From NCBI GenBank assembly GCA_028693645.1, contig JAQUUY010000002.1:1-64000 (forward strand): a DNA stretch of 64,000 bases, written 5' to 3'. The notes under the pieces were generated by a model that searched no databases, was not told the origin of the DNA, and worked only from the letters and a program-made list of their open reading frames with translations. The DNA comes from Eubacteriales bacterium (lineage in GTDB: Bacteria > Bacillota > Clostridia > Peptostreptococcales > Anaerovoracaceae). Of this stretch, positions 1 through 64,000 are shown piece by piece (positions within the stretch are counted from its first letter, which is position 1; every line of letters begins with the position of its first letter). A program made the translations under genes and the position numbers.

Positions 1-2
1 AT

Positions 3-200
3 AATGCAAAGAAGTATATCGAAGAAGGTAATTTCGGCGGCAAAGGCAGTGATGCACATCACGCAGCAGTCGTAGGAGATACCGTAGGCGATCCGTTCAA
101 AGATACCTCCGGTCCTTCCATCAATATTCTTCTCAAGTTGATGACCATCGTTGCGGTTGTTTTCGGTCCCGTCTTCCTTGCATTCGGCGGATTGATGTAA
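3..200 (+). CDS. hppA: Membrane-bound ion-translocating pyrophosphatase, C-terminal fragment (truncated by left window edge)
   Basis: Frame from base 3 reads [90 protein letters not shown] is the conserved C-terminal H+/Na+-PPase signature. Confidence 0.88.
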
Positions 201-235
201 GAACAAACTGCACAAAAATATAACTACAAATTCTA

Positions 236-264
236 AAAGGCGGCCTCGTAAAGAGGCCGCCTTT
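236..264 (+). terminator. Intrinsic terminator after hppA
   Basis: AAAGGCGGCCTC-GTAAA-GAGGCCGCCTTT perfect stem followed by ctttg. Confidence 0.8.
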
Positions 265-388
265 CTTTGCGCTAAACTCGTTCCTTCTCTTTTTAAACAG
301 TACAAATTGCAGATTTGTGATTTCCTTGCATGGCTTCACCAACTATTTGCTGCGCAAGCAGGGTGAGTTGACAACAGTTCCGACGGTA

Positions 389-972
389 AAGTTATCTAAA
401 ATCAAGCCTAGCGAACACAAAAAGTATAACTTTCTGAAGGCGAAAAAAATAGAATTCTTTTGACAAAACTGAAACCCACTTATTCCAACCTTCCTGACTT
501 CGCTTTTTCGCTCAAGCTTTTACTGCTCTTCGGGAAATTATCTAAAAGCACTATTCAAAAGGAAAAAAGGTATAACATTTTGGCAAAAGTTATACCTTTG
601 GGTTGAAAATTATTGAAATTTAGATAACTTTGAAGCGAGAAAAAACACAGGCAGAAGACATTCGGATTGGAAACGTTTAAATTTCAATGTTTTCATCAAT
701 TCGCCCAAAAGCTTCGAAGGACGGGATTTGTGCAAGTTATCTAAAACCACCTTATATGAGGCCATTTTAGATAACTTTAAACAAAAGCTGGATAACAAAA
801 ACGCCAGTTCCCCTTCCCCATAGAAATCGTCCGAGTTCCACAAAATTTGAAGAACGAGAGATTCCAACGAAAATAGAAACTGGCGTTTAAATGAGCTTTA
901 CGCGAGTTATACATGGGCTAACGTTAGCTATGACGTGATCTGACGGCAGCCAAAATCAGAACTTATCTAAAA
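389..972. repeat. Cluster of six AAGTTATCTAAAA-type 13-mers in both orientations
   Basis: 389-401(+), 535-547(+, 12/13), 618-630(-, 12/13), 734-746(+), 765-777(-), 960-972(+, 12/13); plus inverted repeats AAAGGTATAAC/GTTATACCTTT (566-576/589-599) and AACGCCAGTT/AACTGGCGTT (about 799-808/877-886). Confidence 0.65.
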
Positions 973-2519
973 TTTCTTGCTTGCTCAAATTCCAGTTTGA
1001 TTTCTTCACTTGGTTCTTCTGTCATTAACGAAATAAACAGTATGAATACACAAGATACAACGAAGGCCGGGAACAACTCATAGATTCCGAATACTCCGCC
1101 CAAGGGTTTAAGAACAAGTTTCCAAAGGAAAACCATACCCGCACCGGAAAGCATTCCTGCAATCGCTCCGGCTCTGGTTGTTCTCTTCCAGAAAAGCGAA
1201 AACAACATGATCGGCCCAAAGGTCGCTCCAAAGCCCGCCCAAGCAAACGACACGACAGTAAAAATAACACTGTTTTCATCCATAGCGATGATCATGGCAC
1301 ATACCGCAATTACGACCAAGGTAATTCGAGAGACGTGCAGTACCGTCCTGTCAGTGGCTTCTTTTCTCATGATACCCTGATAGATACATTTTGAGAATGC
1401 ACCGGCCGCAATGAGGAGATAAGAATCCGAAGAGCTTATCGTAGCAGCAAGGATACCGGCCATAACAAGGCCTGCAACAAGAGGAGCGAAGAAATTAGTT
1501 GAAAGCAAAATGAAAATGCCTTCCGCTCCTCCCTGCGTTCCAAATGCAGTCGGGTAAAGAGCTCTGCCTATGATTCCAATCGAAATCGCAGCACAGAGAG
1601 AAATGCCACACCAAATCACAGCGATACGTCTTGATAGTTTCAATTCGCTTGGATTTTTGATTGCCATAAATTTCATCAAGACCTGGGGCATTCCAAAATA
1701 ACCAAGGCCCCAAGACATGGTTGATACAATCGTAAGCCCGACATAAGGCGAAGCTTCAGCAAAAAGCGGATCACCAAATTCACTGACCTGCTGTATTCCA
1801 TCAACCATTTTCGGATTGGCGATTCCAAAGAAATCAAGGAAACCGGGGATTTGTTGGACGTTTGCGATGACCGCATCGATTCCTCCGGCAGTTGTCACTC
1901 CGACAAATAAAACTGCTACGAGAGAGAAAAACATGATAATTCCTTGCATGAAATCCGATGCGCTTTCTGCAAGAAAGCCTCCGATGAAAGTATACCCGAT
2001 GACAAAGAGTGCTCCTGCAATCATCATGTATTGATACTTAATATCAAACAAGGTGCTAAACAGTTTCCCCACCGTTACGAAACAGCTTGCTGCATAAACC
2101 GTAAAGAACACGAGAATAAACAGGGCTGCAATTGTCATCAAAACTTTTTTGTTTTCTTTAAAGCGATTGCTGAAAAAATCCGGAATCGTAATAGAGTCGT
2201 TCGCGATTACGGTATAACCACGTAGTCTTCTTGATACAAACAACCAATTTAAATAGGTTCCAATCAAAAGACCGATTCCTGTCCATATTGCGTCGCTCAA
2301 GCCATACCAATAGGCAACACCCGGAAGTCCCATAAGCAACCATCCGCTCATATCGGAAGCTTCTGCTCCCATCGCCGTGACCCAAGGCCCAAGCGTTCTT
2401 CCTCCAATGAGATAATTCTCACTGCTTTCATTTGCGCGTCTTGCATAATGCAATCCAATCCCAACGACAACTGCGATGTAGCAGGACATTGAGATTAGAA
2501 TTTGTGCTTTATCAGGCAT
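963..2519 (-). CDS. putP: Sodium/proline symporter (SSS family)
   Basis: 518 aa; YLIGGRTLGPWVTAMGAEASDMSGWLLMGLPG and GILAATISSSDSYLLIAAGAFSKCIY are PutP signatures. Confidence 0.93.
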   Translation of the reverse strand: MPDKAQILISMSCYIAVVVGIGLHYARRANESSENYLIGGRTLGPWVTAMGAEASDMSGWLLMGLPGVAYWYGLSDAIWTGIGLLIGTYLNWLFVSRRLRGYTVIANDSITIPDFFSNRFKENKKVLMTIAALFILVFFTVYAASCFVTVGKLFSTLFDIKYQYMMIAGALFVIGYTFIGGFLAESASDFMQGIIMFFSLVAVLFVGVTTAGGIDAVIANVQQIPGFLDFFGIANPKMVDGIQQVSEFGDPLFAEASPYVGLTIVSTMSWGLGYFGMPQVLMKFMAIKNPSELKLSRRIAVIWCGISLCAAISIGIIGRALYPTAFGTQGGAEGIFILLSTNFFAPLVAGLVMAGILAATISSSDSYLLIAAGAFSKCIYQGIMRKEATDRTVLHVSRITLVVIAVCAMIIAMDENSVIFTVVSFAWAGFGATFGPIMLFSLFWKRTTRAGAIAGMLSGAGMVFLWKLVLKPLGGVFGIYELFPAFVVSCVFILFISLMTEEPSEEIKLEFEQARNFR

Positions 2520-2634
2520 TATTTTTGCTCCTTTTCTTTATTGAATGTCGTTATACTAATATTGCTTACACAAAACAGAGGATACCATAAAACGGTTCCT
2601 CTGTAAACCTTAGAATCCATGAATTGAGGCTGGC

Positions 2635-5600
2635 TCAGATTTTCTTTTCTCGTTCTTTCCATTCCCGAAGAGCGTTTAGTGCATCGGAAAAATCAAAATT
2701 CACAATATGCTTTTCCAGTAGTTCCGCAGTGCTTCCAAGGAAGGGCCCAAGGATTTTTTTTGAATCCTCAAACGCATCAATAACTGCCGTATCCTTATTC
2801 CTTAACATAAGTTCTATCTCTTTAAGTAAATCCTTGGCTTCCGCCGAATCCTTGTCAGACAGAAGATTGTTTAGGATAAAAGTTTCTACTTGCGGCAAGT
2901 TTTCATTTAAGTCGCTTATTAACCGGGTCAATTCTTGTGATAACACTTCAAGACTGTTTCTCAGCTGTTCGGGATCGTGCTCTGCTGCGCTGAACTTTTC
3001 GATTTCCGTTGCAAGAGAATGAATCCTTTCTGCACCGAGATTACCGGCAACTCCTTTCAAGGAGTGCACGGCCGCACGTAATCCCTTCTCGTCACTTCTT
3101 TCCAAGCAATCTGTAATCGTCTTGGCATCACTGTCATGACCTTCTGCAAAAAGTCTCAGCAACTTCAGATAAGCAACCGAATCTCCCTGCAAAATACGTA
3201 ATCCCGCATTGACATCGAGGCCTGCGATTTTTTTCAGGTCAGCCACTGCTTCAGGCAAAACACCAGGTTCATTGCTATCAATCGTCTCTTTCTTCTCGGA
3301 AACCTGCGGGACTTTTGATTCATGCAGTTTTTTCTTTGGAGCGACCCACTTTACAATTGCACGAAATAATTCCTCCGGTTCAACCGGCTTTGGCAAGTGG
3401 TCGTTCATGCCCGCCTCAATCCAGCGTCTTCTGTCTTCTTCAAAAGCACTTGCGGTCATAGCCAAAATCGGCACGGTCTGGCCAACGGGGTTCTTTCGTA
3501 TCTCCGTCGTTGCCGTTATGCCATCCATCACCGGCATTTGTATATCCATCAGTATCAAGTCGTAACGAACGGATTCTATGATAGCTACCGCTTCTTTTCC
3601 GTTGTCAACAACGCTAACAATCATTCCCACAGACTCAAGCAGCTGACAAGTCACTTCTTGGTTGATTGCATTGTCTTCCACAAGAAGCACCATAGCTCCT
3701 TTTCGAATGCTCAGTTGTTCCTCAAGTCCCTTTGAATCGATTGCCGGTAGCATACCCGGTATTTCGAGCAATAATTCCGCCAACACATCAAAGAGCGAAG
3801 ATGGCGTCACCGGTTTAGACAATATATGTGCGATACCTGCTCGTTCCAACTCTTCCTTGGCAAGCTGATCTCCGTAAGCCGTAATCATCAACATAAGTGG
3901 TTGGCTTAATAAATCGAGTGAATGCATCATTAAGGCGGTATCAACACCGTCCATATCAGGCATTTTGAAATCCAGCAATATGATTCTATAAGGATCCCCT
4001 ATTTTATCGGCTTCAGCAACTTGTTCAAGACCCGCTTTTCCGGTTTCAGCTATTTCAGGGCGAAACCTTATATCCGAGAGCATTTCAAACAATATCGTAC
4101 TGTCCTCTTTTGAATCATCAATAATCAAAACTCTCATTCCCGCGAAGGATTTAAGATGAGCTGCATTCTGTGGAAGAAGACCCGAAATACCGAACGGGAT
4201 TTCAACGAAGAACACACTACCCTTTCCTTCTTCACTTTCGGCACCAATTGTGCCTCCCATCAGTTCCGCCAAGCGCTTGCTGATGGAAAGACCGAGCCCT
4301 GTGCCCCCAAAGCGTCTGGTCGTCGATTCATCTGCCTGTTCAAAATCATTGAATAAGCGATCAATTTTTTCTTTTGCAATACCAATCCCTGTATCACTGA
4401 CCTCAAAGCGAAGCATGACCTGGTTGTCCGTTTCACTCAACACACGTGCTGTCAGGGTGATTCCACCGCGTTCTGTAAACTTCGCCGCATTTCCAATCAA
4501 ATTTAAGAGGATTTGACCAAAACGAATTCCATCGCCGCGAAGCATCAATGGAATATGATCGAGATCAACACGCAAGAATAGTTTTTTTGCTGCAATATCA
4601 TCATCCATTATACTGCAGAGCTGATCAATCACTCTCGCGGGTTCAAAATCATTGATATTCAATGCAAGTTTACTTGCCTTAATTTTAGAAAGATCAAGGA
4701 TATCATTTATGATGCTGAGCAGATGTCTTGCGGCACCCGCAAGCTTATCAATCTGTTCCGTTTGGCGACGGCTCAGCGGATCCCTTTTAATTAAATGGGC
4801 ATAACCGATGATTGCATTGATGGGCGTTCTGATTTCGTGGCTCATATTGGAGAGGAACGCACTTTTCGCTTGATTCGCAGCTTCTGCCGTTTCTTTGGCA
4901 AGTTCAAGTTCTAAGGTTCTTGAAACGACCATGTCTTCAAGATTTAAGCGATAATCATCTAACTGCTGAGTAATATGGACTTTTTCGGTGATGTCCTGCA
5001 CGGTTCCAAGCCCAACAAGGGGATTCCCTTCGCTGTCAAATTCAAATTCCGCTTTTTCTTCTACCCAAACAATTTCGCCCTTTGAAAGGAGTCTGTAACT
5101 GATATTAAATTCCTCTCCCCTTAATGCCCCATACCAAGCTCTTCCTACCATGTCACTGTCTTCCGAATACACACAAGCCATATAACTTTCGATGCTTTGC
5201 GGAAGGCCTTTTTTGATTCCAAAAATACGGTACACTTCATCGGACCAAATGAATTCATTTTTTCGGATATCAAGATACCAGTGTCCGGTTTTGGAAACAG
5301 ATTGCGCTCGCTTTAAGAAATATTCGCTGCGCTGCAATTCTTCGGCAACTTTGATGCGATCCTTTGTAATAAAGGACATACCAAAATAGTTCGCAACCTG
5401 ACAAAAGAAAGAGATCTCGTCGCTTTCCCAATGGCGTTCACTTTTTCGATAGGAAAAAGAAATCACTCCTCTGTTTCGGCCCGCGGATTCAAGTTTGCAA
5501 AGAAGCAAGGATTTTAAACCCGCAGGTCTCAACTCCTTTTCTTCGAAATCCCGTAGATGAATCTCCTTAATTGATTTTTTCACTATAATGTAGCGGTTGT

Positions 5601-6675
5601 TCTTAATTTGCCAAAATAGCTGTTGGTTTTCTTCCTCCCGCATACTCTGCCCCAAAACATGGATATTTTCGGTGGAATCAAATAAGTCGATACAATCTAA
5701 AACAGTTTGCTCTTCGTTATAGAGCCAAACGGAAACGCGTTCGATATCAACGGCCTTTCCAATCAGTTCTGTTACCGCTACCGCAAATGCATGGATATCG
5801 CCATTGATTCTCGATTCCATTTCCGTGATCTGTCTTATCACATCATTATGGACGCGCAAACGATCCGTTAATGCTTGTTTGTTGATTTCGGTCTGTTTTC
5901 GATCTGTAATGTCACGCACGACGGCAATGATATTGTCCTCAGAAGGTACTCTGCTCATTCTCGTTTCAAAATAGCGTGTCTCCCCTTCTGCTTTAAGGCT
6001 ATATTCATAAATCGTAATTTCGTCCTTTTTCAAGTCCGCGATTGCATCTGCAAATTTTTCTGTGCTTTCTTTCGGAAGAACCTCAAAAATTGTTTTCCCA
6101 AGGAAAAATTCAGGAGGTACATGCAACAATTTTTCCTCTTTTGCTTCATATTCGAGGATTTTTCCCTTTGGATCAAGCACAAAAAAAAGATCCGGCAACA
6201 CTTTGAACAGGGATCGGAGAAGAACTCCGCGCCTGTTTGCATAGGTTTCCGTCTTTTTTTGCGCCGTGATGTCTTGGAGCGTTCCTTCAATCCGTATCGT
6301 TTTTCCGTTTTCTTGGATTGGAGTTCCAATCGCTTGCAACCACTTGCTTTTATGATTAGAAGTTTCACGTTCTATTTCAATGGAATAACACGTACCTTTT
6401 TCGATTGCCTCTGCGAAGGTTTTCTCAAAAAGAGCGGATGACTCCGGCGTAAGACCCTTGCGAATCTCATCTAAAGAAATCACGTCACCAACAGGAAGGT
6501 CATGGAGTTCGAACATTTCATCGCTCCATTCCCCTTCCATGCTATCGAGATGAATAACCCAGCCCCCCACCTTTGCGGTCCGGCAAGCCATAGCCAGCAA
6601 GCGGTTTTCTTTCTTTAAATCTGAAACGCTTTTCTTTTCCTCGTTCAACGCTCTACCTTCTTTCTTTCTGTTCAA
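2635..6675 (-). CDS. Hybrid sensor histidine kinase (PAS repeats, GAF-like, HisKA, HATPase, two receiver domains, HPt)
   Basis: 1346 aa; [25 protein letters not shown]-box, [34 protein letters not shown], receivers [12 protein letters not shown] and [13 protein letters not shown], HPt [15 protein letters not shown]. Confidence 0.92.
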
Positions 6676-6702
6676 AGCAGATTTATGTCATAGCGTCCGT
6701 CT

Positions 6703-7863
6703 TTAAGTAAGCCTCGCCGTGGAAAGGGAAAGTGGTACTTCCTCGACCGCATCGCCCATAATCAACAAAATTCGTTCAAAGGCACAGCGTTCATCTTCGA
6801 ATGCATCCACAATATCAGGATCAAAATGTAACCCCTTTTGAGAGAGGATATAATCGATTGCAGACTGAATGTTCCATGGTTTTTTATAGATTCGAACTCT
6901 TGTAAGGGCATCAAAAACATCTGCCAAGGCCATCAACCTCGCAGACAATGGTATTTCTGTGCCTTCGAGTCCATATGGATAACCGCTGCCATCCCATTTT
7001 TCATGGTGGTAAACTGCGATTAGCTCTGCTTCTTCGAGAAACGTTAACGACATCAGCTTCGTTTCACGGACCTTTCCCGCATTTGCCAAAATTGCTCGAT
7101 TGATGGCTTCGCGAATCGCATTTCCTCCGATTTGGCAGTGCTTTTTCATGATTTCAAATTCTTCTTCGGTCAAGGCGGAAGGTTTTAAGAGGATTCTGTC
7201 GGGAATCCCTATTTTTCCGACATCATGAAGCGGGGCGGCTTTCACAATGCTCATAAGATAAGTATCACTGAGCCTCCCGGCATATTTGGGGTTCAATTGC
7301 AATCTCCTGCCGAGAAGCTCAACATAGGCCTGTGTGCGCAGAATATGATCTCCGGTATCGAAATCCCTAGTTTCCGTCAAACCGCTGATAACGCTCATTG
7401 ATACATCTTGGACCAATTGATTTTCCTCAAAGCGTCGACTCACTTCTGCTTCTAACCAAGTGTTTTGATCTTTCAAAAAATCTCTTGCTTGTTTCAATTC
7501 GAGATGCACCCGTACACGTTCGACAACAATCGCCGGTCGAAAAGGTTTCGTAATATAATCAACAGCACCAAGATGAAAACCTTTTTCTTCATCAATAATG
7601 CTGTCAAGGGCAGTAATATATATTACAGGAATCTCTTTTGTTTTTGGATCTTGTCTGAGTTTGCTCAAAACCGCATAACCATCCATCCCCGGCATCACGA
7701 TGTCGAGAAGAATCAATTCGGGGCGTGGTTCAATGTTTACCGCACGAAGCGCATCCTCGCCGGATTTGCAAGCTCTGACATGAAAAAAAGCGCCTAAGGT
7801 TTTACTGAGGACCGATAGGTTAATCGGTTCATCATCGACAATCAGAATGACAGGCTTTTCCAT
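6703..7863 (-). CDS. Response regulator with HD-GYP output domain (putative c-di-GMP phosphodiesterase)
   Basis: 386 aa; receiver ELILLDIVMPGMDGYAVL; HD-GYP motifs APLHDVGKIGIPD and YHHEKWDGSGYPYGLEGTEIPLSARLMALADVFDALT. Confidence 0.93.
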   Translation of the reverse strand: MEKPVILIVDDEPINLSVLSKTLGAFFHVRACKSGEDALRAVNIEPRPELILLDIVMPGMDGYAVLSKLRQDPKTKEIPVIYITALDSIIDEEKGFHLGAVDYITKPFRPAIVVERVRVHLELKQARDFLKDQNTWLEAEVSRRFEENQLVQDVSMSVISGLTETRDFDTGDHILRTQAYVELLGRRLQLNPKYAGRLSDTYLMSIVKAAPLHDVGKIGIPDRILLKPSALTEEEFEIMKKHCQIGGNAIREAINRAILANAGKVRETKLMSLTFLEEAELIAVYHHEKWDGSGYPYGLEGTEIPLSARLMALADVFDALTRVRIYKKPWNIQSAIDYILSQKGLHFDPDIVDAFEDERCAFERILLIMGDAVEEVPLSLSTARLT

Positions 7864-8053
7864 TTACACACCTCTTACTTTATGAAACCACTGCCAATAT
7901 AAAAGAAGGCATCCTTTGTCGGAGATGCGCATATCCCTTCCTGCAAGTCGTTGTTATTAAGAAATATTACAAAATATTATTCCCGTTTTTATACTGTTTA
8001 AACGAGAAAGAGGTCTTGGATTTTTCCTTTTTTTTGAAACCCACAAAAATATT

Positions 8054-9085
8054 TTATTGTTTTCTGTTTCTGATTATCTTTAGTATCGGCTTTTCAATCA
8101 AGCCGTAGAGTCCTTCTGTAAAGACCTGATACGCTTTTGCAACAGGTGCCCGTGACAACAGCCAGACAGATGCGAGCGCCAACAGCGCAAGGACAATGTA
8201 GGTAGGGGCATTACTCGCATGAAATTGAGACATATCTTTGATCAAATAACGTATGATGATATGAAAAACGTAAACCGGCATGGTGTTTTGACCGATTTTT
8301 GTTAAAAAAGTCTTCTTTGATGGTAGCAGATTAATAAAGACAAAGATCCAAAGCAGCGCCAACACAGACAGGAAAATACGGACTGCGATTCCCTCAAGAT
8401 CAGAAAGGCCCGAAGACGCATACGAATATTTCATATACCAATTTGACAGATTCCATGGTCGGTAAAAAGAAAGTGCGGCAGTCGTAACGACAACTACTGC
8501 GAATACAATTCCTCCAATCCATTTAGGAATCTTGCGGATACGTTCAATGTGTTCTTTTTGGCAAAAGTACCCAAGCATAAAAAACGGAAGAAAGCCAAAG
8601 GTTCTCGCAAGGGACAAGCGCTCATCAAGAAAAGAAACACAGCCGGAAAGCAGCGATACAAAAACCGTGATTGGCAAGATCCACTTTATTTTCACCAAGG
8701 TCGCCAACGAGATACGATAATAAAATAAAGTCAGAAGAAACCAAAGAGCCATCGTCGGATTAAAAAGATCAAACGTAGCATTGCCGAAAACAAGACAACG
8801 TACAAAATACATAAGCGGCATCAACATAAGATAAGGAAACAATAAGGTTTTAAATGCGGTATCTCTGCATTTAATGACATTCTTTGAAAAAAAGCCGGAA
8901 GCAAAAAGAAAGCCCTGCATAATAAAAGAAAAGGATGCGATATACACAGCACCTTCAAAGGAATTCACATGAAAAATAGTGCCGACACGATAATAATGAG
9001 CCAGCACTACTGAAAAAACGAGAACCGCTTTCATGTTATCAAATAAATAGTCACGTTCCTTGGGAACGCAAAGTTGTTCTTGCAA
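8054..9085 (-). CDS. Membrane acyltransferase, acyltransferase-3 / fucose-4-O-acetylase-like
   Basis: 343 aa, about 10 TM segments; RDYLFDNMKAVLVFSVVLAHYY N-terminus typical of the family; TTG start with GGGAGAT upstream. Confidence 0.85.
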   Translation of the reverse strand: MQEQLCVPKERDYLFDNMKAVLVFSVVLAHYYRVGTIFHVNSFEGAVYIASFSFIMQGFLFASGFFSKNVIKCRDTAFKTLLFPYLMLMPLMYFVRCLVFGNATFDLFNPTMALWFLLTLFYYRISLATLVKIKWILPITVFVSLLSGCVSFLDERLSLARTFGFLPFFMLGYFCQKEHIERIRKIPKWIGGIVFAVVVVTTAALSFYRPWNLSNWYMKYSYASSGLSDLEGIAVRIFLSVLALLWIFVFINLLPSKKTFLTKIGQNTMPVYVFHIIIRYLIKDMSQFHASNAPTYIVLALLALASVWLLSRAPVAKAYQVFTEGLYGLIEKPILKIIRNRKQ

Positions 9086-9166
9086 ATGATCATCTCCCCT
9101 ATTGTCTATTTCTTGCTTTTAGTTTATCACAAGCATCTGTTTACAGTCAATCAGGGAGAATATCTC

Positions 9167-9490
9167 TTATCTTTCGCAGTTACAGCTGATATTTCCGGCT
9201 ATGATTTCTTTCCAATCGCCAATCACATCATGTGTCCAACAATCATCTGCGCCTGCCGCTTCTCTCATCGTAAGAGCAAAGATATAGGAAAGTTCCTCTA
9301 CCGTAGCGCCTGCATCCAGAGCCCCTTTAAAGTGTTTTAACACGCAGGGTTTGCTTCGTCCTTTGATGGAAAGGGCAAAGCAGATGAATTGAAATGTTTT
9401 TTCGTCAATCGGCATTTTTTCTTTATAAAGGGCATCGATTTCATCGAGTTTCGCGGTAAACTCAGGGAAAAATTCTTCAAGCATTCTCAT
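9167..9490 (-). CDS. Carboxymuconolactone decarboxylase / AhpD-like protein
   Basis: 107 aa; SIKGRSKPCVLKHFKGALDAGATVEELSYIFALTMREAAGA. Confidence 0.72.
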   Translation of the reverse strand: MRMLEEFFPEFTAKLDEIDALYKEKMPIDEKTFQFICFALSIKGRSKPCVLKHFKGALDAGATVEELSYIFALTMREAAGADDCWTHDVIGDWKEIIAGNISCNCER

Positions 9491-9492
9491 TG

Positions 9493-9759
9493 TTACTTAC
9501 CTCCAAGTTTCTCTAAAAAAGGTTTGATTTCGGATGGTTTTAATAGTTTACCGGCAGAAACAGCCCGTCCGGAAACGACAAGCGCCGGTGTTACCATGAC
9601 ACCGTAGGCCGCAATCTGTGCAAAATCCGTGACGTGCTCAATTTCAAGATCAAGACCAAGTTCTTTCATCGCCAGTTTTGTATTCTCTTCTAATTCGTTG
9701 CATTTTTTACAGCCTGATCCGAGGACTTTAATTACTGCTTCTGTTTTTTTTTCTTCCAT
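9493..9759 (-). CDS. Small thioredoxin-fold redox-active disulfide protein
   Basis: MEEKKTEAVIKVLGSGCKKCNELEENTKLAMKELGLD...YGVMVTPALVVSGRAVSAGKLLKPSEI; start moved to the Met after AAGGAG, inside the 9493..9846 ORF. Confidence 0.82.
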   Translation of the reverse strand: MEEKKTEAVIKVLGSGCKKCNELEENTKLAMKELGLDLEIEHVTDFAQIAAYGVMVTPALVVSGRAVSAGKLLKPSEIKPFLEKLGGK

Positions 9760-9846
9760 AATGATTAACTCCTTTGCAGAAATAAACAAGCTTTCGACAT
9801 ATTGATGTTTGTCTATATGATAACTGCTGTCAGAATTACTTGTCAA

Positions 9847-10599
9847 TCATTCTTTTTCTACAAAACCTTGCTTCTCAATCTGATATTTTTTATCTTTCAT
9901 AGATAACATCGTATACGCGATTTTCCCCTGTTCGTCATAGCGATGATAAATCATCAATTTTGATTGTTCGGCACCTTCTTCGGAAACAATCGTCACTCCC
10001 CCACAAAAATCCGTCATGTCCGGAAAAGATGCACTGCTCAAAGTCCCACTTTCATTGTTTATCACGAAAAGCGTATTTTTATAACGCGAAACGGCCTCTG
10101 CTCTTCCGTCTTTTGATCCATCCAAAATAGTAAGGCGTTCAACCAAGCTCGGGCGGTCATCAACTTCACCAAAGACCTCTAAAACATGAATATCAGATGA
10201 ATTATAACTGCTTGACCTCGCTGCAAGAGCGACAATGATTTCATCTTTTCCGTCACCAGAAAGATCGGCTGCCAAAACATCCGGCGTATTGTAGCCATCA
10301 AATTTTTTGGAAACATAATCTCCGTTTCCAAAATAAAATTCATAGAATGAGAAGGACGTATTTTTTTTGTCCTCTGCTTCATAATAACTTAGCACTATCT
10401 TATCATCATTCGTTCCAATCCCATCAAGATCTATATTTTCAAGTTCTTTAATCATCTCGCTGCTAAGACCGTTCGCATTCGAATAATGGGGTTTCCCGCT
10501 GCCGCTACAGGCGGTTAAGGACAGCAAAGAAAATGAGAGAGTTATTATTAAAATAATTTTTGTTTTTCCGGCATAGCTCCAGCTGCTTCGACTTTTCAT
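9847..10599 (-). CDS. Putative lipoprotein with FG-GAP-like repeats
   Basis: 250 aa; signal/lipobox LLSLTACSGSG; repeats such as DLDGIGTNDDKIVLSYYE and DLSGDGKDEIIVALAA. Confidence 0.55.
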   Translation of the reverse strand: MKSRSSWSYAGKTKIILIITLSFSLLSLTACSGSGKPHYSNANGLSSEMIKELENIDLDGIGTNDDKIVLSYYEAEDKKNTSFSFYEFYFGNGDYVSKKFDGYNTPDVLAADLSGDGKDEIIVALAARSSSYNSSDIHVLEVFGEVDDRPSLVERLTILDGSKDGRAEAVSRYKNTLFVINNESGTLSSASFPDMTDFCGGVTIVSEEGAEQSKLMIYHRYDEQGKIAYTMLSMKDKKYQIEKQGFVEKE

Positions 10600-10616
10600 T
10601 TTATAAATCCACCTTT

Positions 10617-12095
10617 CTAAGGGTTACAAATTTTGCATGGGATATAAGCCTCTTCTATCGCATCTTCTCTGTTTTTAAAATAAACAGCACGTCGATCGGC
10701 CACTTTCGATCCTGCTTCGCAGCTCATCGAATGAAACTTCTTACTTTCGGAATTTCCGACAAAAAGTGCTTCTTTTTCCGAAACATAATTTCCGGGATTT
10801 ATAGCACCTCCACTGGTAGTGATGGGAATGCTGATTGCCGCATCAGTTGTCGAACCAAACGCTCCGGCATCAGCGACCGTCAGAGGTACGTCCGCATTAA
10901 ATCTATACGCTTCGCTACCTAACGTCATTACGATGTCGCCCGCACGAAAGGTTCCGTAAACGGAAGACCCTCTCCCTAACAAGCGTTCGATTACAGCCAT
11001 ATTGGGAAGAAGATAGGGATTATTAATTCCTGCTGAGATAATAGAAGCTTCCGGCCTCACAACATCAAGAAATTCTTGCGAAGTAGCTGTTCTAGAACCA
11101 TGATGGCCCACTTTTAGCACGTCAATATCCGAAAACATCGCAAGATTGTTTTTTTCTACGGTGGTTTCAAGATCCCCCATAAATAGTATTTGTGTCTGGA
11201 AATGATCAAGCATACTTACTATGCTGTTTTCGTTTGAAAACGAGTAGCTTCCCTCCATCGGAAGGATTTTGTAAACAGCGCCTCCCCCTATATCAATCGC
11301 CTCATCGGTAACGTTCGAATAGATGCAATCCGGTTCCAATGCTACGGCGTTAGCGTAATCCAAATAATAGGGAGCAGAAGCGCTATTTCCGTTATCGATG
11401 ACACGATCGACCTGATAAAGATGAAAGACTGCCGGGAACCCTCCGATGTGGTCTTCGTGTTCATGAGTCGCCACAACAAGGTCAAGTGCACCGTTTACGA
11501 ACGGGTGAATATAATTGACGACTTTTGCTGCACTTTCGGTACTCCCCGCATCAATTAGAATCTCATAATCATTATAGTCAATGAGGATTGCATCGCCTTG
11601 TCCGACATTGATGAAATGGACACTCAAAGCGCCGCTTGTCGTACCTGTTTCCGGTATTTTCGTATTTACGTATACTGTTTTTTGCGAATCATTCCAAGTA
11701 ACATCAGCGCCAAAGGCAGAAAGAACCGCCCTGATCGGCAAAAACGTTCTTCCGTCTCTAATTTGTGCTACGGTGTCATTTTCAATCATTTCGTCATTTT
11801 TATAAATATATTTTTGTCCAATCGGCGTTTTTACAGTGATTCCGTAAAATTCCGCAATCGCTGTTTTATTTTCCGAATCCCAAGATACCGTGGCTCCGAA
11901 ATCTTCCATCGTTTTACGAAAAGGTACCTGCATCCTGTTTGCCTGATCGATAAAAGGCAATCCCGAACTCTGATCATAAGAAACAGTGCTTCCGTCGATG
12001 GCAATCATCGGATCGTTTGCAAAGGCTTGAGTCCTTGGTATCGCTGCACAAATCAGAATTATGGCTATTATGATGGTGATTTTTTTTGGTCTCAT
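10617..12095 (-). CDS. Secreted ComEC/Rec2-like metallo-beta-lactamase-fold hydrolase with copper-amine-oxidase-like stalk domain
   Basis: 492 aa; signal peptide; stalk repeat FRKTMEDFGATVSWD / RAVLSAFGADVTWNDSQKTVYV; MBL core FINVGQGDAILIDYNDYEILIDAG, ATHEHEDHIGG, VLKVGHHGS; C-terminal KFHSMSCEAGSKVADRRAVYFKNREDAIEEAYIPCKIC. Confidence 0.88.
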   Translation of the reverse strand: MRPKKITIIIAIILICAAIPRTQAFANDPMIAIDGSTVSYDQSSGLPFIDQANRMQVPFRKTMEDFGATVSWDSENKTAIAEFYGITVKTPIGQKYIYKNDEMIENDTVAQIRDGRTFLPIRAVLSAFGADVTWNDSQKTVYVNTKIPETGTTSGALSVHFINVGQGDAILIDYNDYEILIDAGSTESAAKVVNYIHPFVNGALDLVVATHEHEDHIGGFPAVFHLYQVDRVIDNGNSASAPYYLDYANAVALEPDCIYSNVTDEAIDIGGGAVYKILPMEGSYSFSNENSIVSMLDHFQTQILFMGDLETTVEKNNLAMFSDIDVLKVGHHGSRTATSQEFLDVVRPEASIISAGINNPYLLPNMAVIERLLGRGSSVYGTFRAGDIVMTLGSEAYRFNADVPLTVADAGAFGSTTDAAISIPITTSGGAINPGNYVSEKEALFVGNSESKKFHSMSCEAGSKVADRRAVYFKNREDAIEEAYIPCKICNP

Positions 12096-12259
12096 CTTTT
12101 TTTCTCCTGTACTAAATATCGCTTCTCATATTATACACAAATTATGGGGAAACTGAACTCATTTCCGTAAATACGGATTTTACTTTTGATTCGTTTGTAT
12201 CTCAATCACTGCAACGTTATTCACCGATGCATAAAATTGTTTCTCAAGTCATGTATTGA

Positions 12260-12288
12260 TTGACTTTTCTGTCTAATCTACCTATAAT
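12260..12288 (+). promoter_or_regulatory. Sigma-A-type promoter for nhaC with roughly 380-nt leader
   Basis: TTGACT (12260-12265), 17-bp spacer, TATAAT (12283-12288). Confidence 0.65.
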
Positions 12289-12677
12289 TATTGTAGTACT
12301 TAATTATAACACTATTATTATTTTTATTGTTTCGCAGCCAATTGCTGCGACCGGACTTTGAAAAATCAATATAGGAGCCATAGGGGAACGGTTTTTGTGT
12401 TTATTTTGATGTCAGGGCATTCTTTTATCAACGGTCTTGTGTTTTCGTGGGTACGGCAGCGCAAACAGTGATGGAGATTCGCCGGATATTTGTTTCATCT
12501 CTCACTTGTGAGGATTGATTTATCTTATGTCTTTTCCCGCTATTGTTATTTCTATCATTATTTGTTTCTATTTGTTTCTATCCGCCCAACTATGGTTTTC
12601 ATCTTTGATTTTTTATAGCTCCCGATCATCATTTACTAAACGGAGTTACGGTATATGGTTATTAAAGGAGGAAAAAA

Positions 12678-14117
12678 ATGGGTAAAAGAATCCCTATGTG
12701 GCAGATTCTATTAGTATTTCTGGTATTGATGCTGAGTTTGATTTGGACAATACTCAAAACGGGCGGATATGTGCACATGGCTTTAGTTATTTCCGCTGTA
12801 TTTGCTACAATTATCGCAGTCGTAAACGGTTTCAAATGGTCTTATATTGAAAAAGGAATTATTAATAACATCGGAAGATCGATGCAAGCGATCCTTATTC
12901 TTCTTTGCATCGGTATGCTGATTGGCACATGGATTGCCGGCGGTGTAGTCCCTGCATTGATTTATTACGGCTTGATGATTTTAAGCCCCGGAATTTTCTT
13001 AGTTGCAACTTGCCTTATCTGCTCCGTCGTTTCCTTGGCAACAGGAAGCTCTTGGACAACAGCAGGTACTGTCGGTATCGCATTAATCGGCGTCGGTGCC
13101 GGTCTTGGCGTTCCCATTGAAATGGCGGCAGGCGCCATCATCTCCGGAGCCTATTTTGGCGACAAGATGTCTCCTCTTTCCGACACTACCAACCTTGCAC
13201 CTGCAATGGCAGGGTCTACCCTGTTTGACCATGTAAGACACATGATTTTAACAACAGGACCCTCCCTTGTTATCTCTTTGATTCTTTTCGGAATTTTAGG
13301 AATGAAATTCAGTGGTGACGCCGATATGAGTCAGGTCGAAGCTTTGATGTCCACGATGTCAGATAACTTCTACATCTCACCGATTCTTATCATTCCGCCG
13401 CTCCTTGTCATTGCTATGGTAGTCTTTAAAGTACCTGCACTTCCCGGACTCTTTGGCGGCGTAGTGCTTGGCGCACTTTGTGCTCTTATTTTCCAAGGTG
13501 CCAACATCGGCGAACTTGCTACCATCATCACCTATGATGGCTTCGTGTCCGAAACCGGTAACGAATTCGTAGACGCGCTTCTTACCAGAGGCGGATTCTC
13601 CAGCATGTACTATACTGTAGGTCTGATTATCTGTGCGATGTGCATCGGCGGTGTTTTGGATTCGACCAATATGCTTAAGAGCATTTGCGAGCAACTTCTC
13701 AAGCTCTCAAAGGGCACCGGTTCTCTTGTTTTAATCACAATCGTTACCTGTATTATCACAAATATTGCTGCTTCGGATCAGTATCTTTCCATCGTTCTTC
13801 CGGGCAGAATGTACAAAGAAGCTTATGAAGACAGGCATTTAAAAAACAAGAACCTTTCCCGTGTCTTAGAAGATGCCGGAACCCTGACTTCTCCACTTGT
13901 TCCTTGGAACACCTGCGGTACTTATCAGGCAACGACTCTTGGAGTAGCAACAACAGCTTATCTGCCCTATTGCTTCTTGAATCTCATCAACCCGTTTGTT
14001 TCTCTCTTTTATGGATTCACAGGAATCACCATGGAAAAGATGAGCGACGAAGAGTACGAAGCTTGTATGCGTCAGAGAGCTTTAGATGCTGAACTGGCTG
14101 CAAAAACTATGGAATAA
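12678..14117 (+). CDS. nhaC: Na+/H+ antiporter, NhaC family
   Basis: 479 aa; ATGSSWTTAGTVGIALIGVGAGLGVPIEMAAGAIISGAYFGDKMSPLSDTTNLAPA; AGGAGG upstream of ATG. Confidence 0.92.
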   Translation: MGKRIPMWQILLVFLVLMLSLIWTILKTGGYVHMALVISAVFATIIAVVNGFKWSYIEKGIINNIGRSMQAILILLCIGMLIGTWIAGGVVPALIYYGLMILSPGIFLVATCLICSVVSLATGSSWTTAGTVGIALIGVGAGLGVPIEMAAGAIISGAYFGDKMSPLSDTTNLAPAMAGSTLFDHVRHMILTTGPSLVISLILFGILGMKFSGDADMSQVEALMSTMSDNFYISPILIIPPLLVIAMVVFKVPALPGLFGGVVLGALCALIFQGANIGELATIITYDGFVSETGNEFVDALLTRGGFSSMYYTVGLIICAMCIGGVLDSTNMLKSICEQLLKLSKGTGSLVLITIVTCIITNIAASDQYLSIVLPGRMYKEAYEDRHLKNKNLSRVLEDAGTLTSPLVPWNTCGTYQATTLGVATTAYLPYCFLNLINPFVSLFYGFTGITMEKMSDEEYEACMRQRALDAELAAKTME

Positions 14118-14145
14118 ACTAATTGTTTATCAATATCAAAAACCA

Positions 14146-14174
14146 AGAAGCGGTGCATTTGCACCGCTTCTTTT
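14146..14174. terminator. Terminator after nhaC (possibly bidirectional)
   Basis: AAGAAGCGGTGCATTTGCACCGCTTCTTTT. Confidence 0.82.
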
Positions 14175-14217
14175 AATGTTCTTTTCTTTTCTATGTTGTA
14201 GGAGAGCTCAAATAAAA

Positions 14218-14760
14218 TCAGATTTTTTCATATTTCCAACCGGAAATATCCGAAACCAAAGTTGTATGACTTTTTATAAACGTCCTCAATTCATTGATTC
14301 GAGACTCTTTCATTTCAAATTTTGCTATGATAACTGGCAGTTTTTCTTCAGCAAACAAGAAGAAATGATGGTCACTCTCGACCGTAGGGCTTAGATCGCT
14401 CCATAAATATTCTCCTTGCTTTCCTGCCTCCGGCCAAGAAACCGTGATTCCTTCTTCGTCTAAATTGAGTTCCTGCCTGATATTCATCATGAATTTAGCG
14501 CTTTTATCAAGCATTCGTCCCTCATGGTCGATGACAAAATATGCCGCCGCAAAGACAAGGATTCCAAAAATCCCAAGTGCCTTAAAAAAGGGGAACGGGA
14601 TTTCCGTTTCAGCGAGCAAAAGAAAGCCAAAGGAAATAAGCAAAAGCACGGCTATAGATTTTGTCCTTTTGGGTCTTGCTTTATATAAGTAATAATTTCG
14701 CAGAGCGCCGTAATCGGCCGTACTCGTGATACTTTTTATAAAAAGGGGTTTCGCACTCAT
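14218..14760 (-). CDS. YcxB-like membrane protein
   Basis: 180 aa; two TM segments followed by DEEGITVSWPEAGKQGEYLWSDLSPTVESDHHFFLFAEEKLPVIIAK. Confidence 0.55.
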   Translation of the reverse strand: MSAKPLFIKSITSTADYGALRNYYLYKARPKRTKSIAVLLLISFGFLLLAETEIPFPFFKALGIFGILVFAAAYFVIDHEGRMLDKSAKFMMNIRQELNLDEEGITVSWPEAGKQGEYLWSDLSPTVESDHHFFLFAEEKLPVIIAKFEMKESRINELRTFIKSHTTLVSDISGWKYEKI

Positions 14761-14790
14761 GTTTTCGCCTCCGTCGTTCCGTACCTGTGT

Positions 14791-15891
14791 TTAAATTCCG
14801 GAAAGAACTGCATCCCGATATTCGCCTTTGAGTGATTCGATCAACTCATGCACGGAAACGATTTCTTTGATTCGATAAGCGTTTTGACCGGCAAATGCAA
14901 ATCCGTTTTTCAGGATTCCCTTTTGCGCGTTCATCAGTGCAAGAGCGATACAATACGGGCTTTTTTCATATTCACAAGTTTTAATACACTGGAAGGGGCA
15001 GTGGAAAGGATGCTTTTTGCCCGCTTCACTTTGTTCAAGAAATTCATTCTTAATCGCCCGACCGGGTAGACCGACAGGACTGTGTATAATCATGATATCT
15101 TCTTCCTTGCAGTCAATATAGGTCTGCTTGAAAGCCGCCGAGGCATCACATTCGTGTGTGGCGACGAAGCGCGTACCCATCTGTACCCCGGCTGCGCCAA
15201 GTCTGAGATAGTGTAAAATATCACTTCCGGTATAGATTCCACCGGCTGCAATCACCGGAATCATTTTATTGTATTTTTCTTCGTATTCGCGTACCTTTGC
15301 AATCACTTGGGGAATAATCTTATCAAGTGAATACTCCGGATCGTCGATTTCTTCTTTTCTAAATCCCAAATGACCTCCGGCTAATGGCCCTTCGACTACA
15401 AAAGCATCTGGCACATAATCATATTTTGCGACCCACTTTTTGATGATGATTTCTGCCGCACGTGCGGAGGAAATGATGGGGACAAGCTTCGTCTTCGCAC
15501 CTTTTGAAAGGTACTGGGGCAAATCCAACGGAAGTCCTGCACCTGCAAAAATCACATCGATTTCTTCTGCCACCGCCGTCTTGACCATTTCAGAGAAGCT
15601 TGATAACGCTACCATAATGTTGACTCCAAGGATTCCCTTGGTTAATTTTTTTGCTTTCTGTATTTCCTCTCGCAAGGCAGCCTTTCCGGTTTCAACCGGA
15701 TTTGTCTTATATTCGGGGCGATCAAAACCCAAGGCAGCAACAGCCATAACGCCGATTCCGCCTTCATTCGCGACGGCGGATGCTAACGAGGATAAGGAAA
15801 CCCCCACCCCCATGCCGCCTTGGATAATCGGAGTTTTTGCTCTAAGATCTCCTATAATCAATTCCGGCATAGTCTCTAAGACTGCACTCAT
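14791..15891 (-). CDS. NAD(P)H-dependent flavin oxidoreductase (nitronate monooxygenase / FabK-like)
   Basis: 366 aa; TPIIQGGMGVGVSLSSLASAVANEGGIG, VIAAGGIYTGSDILHYLRLGAAGVQMGTRFVATHECDA. Confidence 0.92.
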   Translation of the reverse strand: MSAVLETMPELIIGDLRAKTPIIQGGMGVGVSLSSLASAVANEGGIGVMAVAALGFDRPEYKTNPVETGKAALREEIQKAKKLTKGILGVNIMVALSSFSEMVKTAVAEEIDVIFAGAGLPLDLPQYLSKGAKTKLVPIISSARAAEIIIKKWVAKYDYVPDAFVVEGPLAGGHLGFRKEEIDDPEYSLDKIIPQVIAKVREYEEKYNKMIPVIAAGGIYTGSDILHYLRLGAAGVQMGTRFVATHECDASAAFKQTYIDCKEEDIMIIHSPVGLPGRAIKNEFLEQSEAGKKHPFHCPFQCIKTCEYEKSPYCIALALMNAQKGILKNGFAFAGQNAYRIKEIVSVHELIESLKGEYRDAVLSGI

Positions 15892-16031
15892 CTATCTGCC
15901 TCCTAAATTTACTCGTGTATCAACACCCAACAACAACGTGTTCTTTCGCATAGTATATCTTATTTTAGCTGGATTGTATCAATTTATTTTGACAAACTAA
16001 CAAATATTTTTTAGGACTTTCTATTTCACTT

Positions 16032-16694
16032 CTATACGTGCATCCGTTTGTCTAATTCGTCCCTCATGCTTCCCCCATGGAACAGAAAAATGGCTGCAAT
16101 AAAAATGATACTGGAGGCGACACAAAGAATCGATGGGTAAAGCACGGTAACAAGCTGAAACGCAATAAAAGCAACCGGGATAATCCCAAGTACCGCATCA
16201 AGGAAGGCATACATGATGTAGTCTTTCACGCTCAGTTTCATGATTTTTGCCGTTACATACATTACTAAGATGGCCGCTACAAAAATAAAGGGGATGACAT
16301 AGTCTACCGACCAAAAATGCCAGCCGGTCTGCCAATCCCAAAAAAGCGAAAGAAGGGAAACAATGATGACCTGCCAGAGAATGATTTTAGGTATATTGTT
16401 CTTTTTCCGAAGAATAACAGAAAGGCTCAGCCACATACTGGCAAGACCAAATAAAACAAACAGTGGCCAATTAACATCTGTGGGAAAAATCATATAAACA
16501 GCAAACGAAGATACCGCTGCGGTCACTGAGATGAAAAGCATAATGCGGATGGCCAAGTGACTTTGGTAAGTCGGCGGAATCTCAGGATAAACAATTTCTT
16601 CTTTGGGCTCGCCAAGAGAGAGAACGTTTCCGCACAAAGGACAGTTGCTATTTTGACCTCTGATTTGAACTTTGCAATGACTACAGTACCTCAT
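16032..16694 (-). CDS. Zinc-ribbon membrane protein (DUF6320-like)
   Basis: 220 aa; MRYCSHCKVQIRGQNSNCPLCGNVL ribbon, then about 6 TM helices. Confidence 0.6.
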   Translation of the reverse strand: MRYCSHCKVQIRGQNSNCPLCGNVLSLGEPKEEIVYPEIPPTYQSHLAIRIMLFISVTAAVSSFAVYMIFPTDVNWPLFVLFGLASMWLSLSVILRKKNNIPKIILWQVIIVSLLSLFWDWQTGWHFWSVDYVIPFIFVAAILVMYVTAKIMKLSVKDYIMYAFLDAVLGIIPVAFIAFQLVTVLYPSILCVASSIIFIAAIFLFHGGSMRDELDKRMHV

Positions 16695-16706
16695 CTTTTT
16701 CCCCTT

Positions 16707-17987
16707 CTAAAAATTCACAGAAATCTCAATATCGATTCCGCACTCAGACAAAAATTGAAAAAAGTTTCTCTGAATATCTGTTTCCATAAACGGAGAAGTG
16801 AAAGTGATAACCGTCCTGTCACCAAAGGAACACATGTTGATCTGCGGTCTTCTTGCGCCCGTACAAACACCGAACTGTTTCACAAAAGGCTTCATTGCTT
16901 CCGGAAGTGTAATTCGCCCCAAATTGGAGATTGCGGAGCTTATTTTCCTCGCGGATACCCACGCCCCTATTCGCAGAAAAAAATCCTTCAGCGGCAGAGG
17001 AATGAACTTCAAGACGGGATTCTGTCCGAGAGCAATCAATCGATCGAGCTGATTATAGAGCTGTCTTTTAGTGAGATTATTGCGAAAAGCCTTACTAACC
17101 TGATCAATAGTATCTTTCAACTCAAAATTTTCTTTTTCGAATCTGCAGCCGGCGTAAATCGTGCAGAAGAAATTCCTCGTTGTTGCCGACTCAAAGAAAT
17201 TCCGCAAATCAACGGGAACAGATAGCACGACAGGATATTTCCTCATGCGTACCGGCATTTCTCGGTAAATGGAGTAAATCAAAAGAGAAGCGAGAAAAAT
17301 TGTCAACGTCGTTTCATAGGAGTGCGCGAGATCCAGCAGCGAACGCAAGGACATCGAACCTTCTACCACCCGTGTTCTGTTTTCTCCGTTTTTGTTACCC
17401 TTTATATGGTATGCCCGCTTGTACTCTGTGGTCTCTGCAACTTCGCTCTTTCGCTTGAACATATTCGTTCCAACAAAATGCTTCTCAAAACTATCATCAG
17501 CCTTCTTGCTTATTGAGGAAGTCAATTTAAAATCGGGTATTTCTTGTAAAGCGTTTCCGCCGTGAGCAAGCTTCAAATACTCGTAAATCAGGGTTTCCAT
17601 AAATGCAGTTGCTCCGCTTCCGTCGGTAAGCGCATGGAATACTTCAAGATTGATTCTGCAGTTGCAATAAACAACGCGAAACAGCAAAGTATGTCTGTCT
17701 CCCTGATAAATTGGTGCACAAACAGGCGTGTTCTCTTTCTCTGCCTTGGGCGGAATATCACTTTCTTCAAAGTAGTACCAAAACACACCGTGCCTTAAAA
17801 CGGACCGAAACAAAGGAAACCCCCGCAACGCAAGTTCCAATGCTTGCTGGAGGATCTCAGGCTTGACCTCTTCATAGAGTTCACAGGATAAGCGAAATAC
17901 TTTCGGATCTTTGTTACTGCGAACGGCAGGAAAGATCTTTGAAGCATTGTCAAGTCTCGCCCATTGAACTTTTTTGTGCCCTTTCAT
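16707..17987 (-). CDS. Condensation-fold / alcohol acetyltransferase-like acyltransferase
   Basis: 426 aa; HxxxDG-type motif EVFHALTDGSGATAFMETLIYEYL; start overlaps the upstream esterase stop. Confidence 0.65.
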   Translation of the reverse strand: MKGHKKVQWARLDNASKIFPAVRSNKDPKVFRLSCELYEEVKPEILQQALELALRGFPLFRSVLRHGVFWYYFEESDIPPKAEKENTPVCAPIYQGDRHTLLFRVVYCNCRINLEVFHALTDGSGATAFMETLIYEYLKLAHGGNALQEIPDFKLTSSISKKADDSFEKHFVGTNMFKRKSEVAETTEYKRAYHIKGNKNGENRTRVVEGSMSLRSLLDLAHSYETTLTIFLASLLIYSIYREMPVRMRKYPVVLSVPVDLRNFFESATTRNFFCTIYAGCRFEKENFELKDTIDQVSKAFRNNLTKRQLYNQLDRLIALGQNPVLKFIPLPLKDFFLRIGAWVSARKISSAISNLGRITLPEAMKPFVKQFGVCTGARRPQINMCSFGDRTVITFTSPFMETDIQRNFFQFLSECGIDIEISVNF

Positions 17988-18922
17988 CGGTTCTCCTTAT
18001 CGCATCCGTTTGTTTTATCCAAAAAATGATTGATGATATCGTAGCTTTCGATTATTGCATCGGTATTTAAAGGCAAGGTAAAAAAAGAATGCACGGCATC
18101 TTTAATACGAAAAAGATAGCTTTGATTCCCAAACGCCTTCAATTTCTTTCCATACGCTTCTCCTTCATCACGCAAGGGATCGTACTCCGCCGTGATAATG
18201 AGAGTCTTCGGTTGTCCTAAAAGATCCTCTGCTAAGAGAGGTGCCACCAAAGGACTGTCTTTCTGTTCTTTGGTTTTAACATACAAATCTAAATAATCCC
18301 TGACTTTTTGAGATGTCAGGATATAATCGAAACCATTTTCTATGACCGAAGCAAAAGGCGAAGATGAACTATGATTATTAAACGTAGCTGGACAGATCAA
18401 AATCTGCTTCTCCGGCATAAACTCAGCACGCTCTTTCGCCAATAGAGAAATTGCCGCGGCTAGGTTTGCACCTGCACTATAGCCAATCAAGGTGATTTCA
18501 TCCTGCCTGCAGTGCACGAGTTCAAGGTGTAAAAAAAGCTCACGCGCAACATGATAGCAATCTTCAAGTCCTGCAGGAAACGGATTCTCCGGTGCAAGTC
18601 GATAATCGACAGAGATAACCATCCTCCCCGTCTGCTTTGCCATATTTGCACATACTTTTGTGTAGGATTCGATGTCACCCGTAACCCAACCTCCGCCGTG
18701 GAAAAAAAGGAGAATCCCCGGTTGAAGCTGTTTTTTTACAGGAAAAACCCTTACGGGAATCTCTCTTCCTTCTACCATAATTTGACGATCCAAAACATGA
18801 TAGGCTCGTTTAATATAAGGATTAGCAATGCGATGCACTTTTCGTTGCAGTTTGTAATCCTTTTTTACATCGATATACGGATACGATAACGCTTTGAAAG
18901 CAGCTTTTTTCAACTTGTTCAT
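17984..18922 (-). CDS. Alpha/beta hydrolase (HSL-family carboxylesterase)
   Basis: 312 aa; LFFHGGGWVTGDI oxyanion motif, SVDYRLAPENPFPAGLEDC, IGYSAGANLAAAISL. Confidence 0.92.
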   Translation of the reverse strand: MNKLKKAAFKALSYPYIDVKKDYKLQRKVHRIANPYIKRAYHVLDRQIMVEGREIPVRVFPVKKQLQPGILLFFHGGGWVTGDIESYTKVCANMAKQTGRMVISVDYRLAPENPFPAGLEDCYHVARELFLHLELVHCRQDEITLIGYSAGANLAAAISLLAKERAEFMPEKQILICPATFNNHSSSSPFASVIENGFDYILTSQKVRDYLDLYVKTKEQKDSPLVAPLLAEDLLGQPKTLIITAEYDPLRDEGEAYGKKLKAFGNQSYLFRIKDAVHSFFTLPLNTDAIIESYDIINHFLDKTNGCDKENR

Positions 18923-18967
18923 TGCATCGTTTCTTTCTCGACTGATAGATAGGGGGAAATCGCGGTC

Positions 18968-20455
18968 TTATTTTTCCTGTTCTTGCTTTAGGAGACGCTT
19001 TAAGATTTTTCCGGTGCTGTTTTTGGGCAGTGTATCCACGAATTCGATAGAACGAGGCAATTTGTATGCCGCAAGTCGCTCTTTCAAATAAGAAGAAAGT
19101 TCCTTTTGCGTACATTCCTCTCCGTCTTTTAACACCACAAACGCTTTCACCAGTTCTCCTCTTAGTTTGTCAGACACACCAATGACGGCGGCTTCCTTGA
19201 TTTTGGGGTACTGATAAATGACTTCTTCGACTTCTCTTGGATAAACATTGAGCCCGGCAACAACGACCATGTCTTTTTTTCGATCGACGATGAAAATATA
19301 GCCTTCCTCATCTTTTTTCGCGAGGTCACCCGTATGCAGCCATCCATTGAGAAGCGCTTTTTTCGTTTCTTCTTCCTGTTTGAAATATCCCTGCATCACG
19401 TTTTCTCCGCGGACGGCAAGTTCCCCGACTTCTCCAGCCGGCAATTCGACATCATTTTCATCAACAATCTTACATTCCACGTAAGGGATTGGCAAACCGA
19501 TAGAGCCTTCTTTTTGCACTCCGAACGGAGGATTAAAGGACACCGCGGGAGAGGCTTCTGTCAAGCCGTATCCTTCAATTACCGGAAGATTCATGATGTC
19601 ACGAGCCTGTCTGTAAATTTGAACAGGTAACGCAGCTCCACCGGATACCGCAAAACGGAGTTTCGGGAAAGTGATGTGTTTCTTTCCTGCATCAAGCAGG
19701 ACCACATACATAGCCGGGACGCCCATAAAAATCGTAATTTCATCTCGTTGCAGGGATTCAATGACTTCTTTGGGTTGAAAGGATTCCAATATTACAACGG
19801 TGGCGCCGGACCACAAAGGCATAAGAACACACGCGGTGAAAGCAAAGACGTGGAACATCGGAAGTACACACATATACGTGTCATCCGGTCTTGCAGCGAT
19901 TCCAAGATAGCATTGTTCTGAATTAAAAACCAGATTTTTATGCGTAAGCATTGCCGCTTTTTGTTTTCCCGTTGTTCCGGAGGTATATAAGAAAGTGGAG
20001 ATTGCTTTTTCATCAGTGAAGTCATCCATTGGACTTTCAGGTGCCTCAATAACATTTTTCTTAAATTCTTCATCAAGCAAAATCACTTTGATTCCTAATG
20101 CACTTTCGATTTTTTCAATCGAATAGCCTGATTTTTGAAGGATCAAGGGATGTACAACCATATATTTTGCTTCCGAATCTTTCACGATATGAATGATTTC
20201 TTCTATCGTAAGCATGAGGTTGATTGGAACGATAATTGCTCCCGTTCTGACCGTACCAAGATAGGAATAAATAAATTCCGGAGAATTAAGGCAGTTTAGA
20301 ACTACCTTATCTCCAACAGAAACACCTCTTTGCTTCAGATAGTTTGCATAGGCTACTACCATGCGATCAAGTTCTTTATAGCTGATGCTTTCACCTTTAT
20401 ACTTTAAGGCTATCTTTTCACCATCAAAATTTTTTTTATAAATACTGCCGACCAT
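18968..20455 (-). CDS. Long-chain fatty acid-CoA ligase / AMP-binding acyl-CoA synthetase
   Basis: 495 aa; TFLYTSGTTGKQKAAMLTH, EGYGLTEASPAVSFNPP, HTGDLAKKDEEGYIFIVDRKKDMVVVAGLNVYPREVE, PKNSTGKILKR. Confidence 0.94.
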   Translation of the reverse strand: MVGSIYKKNFDGEKIALKYKGESISYKELDRMVVAYANYLKQRGVSVGDKVVLNCLNSPEFIYSYLGTVRTGAIIVPINLMLTIEEIIHIVKDSEAKYMVVHPLILQKSGYSIEKIESALGIKVILLDEEFKKNVIEAPESPMDDFTDEKAISTFLYTSGTTGKQKAAMLTHKNLVFNSEQCYLGIAARPDDTYMCVLPMFHVFAFTACVLMPLWSGATVVILESFQPKEVIESLQRDEITIFMGVPAMYVVLLDAGKKHITFPKLRFAVSGGAALPVQIYRQARDIMNLPVIEGYGLTEASPAVSFNPPFGVQKEGSIGLPIPYVECKIVDENDVELPAGEVGELAVRGENVMQGYFKQEEETKKALLNGWLHTGDLAKKDEEGYIFIVDRKKDMVVVAGLNVYPREVEEVIYQYPKIKEAAVIGVSDKLRGELVKAFVVLKDGEECTQKELSSYLKERLAAYKLPRSIEFVDTLPKNSTGKILKRLLKQEQEK

Positions 20456-20575
20456 AAAAAAGTCCTCCTACAATGCATAAAAAGTTCGAATCTTTCAAGA
20501 TTCTTAGAATGATTGTACTACAGAATCGGCGCGAATGGAATATGCCTCGCAAAAGAAGGAGCTCTCTCCTTTTTC

Positions 20576-20601
20576 TAAAAAAAACCGACCTTACAGTCGG
20601 C
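20576..20601 (-). terminator. Terminator after aminotransferase
   Basis: Minus strand GCCGACTGTAAGGTCGGTTTTTTTT. Confidence 0.75.
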
Positions 20602-20608
20602 ATTTTTA

Positions 20609-21742
20609 TCAGTTTTCAATGGCTTCGATAAAGGCATCTCCAAGAGAGCATCGCAGAGGCCTCCCCAAATCAGCAAAGGTTCTTGTCAAAGCATCAAGTG
20701 CTTCTAACATATATTCAACTCTTGCATTTTCACCCATATGACCTATCCGAAAGACTTGTCCGGCGAGGATATCAAAGCAGCCCCCAAGCATTACGTTGTA
20801 TTTTTCTCTGATTGTCGAAAGAATCTGTTCGTCGGTAAGCCCCTCGGGAATCTTTATCGCAGTGACGGTATTGGAAAAACCTGCTTTAAGGTAAAGTTCC
20901 AAACCTGCTTTTTGTAAAGCACTCCTGGTCGCTGCTGCGATCCTGCGATGGCGTTCAAGGATGTCTTGATCCGCAATCACGTTTTCAATGGCAGCGCGAA
21001 GACTCACGATTTCACTGATTGGTTGTGTATAAGGGAAAAATTTATCCCGATAATAATTCTTGAATGTCAGGATGTTCGCGTAGAAAGAAGCAATTGGTGT
21101 TTTCCTGTTTTCCATACTTGCGATTGCCTTATCACTGACGTATAGCATGGTAAGGCCAACGGCGGCGGATAATGCTTTTTGAGAACCGCCACACAAGATG
21201 TCAATCTTGCTGTCATCAACATTCACGTATTCTCCAAACATCCCTGCCACAGAGTCTACAACGGACAAGATCCCGTACTCAGCAAGCAGATTGCAGATTG
21301 CTTTAATATCATTGAGAACCCCGCTTGGTGTGTCGCAATGAACCACGGTGGCGTATTTGAAATCTGAATCCTTTTCCAAAAAAGCTTTCAATGCTTGCGA
21401 ATCTATCTGTTTTTGATAATCCGAAACAAAAGAAACAGCTGTACCGCCATAAATTTTTACAAAATCCGCAAACCCTTTGCCAAAGATTCCGTTATCAATG
21501 ACTAAAACTCGATCCCCAACTTCGGTCAAGGATGCACAAGCGGCTTCCAGACCCAAGATTCCCTCACCGCAAAGAATATACACATTGTTTTTTGTGTGGA
21601 CAAGTTCTCCAAGCAAATCGCAGGTTTCTTTATAATAATCAAAGAATGCCATATCAAGATCAGGGTTTGTCGTTTCGACGCTCCTTGCCAATCTAACATT
21701 TTCTCTTACTCTGGTGGGTCCCGGGGTCATGATATTATACAT
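20609..21742 (-). CDS. Class V PLP-dependent aminotransferase (serine/alanine-glyoxylate type)
   Basis: 377 aa; TPGPTRVRENVRLARS, VDSVAGMFGEYVNVDDSKIDILCGGSQKALSAAVGLTMLYVS. Confidence 0.88.
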   Translation of the reverse strand: MYNIMTPGPTRVRENVRLARSVETTNPDLDMAFFDYYKETCDLLGELVHTKNNVYILCGEGILGLEAACASLTEVGDRVLVIDNGIFGKGFADFVKIYGGTAVSFVSDYQKQIDSQALKAFLEKDSDFKYATVVHCDTPSGVLNDIKAICNLLAEYGILSVVDSVAGMFGEYVNVDDSKIDILCGGSQKALSAAVGLTMLYVSDKAIASMENRKTPIASFYANILTFKNYYRDKFFPYTQPISEIVSLRAAIENVIADQDILERHRRIAAATRSALQKAGLELYLKAGFSNTVTAIKIPEGLTDEQILSTIREKYNVMLGGCFDILAGQVFRIGHMGENARVEYMLEALDALTRTFADLGRPLRCSLGDAFIEAIEN

Positions 21743-22271
21743 TTACGCTCACACCTTTTAATCTTTGAATCATAGGAAATACGATGAGTGCCGCTATCGT
21801 GATCTGCATGAGATTGCCCGGAACAGAACCAAAGGGCGCAATCCAATTTCCATATAAAATCACTTCTGTGAAATAGTATCCAACTATTTTAATTACAAGT
21901 GCAGTGAGGTAAATCGCAATATACGATGCAAGCGGACGGTCTTTCATTTTTTCGGCAATCCAACCTGCTGAATAGCCGATGAGCCCAACGATAACAAAGG
22001 TAAAGGGTGCCCAAGCTGTCCATCCGGAAAGCAAATCAAACAATCCCATTCCGACTGCGCCTGCAATCGCTCCCGTCTTTTTTCCGTAGAGCACTGCACC
22101 AATAAAAAGAGGTACATTTCCAAGGTGGATCAGTCCGCCATTTCCCATAAAAGGTAACCTGATGTTAATGAACATGGTCGCTACTAAAGTTAATGCAATA
22201 AAAAGCGCGTTGATTACCAATAATTTTGTTGTGTTTCTTCCTGTTGTTACAGTCATTTCTGCTGTTTTCAT
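21735..22271 (-). CDS. ECF transporter S component (vitamin/cofactor uptake)
   Basis: 178 aa, about 6 TM; LVINALFIALTLVATMFINIRLPFMGNGGLIHLGNVPLFIGAVLYGKKTGAIAGAVGMGLFDLLSG; overlaps next gene by 8 nt. Confidence 0.82.
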   Translation of the reverse strand: MKTAEMTVTTGRNTTKLLVINALFIALTLVATMFINIRLPFMGNGGLIHLGNVPLFIGAVLYGKKTGAIAGAVGMGLFDLLSGWTAWAPFTFVIVGLIGYSAGWIAEKMKDRPLASYIAIYLTALVIKIVGYYFTEVILYGNWIAPFGSVPGNLMQITIAALIVFPMIQRLKGVSVNV

Positions 22272-22493
22272 TCTTTCCTTCTCCTCTTCTCAGTCCGTAT
22301 CTATAATATGCTCTCCTTCGAAAGACTTTGGAATTGGTACCAGCGCTATCGTACTATATATCTTGCCTCTATAAAATGCATAATTTCTTTTATTTCGAAA
22401 GATACAATCATGTAAAATCATATGCAAAATTTCACTTTTTTCGAATTGTCCTTAAAATCAAGCAATTATTAAAGGACAGTTTGCGAGATCAAA

Positions 22494-22530
22494 GAAAAAC
22501 CGCCTACAAAAAACGTTTTCCGCAGGCGGC
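22494..22530 (-). terminator. Terminator after flavodoxin-ferredoxin gene
   Basis: Minus strand CCGCCTGCGGAAAACGTTTTTTGTAGGCGGTTTTC. Confidence 0.7.
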
Positions 22531-22579
22531 AAATAACTTATTCTAATATAGTGTTTTCGTTGGCGACCTTTTTTTCTCT

Positions 22580-23392
22580 TTAGAGGAAAAGCTCCGGTTC
22601 GCGTCTCTCAGCAAATTGCTCTTCTAATTGATACTGGTGTCTTAGATATCCTTCATCATCATAATACTTCGCCGATACCGGACACAGCTTGACGCAAGCT
22701 CCGCATTTGATGCAGATGCCAATCAATTTTGACGGATCCTCGGGGTCGATGGAAGACATAGGGCAAACATCGACACAAATATTGCACTTAGTGCAAGCAT
22801 CTGTGGTTTTGGGGGTCACTTTTCTAATATCATAAGGATTCCCTTGTTTGTCTATTGGCATATAATACGGGCGGTACGGTTCACAGCCGTTTACTTTTAG
22901 TACTTTACTTAAATCACCTGCTTTGATTTTTTCGCAGATTGCAACGGCAAACTGCTCCGCAACCAAAATATCTTTTTCGTCCGGTCTGCCGGCGGCAAGT
23001 ATTTTTGAGAAAGAATGCTCTCCGATAAATGCACCTGCGGCAATCGGAAGGAATCCATCTGCTTCAACCAAATCTTTCAGTTCGATCAACGCATCATCGT
23101 AATTGCGATTTCCATAAAGAACAATACAAACGGCATGTGCGCCATTGCCTTCAATCGTATTTATATATTTTAAAAGTACATTGGGTACTCTTCCGGCGAT
23201 AACCGGTACTCCAATTACAACCAAATCATCTTTAGTAAAGGAAGCCACTTGTTCTCTGACAGGTTTCATTGTGAAATCGATTGTCTTGAATTCATCAGCT
23301 CCGGTCAATTCAAGTGCTAGTTTTTTTGCTACTGCCTCAACGATTTTTTTCGTCGTTCCCGTGGCACTGAAATACATTGCATTGATATTCAT
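22580..23392 (-). CDS. EFR1-type flavodoxin/ferredoxin fusion protein
   Basis: 270 aa; N-terminal YFSATGTTKKIVEAVA flavodoxin motif; two clusters CTKCNICVDVCPMSSI and CIKCGACVKLCPVSA. Confidence 0.88.
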   Translation of the reverse strand: MNINAMYFSATGTTKKIVEAVAKKLALELTGADEFKTIDFTMKPVREQVASFTKDDLVVIGVPVIAGRVPNVLLKYINTIEGNGAHAVCIVLYGNRNYDDALIELKDLVEADGFLPIAAGAFIGEHSFSKILAAGRPDEKDILVAEQFAVAICEKIKAGDLSKVLKVNGCEPYRPYYMPIDKQGNPYDIRKVTPKTTDACTKCNICVDVCPMSSIDPEDPSKLIGICIKCGACVKLCPVSAKYYDDEGYLRHQYQLEEQFAERREPELFL

Positions 23393-23435
23393 AAAATTCT
23401 TTCTCCTTTTTCGGATATGTCCCGCTATATAGAAG

Positions 23436-25550
23436 CTATTTTAAATTATATTTCGTGAGACGATCATAAAATGCGGATCTGCTTAAATTAAGAAGGCGAG
23501 CCGCCGCGCTTTTATTTCCCTTTGCTTTTGTAAGCGCATCAAGAAGGATCTCACGTTCAAACTCATTGAACGAACTGCGATAAGATGCAGGAGCTTCTGC
23601 AAAATCCTGTTCTCCTTGCATGATTTGCGCCGGCAAGTTCTCGGGACAGATTTCTCCCTCCCAAACATAATTTGCCGCTCGTTCGATGGCATTTTCGAGT
23701 TCTCGAATATTACCCGGCCAGTTATAAGATTGCAGGGCTTTTTGTGCAGCCTCATTGATTCCTGTAACATTTGAGCCGAGAATCTCGTTGTACTTCTGAA
23801 TGAAGGCCTCTGCCAAGGGGATAATATCTTCATCCCGCTCCCTTAGCGGAGGTAATTGGAATCCGATGACATTTAGCCGATAAAACAAATCTTCTCTGAA
23901 TGTTTTTTTGGCGATTGCTTCACGAAGATCTTTATTGGTTGCCGCAATGATTCGAACATCGACCGTTTGCTTTTCGGTTCCTCCTACGCGAGTAAATTCT
24001 TTTTCTTGCAGAACCTGCAGTAGTTTGACCTGGATAGACAAGGGCATATCCCCGATTTCATCAAGGAAAATTGTACCCTTATGCGCTCTTTCAAAATAAC
24101 CCGGTTTTCCGTTTTTCAATGCCCCTGTAAAGGAACCCGGCGCATATCCAAATAATTCCGATTCAAAAAGTGTCTCCGGAATCGAAACACAATTTACTTT
24201 TATAAACGGATGCTTTGCTCTGGGGCTCGCTTCATGAATCCCTCGCGCAAACATATCTTTACCGACGCCGCTCTCTCCTGTAAGAAGAATCGTCGAACTG
24301 CTTCTGGCAATGAACATCGCGTCTTTTTTTAACTTCTTAAACTTAGTATTATTGGTAATAATCTGATCAAAGCGGCTGCAATTTGCACCGCGCTTCTCAA
24401 GTTCATCCCGATAATATTCGACCTGTTGATTCAAATAGAACCATTTTCGAGCAATTTCTTCCGTCACCGCATTGTCATTGAGGTAGACCGTACTTACGAT
24501 GCCTGTGATTTCAGCATCCCCATCATTTCCTTTTCGAAACGGAACATGAGATACGATGCACTTTTTCCCATAAATGTCGCATGATTCCACTTCCGCGGCG
24601 CCGGATTCCGTAATTTGTGCAGGGATGTCCGTTTTTAGAAGTTCCTGAATCGGGCTTCCAATGATAGTTTCACAAGCTTGAGAAACCAACTGGCAAGCTC
24701 TTTCGTTGACATATTTTATTGTTCCAAAGATGTCCGAAACAAAGACTCCATCCGACGAAGAGCTCAAAACGCCATCGATGGTGGTCTGCAAATCTTTGAC
24801 CAATTCTAATTCTCGAGCCATCAATTCCATATCAGAAACATCTACAAAAGCAAAACTCATTCCGATTTTTTCGTCATTTTCAATGATTGGAACTTGATTG
24901 ATCACGACAGGTAATGATCGGACGGTTCTTTTTAATCCAATATCAAGTTGATCTGAAATCGTAATCTCGGGGAAAACCTCTTGCACCGACCGGCCTTTTA
25001 CTTCTGAACATTTAAGGCCAAACATCGCTTCTGCAGCAGGGTTCACACGTACGATACGATCTTCCTGATCCGTGATAATAACTCCCTCGTAGTTGATTCG
25101 AAACAAAGATTCTAACATCGCGGAAGAAGCCGTTATAACATTCAGACTTTCACGGAGATACTCCGCGGTACCAATCACACCGACAACTTTATTCCCTCGA
25201 TCAAGAACAACGACATTATCAACAAGACTTTTTGTGACTCGAACGACAAGAGAATACTCGTCATAAGTCCTGTCTACGGTTACAAAAACAGGATTATTGA
25301 CCATATAATTTACACAAGGTGTATCTAAACCTGCTCCTTCAAGCAAGGCTTTAAAGAGTCTTTTTTTAGGAAACACCCCCACCAGATTTTCATCTTCATC
25401 AACGACAGGAAGGGTGCTGATTTTGTATTCCTGATAATATTTGATTACGGTCCTCAAAGTATCACCCAAACGCAGGACTTGAAAATTTTTATTCATCATC
25501 TGTCCTACAGTTAAGCGTGTAGCAGGATCCAAAGAATTGGAAAAATCCAT
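23436..25550 (-). CDS. Sigma-54-dependent transcriptional activator with N-terminal CBS pair and PAS domains
   Basis: 704 aa; GESGVGKDMFARGIHEAS, ESELFGYAPGSFTGALKNGKPG (GAFTGA variant), FLDEIGDMPLSIQVKLLQVLQEKEFTRVGG, C-terminal HTH KSAAARLLNLSRSAFYDRLTKY. Confidence 0.94.
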   Translation of the reverse strand: MDFSNSLDPATRLTVGQMMNKNFQVLRLGDTLRTVIKYYQEYKISTLPVVDEDENLVGVFPKKRLFKALLEGAGLDTPCVNYMVNNPVFVTVDRTYDEYSLVVRVTKSLVDNVVVLDRGNKVVGVIGTAEYLRESLNVITASSAMLESLFRINYEGVIITDQEDRIVRVNPAAEAMFGLKCSEVKGRSVQEVFPEITISDQLDIGLKRTVRSLPVVINQVPIIENDEKIGMSFAFVDVSDMELMARELELVKDLQTTIDGVLSSSSDGVFVSDIFGTIKYVNERACQLVSQACETIIGSPIQELLKTDIPAQITESGAAEVESCDIYGKKCIVSHVPFRKGNDGDAEITGIVSTVYLNDNAVTEEIARKWFYLNQQVEYYRDELEKRGANCSRFDQIITNNTKFKKLKKDAMFIARSSSTILLTGESGVGKDMFARGIHEASPRAKHPFIKVNCVSIPETLFESELFGYAPGSFTGALKNGKPGYFERAHKGTIFLDEIGDMPLSIQVKLLQVLQEKEFTRVGGTEKQTVDVRIIAATNKDLREAIAKKTFREDLFYRLNVIGFQLPPLRERDEDIIPLAEAFIQKYNEILGSNVTGINEAAQKALQSYNWPGNIRELENAIERAANYVWEGEICPENLPAQIMQGEQDFAEAPASYRSSFNEFEREILLDALTKAKGNKSAAARLLNLSRSAFYDRLTKYNLK

Positions 25551-25714
25551 TTTTCTTTTCTCCTTCCTTTCGTTGGGTCAAACTGTTTTAGCGCTCTGCG
25601 AGTCGATTCAAAAATAGACTCGCATACATAGTATAAAAGGAAAGTTACTCATCGTCAAGCAGTCGAAAAGCAGCCTGCTTTTTTCAAAGTGAAATAGTAT
25701 TTATCGAGGCCACA

Positions 25715-25747
25715 AAGGAGCTGACCAATAATATTGGTCAGCTCCTT
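25715..25747 (-). terminator. Terminator between gcdA and the sigma-54 regulator
   Basis: AAGGAGCTGACCAAT-AAT-ATTGGTCAGCTCCTT, 15-bp perfect stem, TTTG follows on minus strand. Confidence 0.75.
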
Positions 25748-25786
25748 CTGTGATTCTCACTTTACCTATTATCTAAAGGCTATCAA

Positions 25787-27529
25787 TTAGCCTTTAATAA
25801 CTCTCGGTGTAAGCATCTGATGTACTGCGCAGATGGTCTTCGGATTCTGATAATAGGATCCAACGAACGCTTTGCAGTAATTCCTAAGTTCAGGCATATC
25901 AACGATTTCATCAACCATTCCTGTTTTTGCACAATAGGAAGGTCTGGATTTATCTTGATACTGCTGAATGATGTCATTCATCTTAGCAATCGTGCCATCG
26001 AGCGGCTTGCCCTCTTCCTGATCCTTGACCAGTCTACGAGCATAAGACGCAGCAGCAGCAGTTTCGCCGTGCATTACATAAATTTCAGTAGCAGCGGTTC
26101 CGATTGTGAACGCATTGTTGTTGTTGCCCTGGGGTCCGCCAAGCACATAATGTGCCGCCGCAGTACCTTTTCTGAGAACGATGGTCATCATCGGATTGTC
26201 GGATTGCTCGATAGAATAGATCAGGGACATTCCCAGTCCAAGCATTTCTGCTCTTTCTGCCGTATCACCTACATCAATACCTGTCGTGTCTTGTACCCAG
26301 ATCATTGGAATTCTGTCGCGTCCGCAAAGGGTTACAAACTCATTCATCTTAATGAGTCCTTCACGATAGAGTTTTCCGCCGATGCCCTGATAGTCAGCAT
26401 AGCTCGGATAATCAGTTCCAAGTGCACCCTGATTGTTTGCAATGAATCCGCAAACAAAACCATCAATTTTTGCAAGACCGCAATACATTTCAATTCCATA
26501 GTCAGGTTTGAATTCCATATGCTCACTGTTATCGAACAAACGAGCAAGAACTTCTGTCATGGAATAAGTACGCTTCTGGTTCATCGGTACGAGGCTGTAA
26601 AGGTCTTCTGCAGGATACTTCGGCTCAGCAGGCTCAGCAACGCGGAAGAAGGTCGGATCGTAAGCCGGCAAAGTGCCCATGTAACGCTTGATATCGTCAA
26701 GCACTTCTTCTTCGGTGTCACATACGTCTCTGATAAAGCCGGTTTCGCCCTGATGAATCTCAATACGTCCCGGAGGAGTTGCCTTGAATTTCTTGGTCTG
26801 TTCGATCAAAGCTTCTGCAACTTCGTCATCAATGTATCCCTTGGGGGACATACCGCTGACGATGCCGGCACCGCCTACAGCCATATTGCATTTTTTGTGT
26901 CCGATCAAGATGGTCGGGCTGATGGAATGATAGCCACCGCCTGCGGGGTTCGTTCCATAGATACCAACGATGATTGGAATTCCAAGCTTCTGAAGTTCAG
27001 CATGGCGGAAGAACGGAGTACCGCTTCCTCTACGATTCGGGTAAAGTCTTTCCTGTTCCATGAGCTTTGCTCCGCTGCAGTTAAGAACCCAAACGAGGGG
27101 AAGATGCATTCTCTTTGCGATATCGGTAACACGCAGAACGTTGTCTGCCTGACCGGAGAGCCATGCGCCAGCCATAACTTTGTTATTGGAAGCGATGATA
27201 ATCGCCCATTTGCCGTTGATTTTTCCGAGTCCGTCGATAACGCCTGTATTTCCTTCTTCGTTGAAGAGAGGATCGTAGATTGTGTGGAGCGGACACCATG
27301 TGCCGGGATCTACGAGATAGTCAAGCCTCTGCCAAGCTGTCCATTCGCCTTTTTCGTTCATGGCTTCTGTTGCTTTGCCATTGTTCTTTACGCGATCAAC
27401 TTCCTTTGCGAGTACTTCTTCTTCGGCTTTCAGTTCATCGATATTCTTTTGGAGTGTACGGGGTAATTCTTTTCCGATGCCCGGCATCTCTTTGAAGTAC
27501 GGGTGCAAGGGATATCCATATTGTGCCAT
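25787..27529 (-). CDS. gcdA: Glutaconyl-CoA decarboxylase carboxyltransferase subunit alpha
   Basis: 580 aa; WVLNCSGAKLMEQERLYPNRRGSGTPFFRHAELQKLGIPIIVGIYGTNPAGGGYHSISPT and QDTTGIDVGDTAERAEMLGLGMSLIYSIE match GcdA of glutamate fermenters as I remember it. Confidence 0.94.
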   Translation of the reverse strand: MAQYGYPLHPYFKEMPGIGKELPRTLQKNIDELKAEEEVLAKEVDRVKNNGKATEAMNEKGEWTAWQRLDYLVDPGTWCPLHTIYDPLFNEEGNTGVIDGLGKINGKWAIIIASNNKVMAGAWLSGQADNVLRVTDIAKRMHLPLVWVLNCSGAKLMEQERLYPNRRGSGTPFFRHAELQKLGIPIIVGIYGTNPAGGGYHSISPTILIGHKKCNMAVGGAGIVSGMSPKGYIDDEVAEALIEQTKKFKATPPGRIEIHQGETGFIRDVCDTEEEVLDDIKRYMGTLPAYDPTFFRVAEPAEPKYPAEDLYSLVPMNQKRTYSMTEVLARLFDNSEHMEFKPDYGIEMYCGLAKIDGFVCGFIANNQGALGTDYPSYADYQGIGGKLYREGLIKMNEFVTLCGRDRIPMIWVQDTTGIDVGDTAERAEMLGLGMSLIYSIEQSDNPMMTIVLRKGTAAAHYVLGGPQGNNNNAFTIGTAATEIYVMHGETAAAASYARRLVKDQEEGKPLDGTIAKMNDIIQQYQDKSRPSYCAKTGMVDEIVDMPELRNYCKAFVGSYYQNPKTICAVHQMLTPRVIKG

Positions 27530-27580
27530 TGTAATTCTCCTTTCGAGTGAATTTATTTCCAGTGAAAAATGATTAGTCGT

Positions 27581-28738
27581 TTATCTGTTGGGCTGATAAC
27601 CAAGCTCAATACCTGCGATGATGCCCATGTGAATGTTCGAAGTTCCTTCTAATGTTTCAAATTGTTTCGCATCGCGAAGCCATCTGCCACAGGGATATTC
27701 TGTCGAATAACCGTAGGAACCATAGATTTTCATTGCCATGTTTGCACCGTGTACTGCGCAGTTGCATCCGAATACTTTCGCAATCGATGTCGCCTGCTGA
27801 CTCGGTAATTTGTTTTCCTTCAGCCATGCTGCTCTGTATACCAAGAACTTCGCTGCTTCGTCTTCCAATTTCATTTCAGCAATCTGCTGCTGAATCATCT
27901 GGAATTTGCCGATTGGCTGGCCGAACTGTGTTCTTTCATTTGCATAGTTTACTGCACCGTCGAGGCAAGCTGCACCAAGTGCTGCTGATCCTGTTGCGCA
28001 ACCCATACGAGTGTTGTTCAACATCCACATGCAGATCTGGAAGCCTTTGTTCAAAGGTCCGAGCAAGTTTTCTTTCGGAATGATCGCATTTTCGAATACG
28101 AGTTCCGAAGTCGGTGCCGGCCACATACCTACCTTTGAGTGAATCGGAATTCTTTCGATTCCCGGTGTATTGTTATAGTCTACGATGAAGCAAGATAAGC
28201 CCTTTGCTCCGCCGCCTTCTGTGGTTGCTGCATAAACAAGTCCGATATCACAGGTGTGTCCGCCCGAAATCCACATTTTGGATCCGTTGAGTACAAAGTG
28301 ATCGCCTTTGTCGGTTGCGAAAGTCTTCATGCTGCCTACATCGGAACCGGAGTTCGCTTCTGTAATAGCAAAGCTTCCTACGGATTCTCCGCTGACAAGA
28401 CCCGGGATGTACTTTTCTTTCTGTTCGGGTGTTCCCCATTCATTGATGGTCATGGCCGGTCCCCAGCAGTTTCCGCTGATTGCCAGTCTCCAGGATGTGT
28501 GAACTTTGGCGATTTCGTATAATGCGGTGACGCCTTCCATCCAACCCATTCCGTTCCCGCCGTATTCTTCGGGAATGCTCCATCCGAGAAGTCCGAGTTC
28601 TCCCATTTTGGTCAGGATCTCTCTACGATAATGATGATTCTCTTCGTCTTCTTCAATAAACGGCGCGATTTCCTTTTCAGCAAAGTTGCGTGCCATTTCT
28701 TGAACCATCTGTTGTTCTTCTGTCAATCCAAAATTCAT
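27581..28738 (-). CDS. Acyl-CoA dehydrogenase, candidate non-decarboxylating glutaryl-CoA dehydrogenase (copy 1)
   Basis: 385 aa; GSFAITEANSGSDVGSMKT, KMWISGG, IYGSYGYSTEYPCGRWLRDAKQFETLEGTSNIHMGIIAGIELG. Confidence 0.9.
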   Translation of the reverse strand: MNFGLTEEQQMVQEMARNFAEKEIAPFIEEDEENHHYRREILTKMGELGLLGWSIPEEYGGNGMGWMEGVTALYEIAKVHTSWRLAISGNCWGPAMTINEWGTPEQKEKYIPGLVSGESVGSFAITEANSGSDVGSMKTFATDKGDHFVLNGSKMWISGGHTCDIGLVYAATTEGGGAKGLSCFIVDYNNTPGIERIPIHSKVGMWPAPTSELVFENAIIPKENLLGPLNKGFQICMWMLNNTRMGCATGSAALGAACLDGAVNYANERTQFGQPIGKFQMIQQQIAEMKLEDEAAKFLVYRAAWLKENKLPSQQATSIAKVFGCNCAVHGANMAMKIYGSYGYSTEYPCGRWLRDAKQFETLEGTSNIHMGIIAGIELGYQPNR

Positions 28739-28818
28739 CGTAAAACCTCCTATTAATCACTTACAAGTAATCAATTACTCTTCTCACATTCAAAAAAACG
28801 AATGATTGTTGAACTTAC

Positions 28819-29028
28819 TTATTCGACTTCAGCTAAAGGAGCATCTTCTTCGACTTTATCGCCAACGTTGACAAGGATTGCTTTTACAACTCCTGCTTCT
28901 CCGTATACGACGTTTTCCATTTTCATTGCTTCGAGGATGAATGCTTCGTCATCTTCTGTGACTGTCTGACCTACTGTGAGGTTGATTTCGACGATTTTTC
29001 CTGCCATTGGGCTTGTAATGAATGCCAT
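28819..29028 (-). CDS. gcdC: Minimal biotin carrier protein of glutaconyl-CoA decarboxylase (copy 1)
   Basis: 69 aa; FILEAMKMENVVYGEAGVVKAILVNVGDKVEEDAPLAEVE contains the biotinylation motif EAMKM. Confidence 0.88.
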   Translation of the reverse strand: MAFITSPMAGKIVEINLTVGQTVTEDDEAFILEAMKMENVVYGEAGVVKAILVNVGDKVEEDAPLAEVE

Positions 29029-29147
29029 TTTTTGTTCCTCCTTATAATTTTAGATAGTTGAGTGATATTATAGACCGGCTGCAGGGTTACTCTCAAAACT
29101 CTGAGAGCAACCGTGCAGCTGATTTGTCCCATAAATATGAGTTGAAA

Positions 29148-30368
29148 TTACATTAATGGAATGACCGATACATAAATACCTGTGATGATAGCGGTAGTAA
29201 TAACACCGCAGATATTTGCGCCCATTGCGAACTGCAAAATGATGGAACGCTTATTGATTGCGGCCACTTCGTGCTGTGCAATTTTAGCAGTTGTCGGAAC
29301 ACAAGATATGCCTGCAATACCAACAGTCGGGTTGAAGTTTTTGTGATTGATGAAATAAACAAGATAACCACCGCAGATGCCGCCGATTGCAGAGACGGTG
29401 AGTGCAATCAATCCCAAGATTAAAAGAATTAAAACTTTGGGATTCATGATAGTGCTTGCTTCACAGAGAACTCCAAGCATGAGACCTAAGAAGAAGGTCG
29501 CTGCATAAAGGAATACATCTTCAATGAGTTTCGCATATTTAACCAAACCTGATTCTTTGATGGCATTAGCCAAGAAGAAGCTCATAAACAAAGGAGCTGC
29601 TACCGGGAATAATAGAGACAAAACAGTACAGCCAATGATATCAAATGCAACTTTTTCGCCCGAAGTAATCGTTGAAGTCTTTTTGGAAAGTTTGACCACG
29701 ATGCCTCTGTGCTCTTTGGGAATCATTGCACGGATTAAGAACGGATATCCACCATAAGTCAAGCTTAGGTACAAATACGCAATAATCGTAATCGGAACAA
29801 AAAGCTCCGGTGCAAGCATCAAAGAAGTAAAAAGAACCATGGGGCCGTCAGCTCCGCCTACGATAGCAGCGGAAGCAGATTCACCAAAATTCAAGCCCAT
29901 TGCTCGTGCAATCGGGAAGGTTACAATCGAGCCAAGTTCTGCACAAAGTGCAATCAGCATACTGGTGAACGGGAAGCGAAGGACATTTCCTACATCAGCA
30001 ATGATGCCGATTCCCATGAAGACCAAGCAAGCAATCAAGTTGTTTCCAAAAGTAAGCGTATAAATCGGCTGCAAGAAGTCGATCTGAAGGATATTCATAA
30101 GTGCGTTCGTCTCGGTGACAAGAGGCGCTACAAAAAGAGTCCCTGTATCCGAACCGGTAATGGTGGGATCTGTAAAAAACAATACACCGGCATTGACCGC
30201 CGCCATACCAAAGCCCATAGGAATCATGATTAATGGTTCCAGGGTACCTCTTTGACCTGCCCAAACAAGAAGGATGCCGAGAACGATTAATACGATTCTG
30301 GCAATTACGATATCTGTTTCTTGAGCAAAAAATGTTCCAAAGCCTTGGAATAATGTTGCTAAATTCAT
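29148..30368 (-). CDS. gcdB: Na+-pumping decarboxylase beta subunit
   Basis: 406 aa; ESASAAIVGGADGPMVLFTSLMLAPELFVPITIIAYLYLSLTYGGYPFLIRAMIPKEHR is the GcdB/OadB signature; about 11 TM. Confidence 0.94.
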   Translation of the reverse strand: MNLATLFQGFGTFFAQETDIVIARIVLIVLGILLVWAGQRGTLEPLIMIPMGFGMAAVNAGVLFFTDPTITGSDTGTLFVAPLVTETNALMNILQIDFLQPIYTLTFGNNLIACLVFMGIGIIADVGNVLRFPFTSMLIALCAELGSIVTFPIARAMGLNFGESASAAIVGGADGPMVLFTSLMLAPELFVPITIIAYLYLSLTYGGYPFLIRAMIPKEHRGIVVKLSKKTSTITSGEKVAFDIIGCTVLSLLFPVAAPLFMSFFLANAIKESGLVKYAKLIEDVFLYAATFFLGLMLGVLCEASTIMNPKVLILLILGLIALTVSAIGGICGGYLVYFINHKNFNPTVGIAGISCVPTTAKIAQHEVAAINKRSIILQFAMGANICGVITTAIITGIYVSVIPLM

Positions 30369-30371
30369 TTA

Positions 30372-30530
30372 CTATGCCTCCTCTCCCTCTTTAACAGCAG
30401 TAACAGCCTCTTTTTTGGCAGAAATACGCTGAATCCCAGCGATAAGTCCCGTCATGAGAGCGGCAATACAACAACCTACGACAATTGCCAAGAAATATAC
30501 TTGTACGGCAAAAGATATTGATTCGCCCAT
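30372..30530 (-). CDS. Small single-TM OadG/GcdD-like decarboxylase subunit (52 aa), not in supplied ORF track
   Basis: Minus frame reads MGESISFAVQVYFLAIVVGCCIAALMTGLIAGIQRISAKKEAVTAVKEGEEA*; directly upstream of gcdB. Confidence 0.72.
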   Translation of the reverse strand: MGESISFAVQVYFLAIVVGCCIAALMTGLIAGIQRISAKKEAVTAVKEGEEA

Positions 30531-30566
30531 TTTCTTATTTCCTTTCTAAACTAAAAACACGATAGC

Positions 30567-30665
30567 TTATTTCAGTTCTCTTCTAATGTTGACGACAAAG
30601 ATAGCTACAACAACTGCAAATATCCCTACCATCAGGCCTATGCTCAACGGTGTTAATTCGAACAT
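30567..30665 (-). CDS. Tiny single-TM protein (32 aa), not in supplied ORF track
   Basis: Minus frame reads MFELTPLSIGLMVGIFAVVVAIFVVNIRRELK*; GGAGTGATC upstream; in the gcdB operon. Confidence 0.62.
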   Translation of the reverse strand: MFELTPLSIGLMVGIFAVVVAIFVVNIRRELK

Positions 30666-30719
30666 GGTATTGATCACTCCTTTTTGTTTTTTGCCACATA
30701 ATAAATAACGATACAAATC

Positions 30720-31463
30720 CTATTCTATAAAAAATCTCCAGGCGCAAAACCACTCTTCGGGATGATTGTCAGGTGGACATCCAATGCACTCTGTTTTGAT
30801 TCTGGAATCGATTGCTCGCGCAAAATTTGTGTACTCTACCATCCCCGCAGATTTGCAAGGATAATCATCCATTCCCTTGCTTTTGCGCGCCGATTGTACA
30901 CGGCAGTCATTCATTTGGAATAAAATACTATTAGGGCGTTCGTCGATAATCGACTGAATGTTTATTTTCGCATACATACGATATTGCAGCGCTTTTTTCA
31001 GGCCTTCTATTCCTGCTTGTTCCGGTAGATTTAGCAAGCGCTTGATTGACCATGCTTCAAATGGCGAAAACCAAGCCCAGCATGAGTCATTGCATCTTTT
31101 CGCATCAAGCATGCCATACTGAGATTCCACAGCCTGAAACCAAACGCCATCTCCGGCCAACCAGTTTATTCCAAGCCCTTCAATAAGCGCCTCGAGCTTT
31201 TCCTTTGGCATATTCAAAAGCGGCTCCGGGATTCCATCAATCAGATCAAATCCAAGCAGTTTTCCCAATCGCTTCAACTGGATGCCTCTGCTCTTATCGT
31301 AAGCCGTTCCCATGATTTCAAGCGCTCTTTCAAAGCCCATCTGGTGTTCTACTTCTTTGAACCACAAAACATGATGCATCACCGTTCGGTGAAACATATC
31401 AATGGCCATTTCAGCTAATTCACGTTGGCTTGTTTCCTGCTCAATTGTTTCCTTTTGTTCCAT
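30720..31463 (-). CDS. DUF6125-like cysteine-rich protein of unknown function
   Basis: 247 aa; CNDSCWAWFSPFEAWSIKRLLNLPEQAG and DCRVQSARKSKGMDDYPCKSAGMVEYTNFARAIDSRIKTECIGCPPDNHPEEWFCAWRFFIE. Confidence 0.62.
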   Translation of the reverse strand: MEQKETIEQETSQRELAEMAIDMFHRTVMHHVLWFKEVEHQMGFERALEIMGTAYDKSRGIQLKRLGKLLGFDLIDGIPEPLLNMPKEKLEALIEGLGINWLAGDGVWFQAVESQYGMLDAKRCNDSCWAWFSPFEAWSIKRLLNLPEQAGIEGLKKALQYRMYAKINIQSIIDERPNSILFQMNDCRVQSARKSKGMDDYPCKSAGMVEYTNFARAIDSRIKTECIGCPPDNHPEEWFCAWRFFIE

Positions 31464-31571
31464 GAAATGAACCCCCTATGGTTCTCTTGAAAAGACTAAA
31501 CCCCACGACGCGGAGTGTTGCCACTCCGCGTTGCAGGATAAATTGTCCTTAAAATTCAAGCAACGGTGATA

Positions 31572-32549
31572 TTATCCAAGCTTTTTGAATTCTTCGGTCA
31601 AGAGGGGTACGATTTCGAACAAATCTCCAACGATTCCGTAGTCAGCAAGAGTAAAGATGTTGGCTTCGGGATCCTTATTGATCGCAACGATGACCTTCGA
31701 AGAACCCATACCTGCAAGGTGCTGGATTGCTCCGGAGATTCCGCAAGCGATATAAAGTGTCGGGGAAACGGTTTTTCCGGTCTGTCCGACCTGGAATTTC
31801 TGCTCAATCCATCCGGCATCGACTGCAGCACGGGAAGCTCCAACAGCAGCTCCGATGACATCAGCACATGCTTCGAGGATTACATAATTCTCTGGGCCTT
31901 TCATTCCGCGGCCACCGGAGATGATTACATTTGCTTCGATCAGCTCAGGACGAGCGGAAGCGACAAGTGCAATCTCCTTAACGATAGCTCTGAGGTCAGC
32001 AGCATCGATTTCAGCAGTTTCATTAACTACTTCGGGCTGGCTTGCTTTCGCAACGACGGGGAATGTATTCGGACGAATCGTAGCGAGGATAGGTCTTGCA
32101 TTTGCAGTTACTTCCGCAAACGCTTTGCCGCCATAAATCGGGCGTTTGAAAGTCAAGAAGTTTGCTTCGTCATATTCCATACCTGTGCAGTCAGAAGCCA
32201 TACCAACTCCGAGACGATGTGCAAGACGAGGTGCAAGGTCCTTACCAATAGCAGTATTTCCAAGCAAAACAGCCTGTGGCTCTTCTTTTCTGATGATTTT
32301 ATTCAATGCAGAGGTGTAAGCACCAGTCGTGTAATCAGCCAATTTGTCATCGTCGACAAGAATGACTTTATCTGCGCCATATTCAGCAACAGTTTTCGCA
32401 AGATCAGCAATTCCCTTACCAAGGATTACTGCTACGAGCGGCTCACCGGTCTTATCTGCGATCGTACGTGCCTGGCTCAGAAGTTCGAGCGAGACTTTAC
32501 GGATTTCTAATTTTGTTTGTTCAACAATGATCCAAATTCCTTTTGCCAT
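31572..32549 (-). CDS. etfA: Electron transfer flavoprotein subunit alpha
   Basis: 325 aa; VIISGGRGMKGPENYVILEACADVIGAAVGASRAAVDAGW, QVGQTGKTVSPTLYIACGISGAIQHLAGMGSSKVIVAINKDPEANIF. Confidence 0.96.
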   Translation of the reverse strand: MAKGIWIIVEQTKLEIRKVSLELLSQARTIADKTGEPLVAVILGKGIADLAKTVAEYGADKVILVDDDKLADYTTGAYTSALNKIIRKEEPQAVLLGNTAIGKDLAPRLAHRLGVGMASDCTGMEYDEANFLTFKRPIYGGKAFAEVTANARPILATIRPNTFPVVAKASQPEVVNETAEIDAADLRAIVKEIALVASARPELIEANVIISGGRGMKGPENYVILEACADVIGAAVGASRAAVDAGWIEQKFQVGQTGKTVSPTLYIACGISGAIQHLAGMGSSKVIVAINKDPEANIFTLADYGIVGDLFEIVPLLTEEFKKLG

Positions 32550-32564
32550 GTCAATTCCTCCTCC

Positions 32565-33335
32565 CTATATAACCTTTGCTTCTTCGCGCAAAAGTTTTGC
32601 TAATTCCGCAGCCTGCTCAGCGGGCTCACCAGACATTTTCTTGCCGGCTGTACGCGGTGTCGGTAAGCTGAACTTCGGAGCACTCATCTTGCTCGCTACA
32701 TCAGCAGCACTGATTCCAAGGTCTGCAAGAGTTAAAACTTTAAGTTCTTTTTTCTTTGCTTTCATGATACCCATCATGCTCGGATAACGGGGCTCATTGA
32801 GACCTTTCTGAGCAGTGAGAACAGCAGGGATGCTGAGTTCAAGAGTTTCTGTTCCGCCATCGATTTCGCGAACAACAGTAGCTTTGTCTCCCTCGATATC
32901 GAGTTTGAGGATGCTGCTGACGGAAGGAAGATTCAAGGAATCTGCCAAACGAACGGCAACCTGACTCGAACCATCATCTACAGCGATACGGCCTGCGAGG
33001 ATCAGATCATAAGGAATCTGCGCAACCGCTTTTGCAAGGATTTCAGCGACAGCCCATTCATCAACATTTTCTAAGGTAGGATCATTGACTAAAACGCCCT
33101 GATCGCAACCCATAGCAAGTGCAGTTCTGATGGATGCTTCAACTTTATCTCCACCAACGCTGACAACGGTAACTTCTCCGCCAAATTTTTCTTTGAGCTT
33201 GAGAGCTTCTTCAATTGCAAATTCGTCATAAGGGTTAATGACAACGTTTACACCGGTCGCATCGATTTTTCCGCCGGTTAAAACGATTTTTGCTTCTGTA
33301 TCAAAAGTCTGTTTGAGACTAACGACAATATTCAT
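32565..33335 (-). CDS. etfB: Electron transfer flavoprotein subunit beta
   Basis: 256 aa; VNVVINPYDEFAIEEALKLKEKFGGEVTVVSVGG, LILAGRIAVDDGSSQVAVRLADSLNLPSV. Confidence 0.96.
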   Translation of the reverse strand: MNIVVSLKQTFDTEAKIVLTGGKIDATGVNVVINPYDEFAIEEALKLKEKFGGEVTVVSVGGDKVEASIRTALAMGCDQGVLVNDPTLENVDEWAVAEILAKAVAQIPYDLILAGRIAVDDGSSQVAVRLADSLNLPSVSSILKLDIEGDKATVVREIDGGTETLELSIPAVLTAQKGLNEPRYPSMMGIMKAKKKELKVLTLADLGISAADVASKMSAPKFSLPTPRTAGKKMSGEPAEQAAELAKLLREEAKVI

Positions 33336-33364
33336 ACTACTTTCCTCCTTACTGCTCTAATATA

Positions 33365-34507
33365 TTAATCCTTAAGGATATTTGCAGCGACAACGACACG
33401 CTGGATTTCATTTGTTCCTTCATAGATCTGAGTGATCTTAGCATCACGCATCATGCGCTCAACCGGATAGTCACGAGTATATCCGTATCCACCAAGAATC
33501 TGAACTGCTTCAGATGTTACGAAGTTCGCAGTATCGCCAGCAAATGCTTTTGCCATTGCGGAATACTTGGAAACGGGGAGATGCTGGTCAGCCATGTAGC
33601 ATGCTTGATATACGAGAAGACGAGCTGCTTCGATCTGAATCGCCATGTCAGCAAGTTTGAACTGAATGACAGGCATCTGGGAAAGAGTCATACCAAACTG
33701 GGATCTTTCCTTGGAATACTTCAAAGCTTCCTCATATGCGCCCTGTGCGATACCGAGTGCCTGGGATGCGATGCCGATTCTTCCGAAATCAAGAGTAGTC
33801 ATTGCGATTTTGAAGCCCTGACCTTCTTCTCCGAGGAGGTTTTCAGCAGGAATATGTACATCTTCGAAAACGAGTTCATACGTTGCGGAAGATCTGATAC
33901 CCATCTTCTTTTCTTTCTTTCCGAAAGTGAAGCCCGGGGTTCCCTTTTCAAGGATGAATGCAGCGATTCCTTTGTTGCCCTTGCTCTTGTCCATCTGTGC
34001 GGTGATTACATAGGTATCTGCATAATAACCGTTGGTGATGAAGATTTTGGAACCGTTGATGATGTATTCGTCGCCTACTTTAACAGCAGTTGTACGTGTT
34101 CCGGAAGCATCGGATCCTGCAAGTGATTCAGTAAGTCCGAACGCACCCATTTTTTCGCCGGTAGCAAGCGGAGCAAGATACTTTTGCTTCTGTGCTTCTG
34201 TTCCGAACTTGTAGATCGGATTTGCGCAAAGGCTGGAGTGAGCAGAGATTGTAACACCCAAGGATGCATCTACTCTGGAAAGTTCTTCGATTGTGATTGC
34301 ATAGGAGATGTAATCAGCGCCTACGCCATTATACTCTTCGGGGAACGTAACGCCAGCAAGTCCGAGTTCTCCGCATTTTTTCCACAGGTCCATGGGGAAT
34401 TTTTCTTCTTCGTCACGTTCTTCTGCTCCTGGCTTTACTTCTTCTTCAGCAAAGTCACGAACCATTTTACGCATCATGATATGATCGTCATTCAATTCAA
34501 ATTTCAT
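33365..34507 (-). CDS. bcd: Short-chain acyl-CoA dehydrogenase, butyryl-CoA dehydrogenase-like
   Basis: 380 aa; [64 protein letters not shown]. Confidence 0.92.
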
Positions 34508-34622
34508 TTTTTATACCTCTCTATTGTTTTATTTTTAAAGCTTCAAGACAAGCAATGAGCTTTTACAGATCATTGCTTGATCTTGCTGCTTTAATTAACT
34601 TTAAATAACGGATTTTTTGTTT

Positions 34623-35780
34623 TTATCTGTTGGGCTGATAACCAAGCTCAATACCTGCGATGATACCCATGTGAATGTTCGAAGTTCCTTCTAATGTTTC
34701 AAATTGTTTCGCATCGCGAAGCCATCTGCCACAGGGATATTCTGTCGAATAACCGTAGGAACCATAGATTTTCATTGCCATGTTTGCACCGTGTACTGCG
34801 CAGTTGCATCCGAATACTTTCGCAATCGATGTCGCCTGCTGACTCGGTAATTTGTTTTCCTTCAGCCATGCTGCTCTGTATACCAAGAACTTCGCTGCTT
34901 CGTCTTCCAATTTCATTTCAGCAATCTGCTGCTGAATCATCTGGAATTTGCCGATTGGCTGGCCGAACTGTGTTCTTTCGTTTGCATAGTTTACTGCACC
35001 GTCGAGGCAAGCTGCACCAAGTGCTGCTGATCCTGTTGCGCAACCCATACGAGTGTTGTTCAACATCCACATGCAGATCTGGAAGCCTTTGTTTAAAGGT
35101 CCGAGCAAGTTTTCTTTCGGAATAACCGCATTTTCAAATACGAGTTCCGAAGTCGGTGCCGGCCACATACCTACCTTTGAGTGAATCGGAATTCTTTCGA
35201 TTCCCGGTGTATTGTTATAGTCTACGATGAAGCAGGATAAGCCCTTTGCTCCGCCGCCTTCTGTGGTTGCTGCATAAACAAGTCCGATATCACAGGTGTG
35301 TCCGCCCGAAATCCACATTTTGGATCCGTTGAGTACAAAGTGATCACCTTTGTCTGTTGCGAACGTCTTCATGCTGCCTACATCGGAACCGGAGTTTGCT
35401 TCTGTGATAGCAAAGCTTCCTACGGATTCTCCGCTGACAAGACCCGGGATGTACTTTTCTTTCTGTTCGGGTGTTCCCCATTCATTGATGGTCATAGCCG
35501 GGCCCCAGCAGTTTCCGCTGATTGCCAGTCTCCAAGATGTGTGAACTTTGGCGATTTCGTATAATGCGGTAACGCCTTCCATCCAACCCATTCCGTTCCC
35601 GCCGTATTCTTCGGGAATGCTCCATCCGAGAAGTCCGAGTTCTCCCATTTTGGTCAGGATCTCTCTACGATAATGATGATTCTCTTCGTCCTCTTCAATA
35701 AACGGCGCGATTTCCTTTTCAGCAAAGTTGCGTGCCATTTCTTGAACCATCTGTTGTTCTTCTGTCAATCCAAAATTCAT
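34623..35780 (-). CDS. Acyl-CoA dehydrogenase, near-identical copy 2 of 27581..28738
   Basis: 385 aa; differs from copy 1 by one residue in the supplied translations (FENAVIPKE vs FENAIIPKE). Confidence 0.9.
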   Translation of the reverse strand: MNFGLTEEQQMVQEMARNFAEKEIAPFIEEDEENHHYRREILTKMGELGLLGWSIPEEYGGNGMGWMEGVTALYEIAKVHTSWRLAISGNCWGPAMTINEWGTPEQKEKYIPGLVSGESVGSFAITEANSGSDVGSMKTFATDKGDHFVLNGSKMWISGGHTCDIGLVYAATTEGGGAKGLSCFIVDYNNTPGIERIPIHSKVGMWPAPTSELVFENAVIPKENLLGPLNKGFQICMWMLNNTRMGCATGSAALGAACLDGAVNYANERTQFGQPIGKFQMIQQQIAEMKLEDEAAKFLVYRAAWLKENKLPSQQATSIAKVFGCNCAVHGANMAMKIYGSYGYSTEYPCGRWLRDAKQFETLEGTSNIHMGIIAGIELGYQPNR

Positions 35781-35804
35781 CGTAAACCTCCTAATTATTA
35801 TAAT

Positions 35805-36014
35805 TTATTCGATTTCTGCTAAAGGAGCATCTTCTTCGACTTTATCGCCAACGTTGACGAGGATTGCTTTTACAACTCCTGCTTCTCCGTATACGACGTT
35901 TTCCATTTTCATTGCTTCGAGGATGAATGCTTCGTCATCTTCTGTGACCATTTGACCTAATTTGATGTTGATTTCAACAATTTTTCCGGCCATGGGGCTT
36001 GTAATAAATGCCAT
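35805..36014 (-). CDS. gcdC: Minimal biotin carrier protein (copy 2)
   Basis: 69 aa; FILEAMKMENVVYGEAGVVKAILVNVGDKVEEDAPLAEIE. Confidence 0.88.
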   Translation of the reverse strand: MAFITSPMAGKIVEINIKLGQMVTEDDEAFILEAMKMENVVYGEAGVVKAILVNVGDKVEEDAPLAEIE

Positions 36015-36158
36015 TTTGGTTCCTCCTTATTTTTTAAAACAATTTGTATAAACATATTCTGGACTTTATTACCTGTGTGGTAATCGTTGTACAATATTTT
36101 TCGTGGATATTGATACAGCATGTTATAAAACCCAGTCTTTGATACCAGCTATATTATT

Positions 36159-36174
36159 CGCAAGAAGCATGCCA
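36159..36174 (-). promoter_or_regulatory. Sigma-54 (-24/-12) promoter at the head of the gcdC2-acd2-bcd-etfBA operon
   Basis: Minus strand TGGCATGCTTCTTGCG fits TGGCAYG-N4-TTGC with GG and GC correctly spaced; about 145 bp upstream of gcdC2. Confidence 0.75.
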
Positions 36175-36187
36175 TCACAAGCATTTA

Positions 36188-36223
36188 TTGTCCGGAATTG
36201 ATAATTGTTTGTCAATTCAGACA
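36188..36223. promoter_or_regulatory. Candidate enhancer/activator dyad 1 upstream of the sigma-54 promoter
   Basis: TGTCCGGAATTGA...TCAATTCAGACA imperfect inverted repeat just upstream of the -24/-12 site. Confidence 0.4.
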
Positions 36224-36380
36224 TCTTTCTCCCTTTTTTGACCAGACATATCTTTGAATTTCAACAACTTTCGTGATTTTTATTATATTTGATCCTAAAA
36301 AAATATTTTTCTAAAGCTACTTTTTTTCTTTTGAGGGCTGAAGGTTTTTAAACTGTCCTCCTCGAAAGTGTACGGCAAAC

Positions 36381-36406
36381 CGGACAACTGTACGGTTACT
36401 TGTCCG
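36381..36406. promoter_or_regulatory. Candidate enhancer/activator dyad 2
   Basis: CGGACAA-N12-TTGTCCG perfect inverted repeat; TTGTCCG also at 36188-36194 and TTGTCCGG at 37888-37895. Confidence 0.4.
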
Positions 36407-36418
36407 ATTGTATGACAA

Positions 36419-36464
36419 AAAAAAGACAACCCGCAGATTTGATCATTTTCAAATCCGCGGGTCG
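36419..36464 (-). terminator. Terminator after CoA-transferase gene
   Basis: Minus strand CGACCCGCGGATTTGAAAATGATCAAATCTGCGGGTTGTCTTTTTTTT. Confidence 0.85.
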
Positions 36465-36484
36465 CCGCACAATGGTGCTTATTT

Positions 36485-37813
36485 TTATTTTTTCGTCCAG
36501 ATTCTAAGTTCTTTTGCTTCAGCAATCAGCTCATCTCTGAAGTCCGGATGCGCAATGGAAATCAATGCTTCCGCACGCTGCCAAGATGTCTTTCCTTTCA
36601 GATTGACCTTTCCGTATTCAGTCACGACGTACTGAACTCCCGGTCTGGTGTCTGTGATGATGGATCCCAAAGTAATCATACCCTTGATACGGGAATGTGT
36701 CTTTCCTTGTTTGTCTGTGAACGTCGAAGGCAAGCAGATAAAGGTTTTTCCGCCCTTTGAATTGTATGCGCCTTCAACAAAGTCAAGTTGTCCGCCGGCA
36801 CCGCTGATAATGTAGGGGCCTGCGCTCTCAGAGCAAACCTGTCCGGACAAATCGATTTCAACGCAGCTGTTGATTGAAATCAGCTGGTCAATTTTCGATG
36901 CCATGAACGGGTGATTGGTATAATCAACAGGATATGCCGCAATGGCCGGGTTGTCATTCATGAAGTCATAAAGCTTCTGTGAACCGGCAGCAAACGAATA
37001 TGCCATTCTGCCTTTATCAATATTCTTACGGCTTCCGTTGACTCTTCCCTTTTCGACCATATCAACAAAACCGTCAACCAACATTTCTGTGTGAATACCA
37101 AGATCTTTCAGGTCGGAATCTGCAATCATGGCGCCAAGGGCATTCGGCATTCCGCCGATACCAAGCTGGATGCAGGAGCCATCATGGATTTCAGATAAAA
37201 CGTGGTCTGCAATTTTTTTATCGATGTCGGAAGGTGTTGCTGACGGCAGGACAGGAAGTCCGCTGTGGCCACCTTCAACAATGTAATCGACTTTCGAAAT
37301 GTGGATATTATGTTCATAACCACCATGAACCTTTGGCATATCTTCATTTACTTCGACGATGACAGTACGTGCGCCATCGATTGCTGCCGCGTAGTGAGAA
37401 ATGGTAACACCAAAATTGAAGTATCCGTGAGCATCCATCGGTGCAACCTGAATCGCAACAACATCTGTCTGTCCGTTTTCTCTAATGTAACGCGGAAGTT
37501 CGGAATATTTGATTGGAAGATAAAAAGCCATATTCTTCTGTGCCAATTTACGTTCGTAGCCGCTCATATGCATGCTGTTCCATGTAAAATGGTCACGATT
37601 CGGATCATTTTCGATAAAAGGCAGGGGTTTCAGAATTACGCCTCCACGAAAATTAACATTTTCAAGTTCTTCTTTACGGCGATCGATTGCATCAGCCAAC
37701 AAGCCTGCAAAGCTTGCGCCCCACGCAAATTCGACCCAGTCTCCGCTACGAATTGCTTTTACAGCTTCATCGGCAGAAACGCACTTTTTTTTGTAATCAG
37801 CCATCATCGTCAT
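36485..37813 (-). CDS. Acetyl-CoA hydrolase/transferase-family CoA-transferase (4-hydroxybutyrate/butyryl-type)
   Basis: Adopted start [11 protein letters not shown] follows [52 protein letters not shown] and [43 protein letters not shown]. Confidence 0.88.
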
Positions 37814-37999
37814 TTCATTCACCTCTACATTTTTATTTGGCATCAAAGACATAGAGTGTATTTGTTATCACCATGCTGTAAGCGTGATTGTCCGGTCAAC
37901 GTATACCAATTCCACGAAAATCTGATACACTGCTATCAACCTATACCGAAAAAACATTATGCCCCCGATTATAACAAGAGCATGCTTCATGGTGGCATA

Positions 38000-38028
38000 T
38001 TTATAACCTTTTTGTAATCATCTGTCAA
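38000..38028 (-). promoter_or_regulatory. Sigma-A-type promoter upstream of the CoA-transferase
   Basis: Minus strand TTGACA, 17-bp spacer, TATAAA. Confidence 0.6.
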
Positions 38029-38093
38029 TGTTTTTTTTAAATTTCACGCCATCCCAAGGTGAAAATAATCATTTTTGCTACTTCTTCCACTTG

Positions 38094-38876
38094 CTATAAC
38101 CATTGAATATCAGCAAGCTTATGCCTGTTTGGGACGTGAATATACTCCTCGTCTTGAGGGTATCCCATCATCAATGCACCATAAAAATCACAACCTTCCG
38201 GCAATTTCATCATTGTACGAAGCGCCGGAATCGTATTACTGAGCCTTGTCAAATACCCGGCCCAGCAAGTTCCGATGCCTTGGGCTTGAAGCATCAATTC
38301 CACTCCATATAAAGCGATAGCCGAATCTGTCGATGCGTTGATTGCAGTTTTCTTGGCATAAGCAAGCAGCAGAGTTTTTGCATTTCCAACGATTACATTG
38401 TTCCCTTTTTCAAGGATAGACATGATTTCGGGACTTTGCCCCGTTTCTTTAACATATTCAAGGATATGTTTCGTTATTTCATTGATTTTCTCAGTTCCCT
38501 CAATGACAATCCATTTTGTGGGATGTTGATTTTTTGCACTTGGCGCCCATGCCGAAATCTGAAGTGCCTTGTTTAAAATTTCCTTTTCTACTGCTTTCTC
38601 TGAAAAAAAGCGGTACGACCTCCGTTTCATCAAATGGCTTTCGAGCAAACTTGAAAAATCAGGAGGAAGGCAAGGCAAATTTTCTTCCAAAACACCCGGA
38701 AGATCCCCCAACTTGATTGCTTTTTCGGGGCAGGTGGCCGCACAGTGCAAACATTTCATACAGTATTTTTCTCGTGTTACGATTGGTTTATTACCGTGTT
38801 CCTCGAAAACTTTGAAGGGGCATACCGATACGCATTTCATACACCCAATACATTTTTCCGTATCAATAGTAATCAA
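38094..38876 (-). CDS. Ferredoxin-nitroreductase fusion protein
   Basis: 260 aa; CIGCMKCVSVCPFKVFEEHG and CMKCLHCAATCPEKAI, then nitroreductase RRSYRFFSEKAVEKEILNKALQISAWAPSAKNQHPTKWIVIEG. Confidence 0.9.
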   Translation of the reverse strand: MITIDTEKCIGCMKCVSVCPFKVFEEHGNKPIVTREKYCMKCLHCAATCPEKAIKLGDLPGVLEENLPCLPPDFSSLLESHLMKRRSYRFFSEKAVEKEILNKALQISAWAPSAKNQHPTKWIVIEGTEKINEITKHILEYVKETGQSPEIMSILEKGNNVIVGNAKTLLLAYAKKTAINASTDSAIALYGVELMLQAQGIGTCWAGYLTRLSNTIPALRTMMKLPEGCDFYGALMMGYPQDEEYIHVPNRHKLADIQWL

Positions 38877-38892
38877 ATATCTTTCTCCTAAC

Positions 38893-39195
38893 TTATACGA
38901 TCTGAATCTTCTTCCCTTTTGGATCTCCTTTAAAGGCTTCCATTGCGTGTTCCCAAGCCTCCAGCCCTATATCGTCATTGTAATAATAGGCGATTTCATT
39001 TAGGTGAGCGAGAGCAATTTTCCCTGTCATCAAGGGATCATCATTTGTTACATTTGTTTGGGCGTCGACTGTTCCGTGTTCTAATTCGATATTGAGCCCT
39101 TCCAAATATTCCTCCGGAGTAAAACCCACTTTGTCGAAGTCAATTCCTAATTTGCCGGCGATTTCCATCGCTTCAGGTAACGTAAACTTTTTCAT
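38893..39195 (-). CDS. DUF5661-like small protein
   Basis: MKKFTLPEAMEIAGKLGIDFDKVGFTPEEYLEGLNIELEHGTVDAQTNVTNDDPLMTGKIALAHLNE; start after AAGGAGG. Confidence 0.6.
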   Translation of the reverse strand: MKKFTLPEAMEIAGKLGIDFDKVGFTPEEYLEGLNIELEHGTVDAQTNVTNDDPLMTGKIALAHLNEIAYYYNDDIGLEAWEHAMEAFKGDPKGKKIQIV

Positions 39196-39314
39196 AATAA
39201 GCCTCCTTCTTTTCATATCATACGACTTCCACCAACGCTTAGTCATTCTGATATTTTTTGGACGATAGCGGCGACTTCCGAACATTATTATACCATATTT
39301 TTTATATGATTGAT

Positions 39315-40304
39315 TTATATAATCGATTTTCTGATTTCTTCTGCTGATCTCGTTGACAAATAGGCAGGCGCAATATCCGCTACTGTTTTAGCTCCCGAAA
39401 CGCCCTCCTGATTCAAACGATAGGCCGCTCTTGAATACGCAATCAGAACATTTGCTGTAAAATCCGGATTGGAATCCAGCTCCATTTTATATTCAATTGT
39501 ATGATTGTGTTCCTCATTCAGGCCTGTTTTTCCGTAGCGAATTACGATTCCGCCATGGGGAAGACCTGCATGATTCTTTTCCAGTTCTTCTGCTGTAATA
39601 AAATGCACTTCCGTGTCGTAATCAGAAAAATAATCGGGCATCGTAACGATATCTTGCTCGATTTTCGCTTTGTCAGCGCCTTCCTCCGCGACGACAAAAC
39701 ACTCTCTTTTGTGCTTTTCCCTTGTCGTAAATTCGGGATTTTCGCCCCGTCTTACTGCATCAATTGCACTTTCAATGGGAACGGTATATTGCTTGGCATC
39801 TTTAACTCCGCTGACTCTTCTGATGGCATCGGAATGACCTTGACTGACGCCTTTCCCCCAAAATGTATAAGTATTCCCTTCAGGTAAAATCGCTTCGGCG
39901 AAAAGTCTGATCAAAGAAAACATTCCCGGATCCCAACCACTTGAAACGATACCAATTTTGCCTGCCTTGCTCGCATTGATGTCGATTGCATTATAATAAT
40001 CCGGAATCTTCGCGTGCGTGTCATAACCGTCAACGGTATTGAACATGCTTGCAAACAGAGGACCCTGCACAGGCATATCAGACATACTGCCACCGCACAA
40101 TACCATTACGTCGATTTTGTCGGTCATATTTTTTGCATCGTCAACATGGTAAGCCTTTGCGCCGTCTGTGATAATTTTTACCGTAACGGGGTCACGTCTT
40201 GTGAACACTCCGACCAATTCCATATCTTTATTCTGCCGAATTCCCAGTTCAACGCTCTTCCCAAGATTTCCATAACCCACGATCCCGATTCTTATTTTAT
40301 TCAT
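39315..40304 (-). CDS. ddh: meso-Diaminopimelate dehydrogenase
   Basis: 329 aa; IRIGIVGYGNLGKSVELGIRQNKDMELVGVFTRRDP, GWDPGMFSLIRLFAEAILPEGNTYTFWGKGVSQGHSDAIRRV. Confidence 0.94.
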   Translation of the reverse strand: MNKIRIGIVGYGNLGKSVELGIRQNKDMELVGVFTRRDPVTVKIITDGAKAYHVDDAKNMTDKIDVMVLCGGSMSDMPVQGPLFASMFNTVDGYDTHAKIPDYYNAIDINASKAGKIGIVSSGWDPGMFSLIRLFAEAILPEGNTYTFWGKGVSQGHSDAIRRVSGVKDAKQYTVPIESAIDAVRRGENPEFTTREKHKRECFVVAEEGADKAKIEQDIVTMPDYFSDYDTEVHFITAEELEKNHAGLPHGGIVIRYGKTGLNEEHNHTIEYKMELDSNPDFTANVLIAYSRAAYRLNQEGVSGAKTVADIAPAYLSTRSAEEIRKSII

Positions 40305-40413
40305 TTACTGTCTCCTCATATTTATACATTTTCAACGGGATTTATGTGCTATTATACCTAAAAATGCTGTCTCCGACAAGCGGTCAGCTTAAAACTATGG
40401 TTAAAAGTTCTGT

Positions 40414-40442
40414 TTGACAAAGAGAATTCATCTTGTTAGAAT
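40414..40442 (+). promoter_or_regulatory. Promoter for ZTP-riboswitch-controlled transcript
   Basis: TTGACA (40414-40419), 17-bp spacer, TAGAAT (40437-40442). Confidence 0.65.
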
Positions 40443-40458
40443 CAAATTAATAGAAAAG

Positions 40459-40527
40459 CAATATGGAACTGACGGATTAGTGGAAATAACCACATGGACC
40501 ATATTGGATAAAGTCGACCGTCTGGGC
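40459..40527 (+). ncRNA. ZTP (pfl) riboswitch aptamer, copy 1
   Basis: CAATATGG/CCATATTG P1, GGAACTGACGG, AGTGGAAATAACCAC hairpin, GTCGACCGTCTGGGC 3' domain; ACGG/CCGT pseudoknot possible. Confidence 0.85.
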
Positions 40528-40558
40528 AATGTTTTCTTTGTTCAGGGCGGTTTTTTTT
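40517..40558 (+). terminator. Intrinsic terminator overlapping the 3' domain of ZTP aptamer 1
   Basis: ACCGTCTGGGCAA pairs with TTGTTCAGGGCGGT (one bulge, some G-U), followed by a T tract. Confidence 0.78.
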
Positions 40559-40589
40559 ATTATCCGGAGCAAGAAAACAACTAAAAAAT

Positions 40590-40658
40590 CCTATGGAACT
40601 GACGGATACTAGTGGAAAAACCACGTGAACCATAGGTGTTGAAGCCGACCGTCTGGGC
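40590..40658 (+). ncRNA. ZTP (pfl) riboswitch aptamer, copy 2
   Basis: CCTATGG/CCATAGG P1, GGAACTGACGG, AGTGGAAAAACCACGT hairpin, GCCGACCGTCTGGGC 3' domain. Confidence 0.88.
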
Positions 40659-40695
40659 AAAGAGGAATCACTCTGCTCAGATGGTCTATTTTATT
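40648..40695 (+). terminator. Terminator-like hairpin overlapping ZTP aptamer 2
   Basis: ACCGTCTGGGC pairs fully (with G-U) with GCTCAGATGGT, extended by AGAG/CTCT; followed by CTATTTTATTT. Confidence 0.65.
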
Positions 40696-40739
40696 TCCGA
40701 GCAGCCTCTTTCCACTTGTTGTAAGAAGGAGATGTTCGC

Positions 40740-41969
40740 ATGAAAAATCGTTGGTTGATCGCGTTATCTGCAATTGGAATCCATATCTGCATTGGCAGTG
40801 TCTACGCTTGGAGCGTTTTGACAAAACCAATCATGAGCCAGATGGGGTTTAGTCTAAAATCAACACAATGGACCTTTTCACTTGCCATTCTGTTTCTCGG
40901 CCTATCAGCAGCCTTTCTTGGAGGATTCGTTGAAAAAATGGGACCGCGAAAATCAGGGCTTTTGTCGGCATGCCTATTTGGCGCAGGCATGCTTGGAACC
41001 GGCTTAGCAATCTATTTGGGCAGTCTTCCCCTGATGTATCTATTCTATGGCGTGATTGGGGGAATGGGTCTTGGAATCGGCTACATTACACCGGTGTCAA
41101 CTTTGGTAAAGTGGTTTCCGAATCGTCGCGGTTTCGCCACAGGTCTTGCCATTATGGGCTTCGGATTTGCAAGCTTACTTGCCGGGCCAATTATGCAGCG
41201 CTTGATTGGATCCTATGGTCTAGTGCTTACATTTGTAATCTTAGGAATCATTTATTTGGCTATCATGGTTGCCGCTTCGCTGTATCTTGCTCCGCCGAAA
41301 AAGACAGAAACGTCCCTTGTAAATTCGCCGGTTCAGAAAACCACGAATTCTCTGACTCAGTTCACCGCAAAAGAAGTTCTTCGGGCATGGCAGTTTTACG
41401 CCCTCTGGTGCATCTTTTTTATCAATATCACCTGTGGGATTGGCCTCCTCAGCGTTGCCTCCCCTATGGCACAGGATGTAGCAAACCTGTCGCCTCAAGC
41501 GGCAGCCTCCATGGTCGGTCTGATCGGCCTGTTTAATGGACTCGGTCGAATTGCTTGGGCTTCTGTTTCAGACTACATTGGCCGGGGAACAACATATATT
41601 GCCTTCTTTTCCATTCAAATAATAGCCTTCTATCAATTATCTTCCACTACAAATGCTTTCGCCTTCCAACTCTTGGTTCTTCTTATCATTACTTGTTACG
41701 GGGGTGGATTTGCTGCGATGCCCGCATATCTCAGTGATTGTTTCGGTACCAAAGAATTGAGTGCGATTCATGGCAAAATCCTTACTGCTTGGGCTTCTGC
41801 CGGAATCGTCGGCCCCTTACTTGTCGCATGGATTCGAGAAGAAACCAGCAGTTATACAAGCACCTTGCATATTTTTTCAATCTGCTTTGTATTTTCCTTG
41901 CTCATTGCAATTTACTTGAAAGTAAAAACAAGCCCTCAACGCGCAAAAGAACTATGCCCTATCGAATAA
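40740..41969 (+). CDS. MFS transporter, OFA (oxalate/formate antiporter-like) family
   Basis: 409 aa, about 12 TM; IGSVYAWSVLTKPIMSQMGFSLKSTQWTFSLAILFLGLSAAFLGGFVEKMGPRK, GFATGLAIMGFGFASLLAGP. Confidence 0.9.
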   Translation: MKNRWLIALSAIGIHICIGSVYAWSVLTKPIMSQMGFSLKSTQWTFSLAILFLGLSAAFLGGFVEKMGPRKSGLLSACLFGAGMLGTGLAIYLGSLPLMYLFYGVIGGMGLGIGYITPVSTLVKWFPNRRGFATGLAIMGFGFASLLAGPIMQRLIGSYGLVLTFVILGIIYLAIMVAASLYLAPPKKTETSLVNSPVQKTTNSLTQFTAKEVLRAWQFYALWCIFFINITCGIGLLSVASPMAQDVANLSPQAAASMVGLIGLFNGLGRIAWASVSDYIGRGTTYIAFFSIQIIAFYQLSSTTNAFAFQLLVLLIITCYGGGFAAMPAYLSDCFGTKELSAIHGKILTAWASAGIVGPLLVAWIREETSSYTSTLHIFSICFVFSLLIAIYLKVKTSPQRAKELCPIE

Positions 41970-42585
41970 AGTTGGTATAAATAATGCGTTCTCTTTCGGG
42001 TTGTGGAACGCCTGCAGCTTTTCCTGCTTCAATGGATTTCAACAACCATGCCATGTTGTTTCCCAATATACGCATAATCTGCATCCCTTCCACATCCTGT
42101 TTGACCTCTTCAGCGTTGGTTCCATGAACCATATTCCAATACCGAGAGGAAACGACCGGCATATTGCTTATCGTAAAATATTTATTGATTTGATCAAAGG
42201 TCGCAGTAGTCCCTGCACGTCTGGCACTGACAACTGCGGCCGCCGGTTTAAAGGCAAAGGCACCCGTTGTTATGTTGCTGTAGAATAAGCGATCCATGAA
42301 GGAACTCAACATTCCCGCGGCCGAGGCGTAATGTACCGGGCTGCCAAAAATAAAACCATCGGCTTGCAGAACCTTCTGCGAGAAATCATTTACGATATCA
42401 TCAATAACGCATTTTCCGGTTTTCAGACAAGAATGGCATGCCAGGCAGCCGGAAATCGGCTTTTTACCAATATGGAATAGCTCGGTCTCAATTCCTTGCG
42501 CTTGCAAAGCCTCCTCCACTGCGCTCAATGCGGTATACGTACAACCATTCACGTTCGGACTTCCATTCACTAATAATACTTTCAT
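41959..42585 (-). CDS. NADPH-dependent FMN reductase / flavodoxin family protein
   Basis: MKVLLVNGSPNVNGCTYTALSAVEEALQAQGIETELFHIGKKPISGCLACHSCLKTGKCVIDD; start after AAGGAGTG, inside the longer ORF. Confidence 0.9.
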   Translation of the reverse strand: MKVLLVNGSPNVNGCTYTALSAVEEALQAQGIETELFHIGKKPISGCLACHSCLKTGKCVIDDIVNDFSQKVLQADGFIFGSPVHYASAAGMLSSFMDRLFYSNITTGAFAFKPAAAVVSARRAGTTATFDQINKYFTISNMPVVSSRYWNMVHGTNAEEVKQDVEGMQIMRILGNNMAWLLKSIEAGKAAGVPQPERERIIYTNFIR

Positions 42586-42631
42586 CGCCAAACACTCCTT
42601 TCCTTGTTTTACTCTGTTACGAAATGTCGAT

Positions 42632-43414
42632 TTAGAGCCCTTTTGATTCGGGAATGAGCCCGCCGCCATCGAGTACGATTGCTGCGCCTGTAATAAAACC
42701 GGCTTCATCACCGGCAAGATAGGCCGCCAAATAGCCGACATCCTGCGGCACACCAAGACGTCCAACCGGAACACCTTGTCTCAGCAATTCTATAAAATGT
42801 TCCGGATTCTCCGGTTCTTGTTCGTTGGCATATTTTTCAATCATGGGAGTCAGAATGCATCCCGGGCAAATCATATTTGAGGTGATACCGTTGCCGGCAA
42901 ATTCGACCGCCAAACTCTTTCCGAAACCGATTAAAGCGGCTTTGCTCATTGCATACGCGGTATCTCCGCCATCAGAGACATAGTCGCCGGTTACCGATGA
43001 CAGAGTAATGATTCTTCCGTATCCGGCCTTTACCATATACGGCAGCACACACTGGGTAACATTCCAAGGTCCCTTGACATTGATATCCAGATTCGTGTTT
43101 AAATTTTCCTCCGTGGCCTCAAGAAAAGGAGCACATTCCATAACCCCTGCATTATTGACCAGAATATCTATCTTTCCATAGGCGACAATGGTTGCTTCGA
43201 CGGCCGCTTTTACCGCCGCCTTATCTCTTACATCAAGACGAAAACCGATTACATCCCAGCCCTTTTCTTTCATTTCCGCCACAACGCTGTCAACTTCCGG
43301 TCCCCTGCTTGCAACAGCGACCTTTACTCCTTGAGCCGCAAATGCTTCTACGATTCCCAGTCCATTGCCTTTTGTTCCGCCGGTAACGAACGCTACTCTG
43401 TTTTGAAAACTCAT
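42632..43414 (-). CDS. SDR-family oxidoreductase
   Basis: 260 aa; VAFVTGGTKGNGLGIVEAFA, LVNNAGVME, SSVTGDYVSDGGDTAYAMSKAAL. Confidence 0.92.
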   Translation of the reverse strand: MSFQNRVAFVTGGTKGNGLGIVEAFAAQGVKVAVASRGPEVDSVVAEMKEKGWDVIGFRLDVRDKAAVKAAVEATIVAYGKIDILVNNAGVMECAPFLEATEENLNTNLDINVKGPWNVTQCVLPYMVKAGYGRIITLSSVTGDYVSDGGDTAYAMSKAALIGFGKSLAVEFAGNGITSNMICPGCILTPMIEKYANEQEPENPEHFIELLRQGVPVGRLGVPQDVGYLAAYLAGDEAGFITGAAIVLDGGGLIPESKGL

Positions 43415-43479
43415 TTTCTTTCTCCTTCCGCAGTCATCGCGTTATACAACTACTATTTTCCCTAATTTGCTAAGTATAT

Positions 43480-44442
43480 TTAGAACCAGTATTTCGGAAT
43501 AATTTCCGTCGAAATGTCCTTTTCCCGAAACAAGGTCGACACAACTTCCTCATAATCAGCTATGCGCTCTGCTTTTTTAATCCTTTTCGCCTGCTTTGCA
43601 TGGTCCGGAAAAAGCAAAATCATGTAAGACCAGACCTCTTTCATTTTATGCAATAGATGGGTATCCCCGGAAAGCACTTTTTTGTAATCTGCATATATTT
43701 TATCATGGAATTCTTTCACAATCACTTTATCTGTTTTGTTGTCTCCTAAAATTGCGCCGATTAAGCCCGGATTGATGAGCAAGCCCCTCCCGAGCATCAT
43801 CGTGTCTACATCGGGAAAATCGCCGTGGAATCGTTCAAAGTCCTTAACAGAAAAAAGATCGCCGTTATAACAGACGGGATTTTTGCTGAGACTTAATGCT
43901 TCCTTAAACATCGCATGGTTCGGTTTGTTTTTGTAAAAATCTTTTTGTATTCTCGGATGGATAATCAGTTCCTCCATGGGATATTTGTTATAAATCTCTA
44001 TCAACTCATAAAATTCTTCCGGTTCATCTTTTCCTATCCTTGTTTTAATAGATATCTTTGTGACCGCTTCTTCGAAAACTTCTTCCAAAAATGCATTTAG
44101 TTCTTCTCTCATTGCGAGAAATCCTGCTCCTCGGTTTTTGGAAACTACAGTACGATAAGGGCAGCCTAAATTTAGGTTAATCTCGTCGTAGCTCAATTCC
44201 TTGATTTTCTTTGAAGTATGAATGAAATCCTTGGCATTGTTTGTCAGAAGCTGCGGAATCAGCACGATATTACCGTTGTTTTCAGGGAGGATATCCTTCA
44301 ACTCGCGATTTTTGTAGCGATCGCTTTGATTGGCAAAAATAAATGGCGCAAAATATTTATCGACATGATTGAACAAGGAGTGGTGCGCGTTTCGATAAAT
44401 GTAGCCGGTCAGTCCCTCCATTGGGGCAAAATAAAATTTCAT
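43480..44442 (-). CDS. dus: tRNA-dihydrouridine synthase family protein
   Basis: MKFYFAPMEGLTGYIYRNAHH, EINLNLGCPYRTVVSKNRGAGFLA, ISIKTRIG, VCYNGDLFSVKDFERF. Confidence 0.9.
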   Translation of the reverse strand: MKFYFAPMEGLTGYIYRNAHHSLFNHVDKYFAPFIFANQSDRYKNRELKDILPENNGNIVLIPQLLTNNAKDFIHTSKKIKELSYDEINLNLGCPYRTVVSKNRGAGFLAMREELNAFLEEVFEEAVTKISIKTRIGKDEPEEFYELIEIYNKYPMEELIIHPRIQKDFYKNKPNHAMFKEALSLSKNPVCYNGDLFSVKDFERFHGDFPDVDTMMLGRGLLINPGLIGAILGDNKTDKVIVKEFHDKIYADYKKVLSGDTHLLHKMKEVWSYMILLFPDHAKQAKRIKKAERIADYEEVVSTLFREKDISTEIIPKYWF

Positions 44443-44452
44443 AATAGGCCCT

Positions 44453-44890
44453 CTATTCCTCAATCTGCCATTCAGACTCACCGTATTTTATGAAATAGCA
44501 ACCATCTCTCTCAGTTAGATTTTTGCACAGCAAACTAAAACAAGCACGAGACAACTTTGTGTCCGCTTCCCAAAAGAGCGAAACATAGGGTATTTTATTT
44601 TTTATCATGATGTTGCCATTGCCAAGGGGCAAAGAAACTTCTCGCGTGTCATGCAGCTGCAATCGGAGATCACTTCCCTCTTCGCTTAATGAAACTGCAT
44701 AGAAAGGAACATCTTCTACCCTCACAAAATGCTTTTTGTTCTGATAGTCAATATAAAATACACCCTCCTCATCTTTTTTCAGATGAGAGACATACAATAG
44801 AAGGATCTCTTTTCTGCTTGCAAGAATGCCATCAACATACCATTCACCTTCATTATTGATATAAAAATCGGGGTTGCTCAAATACTCCAA
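44453..44890 (-). CDS. DUF1285-like protein
   Basis: 145 aa; NNEGEWYVDGILASRKEILLLYVSHLKKDEEGVFYIDYQNKKHFVRVEDVPFYAVS. Confidence 0.5.
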   Translation of the reverse strand: MEYLSNPDFYINNEGEWYVDGILASRKEILLLYVSHLKKDEEGVFYIDYQNKKHFVRVEDVPFYAVSLSEEGSDLRLQLHDTREVSLPLGNGNIMIKNKIPYVSLFWEADTKLSRACFSLLCKNLTERDGCYFIKYGESEWQIEE

Positions 44891-44946
44891 GATTATTCCT
44901 CCGTTCCCTTGTGCTCATACTTTTTTCAAGAATATTGTAACATATC

Positions 44947-46011
44947 TCACCCAAGGCTACTTAACTTGATGGAAAGGTAGACAATATATGCTGTAACAAA
45001 AACAAATCCCGTTCTCCTTGAAATCCGGCTATAGAAAAAGGCGGGTAAAAATAGCAAGACGGAAGCACTTAGCATGACAAAAAGATCAAAAGAAATGTCC
45101 GCGCTGACCGTTATGGGATGAAGCAGGGCACTGATACCAAGAACAAAAAGAATATTAAAAATGTTGCTACCTATTATGTTGCCAACCGCGATGTCTGTTT
45201 CCTTTTTGTAAACAGCAACTAAACACGTTACCAGTTCTGGGAGTGATGTTCCAAAGGCCACAACAGTGATTCCGATAAACGTTTCGCTCAAACCGAGAAT
45301 GCTTGCGATTTGGACAGCGCCCTTTACAGCTAAATCTGCCCCCCCAATCAAGCACAGCAGCCCAATCAGGAACAAGGCTACCTGCTTCAGTAAAGATTCT
45401 TCTTTGCCGCTGATACTAAGCATATCGGTTTTTTCATCAGAGCCTTTTGCAATTGTATTTTCTTCACATATTTCTTCAAGTAGAACTGCTTCTTGATTAT
45501 CTACATACTCAAAAACTTCACTTTCAAATTCGCTAATAGGCACTTCTTTTTCAAAAGCTTTTTTTGATTTAACAAAAATGTATCCTAAAAATAGTACCAT
45601 TCCTGCCAAAAGAATAATTGCTTCAACCCTTGATAAGGAATAGGAAGTCATAAGCATAATGATTAAACAGAGTTGCACAAAGATAGATATCACGATTTCC
45701 CTTCTTGGGATCGAAGAATCGACTTCAAGGGGAAAGACTAACGCGGTAACGCCAATGACGATTGTAATATTTACAATACTGCTACCGATAACATCGCCCA
45801 AGGTAATCAAATTTTTCCCTTCGATTCCTGAGATTATTCCAATCGCAGCCTCCGGGGCACTTGTGCCGATGGCAATAATAAAAAGGCCGATGATAAATGC
45901 GGGGATTTTTAAGAGCTTCGCTATCTTTGAAGCCGCTTCAACCAAAACATTTGCACCTTTTACTAAAATAACAAGGCCAAGTCCCAACATTATATAATTC
46001 GTAGCACTCAC
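44947..46011 (-). CDS. CaCA-family calcium/sodium exchanger
   Basis: 354 aa; two inverted repeats with FIIGLFIIAIGTSAPEAAIGIISGIEG / GDVIGSSIVNITIVIG and FIGITVVAFGTSLPELVTCLVAVYK / GNIIGSNIFNILFVLG. Confidence 0.93.
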   Translation of the reverse strand: MSATNYIMLGLGLVILVKGANVLVEAASKIAKLLKIPAFIIGLFIIAIGTSAPEAAIGIISGIEGKNLITLGDVIGSSIVNITIVIGVTALVFPLEVDSSIPRREIVISIFVQLCLIIMLMTSYSLSRVEAIILLAGMVLFLGYIFVKSKKAFEKEVPISEFESEVFEYVDNQEAVLLEEICEENTIAKGSDEKTDMLSISGKEESLLKQVALFLIGLLCLIGGADLAVKGAVQIASILGLSETFIGITVVAFGTSLPELVTCLVAVYKKETDIAVGNIIGSNIFNILFVLGISALLHPITVSADISFDLFVMLSASVLLFLPAFFYSRISRRTGFVFVTAYIVYLSIKLSSLG

Positions 46012-46090
46012 CTTCTCTCCCTCGTGTCATTCTGGAAATATTAGTTTTAATTATACTATTCTCTTTCAAAAAATGCCAAGCTTTTGGTTT

Positions 46091-47467
46091 TTAGGAGGCC
46101 ACGACAACAATCCCTGCCACCAAATAAAACACCGCGGCAAGGAGAAAAGGAACCGCGACAAGAGGCAATGCCGTCCGAGCATAGTCAACATTTTTTATTT
46201 GTGCAGAATAACAGGCCAAAGTAACTTCTGATCCAAAAAAGCAAAGACAACTGCTTGCAACAGTCGCTGAAATGATAGCTCCGGAGACCAAAAGCAGATC
46301 GCAATCCAACGCGCGCGCAACCGGAATGATGATAGGAAAGGAAATCGCGCAGATTCCCCAAAAATTCCCCGCGGCAAACCCAAGTGCCGATACAATCAAA
46401 AAAGTGATCACAGGCAAAAACGCCGGACCAACTCCTTTTTGTGCAACTCCGATGACAAAATCCGGCAAGCCAAGCAGGGCATTGATGTCACGCAACATAA
46501 ACGCTACAGTAACGATGCTGATGACCCCCATCATATCCTTGAACCCCGCCAAAGTCTTATCCAAATATTCACCGGCTGTCATCAATTTTTGAGGCAAATA
46601 GAAAATGGCACAAAAAAGCAGGCAAGCCAAGGTTCCATATAGGATTTCTCCACTGACAATGGTGATTCCGGTCATCAAGGTGATAGGGATTAAGAAATTG
46701 AGTACATTTCCTTTTTGCTCAGTCTTCCCCTCGCCTTGCAACTCACCCTCGATTTTTTCAGGAGTCATTGTATCTCCCGTTTCCTTTTGCGCCGATAATT
46801 CCCATACTTTTTTCATTGGCCCAAATTTCGGCAGAATATTGGCTGCATACAATGCCCCACAGAGTAAGGCAAGCAAGGGGTAAAACATATACGGAATCGT
46901 GTGGATAAAAGTAATCAAGCCCATCTCTTTTGTGCTTACACCGGTGGAGACGATTTGAGAAGTCATAAAAACACCCCAAGTAGAAATGGGGACGATGACA
47001 CAGAAGGCTGTTGCGGTGATTCCGCATAGAAAAGCGAGCATTTCGCGTGGAATTCGAAAGCGGTCTGTCGCATTACGCATGGCAGAACCGACGGTGAGAA
47101 TAGAAAGCCAATCATCAATAAAAATAACCATCCCGAAAAACCAAGTCGCAAGCAAAGTCGTTTTTGTTCCCTTGCAAAGCTTTGCTACAATGGTTGAAAA
47201 CCCATACAATCCTCCGGAAGCTTCAAAAAGCGCCACCAAACTTCCAAAGGATCCGCAAACCAACAGAAGCCATATCCACAGATCGCTACCGAGGACTCCA
47301 TATATCACATCAATCCATGGTTTTGCGAATCCTTTTCCGTACAAGATAAAAGCACCTACTAAGGTTCCCGCAAGCAAAGAGGCCGTCGTTCGTTTTGTGA
47401 CGAGAACCAAAACAGTCACTACTACCACCGGTAGCAAACTTAAATACCCGTAATGTTCCATGGCCAA
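46091..47467 (-). CDS. Na+/H+ antiporter NhaC-family protein
   Basis: 458 aa; WFFGMVIFIDDWLSILTVGSAMRNATDRFRIPREMLAFLCGITATAFCVIVPISTWGVF. Confidence 0.88.
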   Translation of the reverse strand: MAMEHYGYLSLLPVVVVTVLVLVTKRTTASLLAGTLVGAFILYGKGFAKPWIDVIYGVLGSDLWIWLLLVCGSFGSLVALFEASGGLYGFSTIVAKLCKGTKTTLLATWFFGMVIFIDDWLSILTVGSAMRNATDRFRIPREMLAFLCGITATAFCVIVPISTWGVFMTSQIVSTGVSTKEMGLITFIHTIPYMFYPLLALLCGALYAANILPKFGPMKKVWELSAQKETGDTMTPEKIEGELQGEGKTEQKGNVLNFLIPITLMTGITIVSGEILYGTLACLLFCAIFYLPQKLMTAGEYLDKTLAGFKDMMGVISIVTVAFMLRDINALLGLPDFVIGVAQKGVGPAFLPVITFLIVSALGFAAGNFWGICAISFPIIIPVARALDCDLLLVSGAIISATVASSCLCFFGSEVTLACYSAQIKNVDYARTALPLVAVPFLLAAVFYLVAGIVVVAS

Positions 47468-47518
47468 TTCCCTCCTTATTTATGCTTTTAAGGCACTCAA
47501 AGATGCTCCATGTTTTCA

Positions 47519-48772
47519 TTATAGCACTTCCATAAAGTAAAGCGAATCCAATAAGTACTTCTGTTGCCAAGTCTCTGCCAGATTCCAAAGCAAGCGTTTC
47601 ATGGCCTTTGTGGAACCGCCCTGACTCACCTTGTTTAGGTTTTGCTGAACGCGCAATCGAGTCTTCTCATCCGCCAATTCCCTGAAATAACCCCACACAT
47701 GCTGTGCGGCATTCACCGCATTTCCAGCTGTGACCGGAGTCTCCATCGCCTCATCAATCAATTGGTAAAACGCAGAGAGCGGATATGACGTCTTGTCTTT
47801 CAAAAGTTGCCTGATCTCATTATAACTATTTGGCGAACGTTCGAGGACCAAATATTTATAACGCTCCCATTCCTTTTCTAATCTTTGAATTTTCGGTGCG
47901 GCAATGGCATTAATACATTTTATCGCAGATAAATTTTTGTCCTTTACTTCCAACATGATGTCCATATCCTGTTGGGGCAGAGCGGAATAAAATTCTAAAA
48001 AATCATCAACAGCCAGTGTCGCAGAATGCGCACCGGCTCGTTTTTCTTTATCGGCTTGAGAGTAATGCAATTTGGGGACTCCGTCGCTTGCTTTCCAAGT
48101 CTCACTGCAACCATGAATCCATTCCGACACCGAACGGGAGTTGTCGCAATTCACTTGATGATGAAGGTTGTCAAACACAACGGGAATGCATTCGCTTTCG
48201 CCGATGCGAAGCACATCGGATATGGTATATTGACGATCGTCGTTTTCGATTACAAGTCGCTTTTGCACGTTTGCATCCAAACAATGGTATTGCTTAATAA
48301 AACGTTTCGTCGCAGCATCCTTATCTCCATAAACGCCCCCGATGTGAAGAATCAGTTTATGTTCTCCACCGAGCCCCATTGCATCCAAAAACCGCGTATG
48401 GTAATGCAAATCGTCGATTGCCCGCGCCACGACGGCTTCATCCGTTGAATTCAGTACGGTATATTGCCCCGGATGCATCGAAAGGCGAATGCCGTTTGCC
48501 ATTGCCTTTTGGCCGAGTTCCTGGAGTTTATCGCCGAATTCCTCCCACCAACGCAATGTGTTTACAGAGTGCGAGCCAAAGGGAATGATATCTGAGCTGA
48601 TACGAAACAGCTTGATGCCGTTTTGTATGTTATAGTCTACTATTCTGTTGAGCGATTCCAAGTTCGTTTCAATTATGCTTCTCAAAACATCAGGAGTCGC
48701 ATTTTTCATGCTGCAAGTCCTCTGTTTTGTGCCTGGGACGCCCACCGTCAGGCATGCGTAGCCAATATTCAT
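47519..48772 (-). CDS. uvsE: UV damage endonuclease UvdE/UvsE
   Basis: 417 aa; MNIGYACLTVGVPGTKQRTC, LFRISSDIIPFGSH, RLSMHPGQYTVLNS, HIGGVYGDKDAATKRF, LVIENDDRQYTISDVL. Confidence 0.95.
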   Translation of the reverse strand: MNIGYACLTVGVPGTKQRTCSMKNATPDVLRSIIETNLESLNRIVDYNIQNGIKLFRISSDIIPFGSHSVNTLRWWEEFGDKLQELGQKAMANGIRLSMHPGQYTVLNSTDEAVVARAIDDLHYHTRFLDAMGLGGEHKLILHIGGVYGDKDAATKRFIKQYHCLDANVQKRLVIENDDRQYTISDVLRIGESECIPVVFDNLHHQVNCDNSRSVSEWIHGCSETWKASDGVPKLHYSQADKEKRAGAHSATLAVDDFLEFYSALPQQDMDIMLEVKDKNLSAIKCINAIAAPKIQRLEKEWERYKYLVLERSPNSYNEIRQLLKDKTSYPLSAFYQLIDEAMETPVTAGNAVNAAQHVWGYFRELADEKTRLRVQQNLNKVSQGGSTKAMKRLLWNLAETWQQKYLLDSLYFMEVL

Positions 48773-48827
48773 CTTTGAATCCCCCTGTTCATTCCACTAT
48801 TAGTGACACAAAAATCTATCAGAGAAT

Positions 48828-49832
48828 TTATAGAAACAAATAACTCAAGGCATTAAAAACATATCCGATTATGATAATTCCGACAGTCACAACGCCGAAA
48901 AATACCGCCAAAAGTTTGGCTTTAACTACCCTTTTCAGCATAATCATGGAGGGGAGAGACAAGGCCGTAACACCCATCATAAAGGACAGGACAGTGCCGA
49001 TTCCCACGCCTTTATAGACCAAGGCTTCTGCAATTGGAAGCGTTCCGAAGATATCGGCATACATTGGTACCCCAACTACTGTTGCAACAATGACCGAGTA
49101 CCATTTATCTTGGCCAAGGACAACGGAAATCACTTCTGCGGGAATCCAGTTATGGATTAAAGCGCCGATTCCAACTCCTACCAGAATATAAATCCAAACC
49201 TTTTTTACAATATCCCTTACTTGTTCCTTTGCAAAATCGATTCTGTCGTTTACTCTCAGTTCAGCCTGTTCCATTTCCAACATTGGATTATTAAAAACAA
49301 AAGGCTCTACATAGTTTTCCATTTTGGCCTTGCTTATAACGCTGCCCCCAATTACTGCAAGGACCAGACCCACAAGAACATAGGCAACCGCAATTTTCAT
49401 ATTGAATATACTGGCCAACAGAAGCATCGAAGCCAAGTCAACCAGCGGAGAGGAAATCAAGAACGAAAACGTCACGCCAATCGGAAGACCTGCATTCGTA
49501 AATCCAATGAAAAGCGGAATGGAAGAGCAGGAACAGAATGGAGTTATGGTTCCTAACAGCGCCGCAAGAACATTTGCCGAGGTGCCTTTATACCTTCCCA
49601 GTATTTTTTTTGTCCGTTCCGGTGGGAAAAAACTCTGTATATAGGATATCGTAAAAATCAAGACGGATAACAGGATAAAGATTTTCACGACGTCATAAAT
49701 AAAAAAGTGCAGACTGCCGCCAAGCCTTTCTGTCACATCAAGGCCAAACACATTTTCAACCAAATACTTAACCAAGTCCGACAGCCACTGCATTTTTAAA
49801 ACCTGACTGTTCAACCATTCAAAGATACCCAT
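48828..49832 (-). CDS. Permease (ArsP/DUF318-like)
   Basis: 334 aa; ANVLAALLGTITPFCSCSSIPLFIGFTNAGLPIGVTFSFLISSPLVD. Confidence 0.9.
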   Translation of the reverse strand: MGIFEWLNSQVLKMQWLSDLVKYLVENVFGLDVTERLGGSLHFFIYDVVKIFILLSVLIFTISYIQSFFPPERTKKILGRYKGTSANVLAALLGTITPFCSCSSIPLFIGFTNAGLPIGVTFSFLISSPLVDLASMLLLASIFNMKIAVAYVLVGLVLAVIGGSVISKAKMENYVEPFVFNNPMLEMEQAELRVNDRIDFAKEQVRDIVKKVWIYILVGVGIGALIHNWIPAEVISVVLGQDKWYSVIVATVVGVPMYADIFGTLPIAEALVYKGVGIGTVLSFMMGVTALSLPSMIMLKRVVKAKLLAVFFGVVTVGIIIIGYVFNALSYLFL

Positions 49833-49847
49833 ATCAAAGCTCCTCCT

Positions 49848-50198
49848 TTACTTGCAAGCACAACCACATTGATTCAGATATTGGATTTTATCCTTCAGTC
49901 CGTCTCTATCTGCGACAAGTTTCGGATAGGCTTCAATATCATGCATCGTATCTTTCAGCAAGTTTAACAAGATTTTGTTGTTTTGCTTCAACGCATAAAA
50001 AACATATTTTTCTTTTCTTTCGTCTTCTACTAAATTCAAATCTCTAAATTTAGAAAGGTTTTGTGATATTCTCGGTTGAGAAACACCTAATATCCCACTT
50101 AATTGGCAAACGCAAAGCTCTTCCTGATAGAGGAGAATCAACATTCTCAACCTCGTCTCATCTGATAGTAATTTAAATATATTGGTTAATTGATCCAC
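49848..50198 (-). CDS. ArsR/SmtB-family metal-responsive repressor
   Basis: FKLLSDETRLRMLILLYQEELCVCQLSGILGVSQPRISQNLSKFRDLNLV; GTG start after AAAGGAGG preferred over the upstream ATG at 50243, which has no SD. Confidence 0.88.
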   Translation of the reverse strand: MDQLTNIFKLLSDETRLRMLILLYQEELCVCQLSGILGVSQPRISQNLSKFRDLNLVEDERKEKYVFYALKQNNKILLNLLKDTMHDIEAYPKLVADRDGLKDKIQYLNQCGCACK

Positions 50199-50240
50199 TG
50201 CTGTTTCCTCCTTTGACAAGCAAGCTTTCGGTTTCTTTTT

Positions 50241-50262
50241 CATATTACTATATGCTAATATG
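50241..50262. promoter_or_regulatory. ArsR-type operator
   Basis: CATATTA-N8-TAATATG perfect inverted repeat next to the transcription start. Confidence 0.6.
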
Positions 50263-50267
50263 ATTAT

Positions 50268-50295
50268 ATTATATTCTGTTTTCGCCTTCTGTCAA
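50268..50295 (-). promoter_or_regulatory. Promoter of arsR-permease operon
   Basis: Minus strand TTGACA, 16-bp spacer, TATAAT. Confidence 0.68.
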
Positions 50296-50304
50296 GCCCA
50301 ATAA

Positions 50305-50344
50305 AAAAGTTGTGGTATTCGATTTCTCAAACACCACAACTTTT
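50305..50344. terminator. Terminator following DUF4179 gene
   Basis: AAAAGTTGTGGT...ACCACAACTTTT. Confidence 0.75.
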
Positions 50345-50357
50345 TATTACTTTCGCT

Positions 50358-51374
50358 TTACTTTGCAGTATAGTTTACTCCATCAAGTTGGATTCCTGAA
50401 TAGTTTTTTAAATCGACAAGCTCTGTAAAAGAACCAATCACCATTACTTCCTCGTCATCCTCTTGCGCCATTCCCCCCTGGTATCCAAGTTCTTCATCCA
50501 AAGTCCCGTCCTGGTTAATCAGTCTTACCTCTGCGAAGTCTGCCTCCATGCCTTCCACTTTGTAGTAGTATCCGATTGAGGACAACTCAACAAGTTCAAT
50601 TTCTGCTTCCTCCTCAGGATAAAGAGTAATCGCTTCCATGAATTCAGGAATATCAAATTGCATGCTTAACCCTTCAAATTCAATCGTTACAGGCTGTGAA
50701 AGATCTACGTTTTCAAGTTCAAAATCACAGCGATACGCTTTATAGTCCTTGTTTTTATTGTCATCGGTATACTGAAAAATTCCACTTGATCCCTGATTGG
50801 GATCCCCGCTTAGAAAAATAGGTTTTATCGTCATCGGAAAAACGTAATGTTTGTCAGTATTACTATTTATGATTCTTCGGCCTTCCTCTGTAAGAGCCTC
50901 CGTACTTACGACAAAAACACATTGGTACTTGTCCGCAACAATTCCCTCTATATTGAATTTGATGTTCTCATTTTGAACACTTTCAATCGTTTCTACTGTT
51001 CTTTCGCTGTAAATTTGGGTATCATTTCCCCAAAATCGCTGCAATCCATCCATATGTGAAGCTCCGACTGCCACAATGCTGCAAACCATGACGGCCGCAA
51101 TACAAAGCAACGCCCTTCTCATGTGCTTTTTGTTCTTCACTCGGGTAGGATTTCCTACAAGCATTTCTTTTCGTTCGTCCTCCCGCATTATTTCTGATTC
51201 TTCAATCCCCGCCTTTTCGAGTACCTTCCTCTTTAAGAGGAGTTCTTCATCGAGAGAAAGAGTCACCTTGTCTATTCCCGTTAAAAGAGTTTCCGTTTCC
51301 TGTAAAGTCAACTCATCCAAGCCATTTAGCAATTCAACAATATCGTCGGGGGTATTTTTTATATTTTTACTCAT
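50358..51374 (-). CDS. DUF4179-type membrane-anchored anti-sigma-like protein
   Basis: Single TM AALLCIAAVMVCSIVAVGA; ATG overlaps the sigma factor stop (ATGAGTAA), SD GGAGG upstream. Confidence 0.68.
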   Translation of the reverse strand: MSKNIKNTPDDIVELLNGLDELTLQETETLLTGIDKVTLSLDEELLLKRKVLEKAGIEESEIMREDERKEMLVGNPTRVKNKKHMRRALLCIAAVMVCSIVAVGASHMDGLQRFWGNDTQIYSERTVETIESVQNENIKFNIEGIVADKYQCVFVVSTEALTEEGRRIINSNTDKHYVFPMTIKPIFLSGDPNQGSSGIFQYTDDNKNKDYKAYRCDFELENVDLSQPVTIEFEGLSMQFDIPEFMEAITLYPEEEAEIELVELSSIGYYYKVEGMEADFAEVRLINQDGTLDEELGYQGGMAQEDDEEVMVIGSFTELVDLKNYSGIQLDGVNYTAK

Positions 51375-51972
51375 TTTCAAGACCTCCCATACCATTTCTC
51401 AATTTCTTTAACGCTCTTTCGTAGCGTTTTTCTATTGTTTTCACCTTCATATCCAAATCAATGCTAATTTCTCGAAGAGTCTGCCCTAAATAGTGCTTTC
51501 TGATTAGAATTTCAGAGTCCGGAGATCCGAGAGCTTTGACCGAAGCAATCAATTTTTCTTTTTTCTCGGTCTCTAAAATTCCTTGCTCCACATTTTCATT
51601 TGCAATCAATATGTTTTGCAGGTTGTCATCATACAAAGAAATGTCTTCTTGTCTTTTCGTTTTTTTATGAAACAGATTAATTGCTCTCCGCTTCGTAAAT
51701 ACTGCTAAGAATCCTTTTATTGAACCCTTTTCTAAATCGAGTTTATAGCGATTACAATAAAATTCATAAAATACATCACACACGAATTCTTCGATATCCT
51801 CCTTGCTGCAGGTCCCTAAAAGTTTGCTGTATGCGATTTTATAGACAAAACCCAAATATCTATCTGTTAATTCAGCATATCCTTGTTGTGGGTCTCTATT
51901 TAAAAGAGCTGCAAGCTTTTCATCTGAATCATCCATCCAAAGTACCTCCTCATTTTTTCTAAGACGTCTCAT
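51367..51972 (-). CDS. ECF-type RNA polymerase sigma factor
   Basis: ITYAELTDRYLGFVYKIAYSKL-type region 2 (read YAELTDRYLGFVYKIAYSKL) and EILIRKHYLGQTLREISIDLDMKVKTIEKRYERALKKLR region 4. Confidence 0.85.
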   Translation of the reverse strand: MRRLRKNEEVLWMDDSDEKLAALLNRDPQQGYAELTDRYLGFVYKIAYSKLLGTCSKEDIEEFVCDVFYEFYCNRYKLDLEKGSIKGFLAVFTKRRAINLFHKKTKRQEDISLYDDNLQNILIANENVEQGILETEKKEKLIASVKALGSPDSEILIRKHYLGQTLREISIDLDMKVKTIEKRYERALKKLRNGMGGLENE

Positions 51973-52181
51973 CTATTACATTCAAATTTATTTTACCAAA
52001 CCCGACGTCTTTTGTTAAATATGCAAGGAACGTGAATCCTTCAAAATTGTCCTCACCCTTTCTATCATACACCAAATTTTTTCTCAAATGCCAGCTTGTC
52101 GATGGAACTGCTGTTTTGAAGCGCTTTTTATATAAACGAAACGATTGAATTTTATTATAAAAAGTGTTATCATATTTATTC

Positions 52182-52210
52182 AAGAGCCTATCTATATTGG
52201 CTCTTTTTTT
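52182..52210 (+). terminator. Hairpin plus T-tract just upstream of the ABC-F SD: candidate attenuator
   Basis: AAGAGCC-N10-GGCTCTT TTTTTT at 182-210, ORF start at 52232. Confidence 0.65.
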
Positions 52211-52231
52211 TACGAAAAGAAAGGCAACAAC

Positions 52232-53968
52232 ATGATAAGAATTGAAAACCTCTCCTACTCCTTCCCACAGAAGGATTTATACAATAAAATTTCATTTACA
52301 TTAGAAGCGGGTCAACATTGTGCTTTTATTGGCGCAAGCGGCAGCGGTAAAAGTACGCTGGTAGATTTGATTATGGATCCGGAACGCTATCTGTTTGACG
52401 GGACATTAGAGATAAACCCTGCTTGCAGAATTGGCTACGTAAGCCAGTTTTCCCAACCCGACAAAACAAAAGACATCACAGTGTTTGAATATATTGCAGA
52501 AGAATTTATCAAGCTGCAAAATGAAATAACTTCGATTTGCAGTGAAATGGAAAGCTCCTTGGACCTCGATCCCTTGTTGGAGAAGTACCAGCAAGCCTTG
52601 GAGGCCTTTGCCTCAATCGGCGGAGATGATTTTGAAAGCAAAATCAACAAAAAACTAAATTTAGCAAAGCTAATCCATCTTAAAGATCTAAGGGTCTCCG
52701 AGCTTAGTGGCGGAGAATTCAAGCTGATTCAAGTAATCAAGGAAATGTTGAACCACCCGGACTTAATGATTATGGATGAACCGGATGTGTTTTTAGACTT
52801 TGAAAACCTCAATGCACTTAAAAATCTCATCAATGCACATAAAGGGATTCTCTTTGTCATTACGCACAACAGATATCTGTTGAATCATTGCTTTAATAAA
52901 ATCGTGCACCTTGAAAACACGGAGCTCCAAGAATTTGAAGGAAGATATATCGACTATAACTTCTCATTGCTCGAACGAAAAATCGAGTTACAGGAACTTT
53001 CTGCTGCCGATACAGAAGAAATCCAGCGAAATGAAGTCTTAATCGACAGACTAAGATATATCTCATCCTACAATTCCGAATCTTCGAGAGGCAAAGCGCT
53101 AAATGCCAGAGTAAAAATACAAGAACGACTGGAAGCACGCAAAATCAAAGCGCCTTTCGTGAATATCAAGCAGCCGGATATCCGTTTACGCACAGATAAC
53201 GAGATTGAAGAAAGCATTGCATTAAAAGTCAAAGGTTACAGTGTCGCCTTTGACGATATTCTTCTGAAAGATGTTAACTTCGAAATCAAGTCCACTGATA
53301 AAGTGGCTCTCATTGGTTCTAACGGTACCGGCAAAACGACTTTGTTCCGAGACATTTATAAAAACAGTCTTCCCTCCATTGAGATAAACGAAAACATTGA
53401 AGTGGCCTATTTATCGCAGCTTCAAGGCGAAATGCTAAACGAGGCGAATACGATACTGGAAGAGTTCTTTGATGCCGGGTTTAAAACAAAGGAAGAAATC
53501 ATCTCACATCTTTTAACCTACGGGTTTGAGGAGGAAATCATCAATCAAAAAGTCGCCGCCTTATCTGGCGGCGAAAAGAACATACTTCAATTAGCAAAAA
53601 TTTCTTCGAGTAAAGCAAACTTCTTGCTTCTCGATGAGCCGACAAGCCATTTAGACACCTATTCGCAAATAGCCCTGGAAAAAGCCATAGAGAACTATAA
53701 TGGCGCCATTCTCATGATTTCTCATGATTTTTATTCCATTTCAAACTGCATGGATTATGTTTTGCTCATTGAAGACAAGACGATTCGAAAAATGAATATG
53801 CGTAAGTTCAGAAAGATGATTTACAGCAGCCATTTTGACCGAGACTATTTGGAGCTTGAGCAAAAGAAAAAACTACTGGAAACGCAAATAACGTTGGCTT
53901 TAAAAGAAAATGATTTTACACTTGCAAAAGTAATTCTGGAAGAGTTGGAAGCTCTGATTTATTCCTGA
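52232..53968 (+). CDS. ABC-F family ATP-binding protein
   Basis: Two ABC domains: GASGSGKSTLVDL / LSGGEFKLIQVIKEMLNHPDLMIMDEPD and GSNGTGKTTLFRDI / LSGGEKNILQLAKISSSKANFLLLDEPTSHLD; no TM domains. Confidence 0.9.
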   Translation: MIRIENLSYSFPQKDLYNKISFTLEAGQHCAFIGASGSGKSTLVDLIMDPERYLFDGTLEINPACRIGYVSQFSQPDKTKDITVFEYIAEEFIKLQNEITSICSEMESSLDLDPLLEKYQQALEAFASIGGDDFESKINKKLNLAKLIHLKDLRVSELSGGEFKLIQVIKEMLNHPDLMIMDEPDVFLDFENLNALKNLINAHKGILFVITHNRYLLNHCFNKIVHLENTELQEFEGRYIDYNFSLLERKIELQELSAADTEEIQRNEVLIDRLRYISSYNSESSRGKALNARVKIQERLEARKIKAPFVNIKQPDIRLRTDNEIEESIALKVKGYSVAFDDILLKDVNFEIKSTDKVALIGSNGTGKTTLFRDIYKNSLPSIEINENIEVAYLSQLQGEMLNEANTILEEFFDAGFKTKEEIISHLLTYGFEEEIINQKVAALSGGEKNILQLAKISSSKANFLLLDEPTSHLDTYSQIALEKAIENYNGAILMISHDFYSISNCMDYVLLIEDKTIRKMNMRKFRKMIYSSHFDRDYLELEQKKKLLETQITLALKENDFTLAKVILEELEALIYS

Positions 53969-53984
53969 TTTATTCGCTAACCGA

Positions 53985-54019
53985 AAGAGGACGGCATTTC
54001 AGATTTGCCGCCCTCTTTT
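53985..54019 (+). terminator. Terminator after ABC-F gene
   Basis: AAAGAGGACGGCA...TGCCGCCCTCTTTT. Confidence 0.78.
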
Positions 54020-54155
54020 CATATCTTCCTTCTCTAAAATAAGATTGTCTTTTCTTCTTTGGGGTATCATCAAAGGGAGAAATCCATCGGAGAAAAACGA
54101 AAACAAAATAATACAATACAACGATTTCATTTTAATAAACCTAAGGGGCGGCTTA

Positions 54156-55451
54156 ATGAAAAACAAATTAATCGCATTGGCAAAGACATTTCTCGCAGAG
54201 CATTACAAGTATCAAAAGGACTGTCGGAGAATCATTTTGATTTATTTGGCCTTGGGTTTGTTGTGGATTTATGCTTCTGACAAAGTTGCATATCTGCTTA
54301 CTCCGGAACCGGAAAACCTTTTGCTTCTAAGCATGTACAAAGGTTGGACCTATGTCGGAGTGACGGCATTGATTTTTTATGCCTTGATAAAAAAGCTCCT
54401 GAAAAAAATAGAATTATCGGAGAGCGAAACGGCTTACCTGATTTTTCATGATGTTTTAACAGAAATATACAACAGGCGATTTTACGAGACGCAAGTATCT
54501 CTTTTGGACAAGGAAGAGAACTTACCCATTTCCATTATACTTGCGGATATTAACGGGCTGAAAGTTGTTAACGATGCCTTGGGTCACCAAATCGGAGACC
54601 AAATTCTAAAAAGAGCCGCAAAAGCAATGCAAGAGGTTTGTCGAAAAAATGATGTTTTGGCTCGTTGGGGCGGGGACGAATTTGTGTTATTACTCCCCAA
54701 AACAACCGCAGAAGAAGCGGAGGTCTTCATCAACAAAATTCAGGAAAACTGCATCTCCCACAGCGAGGAAATGCTTCCCGTAGATATGGCTTTGGGCCGC
54801 GCAACTAAAAACGACAAAGAAACCAGCATATCGGAAATTCTCAAAAAAGCAGAAGATGCAATGTACAAAAACAAGATGGTACAAAGCAAAGGCCTTCGCG
54901 GAAATATCATAAATATGATACTAAAAACATTATACGAAAAGAACCCAAGAGAAGAAGCGCATTCAGAAAGAGTCGGAGAAATTGCTGCTAAAATTGGTGC
55001 GGCATTAGGCTTTTCAGAGATTGCCGTTTTCCAGCTCCAAGCGATAGGACGCCTACATGATATTGGCAAAATAGGAATAGCCGAAGGCATCCTTAACAAT
55101 CCACGGCGGCTTAACGAAATAGAACTGGAAGAAGTGAAACGGCATCCCGAGGCGGGATATCGGATTTTAAGTGCAACAAAGGAAATGACTGAACTGGCCG
55201 ACTGCGTTTTGTCTCATCATGAACGTTGGGATGGAAATGGCTACCCAAAAGGATTAAGCGGTGTAACTATTCCTATCGAAGCAAGAATCATCGCTTTAGC
55301 AGATGCTTATGACGCCATGTCGAGCGAACGCCCCTACCGCAAGCCGCTGCCACCGGATGCTATCTACAATGAAATCAAGAACAATGCAGGGCATCAATTT
55401 GATCCTGCGATTGCTCAAGTTTTTTTAGAAAAAGTAATCAATTCCCTATAG
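54156..55451 (+). CDS. GGDEF plus HD-GYP dual-domain signalling protein
   Basis: Two TM, RWGGDEFVLLLPKT (GGDEF), RLHDIGKIGIAEGILNNP and SHHERWDGNGYPKGLSG (HD-GYP). Confidence 0.92.
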   Translation: MKNKLIALAKTFLAEHYKYQKDCRRIILIYLALGLLWIYASDKVAYLLTPEPENLLLLSMYKGWTYVGVTALIFYALIKKLLKKIELSESETAYLIFHDVLTEIYNRRFYETQVSLLDKEENLPISIILADINGLKVVNDALGHQIGDQILKRAAKAMQEVCRKNDVLARWGGDEFVLLLPKTTAEEAEVFINKIQENCISHSEEMLPVDMALGRATKNDKETSISEILKKAEDAMYKNKMVQSKGLRGNIINMILKTLYEKNPREEAHSERVGEIAAKIGAALGFSEIAVFQLQAIGRLHDIGKIGIAEGILNNPRRLNEIELEEVKRHPEAGYRILSATKEMTELADCVLSHHERWDGNGYPKGLSGVTIPIEARIIALADAYDAMSSERPYRKPLPPDAIYNEIKNNAGHQFDPAIAQVFLEKVINSL

Positions 55452-57689
55452 AATCTCTTTATTAAAATGTCCTCTTGTGTCGGTCTCCTTATTAAAGACA
55501 GCTTTATCTGCTCCGCCATTTAATTTATCTAAGGCCTTATTAATGGTTTTCACAACCTGTTCTTTTGATTCCACTGTGAAGTTTAATCTGAATGCCTCGA
55601 TTCCGTTTATGCTTGGTAGCTCATCTAAAAGATTAAGCGTCTTCCCATTAAGAATCGTTGTTGTACAATCGTCATGGCAAATGATAGGGAAGGTTCCATG
55701 CTCATCTTTTAACTCATAGCTATTCTTTTTGCAAACATCGCACTGATTCATTTTTTTCAGCGGACAATATTTTGTAAATAGCATAGGAGCTCTACCATAT
55801 ACAATCATTTCCAGTGCAGGATAGCCCTCATTTTCTTCGTAATAGGCATTCATTAAATCTTCCATTTGTCTCTTATTCAATTCATAAGATAAGGTCACTC
55901 GTTTCGCACCCAATCGATATAATTCATAGCAACTGGTAGAATTAACAACATTAAAAGAATAGTCCGTAACAAAAGGATTCGTTTTTCGGTAGTGATAAAT
56001 TCCGCCATATCCTCCGATTAGTACTTGCCCTTCTTTTTCTTTATAATCGTTCTGGTTTCTTCTAACAACGTTTTCAAAATAAATTTCCTTAATTCCACAG
56101 CTCACGCAGGCATCATACTGTTCCTTCGTTGTTACAGCGGCCGTAAGGTATGGTTTTTCAGGAGCAAAGCTTATTTTTTCTTTGGCGACCAAGGCCTTGG
56201 TTCTTTTATTCTTGCTGTTAAGCTTTAAGTCATATAATCCCTGTACAATATCTCTTCTTGCTACATTTAACATTTTCGATGGAATAAAGGCATTGTGTTC
56301 CTCAAAATCGACATCATGAAGTTCAAATATCGTATCGTTTAATTTTGAAAATTGCTTGATTACCTGCTCTTTCGTTGATGGGTTATTCATTGCTTCACCC
56401 AGGATTTCCTCGCCTTCATAGGAATAATGAAAGCCTAAGCCCTCCGCCTCAATCATCAACTTTGCACCCGGAGATGCATACACGCTAATATCCAGGTTAA
56501 AACGCTTAAATTCTTTTTCCAGTGATGATTCTAACTCTTTATAGTAGAAAGAATCTTTCGTTATATATACTGCATCGCCCTTGGAGAGCTTTTCTTTGAT
56601 TTTGATGTAGCAGACATCCTCTGCTTTGTTGATTAAGTTGCCATCTTTATCATACAGTTTTACAACGTTTAAAATAACATCTTCGTTGTTATGACTGATT
56701 CTGATGATATCGTTTTGATTTAGAGTACGTGTCAGTGTTATTTCATACATGTCTTTCACGCTCTTGCTGATATTTCCAATTTCGTAACCAAAGTTATTCG
56801 GCCTTAAGATGTTTGTGATATCTTTCGGATCTTCATGAAACAAATAGCCTTTCGTAAATGTTCTATTGAATGTTTTACTCAGATTATCTTTATCTACTTC
56901 GGTTATTTTATGATCTAAGGCCATACGATATTTTGATACAACATTAGCAACATACGCAGGCTCTTTCATTCGACCTTCTATTTTTAAAGAATCAATTTCT
57001 TTTAAATCATCGATGTGATCAATTGTGTTTAAGTCCTTCGTAGATAGAATATAGTTTTTCCCTAAAGAGGTCTCTGTTGTCGTATCAATTACTTCATACT
57101 CCTTACGACAGGAACCAACACATCTTCCGCGATTTCCGCTTCGATAGCCGATTAATCCGGACATGAGACAGTTTCCGGAATAAGATACGCATAACGCACC
57201 GTGAACAAAAATTTCTACCGGTATTTTAGCGATTCTTTTGATCTCTTTTACCTTTTCGATCTCAACCTCACGCGCCAGAACAACTCTTTTAGCGCCAAGT
57301 TCTTTCATTAATAAAGTTCCGTCTACATCGTCGATTCCCATTTGCGTTGAACAATGCACGTCCATATCAAGAAAGTTTTCAACTGCATAATCGAAAGCAG
57401 CCAAATCCTGCACGATAATTCCATCCACACCAATTTCATTTAATTCGCGCATCTGTGCTTGCATCTCTTCCCTTTCGCTTTCAAAAACGAGGGTATTCAT
57501 TGTGACATAGATTTTAACATTCCTCAGGTGCGCATACGTAACAGACTCTTTTAACGATTCTAAATCAAAATTTGATGAATATGCACGTGCACCAAATTTT
57601 TGCATTCCTAAGTATATTGCATCACAACCATTAGAAATTGCAGCTTTTAAAGCTTCCATATTTCCTGCCGGTGCTAATAATTCAGTCAT
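55446..57689 (-). CDS. Peptidase U32 family protein
   Basis: MTELLAPAGNMEALKAAISNGCDAIYLG, EIFVHGALCVSYSGNCLMSGLIGYRSGNRGRCVGSCRKEY; SD GGAGG before the adopted Met. Confidence 0.92.
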   Translation of the reverse strand: MTELLAPAGNMEALKAAISNGCDAIYLGMQKFGARAYSSNFDLESLKESVTYAHLRNVKIYVTMNTLVFESEREEMQAQMRELNEIGVDGIIVQDLAAFDYAVENFLDMDVHCSTQMGIDDVDGTLLMKELGAKRVVLAREVEIEKVKEIKRIAKIPVEIFVHGALCVSYSGNCLMSGLIGYRSGNRGRCVGSCRKEYEVIDTTTETSLGKNYILSTKDLNTIDHIDDLKEIDSLKIEGRMKEPAYVANVVSKYRMALDHKITEVDKDNLSKTFNRTFTKGYLFHEDPKDITNILRPNNFGYEIGNISKSVKDMYEITLTRTLNQNDIIRISHNNEDVILNVVKLYDKDGNLINKAEDVCYIKIKEKLSKGDAVYITKDSFYYKELESSLEKEFKRFNLDISVYASPGAKLMIEAEGLGFHYSYEGEEILGEAMNNPSTKEQVIKQFSKLNDTIFELHDVDFEEHNAFIPSKMLNVARRDIVQGLYDLKLNSKNKRTKALVAKEKISFAPEKPYLTAAVTTKEQYDACVSCGIKEIYFENVVRRNQNDYKEKEGQVLIGGYGGIYHYRKTNPFVTDYSFNVVNSTSCYELYRLGAKRVTLSYELNKRQMEDLMNAYYEENEGYPALEMIVYGRAPMLFTKYCPLKKMNQCDVCKKNSYELKDEHGTFPIICHDDCTTTILNGKTLNLLDELPSINGIEAFRLNFTVESKEQVVKTINKALDKLNGGADKAVFNKETDTRGHFNKEIL

Positions 57690-57861
57690 TTTTTCCTCCA
57701 TACCCCTCAATTACTTTGATTTTTATGCAGCCTAGGCTGCTTTGAATTTGTCACAGTCGAATTATAACAATTCACACTGCACAACACAAGGACAGTTGCC
57801 AAAACAATGACGTCTGTTTTAGGTCGTGCATAGATTTGCATATACAACCAGATATAAATAA

Positions 57862-57899
57862 AAACTCTAAACGCATCAAATACAATGCGTTTAGAGTTT
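57862..57899 (-). terminator. Terminator after NhaC-family gene
   Basis: AAACTCTAAACGCAT-N8-ATGCGTTTAGAGTTT perfect 15-bp stem. Confidence 0.7.
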
Positions 57900-57983
57900 C
57901 AACTTTGGAAACAATACCCCGTTACATATAATCCCCTCTGTGGTTTTACTTATCGTTTTTTTATATATAACAGTTTGAAGTAA

Positions 57984-59354
57984 CTACATGACAAAACCTA
58001 GCACTAAGAATCCAAGCGCGGCCACTGCGAACGGAACCATAACAAGAGGCACCGAAGTCCTAAAATAGTCAACCGGCGTGGTCTGCGTAGAGGCAGCCGT
58101 TAGGATGACGGTGTCGCTGTAAAGGCAAATATGTCCGCCAAAACATACGGCCGAAATCAAGGCGCCCGATGCCAAGAACAAATTAACATCTAAGGCCGAT
58201 GCCACAGGGATGACGATGGGAAATGCAATAGCTGCCAATCCCCAGAAGCTTCCTGTTCCAAACGACAGTAAACCAATCACGATAAAGACGATCAGCGGAA
58301 GCAACGACGGATGCAGCGATTTCAAAGCGACTTCAATCACCATGTCAATCAGTCCAAGCTGTGTGGTGGCTTCCATAAAGACATAGGCAAGGATAATAAT
58401 GATAATAACCGGTGTCATATCAACAATCCCTTTCATGACAGACTTAAAGAAGCCCACGAAAGAAAAAAGTCGTTGTGGAAGGTACATCACAAGGCAAAGG
58501 AGAAGCGCTGCAAACAGACCGATTACGATATCCTCTTTCCATATCGTAAAGAAAACGACGAGTGCAATCGGCAGAATAAAGTTAATCGCTCTGCGCGGTT
58601 TTCCCTCTGACGCCTTTTCCTCATCCGGCAATTCCACTAAAGCTGCTTTTGCCTCCGGCGAGAATACTTCTCCTGTGGTCAATGCTCTTTCTTCTGCTTT
58701 CTTCATCGCCCCAAACAAGGGTATCACTCCAAGACAGAAAAGAGGAACGGCAATGACTGCCAACCAGCCATAAAGGATGAACGGCATAGTGGATAGGTAT
58801 GCACCAAAAGAAGTCGTTCCCTCTGCAACACCGGATTCAACCATCTGGGTTCCCATAAAGGCCCCCCAAGTGCTGAACGGTATGACGGCGCAAACCGTTA
58901 CACCTGTTGAATTTACAATAAAAGCCAACATTTCTCTTGAGATTTTATGTTGGTCACAAAGATCTCTCGTTGCTGCGCCTACGGCAAGGCAATTAAGATA
59001 ATCATCTACAAATATAATAATACCTAAGATCCACGTGCCGATCAGCGTCTGCTTTCTTGTCTTCAGGATTTTTTTGGCGAGGCCGGAAAAGCCCAACACC
59101 CCTCCCGAATCTCCCATGAGGGCAATCAGTGCGCCAAACAATGCGATGAGGATAAACACCCACTGGCTTCCATCATCTGTGAGTACACCGTAAAGTGCGT
59201 CCTGAAAAGAATTGAAGGCTCCGATGGGATTGCCCTTTGCAAGGACCAGAAATGCGGACAACACACCCACCACAAGGGATAGGAATGTATCCTTGGTCCA
59301 GACTGCTACAACAATCAACAATAAAATCGGAATAAGACTGATGATGCCATCCAT
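57984..59354 (-). CDS. Na+/H+ antiporter NhaC-family protein
   Basis: MDGIISLIPILLLIVVAVWTKDTFLSLVVGVLSAFLVL, GIIIFVDDYLNCLAVGAATRDLCDQHKISREMLAFIVNSTGVTVCAVIPFSTWGAF; start after AAAGGAG. Confidence 0.9.
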   Translation of the reverse strand: MDGIISLIPILLLIVVAVWTKDTFLSLVVGVLSAFLVLAKGNPIGAFNSFQDALYGVLTDDGSQWVFILIALFGALIALMGDSGGVLGFSGLAKKILKTRKQTLIGTWILGIIIFVDDYLNCLAVGAATRDLCDQHKISREMLAFIVNSTGVTVCAVIPFSTWGAFMGTQMVESGVAEGTTSFGAYLSTMPFILYGWLAVIAVPLFCLGVIPLFGAMKKAEERALTTGEVFSPEAKAALVELPDEEKASEGKPRRAINFILPIALVVFFTIWKEDIVIGLFAALLLCLVMYLPQRLFSFVGFFKSVMKGIVDMTPVIIIIILAYVFMEATTQLGLIDMVIEVALKSLHPSLLPLIVFIVIGLLSFGTGSFWGLAAIAFPIVIPVASALDVNLFLASGALISAVCFGGHICLYSDTVILTAASTQTTPVDYFRTSVPLVMVPFAVAALGFLVLGFVM

Positions 59355-59419
59355 AAAAAATTCTCCTTTCATTCAATTACTTTTGAAATACAGTATATTT
59401 ATATAATAAAGTGGTCATG

Positions 59420-60757
59420 TCATTTAAATGAGTTCTCAGACATGCCAATTTCCCATATCGCCGCTGCAAAGATCCTGCAATTTAGTAGGAGTGCTTCTAT
59501 AGAAATAAATTCGTTTTCCTCATGGCAAGTGTCCTCCTCACCGGGGAACAACGGCCCCCAAGAAATCACATTGGGCATTGCTTTTGCGTAGGATCCTCCA
59601 TACGCGAGGGCATATTCGTTCTTTCTCCCCGACATTTTTTCGTAGGCGCGAGCAAACGCTTGGATGAAAGGTTTTTCTTTGCTCACATATACAGGCGGAA
59701 GATTCTCAAAAGAGGAAATCACACCGCCAAAACTCGCGGCAAGCTTCTCAAAGCTTGTAAGGATTTCTCCGAATTCCGTACCATATACGTATCGAATATC
59801 AAACACTATGGTAGTAGCATCTTTCTCGGTTTTAATCATAGTCGGGGTAAAGATGTTCCTATGCACAAATTCTCCGTTATAGTATTCACTTTCACTGCGT
59901 AATCCTAAGGCGGAACCTTCCCGATCAGTAAAGTATTGCAACAGCATATCAAGCACCTTCGAAAGAGGATTTTCCCGAATCCCCATCTGCGCGAGCTCCG
60001 CCGCCATTTTCAAAATGGCGTTTTCCCCTTTTTCGGGTTGGCAGGCATGCACCGCTTTCCCATTAGCAACATGCCTGTTTCCATTTACGATCGCTTCACA
60101 TTTGCCCGGAACTACATTGTGAGCGCTGCCTGCTTCAAGTTTCGAAATCACCTCATTAACACCAATCGGCAATGTCATGCTTATTGAAGCCACGCCTTTT
60201 TCAATGTTACAAACAGGAAATTCACCATCAGGCGTAAATCCATAGTCGGGAAGAGGAAACTCAGCGACATACGAATTCATATCCTTCCATTCCGATTCTT
60301 CCCGCGTCCCTAATATCAATTGTACTTTTTTTCTGAATGGTTTTTGTTCTTGAAGTCCAAGCGTTTGTACCGCTTTCATCGCATATAAGGCGGCAATGAC
60401 CGGGCCTTTATCATCAACGGCACCGCGGCCATAAAGCAATCCATTTTTTATCGTCGCTTCGAAAGGCAGAGTGTTCCATCGATCTATTTCTCCCTCATTC
60501 ACAACGTCAAGGTGAGCGAGAATACCAAGGACCTCTTCCCCTTGTCCCATCTCAATCAAACCCACTTCACCTTCCAGAAGTGAAGTCGCATGAAAGCCTT
60601 CTCTTTTCGCGTTTTCCAACACATAATCCAGGGCTTTTTTTACTTCAGATCGTTGATCCGTAATGCTTGGAATTTTAATCAAAGCGCTCAACGATTCTAT
60701 CATTTCTTCTTTATATCCATCGATTAGGTGAATCAGTTTTTCATAGATTTCGTCCAT
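59420..60757 (-). CDS. M20 family dipeptidase (PepV-like)
   Basis: 445 aa; EVLGILAHLDVVNEGEIDRWNTLPFEATIKNGLLYGRGAVDDKGPVIAALYAMKAV, LILGTREESEWKDMNSYVAEFPLPDYGFTPDGEFPV. Confidence 0.93.
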   Translation of the reverse strand: MDEIYEKLIHLIDGYKEEMIESLSALIKIPSITDQRSEVKKALDYVLENAKREGFHATSLLEGEVGLIEMGQGEEVLGILAHLDVVNEGEIDRWNTLPFEATIKNGLLYGRGAVDDKGPVIAALYAMKAVQTLGLQEQKPFRKKVQLILGTREESEWKDMNSYVAEFPLPDYGFTPDGEFPVCNIEKGVASISMTLPIGVNEVISKLEAGSAHNVVPGKCEAIVNGNRHVANGKAVHACQPEKGENAILKMAAELAQMGIRENPLSKVLDMLLQYFTDREGSALGLRSESEYYNGEFVHRNIFTPTMIKTEKDATTIVFDIRYVYGTEFGEILTSFEKLAASFGGVISSFENLPPVYVSKEKPFIQAFARAYEKMSGRKNEYALAYGGSYAKAMPNVISWGPLFPGEEDTCHEENEFISIEALLLNCRIFAAAIWEIGMSENSFK

Positions 60758-60860
60758 GGCAGTTATCCCTTGCTTTCCCCATCGAGTTCACTGTAACTAA
60801 AATGTTATCTCTTCAAATAAAGAATAAACCCCGGAGCAACTCCGAGGTCAATGGTTTTTT

Positions 60861-61646
60861 TTATTTAATGGGAGCATAAATTCGATAAAGTGCCATTCGC
60901 TCACCTTGAACATAGTAGTTGGTATTCTCCCAACCAATAATGTCTCCAAGCAATTCATATCCGTTCGCGGCGGCATACTCTATGGTAGGGCGTATCATAT
61001 CCATAAAATCATCACTATATTTGACCTGTGTACAGATACATTTTTCAGCACTTTCTTCGATAACATCCTTATGCAGTGCCTCATCAAGGATATGCGCCGG
61101 TTTATTAATGGAAAGATAACGACAAACCTTGTCTGGCTCTTCATAAATATTGCAGTAAAAAGAAAGTGATACATCGCGCCATTGCTCTTTTGTGAAATTC
61201 ATTCCCTCTCCCAAATAGTGAGCCAAATGGCTTTCTTCATCAAAAAAGCCGGCGTTACGAAGTGTCGGCGGCATGGCGCATATTCGAAATTTCCCGACCA
61301 GTGACAATTCATCCTCATAGTTTTCCTGCCAATCGTCCAAATTTTTTAAAATGCGTTGGTATCTATCAATATTCTCCTGCGCTTCCGCTTTGCGTTCTTT
61401 GATAATATCGCCAATTTTTTCAACTTCCAGCCCCTCAAAAATGGATCTGATATCTTTTAGCGTCAATTCCTGATCCCGATAAAACAAAATATCAGAAAGC
61501 ATCATGACATCGGTAGAGGAATATTCCCAGTAGTTGTTCTGCTCATTCTTTTTCGGTGTGATAATGCCTTCGCGCACATAAAATCGAATCATCTCTGTCG
61601 AGATATCCAAAACTTTGGCGATTTCTCCGACTGTCAGATATATCAT
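60861..61646 (-). CDS. MerR-family regulator with GyrI-like effector domain
   Basis: MIYLTVGEIAKVLDISTEMIRFYVREGIITPKKNEQNNYWEYSSTDVMML; C-terminal YELLGDIIGWENTNYYVQGERMALYRIYAPIK. Confidence 0.85.
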   Translation of the reverse strand: MIYLTVGEIAKVLDISTEMIRFYVREGIITPKKNEQNNYWEYSSTDVMMLSDILFYRDQELTLKDIRSIFEGLEVEKIGDIIKERKAEAQENIDRYQRILKNLDDWQENYEDELSLVGKFRICAMPPTLRNAGFFDEESHLAHYLGEGMNFTKEQWRDVSLSFYCNIYEEPDKVCRYLSINKPAHILDEALHKDVIEESAEKCICTQVKYSDDFMDMIRPTIEYAAANGYELLGDIIGWENTNYYVQGERMALYRIYAPIK

Positions 61647-61731
61647 TTTTCTTCTCCTTTTGTGCAAGCATTTTATTGTATTTTATCACACATCACAATT
61701 TCAAGATAAGAATTTATTGTATAAATAAAAA

Positions 61732-61757
61732 GAGTGCTCCATTTTTTTGGAGCACTC
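61732..61757 (-). terminator. Terminator after lipoprotein-like gene / before MerR gene
   Basis: GAGTGCTCC-N8-GGAGCACTC followed on minus strand by TTTTTATTT. Confidence 0.78.
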
Positions 61758-61778
61758 CACTTTACAATTTATTTCATA

Positions 61779-62315
61779 TTACTCTTCAAAATGAATATTG
61801 CTTAGTATTGTTTCATAGTCTGCGGCGATAGAATCGAAGGTACTCGCTTGGTCTCCAAATGTAATAGCATAGGTTTCCTCTCCCACAAAAACATAGACGT
61901 AAACGTACTTCATGTCCATTCCGCTGATGCTGCAAGTAAATGTGAGTTTTCTGGCATCCTTTTCATCTATCTTGATTTCTTCAACCTCTCCTTGAACCTC
62001 AAGATTGTCGAAAGATTTTTGGTACATTGCAAGGGCTTCTTCGACGACTTCATCCAAGGTAGTTCCCGCGAAGGGCTCTGCTTTCGCCATAAAACTTGCC
62101 GTCCCCTTCATATAATGGACAGGGAGAACCGACTCTTCCATTTTCGTCCAACCATCAGGTGGTGCAATTTCGATTGTTGTAGTAGTTTCCGCTTTCTCTT
62201 CAGCTGCAACAGGAGTGCCGGAAACTTCGGGTGCAGACTCCGAATCTTTTTGCCCGCAGGCAGACAAGGTGACCGTCATAATTAACAAAAAACAAAGTAG
62301 CAAGTATCTTTTCAT
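61779..62315 (-). CDS. Putative lipoprotein (DcrB/PsbP-like)
   Basis: 178 aa; lipobox LLIMTVTLSACGQKDSES; IEIAPPDGWTKMEESVLPVHYMKGTASFMAKAEPFAGTTLDEVVEEALAMYQKSFDNL. Confidence 0.55.
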   Translation of the reverse strand: MKRYLLLCFLLIMTVTLSACGQKDSESAPEVSGTPVAAEEKAETTTTIEIAPPDGWTKMEESVLPVHYMKGTASFMAKAEPFAGTTLDEVVEEALAMYQKSFDNLEVQGEVEEIKIDEKDARKLTFTCSISGMDMKYVYVYVFVGEETYAITFGDQASTFDSIAADYETILSNIHFEE

Positions 62316-62361
62316 AAAAACCTCCTTAAATTATCTTTCCCTCAACTTTAACATATTTATA

Positions 62362-64000
62362 TTAGTTCATCACATTCTGCAGAAAGCGCCGGAAGATTGC
62401 TGCGACCTGCGCACGCGTTGCATAACCTTGCGGGATGAGTTTATTTTCATTTCCGTAGATTAATTTTGTAGTCACTGTCCAATTCTGTGCGTCTTTTGCA
62501 TAAGTGGAAATGCTGTTGTAGTCTTTGAATTTCGAAATATCAACAGTTCTTTGCTTCGTATCGTAATTTTTATATTTTGCATACTGATATAAAAGAACCG
62601 CCATTTGTTCTCGCGTAACATTTTTTTGGGGATTTGTGCCATCGGAAATACCCTTAGTCATAGCCCAAGAACGCGCCTCATTCATATCTTTTGGGGATTC
62701 CCCATCCATTCGTGCCAACACCACCCAGGCCATCTGCCGAGTCATGGCAATATCCGGTCCAAAAGTGCTGTCCGACACGCCTGAAAAGAATCCTCGACTC
62801 AGGGCATAGTCAATCGATTCCTTCGCCCAATGTCCGCTGATATCATTGAATTTCTCTGTTGCCTCTGTATAACCAACCCCATAGAGGGAAAAATGTCCCG
62901 TCGGAAACAGGATGGCTCCGACCTTTTCATCGTAGACAGAGTTGTTGATGCGGATGGGGTTTCCCTCTTGATCAATATACACACCGAAAAGGCAGCCTAC
63001 CGCCTCCCCAACACCGGGAGTATAAGGAATGGAGAGGATCGCTCTTCCATTTCCAAGCCCTGTAATACCAACTTCTTTCCCGTCTTTCAGCGTGCTGATG
63101 GAGATATTATATACCGGTCTCTTTCCGATTATATCTTTGGCTTCCCTTGGCAGATCCGTTACCGGAGCGATTTTTATGCTAAGATCGCCGCCGCTTTGCC
63201 TCTGGATCTCCTGCAAGGCATTCAGGTCAAGTCCCAAGGAAACAGGGGCTCCTCTCAAAGCAAGACTTCCCACCCCGGCGCGTACAAGATCGTTCAGAGA
63301 GTTTCCTGTCAGTGTGGCTGTGAGAGAACTTGCTCCCTGTGGCATGGCAACATCCAACCCCACGGTAATACCGTTTGTTGTTTTCCCTAAGATTTTATCC
63401 TCTCCCTGCACCTTGGCGAGGAGATCCCCAATCGTTCCCGATGTGATCAAGGCACTGGCAGAACCGTTGTTTTCGAGCCTTGCCTCTATGGATGCGGCTG
63501 CCTCTACAGACTCGTTTGGTTTTGTTTCCACAGTAATACTGTCCGCAGGAGGCGGATTGCTTGCCTGAGAGCCGCTGCCTCCTTGTCCCGTGGATCCATT
63601 AGTCTGTGCTCCGCCGGTTTTGACCCAGACAACACCATCTGCACTGTTTGCCGTAGAATACGTGTGGTACCCTTCTTTGGTAGTTGGCTCGGTGCGATCC
63701 AGAATAGTTCCGTCTTTTGTCTCTCCATTGATTTTGGCATAGGTTCCTCTGGGGTCGATGGCATCTTCTACTGTGACCTCACCTTGAGAATTTACAAACA
63801 CGGCGATGCCATCCTGGCTTTCCTCAGAACAGATCCCCAAAATCAGAGCTTTTGCCTTTTCGTCCACATAAGCGCCATAAGTGAGCCCTGTGGCGGCAGA
63901 AGCGGAAACATTTTGTGCGGTAATCATGCTGTCCTGTCCTGTTGCATAGATGCCTTTCGTGCCGCCCACAACATCGCCGGTTACTATAACCCGGCTTCCA
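62362..64000 (-). CDS. Large SLH-domain cell-surface protein, C-terminal part (open to right window edge)
   Basis: C-terminal SLH repeats DISGHWAKESIDYALSRGFFSGVSDSTFGPDIAMTRQMAWVVLARM..; frame stays open upstream of the GTG at 63969 (GSRVIVTGDVVGGTKGIYATG). Confidence 0.88.
   Translation of the reverse strand, partial: GSRVIVTGDVVGGTKGIYATGQDSMITAQNVSASAATGLTYGAYVDEKAKALILGICSEESQDGIAVFVNSQGEVTVEDAIDPRGTYAKINGETKDGTILDRTEPTTKEGYHTYSTANSADGVVWVKTGGAQTNGSTGQGGSGSQASNPPPADSITVETKPNESVEAAASIEARLENNGSASALITSGTIGDLLAKVQGEDKILGKTTNGITVGLDVAMPQGASSLTATLTGNSLNDLVRAGVGSLALRGAPVSLGLDLNALQEIQRQSGGDLSIKIAPVTDLPREAKDIIGKRPVYNISISTLKDGKEVGITGLGNGRAILSIPYTPGVGEAVGCLFGVYIDQEGNPIRINNSVYDEKVGAILFPTGHFSLYGVGYTEATEKFNDISGHWAKESIDYALSRGFFSGVSDSTFGPDIAMTRQMAWVVLARMDGESPKDMNEARSWAMTKGISDGTNPQKNVTREQMAVLLYQYAKYKNYDTKQRTVDISKFKDYNSISTYAKDAQNWTVTTKLIYGNENKLIPQGYATRAQVAAIFRRFLQNVMN

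Follow-up and report, generated by a model that had tools for sequence, protein, structure and literature searches.

ZTP riboswitches are generally regarded as regulators of enzymes in purine and folate metabolism. The common targets published for them are purH, fhs, pfl, glyA and folD (PMC2864571), and the experimentally studied ZTP switch of Thermosinus carboxydivorans is a transcriptional ON-switch in which P3 overlaps the terminator (PMC7337938). Five tandem ZTP riboswitches have been published, four located before folate genes and one before moeA, the moeA case being predicted to act as an OFF-switch, and tandem riboswitches with more digital responses have been reviewed (PMC9481103). As to the transporters of solved structure that are closest in sequence to the protein described below, K355 of OxlT is essential for oxalate and is described as conserved in the OFA family (PMC10070484), and in SfMCT F359 is required for lactate transport, the F359A exchange abolishing transport (PMC6573034).

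The locus analyzed here lies within a stretch of 64,000 nucleotides, referred to as the window, and contains two adjacent RNAs that the original prediction had assigned to the ZTP class and placed upstream of an OFA-family MFS transporter, with an extent of 40459–40695. The Rfam covariance model matched both RNAs over its full length, each well above the gathering score of 39 bits (Table 1), and within the 64-kb window there was no Rfam match above gathering score besides these two aptamers. The P1, P2 and P3 elements lie at the positions originally given; in aptamer 1 P2 is formed by GTGG and CCAC, and P3 is accompanied by a pseudoknot. The predicted pseudoknot of J1/2 with the P3 loop is present in both units as ACGG with CCGT, and compared to the family consensus GGCG/CGCC it represents a compensatory change to GACG/CGTC. 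We expect from these sequences that both RNAs bind ZMP/ZTP. The aptamers are found 205 and 75 nt upstream of the gene for a 409-aa MFS transporter, one strong promoter-like site of the sigma-70 type precedes both units, and no promoter was found between them in the window leader. The predicted extent becomes slightly wider once this promoter and the Shine-Dalgarno sequence are included. With two complete aptamer-plus-platform units preceding a single gene, the window carries a genuine tandem ZTP riboswitch, made of ordinary parts and having the same predicted ligand twice.

Table 1. Coordinates of the features of the tandem ZTP leader and its gene in the window
Feature	Position	Strand	Evidence or detail
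Promoter, sigma-70 type (putative), TTGACA-N17-TAGAAT	40414..40442	+	11/12 consensus, TG before -10
ZTP/ZMP aptamer 1	40455..40534	+	RF01750, 55.4 bits, E 2.8e-6, model 1-86 of 86 (64-kb window)
Aptamer 1, P1	40459-40466/40499-40506	+	
Intrinsic terminator 1	40516..40558	+	14-bp stem 40516-40552, -16.4 kcal/mol, then U8
Clamp stem, unit 1	40530..40581	+	encloses terminator 3' arm; duplex -13.8 kcal/mol; TGTTTTCTTTG 40530-40540 with CAAGAAAACAA 40570-40580; cognate rank 1 of 25
ZTP/ZMP aptamer 2	40585..40665	+	RF01750, 57.3 bits, E 1.1e-6, model 1-86 of 86 (64-kb window)
Intrinsic terminator 2	40647..40696	+	stem 40647-40686, -25.9 kcal/mol, then weaker UAUUUUAUUU
Clamp stem, unit 2	40659..40711	+	-9.0 kcal/mol; AAAGAGG 40659-40665 with CCTCTTT 40705-40711; cognate rank 2 of 25
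Shine-Dalgarno GAAGGAGA	~40726-40733	+	sequence
MFS monocarboxylate carrier, 409 aa, proposed formate importer	40740..41969	+	NF049980, MFS_1, orthologue context

Each unit has a terminator of its own, the 5' arm of which is in both cases the aptamer's own GACCGTCTGGGC. As these arms (40516–40529 and 40647–40659) fall inside the aptamers, aptamer and terminator are mutually exclusive in both units, just as had been claimed from the letters. Terminator 2 is probably the weaker one because its U tract is interrupted. In addition, most leaders show a further complementarity, in which the 16 nt on the 3' side of P3 can pair with sequence beyond the U tract. The energies of this clamp duplex, which are approximate because simple rules were used to place the terminator ends, averaged -14.3 kcal/mol for cognate pairs versus -8.2 kcal/mol for swapped pairs in 25 leaders, and none of 5000 permutations was as low. 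The clamp segments flank the terminator 3' arm; along the leaders L090 to L142 their sequence varies while pairing is kept in most, and in units 1 and 2 of the window the sequences are unrelated and the complementarity is nevertheless kept. ZTP leaders of other genes give a similar but weaker signal (-9.5 versus -6.8), the clamp being found in some of them. The helix can form in read-through RNA only, and we suggest that it sequesters the terminator 3' arm. Masking of the Shine-Dalgarno sequence by the clamp beat shuffled sequences in only 6 of 23 leaders, so control of translation through this segment would concern a few leaders and is not general. The clamp appears as a second helix common to many ZTP leaders, and we found no description of such a helix.

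The association of the riboswitch with this carrier is conserved. A one-genome-per-species scan of named genomes, from which the best 80 relatives were taken, yielded 24 orthologues from Negativicutes, among them Phascolarctobacterium, Veillonella, Selenomonas, Megamonas, Anaerovibrio, Dialister, Sporomusaceae and others. In 23 of the 24 the ZTP 3' motif lies 68–171 nt before the match start, the long-branched L153 being the only Negativicutes orthologue lacking it, and Rfam found a ZTP RNA at these places in all 23 genomes, 21 of them above the gathering score; the two Selenomonas loci L101 and L102 carry at the transporter a ZTP RNA of 34.3 bits, under the gathering score. The promoter-aptamer layout of the Negativicutes leaders is the same as that of the window. 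Twenty-two of these orthologues have a single unit, and one, in a Sporomusaceae SM1-B11.1 MAG (L114), has two units of 58.2 and 62.1 bits, 117 nt apart (G509:C17:139565-139647 and 139682-139764, with the MFS start at 5001). As regards a possible vertical origin of both tandems from a single duplication in an ancestor, unit 1 of the window is 76% identical both to unit 2 of the window and to unit a of L114. A maximum-likelihood tree placed the window protein and the 23 ZTP-linked Negativicutes proteins in one clade of 24 (support 96/84), the two deepest branches of which are the window and L114, that is, both tandem loci.

A more distant group of carriers, whose aligned sequences share 36–40% identity with the window protein, also includes members with a ZTP RNA directly upstream, as in G079 (56.2 bits) and, below the cut-off, in G273 (35.3 bits). 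In L063, a glycine riboswitch of 59.2 bits with a weak second aptamer lies at 884–1082 (-), about 2 kb away from the G273 carrier on its downstream side. Another family of the same order contributes G426, in which a ZTP RNA of 49.9 bits directly precedes a carrier of the distant group (L088, ~5672); the frame of this carrier is otherwise a full-length match and holds an in-frame TAG after codon 42, reflecting either a pseudogene or an assembly error, and for this reason it was left off the tree. A ZTP RNA at a contig edge in G193 was considered as the partner of a carrier located on another contig, which the sequences do not support. Across the family of the window genome, ZTP RNAs occur in 78 of 299 genomes, and where the downstream gene was read (names were assigned by reading of translations) they lie in front of pfl, purE, fhs and genes resembling purH and formate dehydrogenase. 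Among the places listed in this survey there was no second closely spaced pair, indicating that the tandem is unusual locally.

The window genome (1.68 Mb) encodes Fhs (906 bits) and has a match to AICAR transformylase. No pyruvate formate-lyase, no FocA-type formate channel (PF01226) and no ZTP RNA beyond the tandem pair were detected in it, absences that are provisional because the genome is ~89% complete. In the 23 ZTP-linked Negativicutes genomes Pfl was above cut-off in only 4; FocA was found in 8, which counts against the formate reading. As a cell having Fhs without Pfl needs another source of formate, ZTP-driven import would be reasonable. The carrier shares 68% identity with Negativicutes proteins and 42% at most with any protein of its own family, and it groups inside the Negativicutes clade. 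A contaminating contig is an unlikely explanation, since eight genomes of the family have a butyryl-CoA:acetate CoA-transferase 77–85% identical to that of the window, which places the contig in the family of the genome. The Negativicutes affinity of the carrier is therefore better read as horizontal transfer, and judging from these identities the riboswitch-carrier cassette was likely acquired as such.

The original prediction had offered formate, oxalate or another one-carbon or purine precursor as substrate. The neighbors of relatives lacking ZTP RNAs, mostly from Bacilli and 53–60% identical, speak for formate. There are 35 loci in which formate dehydrogenase alpha (TIGR01591, 813 bits) adjoins the carrier and 34 in which FdhD does; a small DUF2294-like gene, so named by reading as it has no NCBIfam match, is next to it in 23. 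PurT uses free formate for purine synthesis, and in 6 loci its gene lies upstream of the carrier in the same orientation, at distances of 59–290 nt, mostly 59–70 nt. At least one of formate dehydrogenase, FdhD or PurT was present in 44 loci, and none of the conserved neighbor clusters was recognised as a lactate enzyme. The loci in which purT is followed by the carrier are L109, L111, L115, L119, L125 and L127, all from Bacillaceae, and likely constitute a purT-formate transporter operon. In the more distant group, G106 and G207 (L068 and L069) display the order fhs-folD-folT-MFS carrier, with a THF riboswitch (RF01831) between folD and folT, the gene of a folate ECF component. Formate is the one metabolite linking all these contexts, i.e., formate dehydrogenase and FdhD, PurT, fhs and the ZTP alarmone.

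The protein itself is an MFS transporter as predicted (MFS_1, 140 bits), and the assignment to the OFA family proved to be an approximation: it fails both OFA models (TIGR00890, 198 against 374.85; TIGR04259, 164 against 335) and passes NF049980, the SfMCT model named 'L-lactate MFS transporter', with 412 bits against a cut-off of 320. Residues were mapped from SfMCT and OxlT, the nearest solved structures by sequence, onto an alignment, the rows of which span ZTP-, FDH-, PurT- and THF-linked members. Y115, F141, N266, R270, Y320, F324, L348 and W351 did not vary in any row covered, alignment gaps aside. The carboxylate-binding Tyr, Asn and Arg are thereby kept throughout the clade, as is a Trp (Trp351) at the position of K355 of OxlT. 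Going by these residues, the pocket would fit a smaller monocarboxylate.

Several other readings of the carrier were weighed against this evidence. If it were a transporter of L-lactate or, more broadly, of C2–C4 monocarboxylates, ZTP control would reflect carbon or energy status, and both the NF049980 score and the conservation of SfMCT Tyr119, Asn276, Arg280, Tyr331 and Phe335 would be accounted for. Yet the carrier is only 27% identical to SfMCT (PDB 6g9x, an L-lactate/H+ symporter) over the aligned stretches, and although it keeps the carboxylate-binding Tyr/Asn/Arg/Tyr/Phe set, the lactate-pocket residues Phe359, Cys362 and Leu145 are replaced by L348, W351 and F141 in every row covered and the proton-site His250 is missing (V239). 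As the neighbors, moreover, are formate dehydrogenase, FdhD, PurT and Fhs-FolD, we find lactate transport distinctly unlikely. Since the close carriers with a ZTP or FDH link that were scored with NF049980 (window, L090, L104 and L109) all exceed its cut-off, it is rather the public name 'L-lactate MFS transporter' that is probably wrong for this clade. An oxalate:formate antiporter of the OxlT type would agree with the 28% identity to OxlT (PDB 8hpj, OFA), with the retention of its Arg272 as Arg270 and with the OFA models matching at all, but these matches stay under cut-off, the second basic residue of OxlT, its essential lysine, is Trp351 in the whole clade, which makes oxalate unlikely as substrate, and formate efflux under a ZTP ON-switch would be senseless; such an antiporter is hardly credible. 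Hence, of the substrates originally offered, oxalate becomes unlikely and formate is the one to which the gene contexts and the 23 of 24 ZTP-linked orthologues point.

That the carrier moves some other one-carbon or folate-related anion, such as a folate precursor, a formyl donor or a purine precursor, the formate enzymes adjoining it for reasons of regulation, could explain why it is accompanied by a ZTP riboswitch in some lineages and by a THF riboswitch in others, in one case immediately after folT. However, formate dehydrogenase has no folate substrate, PurT takes free formate and the pocket resembles those of small monocarboxylate carriers, and we regard this reading as very unlikely. A separate question concerns the tandem, in which one unit could be a decaying duplicate, leaving a single working switch. 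The interrupted U tract 2 and the single unit of 22 orthologues are compatible with decay, whereas the aptamers, both at 55–57 bits with the core intact, the strength of both terminators, the clamp stem kept in both units and the second tandem at L114, which likewise branches off early in the clade, argue against it, so that decay seems unlikely.

The reading we prefer, and consider likely, is that two serial ZTP ON-switches gate a formate importer during shortage of 10-formyl-THF. It is built on aptamers, terminators, a promoter-like site, a gene order and a conserved association that are present in the DNA. Transcription would start at about 40449. With sufficient 10-formyl-THF, ZMP/ZTP would be low and the terminators would capture the P3/pseudoknot strands, so that transcription would stop at about 40558 or, for transcripts leaking through, at about 40696. 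When formyl donors are short, purine synthesis would stall at ZMP, and binding of ZMP/ZTP would keep GACCGTCTGGGC in the aptamer, both terminators would fail and the transporter would be made. Formate imported by the carrier would be charged onto THF by Fhs, restoring formyl-THF, and ZMP would be consumed through PurH. The direction of control, ON, is suggested by the overlap of aptamer and terminator together with the characterised homologues, and that of transport, import, by the regulatory logic; carriers located beside formate dehydrogenase in Bacilli may serve export. Since the units are in series, read-through would approximate two ligand-dependent probabilities multiplied with each other, so that leak would be lower and the response steeper than with one unit, and the stricter response originally expected of the tandem is accordingly a plausible one. 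More broadly, the balance of the evidence inclines us to view this distinct MFS clade, at present annotated as L-lactate or oxalate/formate transporters, as a dedicated formate importer of many Bacillota, which in Negativicutes would be under the control of one or two ZTP riboswitches sharing the clamp helix; as part of this reading the helix would hold the terminator 3' arm away in read-through RNA.

The recurrent link between ZTP RNAs and a transporter would mean that the alarmone also governs how the one-carbon unit itself is taken up. For a widespread and probably misnamed transporter clade it supplies a specific hypothesis on the substrate, one that applies to genera available in culture, among them Veillonella, Selenomonas and Bacillus, and the tandem leaders of the window and L114 next to the single ones of the other Negativicutes offer a natural comparison for serial duplication.

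In the literature searched, outside of which the gene list of Kim 2015 lies, we came across no formate or OFA transporter described as ZTP-controlled; the carrier as a ZTP target appears undescribed, and the novelty of this gene association is provisional. FocA/FNT channels (PF01226) have a fold unrelated to that of the carrier and the same proposed substrate. Compared to the single ZTP switch of Thermosinus carboxydivorans, the window has the same aptamer, with P3 overlapping the terminator in the same manner, but in duplicate. With the published tandem ZTP riboswitches it has in common two serial aptamers, each with an expression platform of its own and predicted to act as an ON-switch. Tandem ZTP riboswitches are thus already known and the novelty lies in the target gene: none of the published pairs is described before a transporter (PMC9481103) and the common ZTP targets are those named at the outset (PMC2864571), whereas the pair in the window precedes an MFS carrier.
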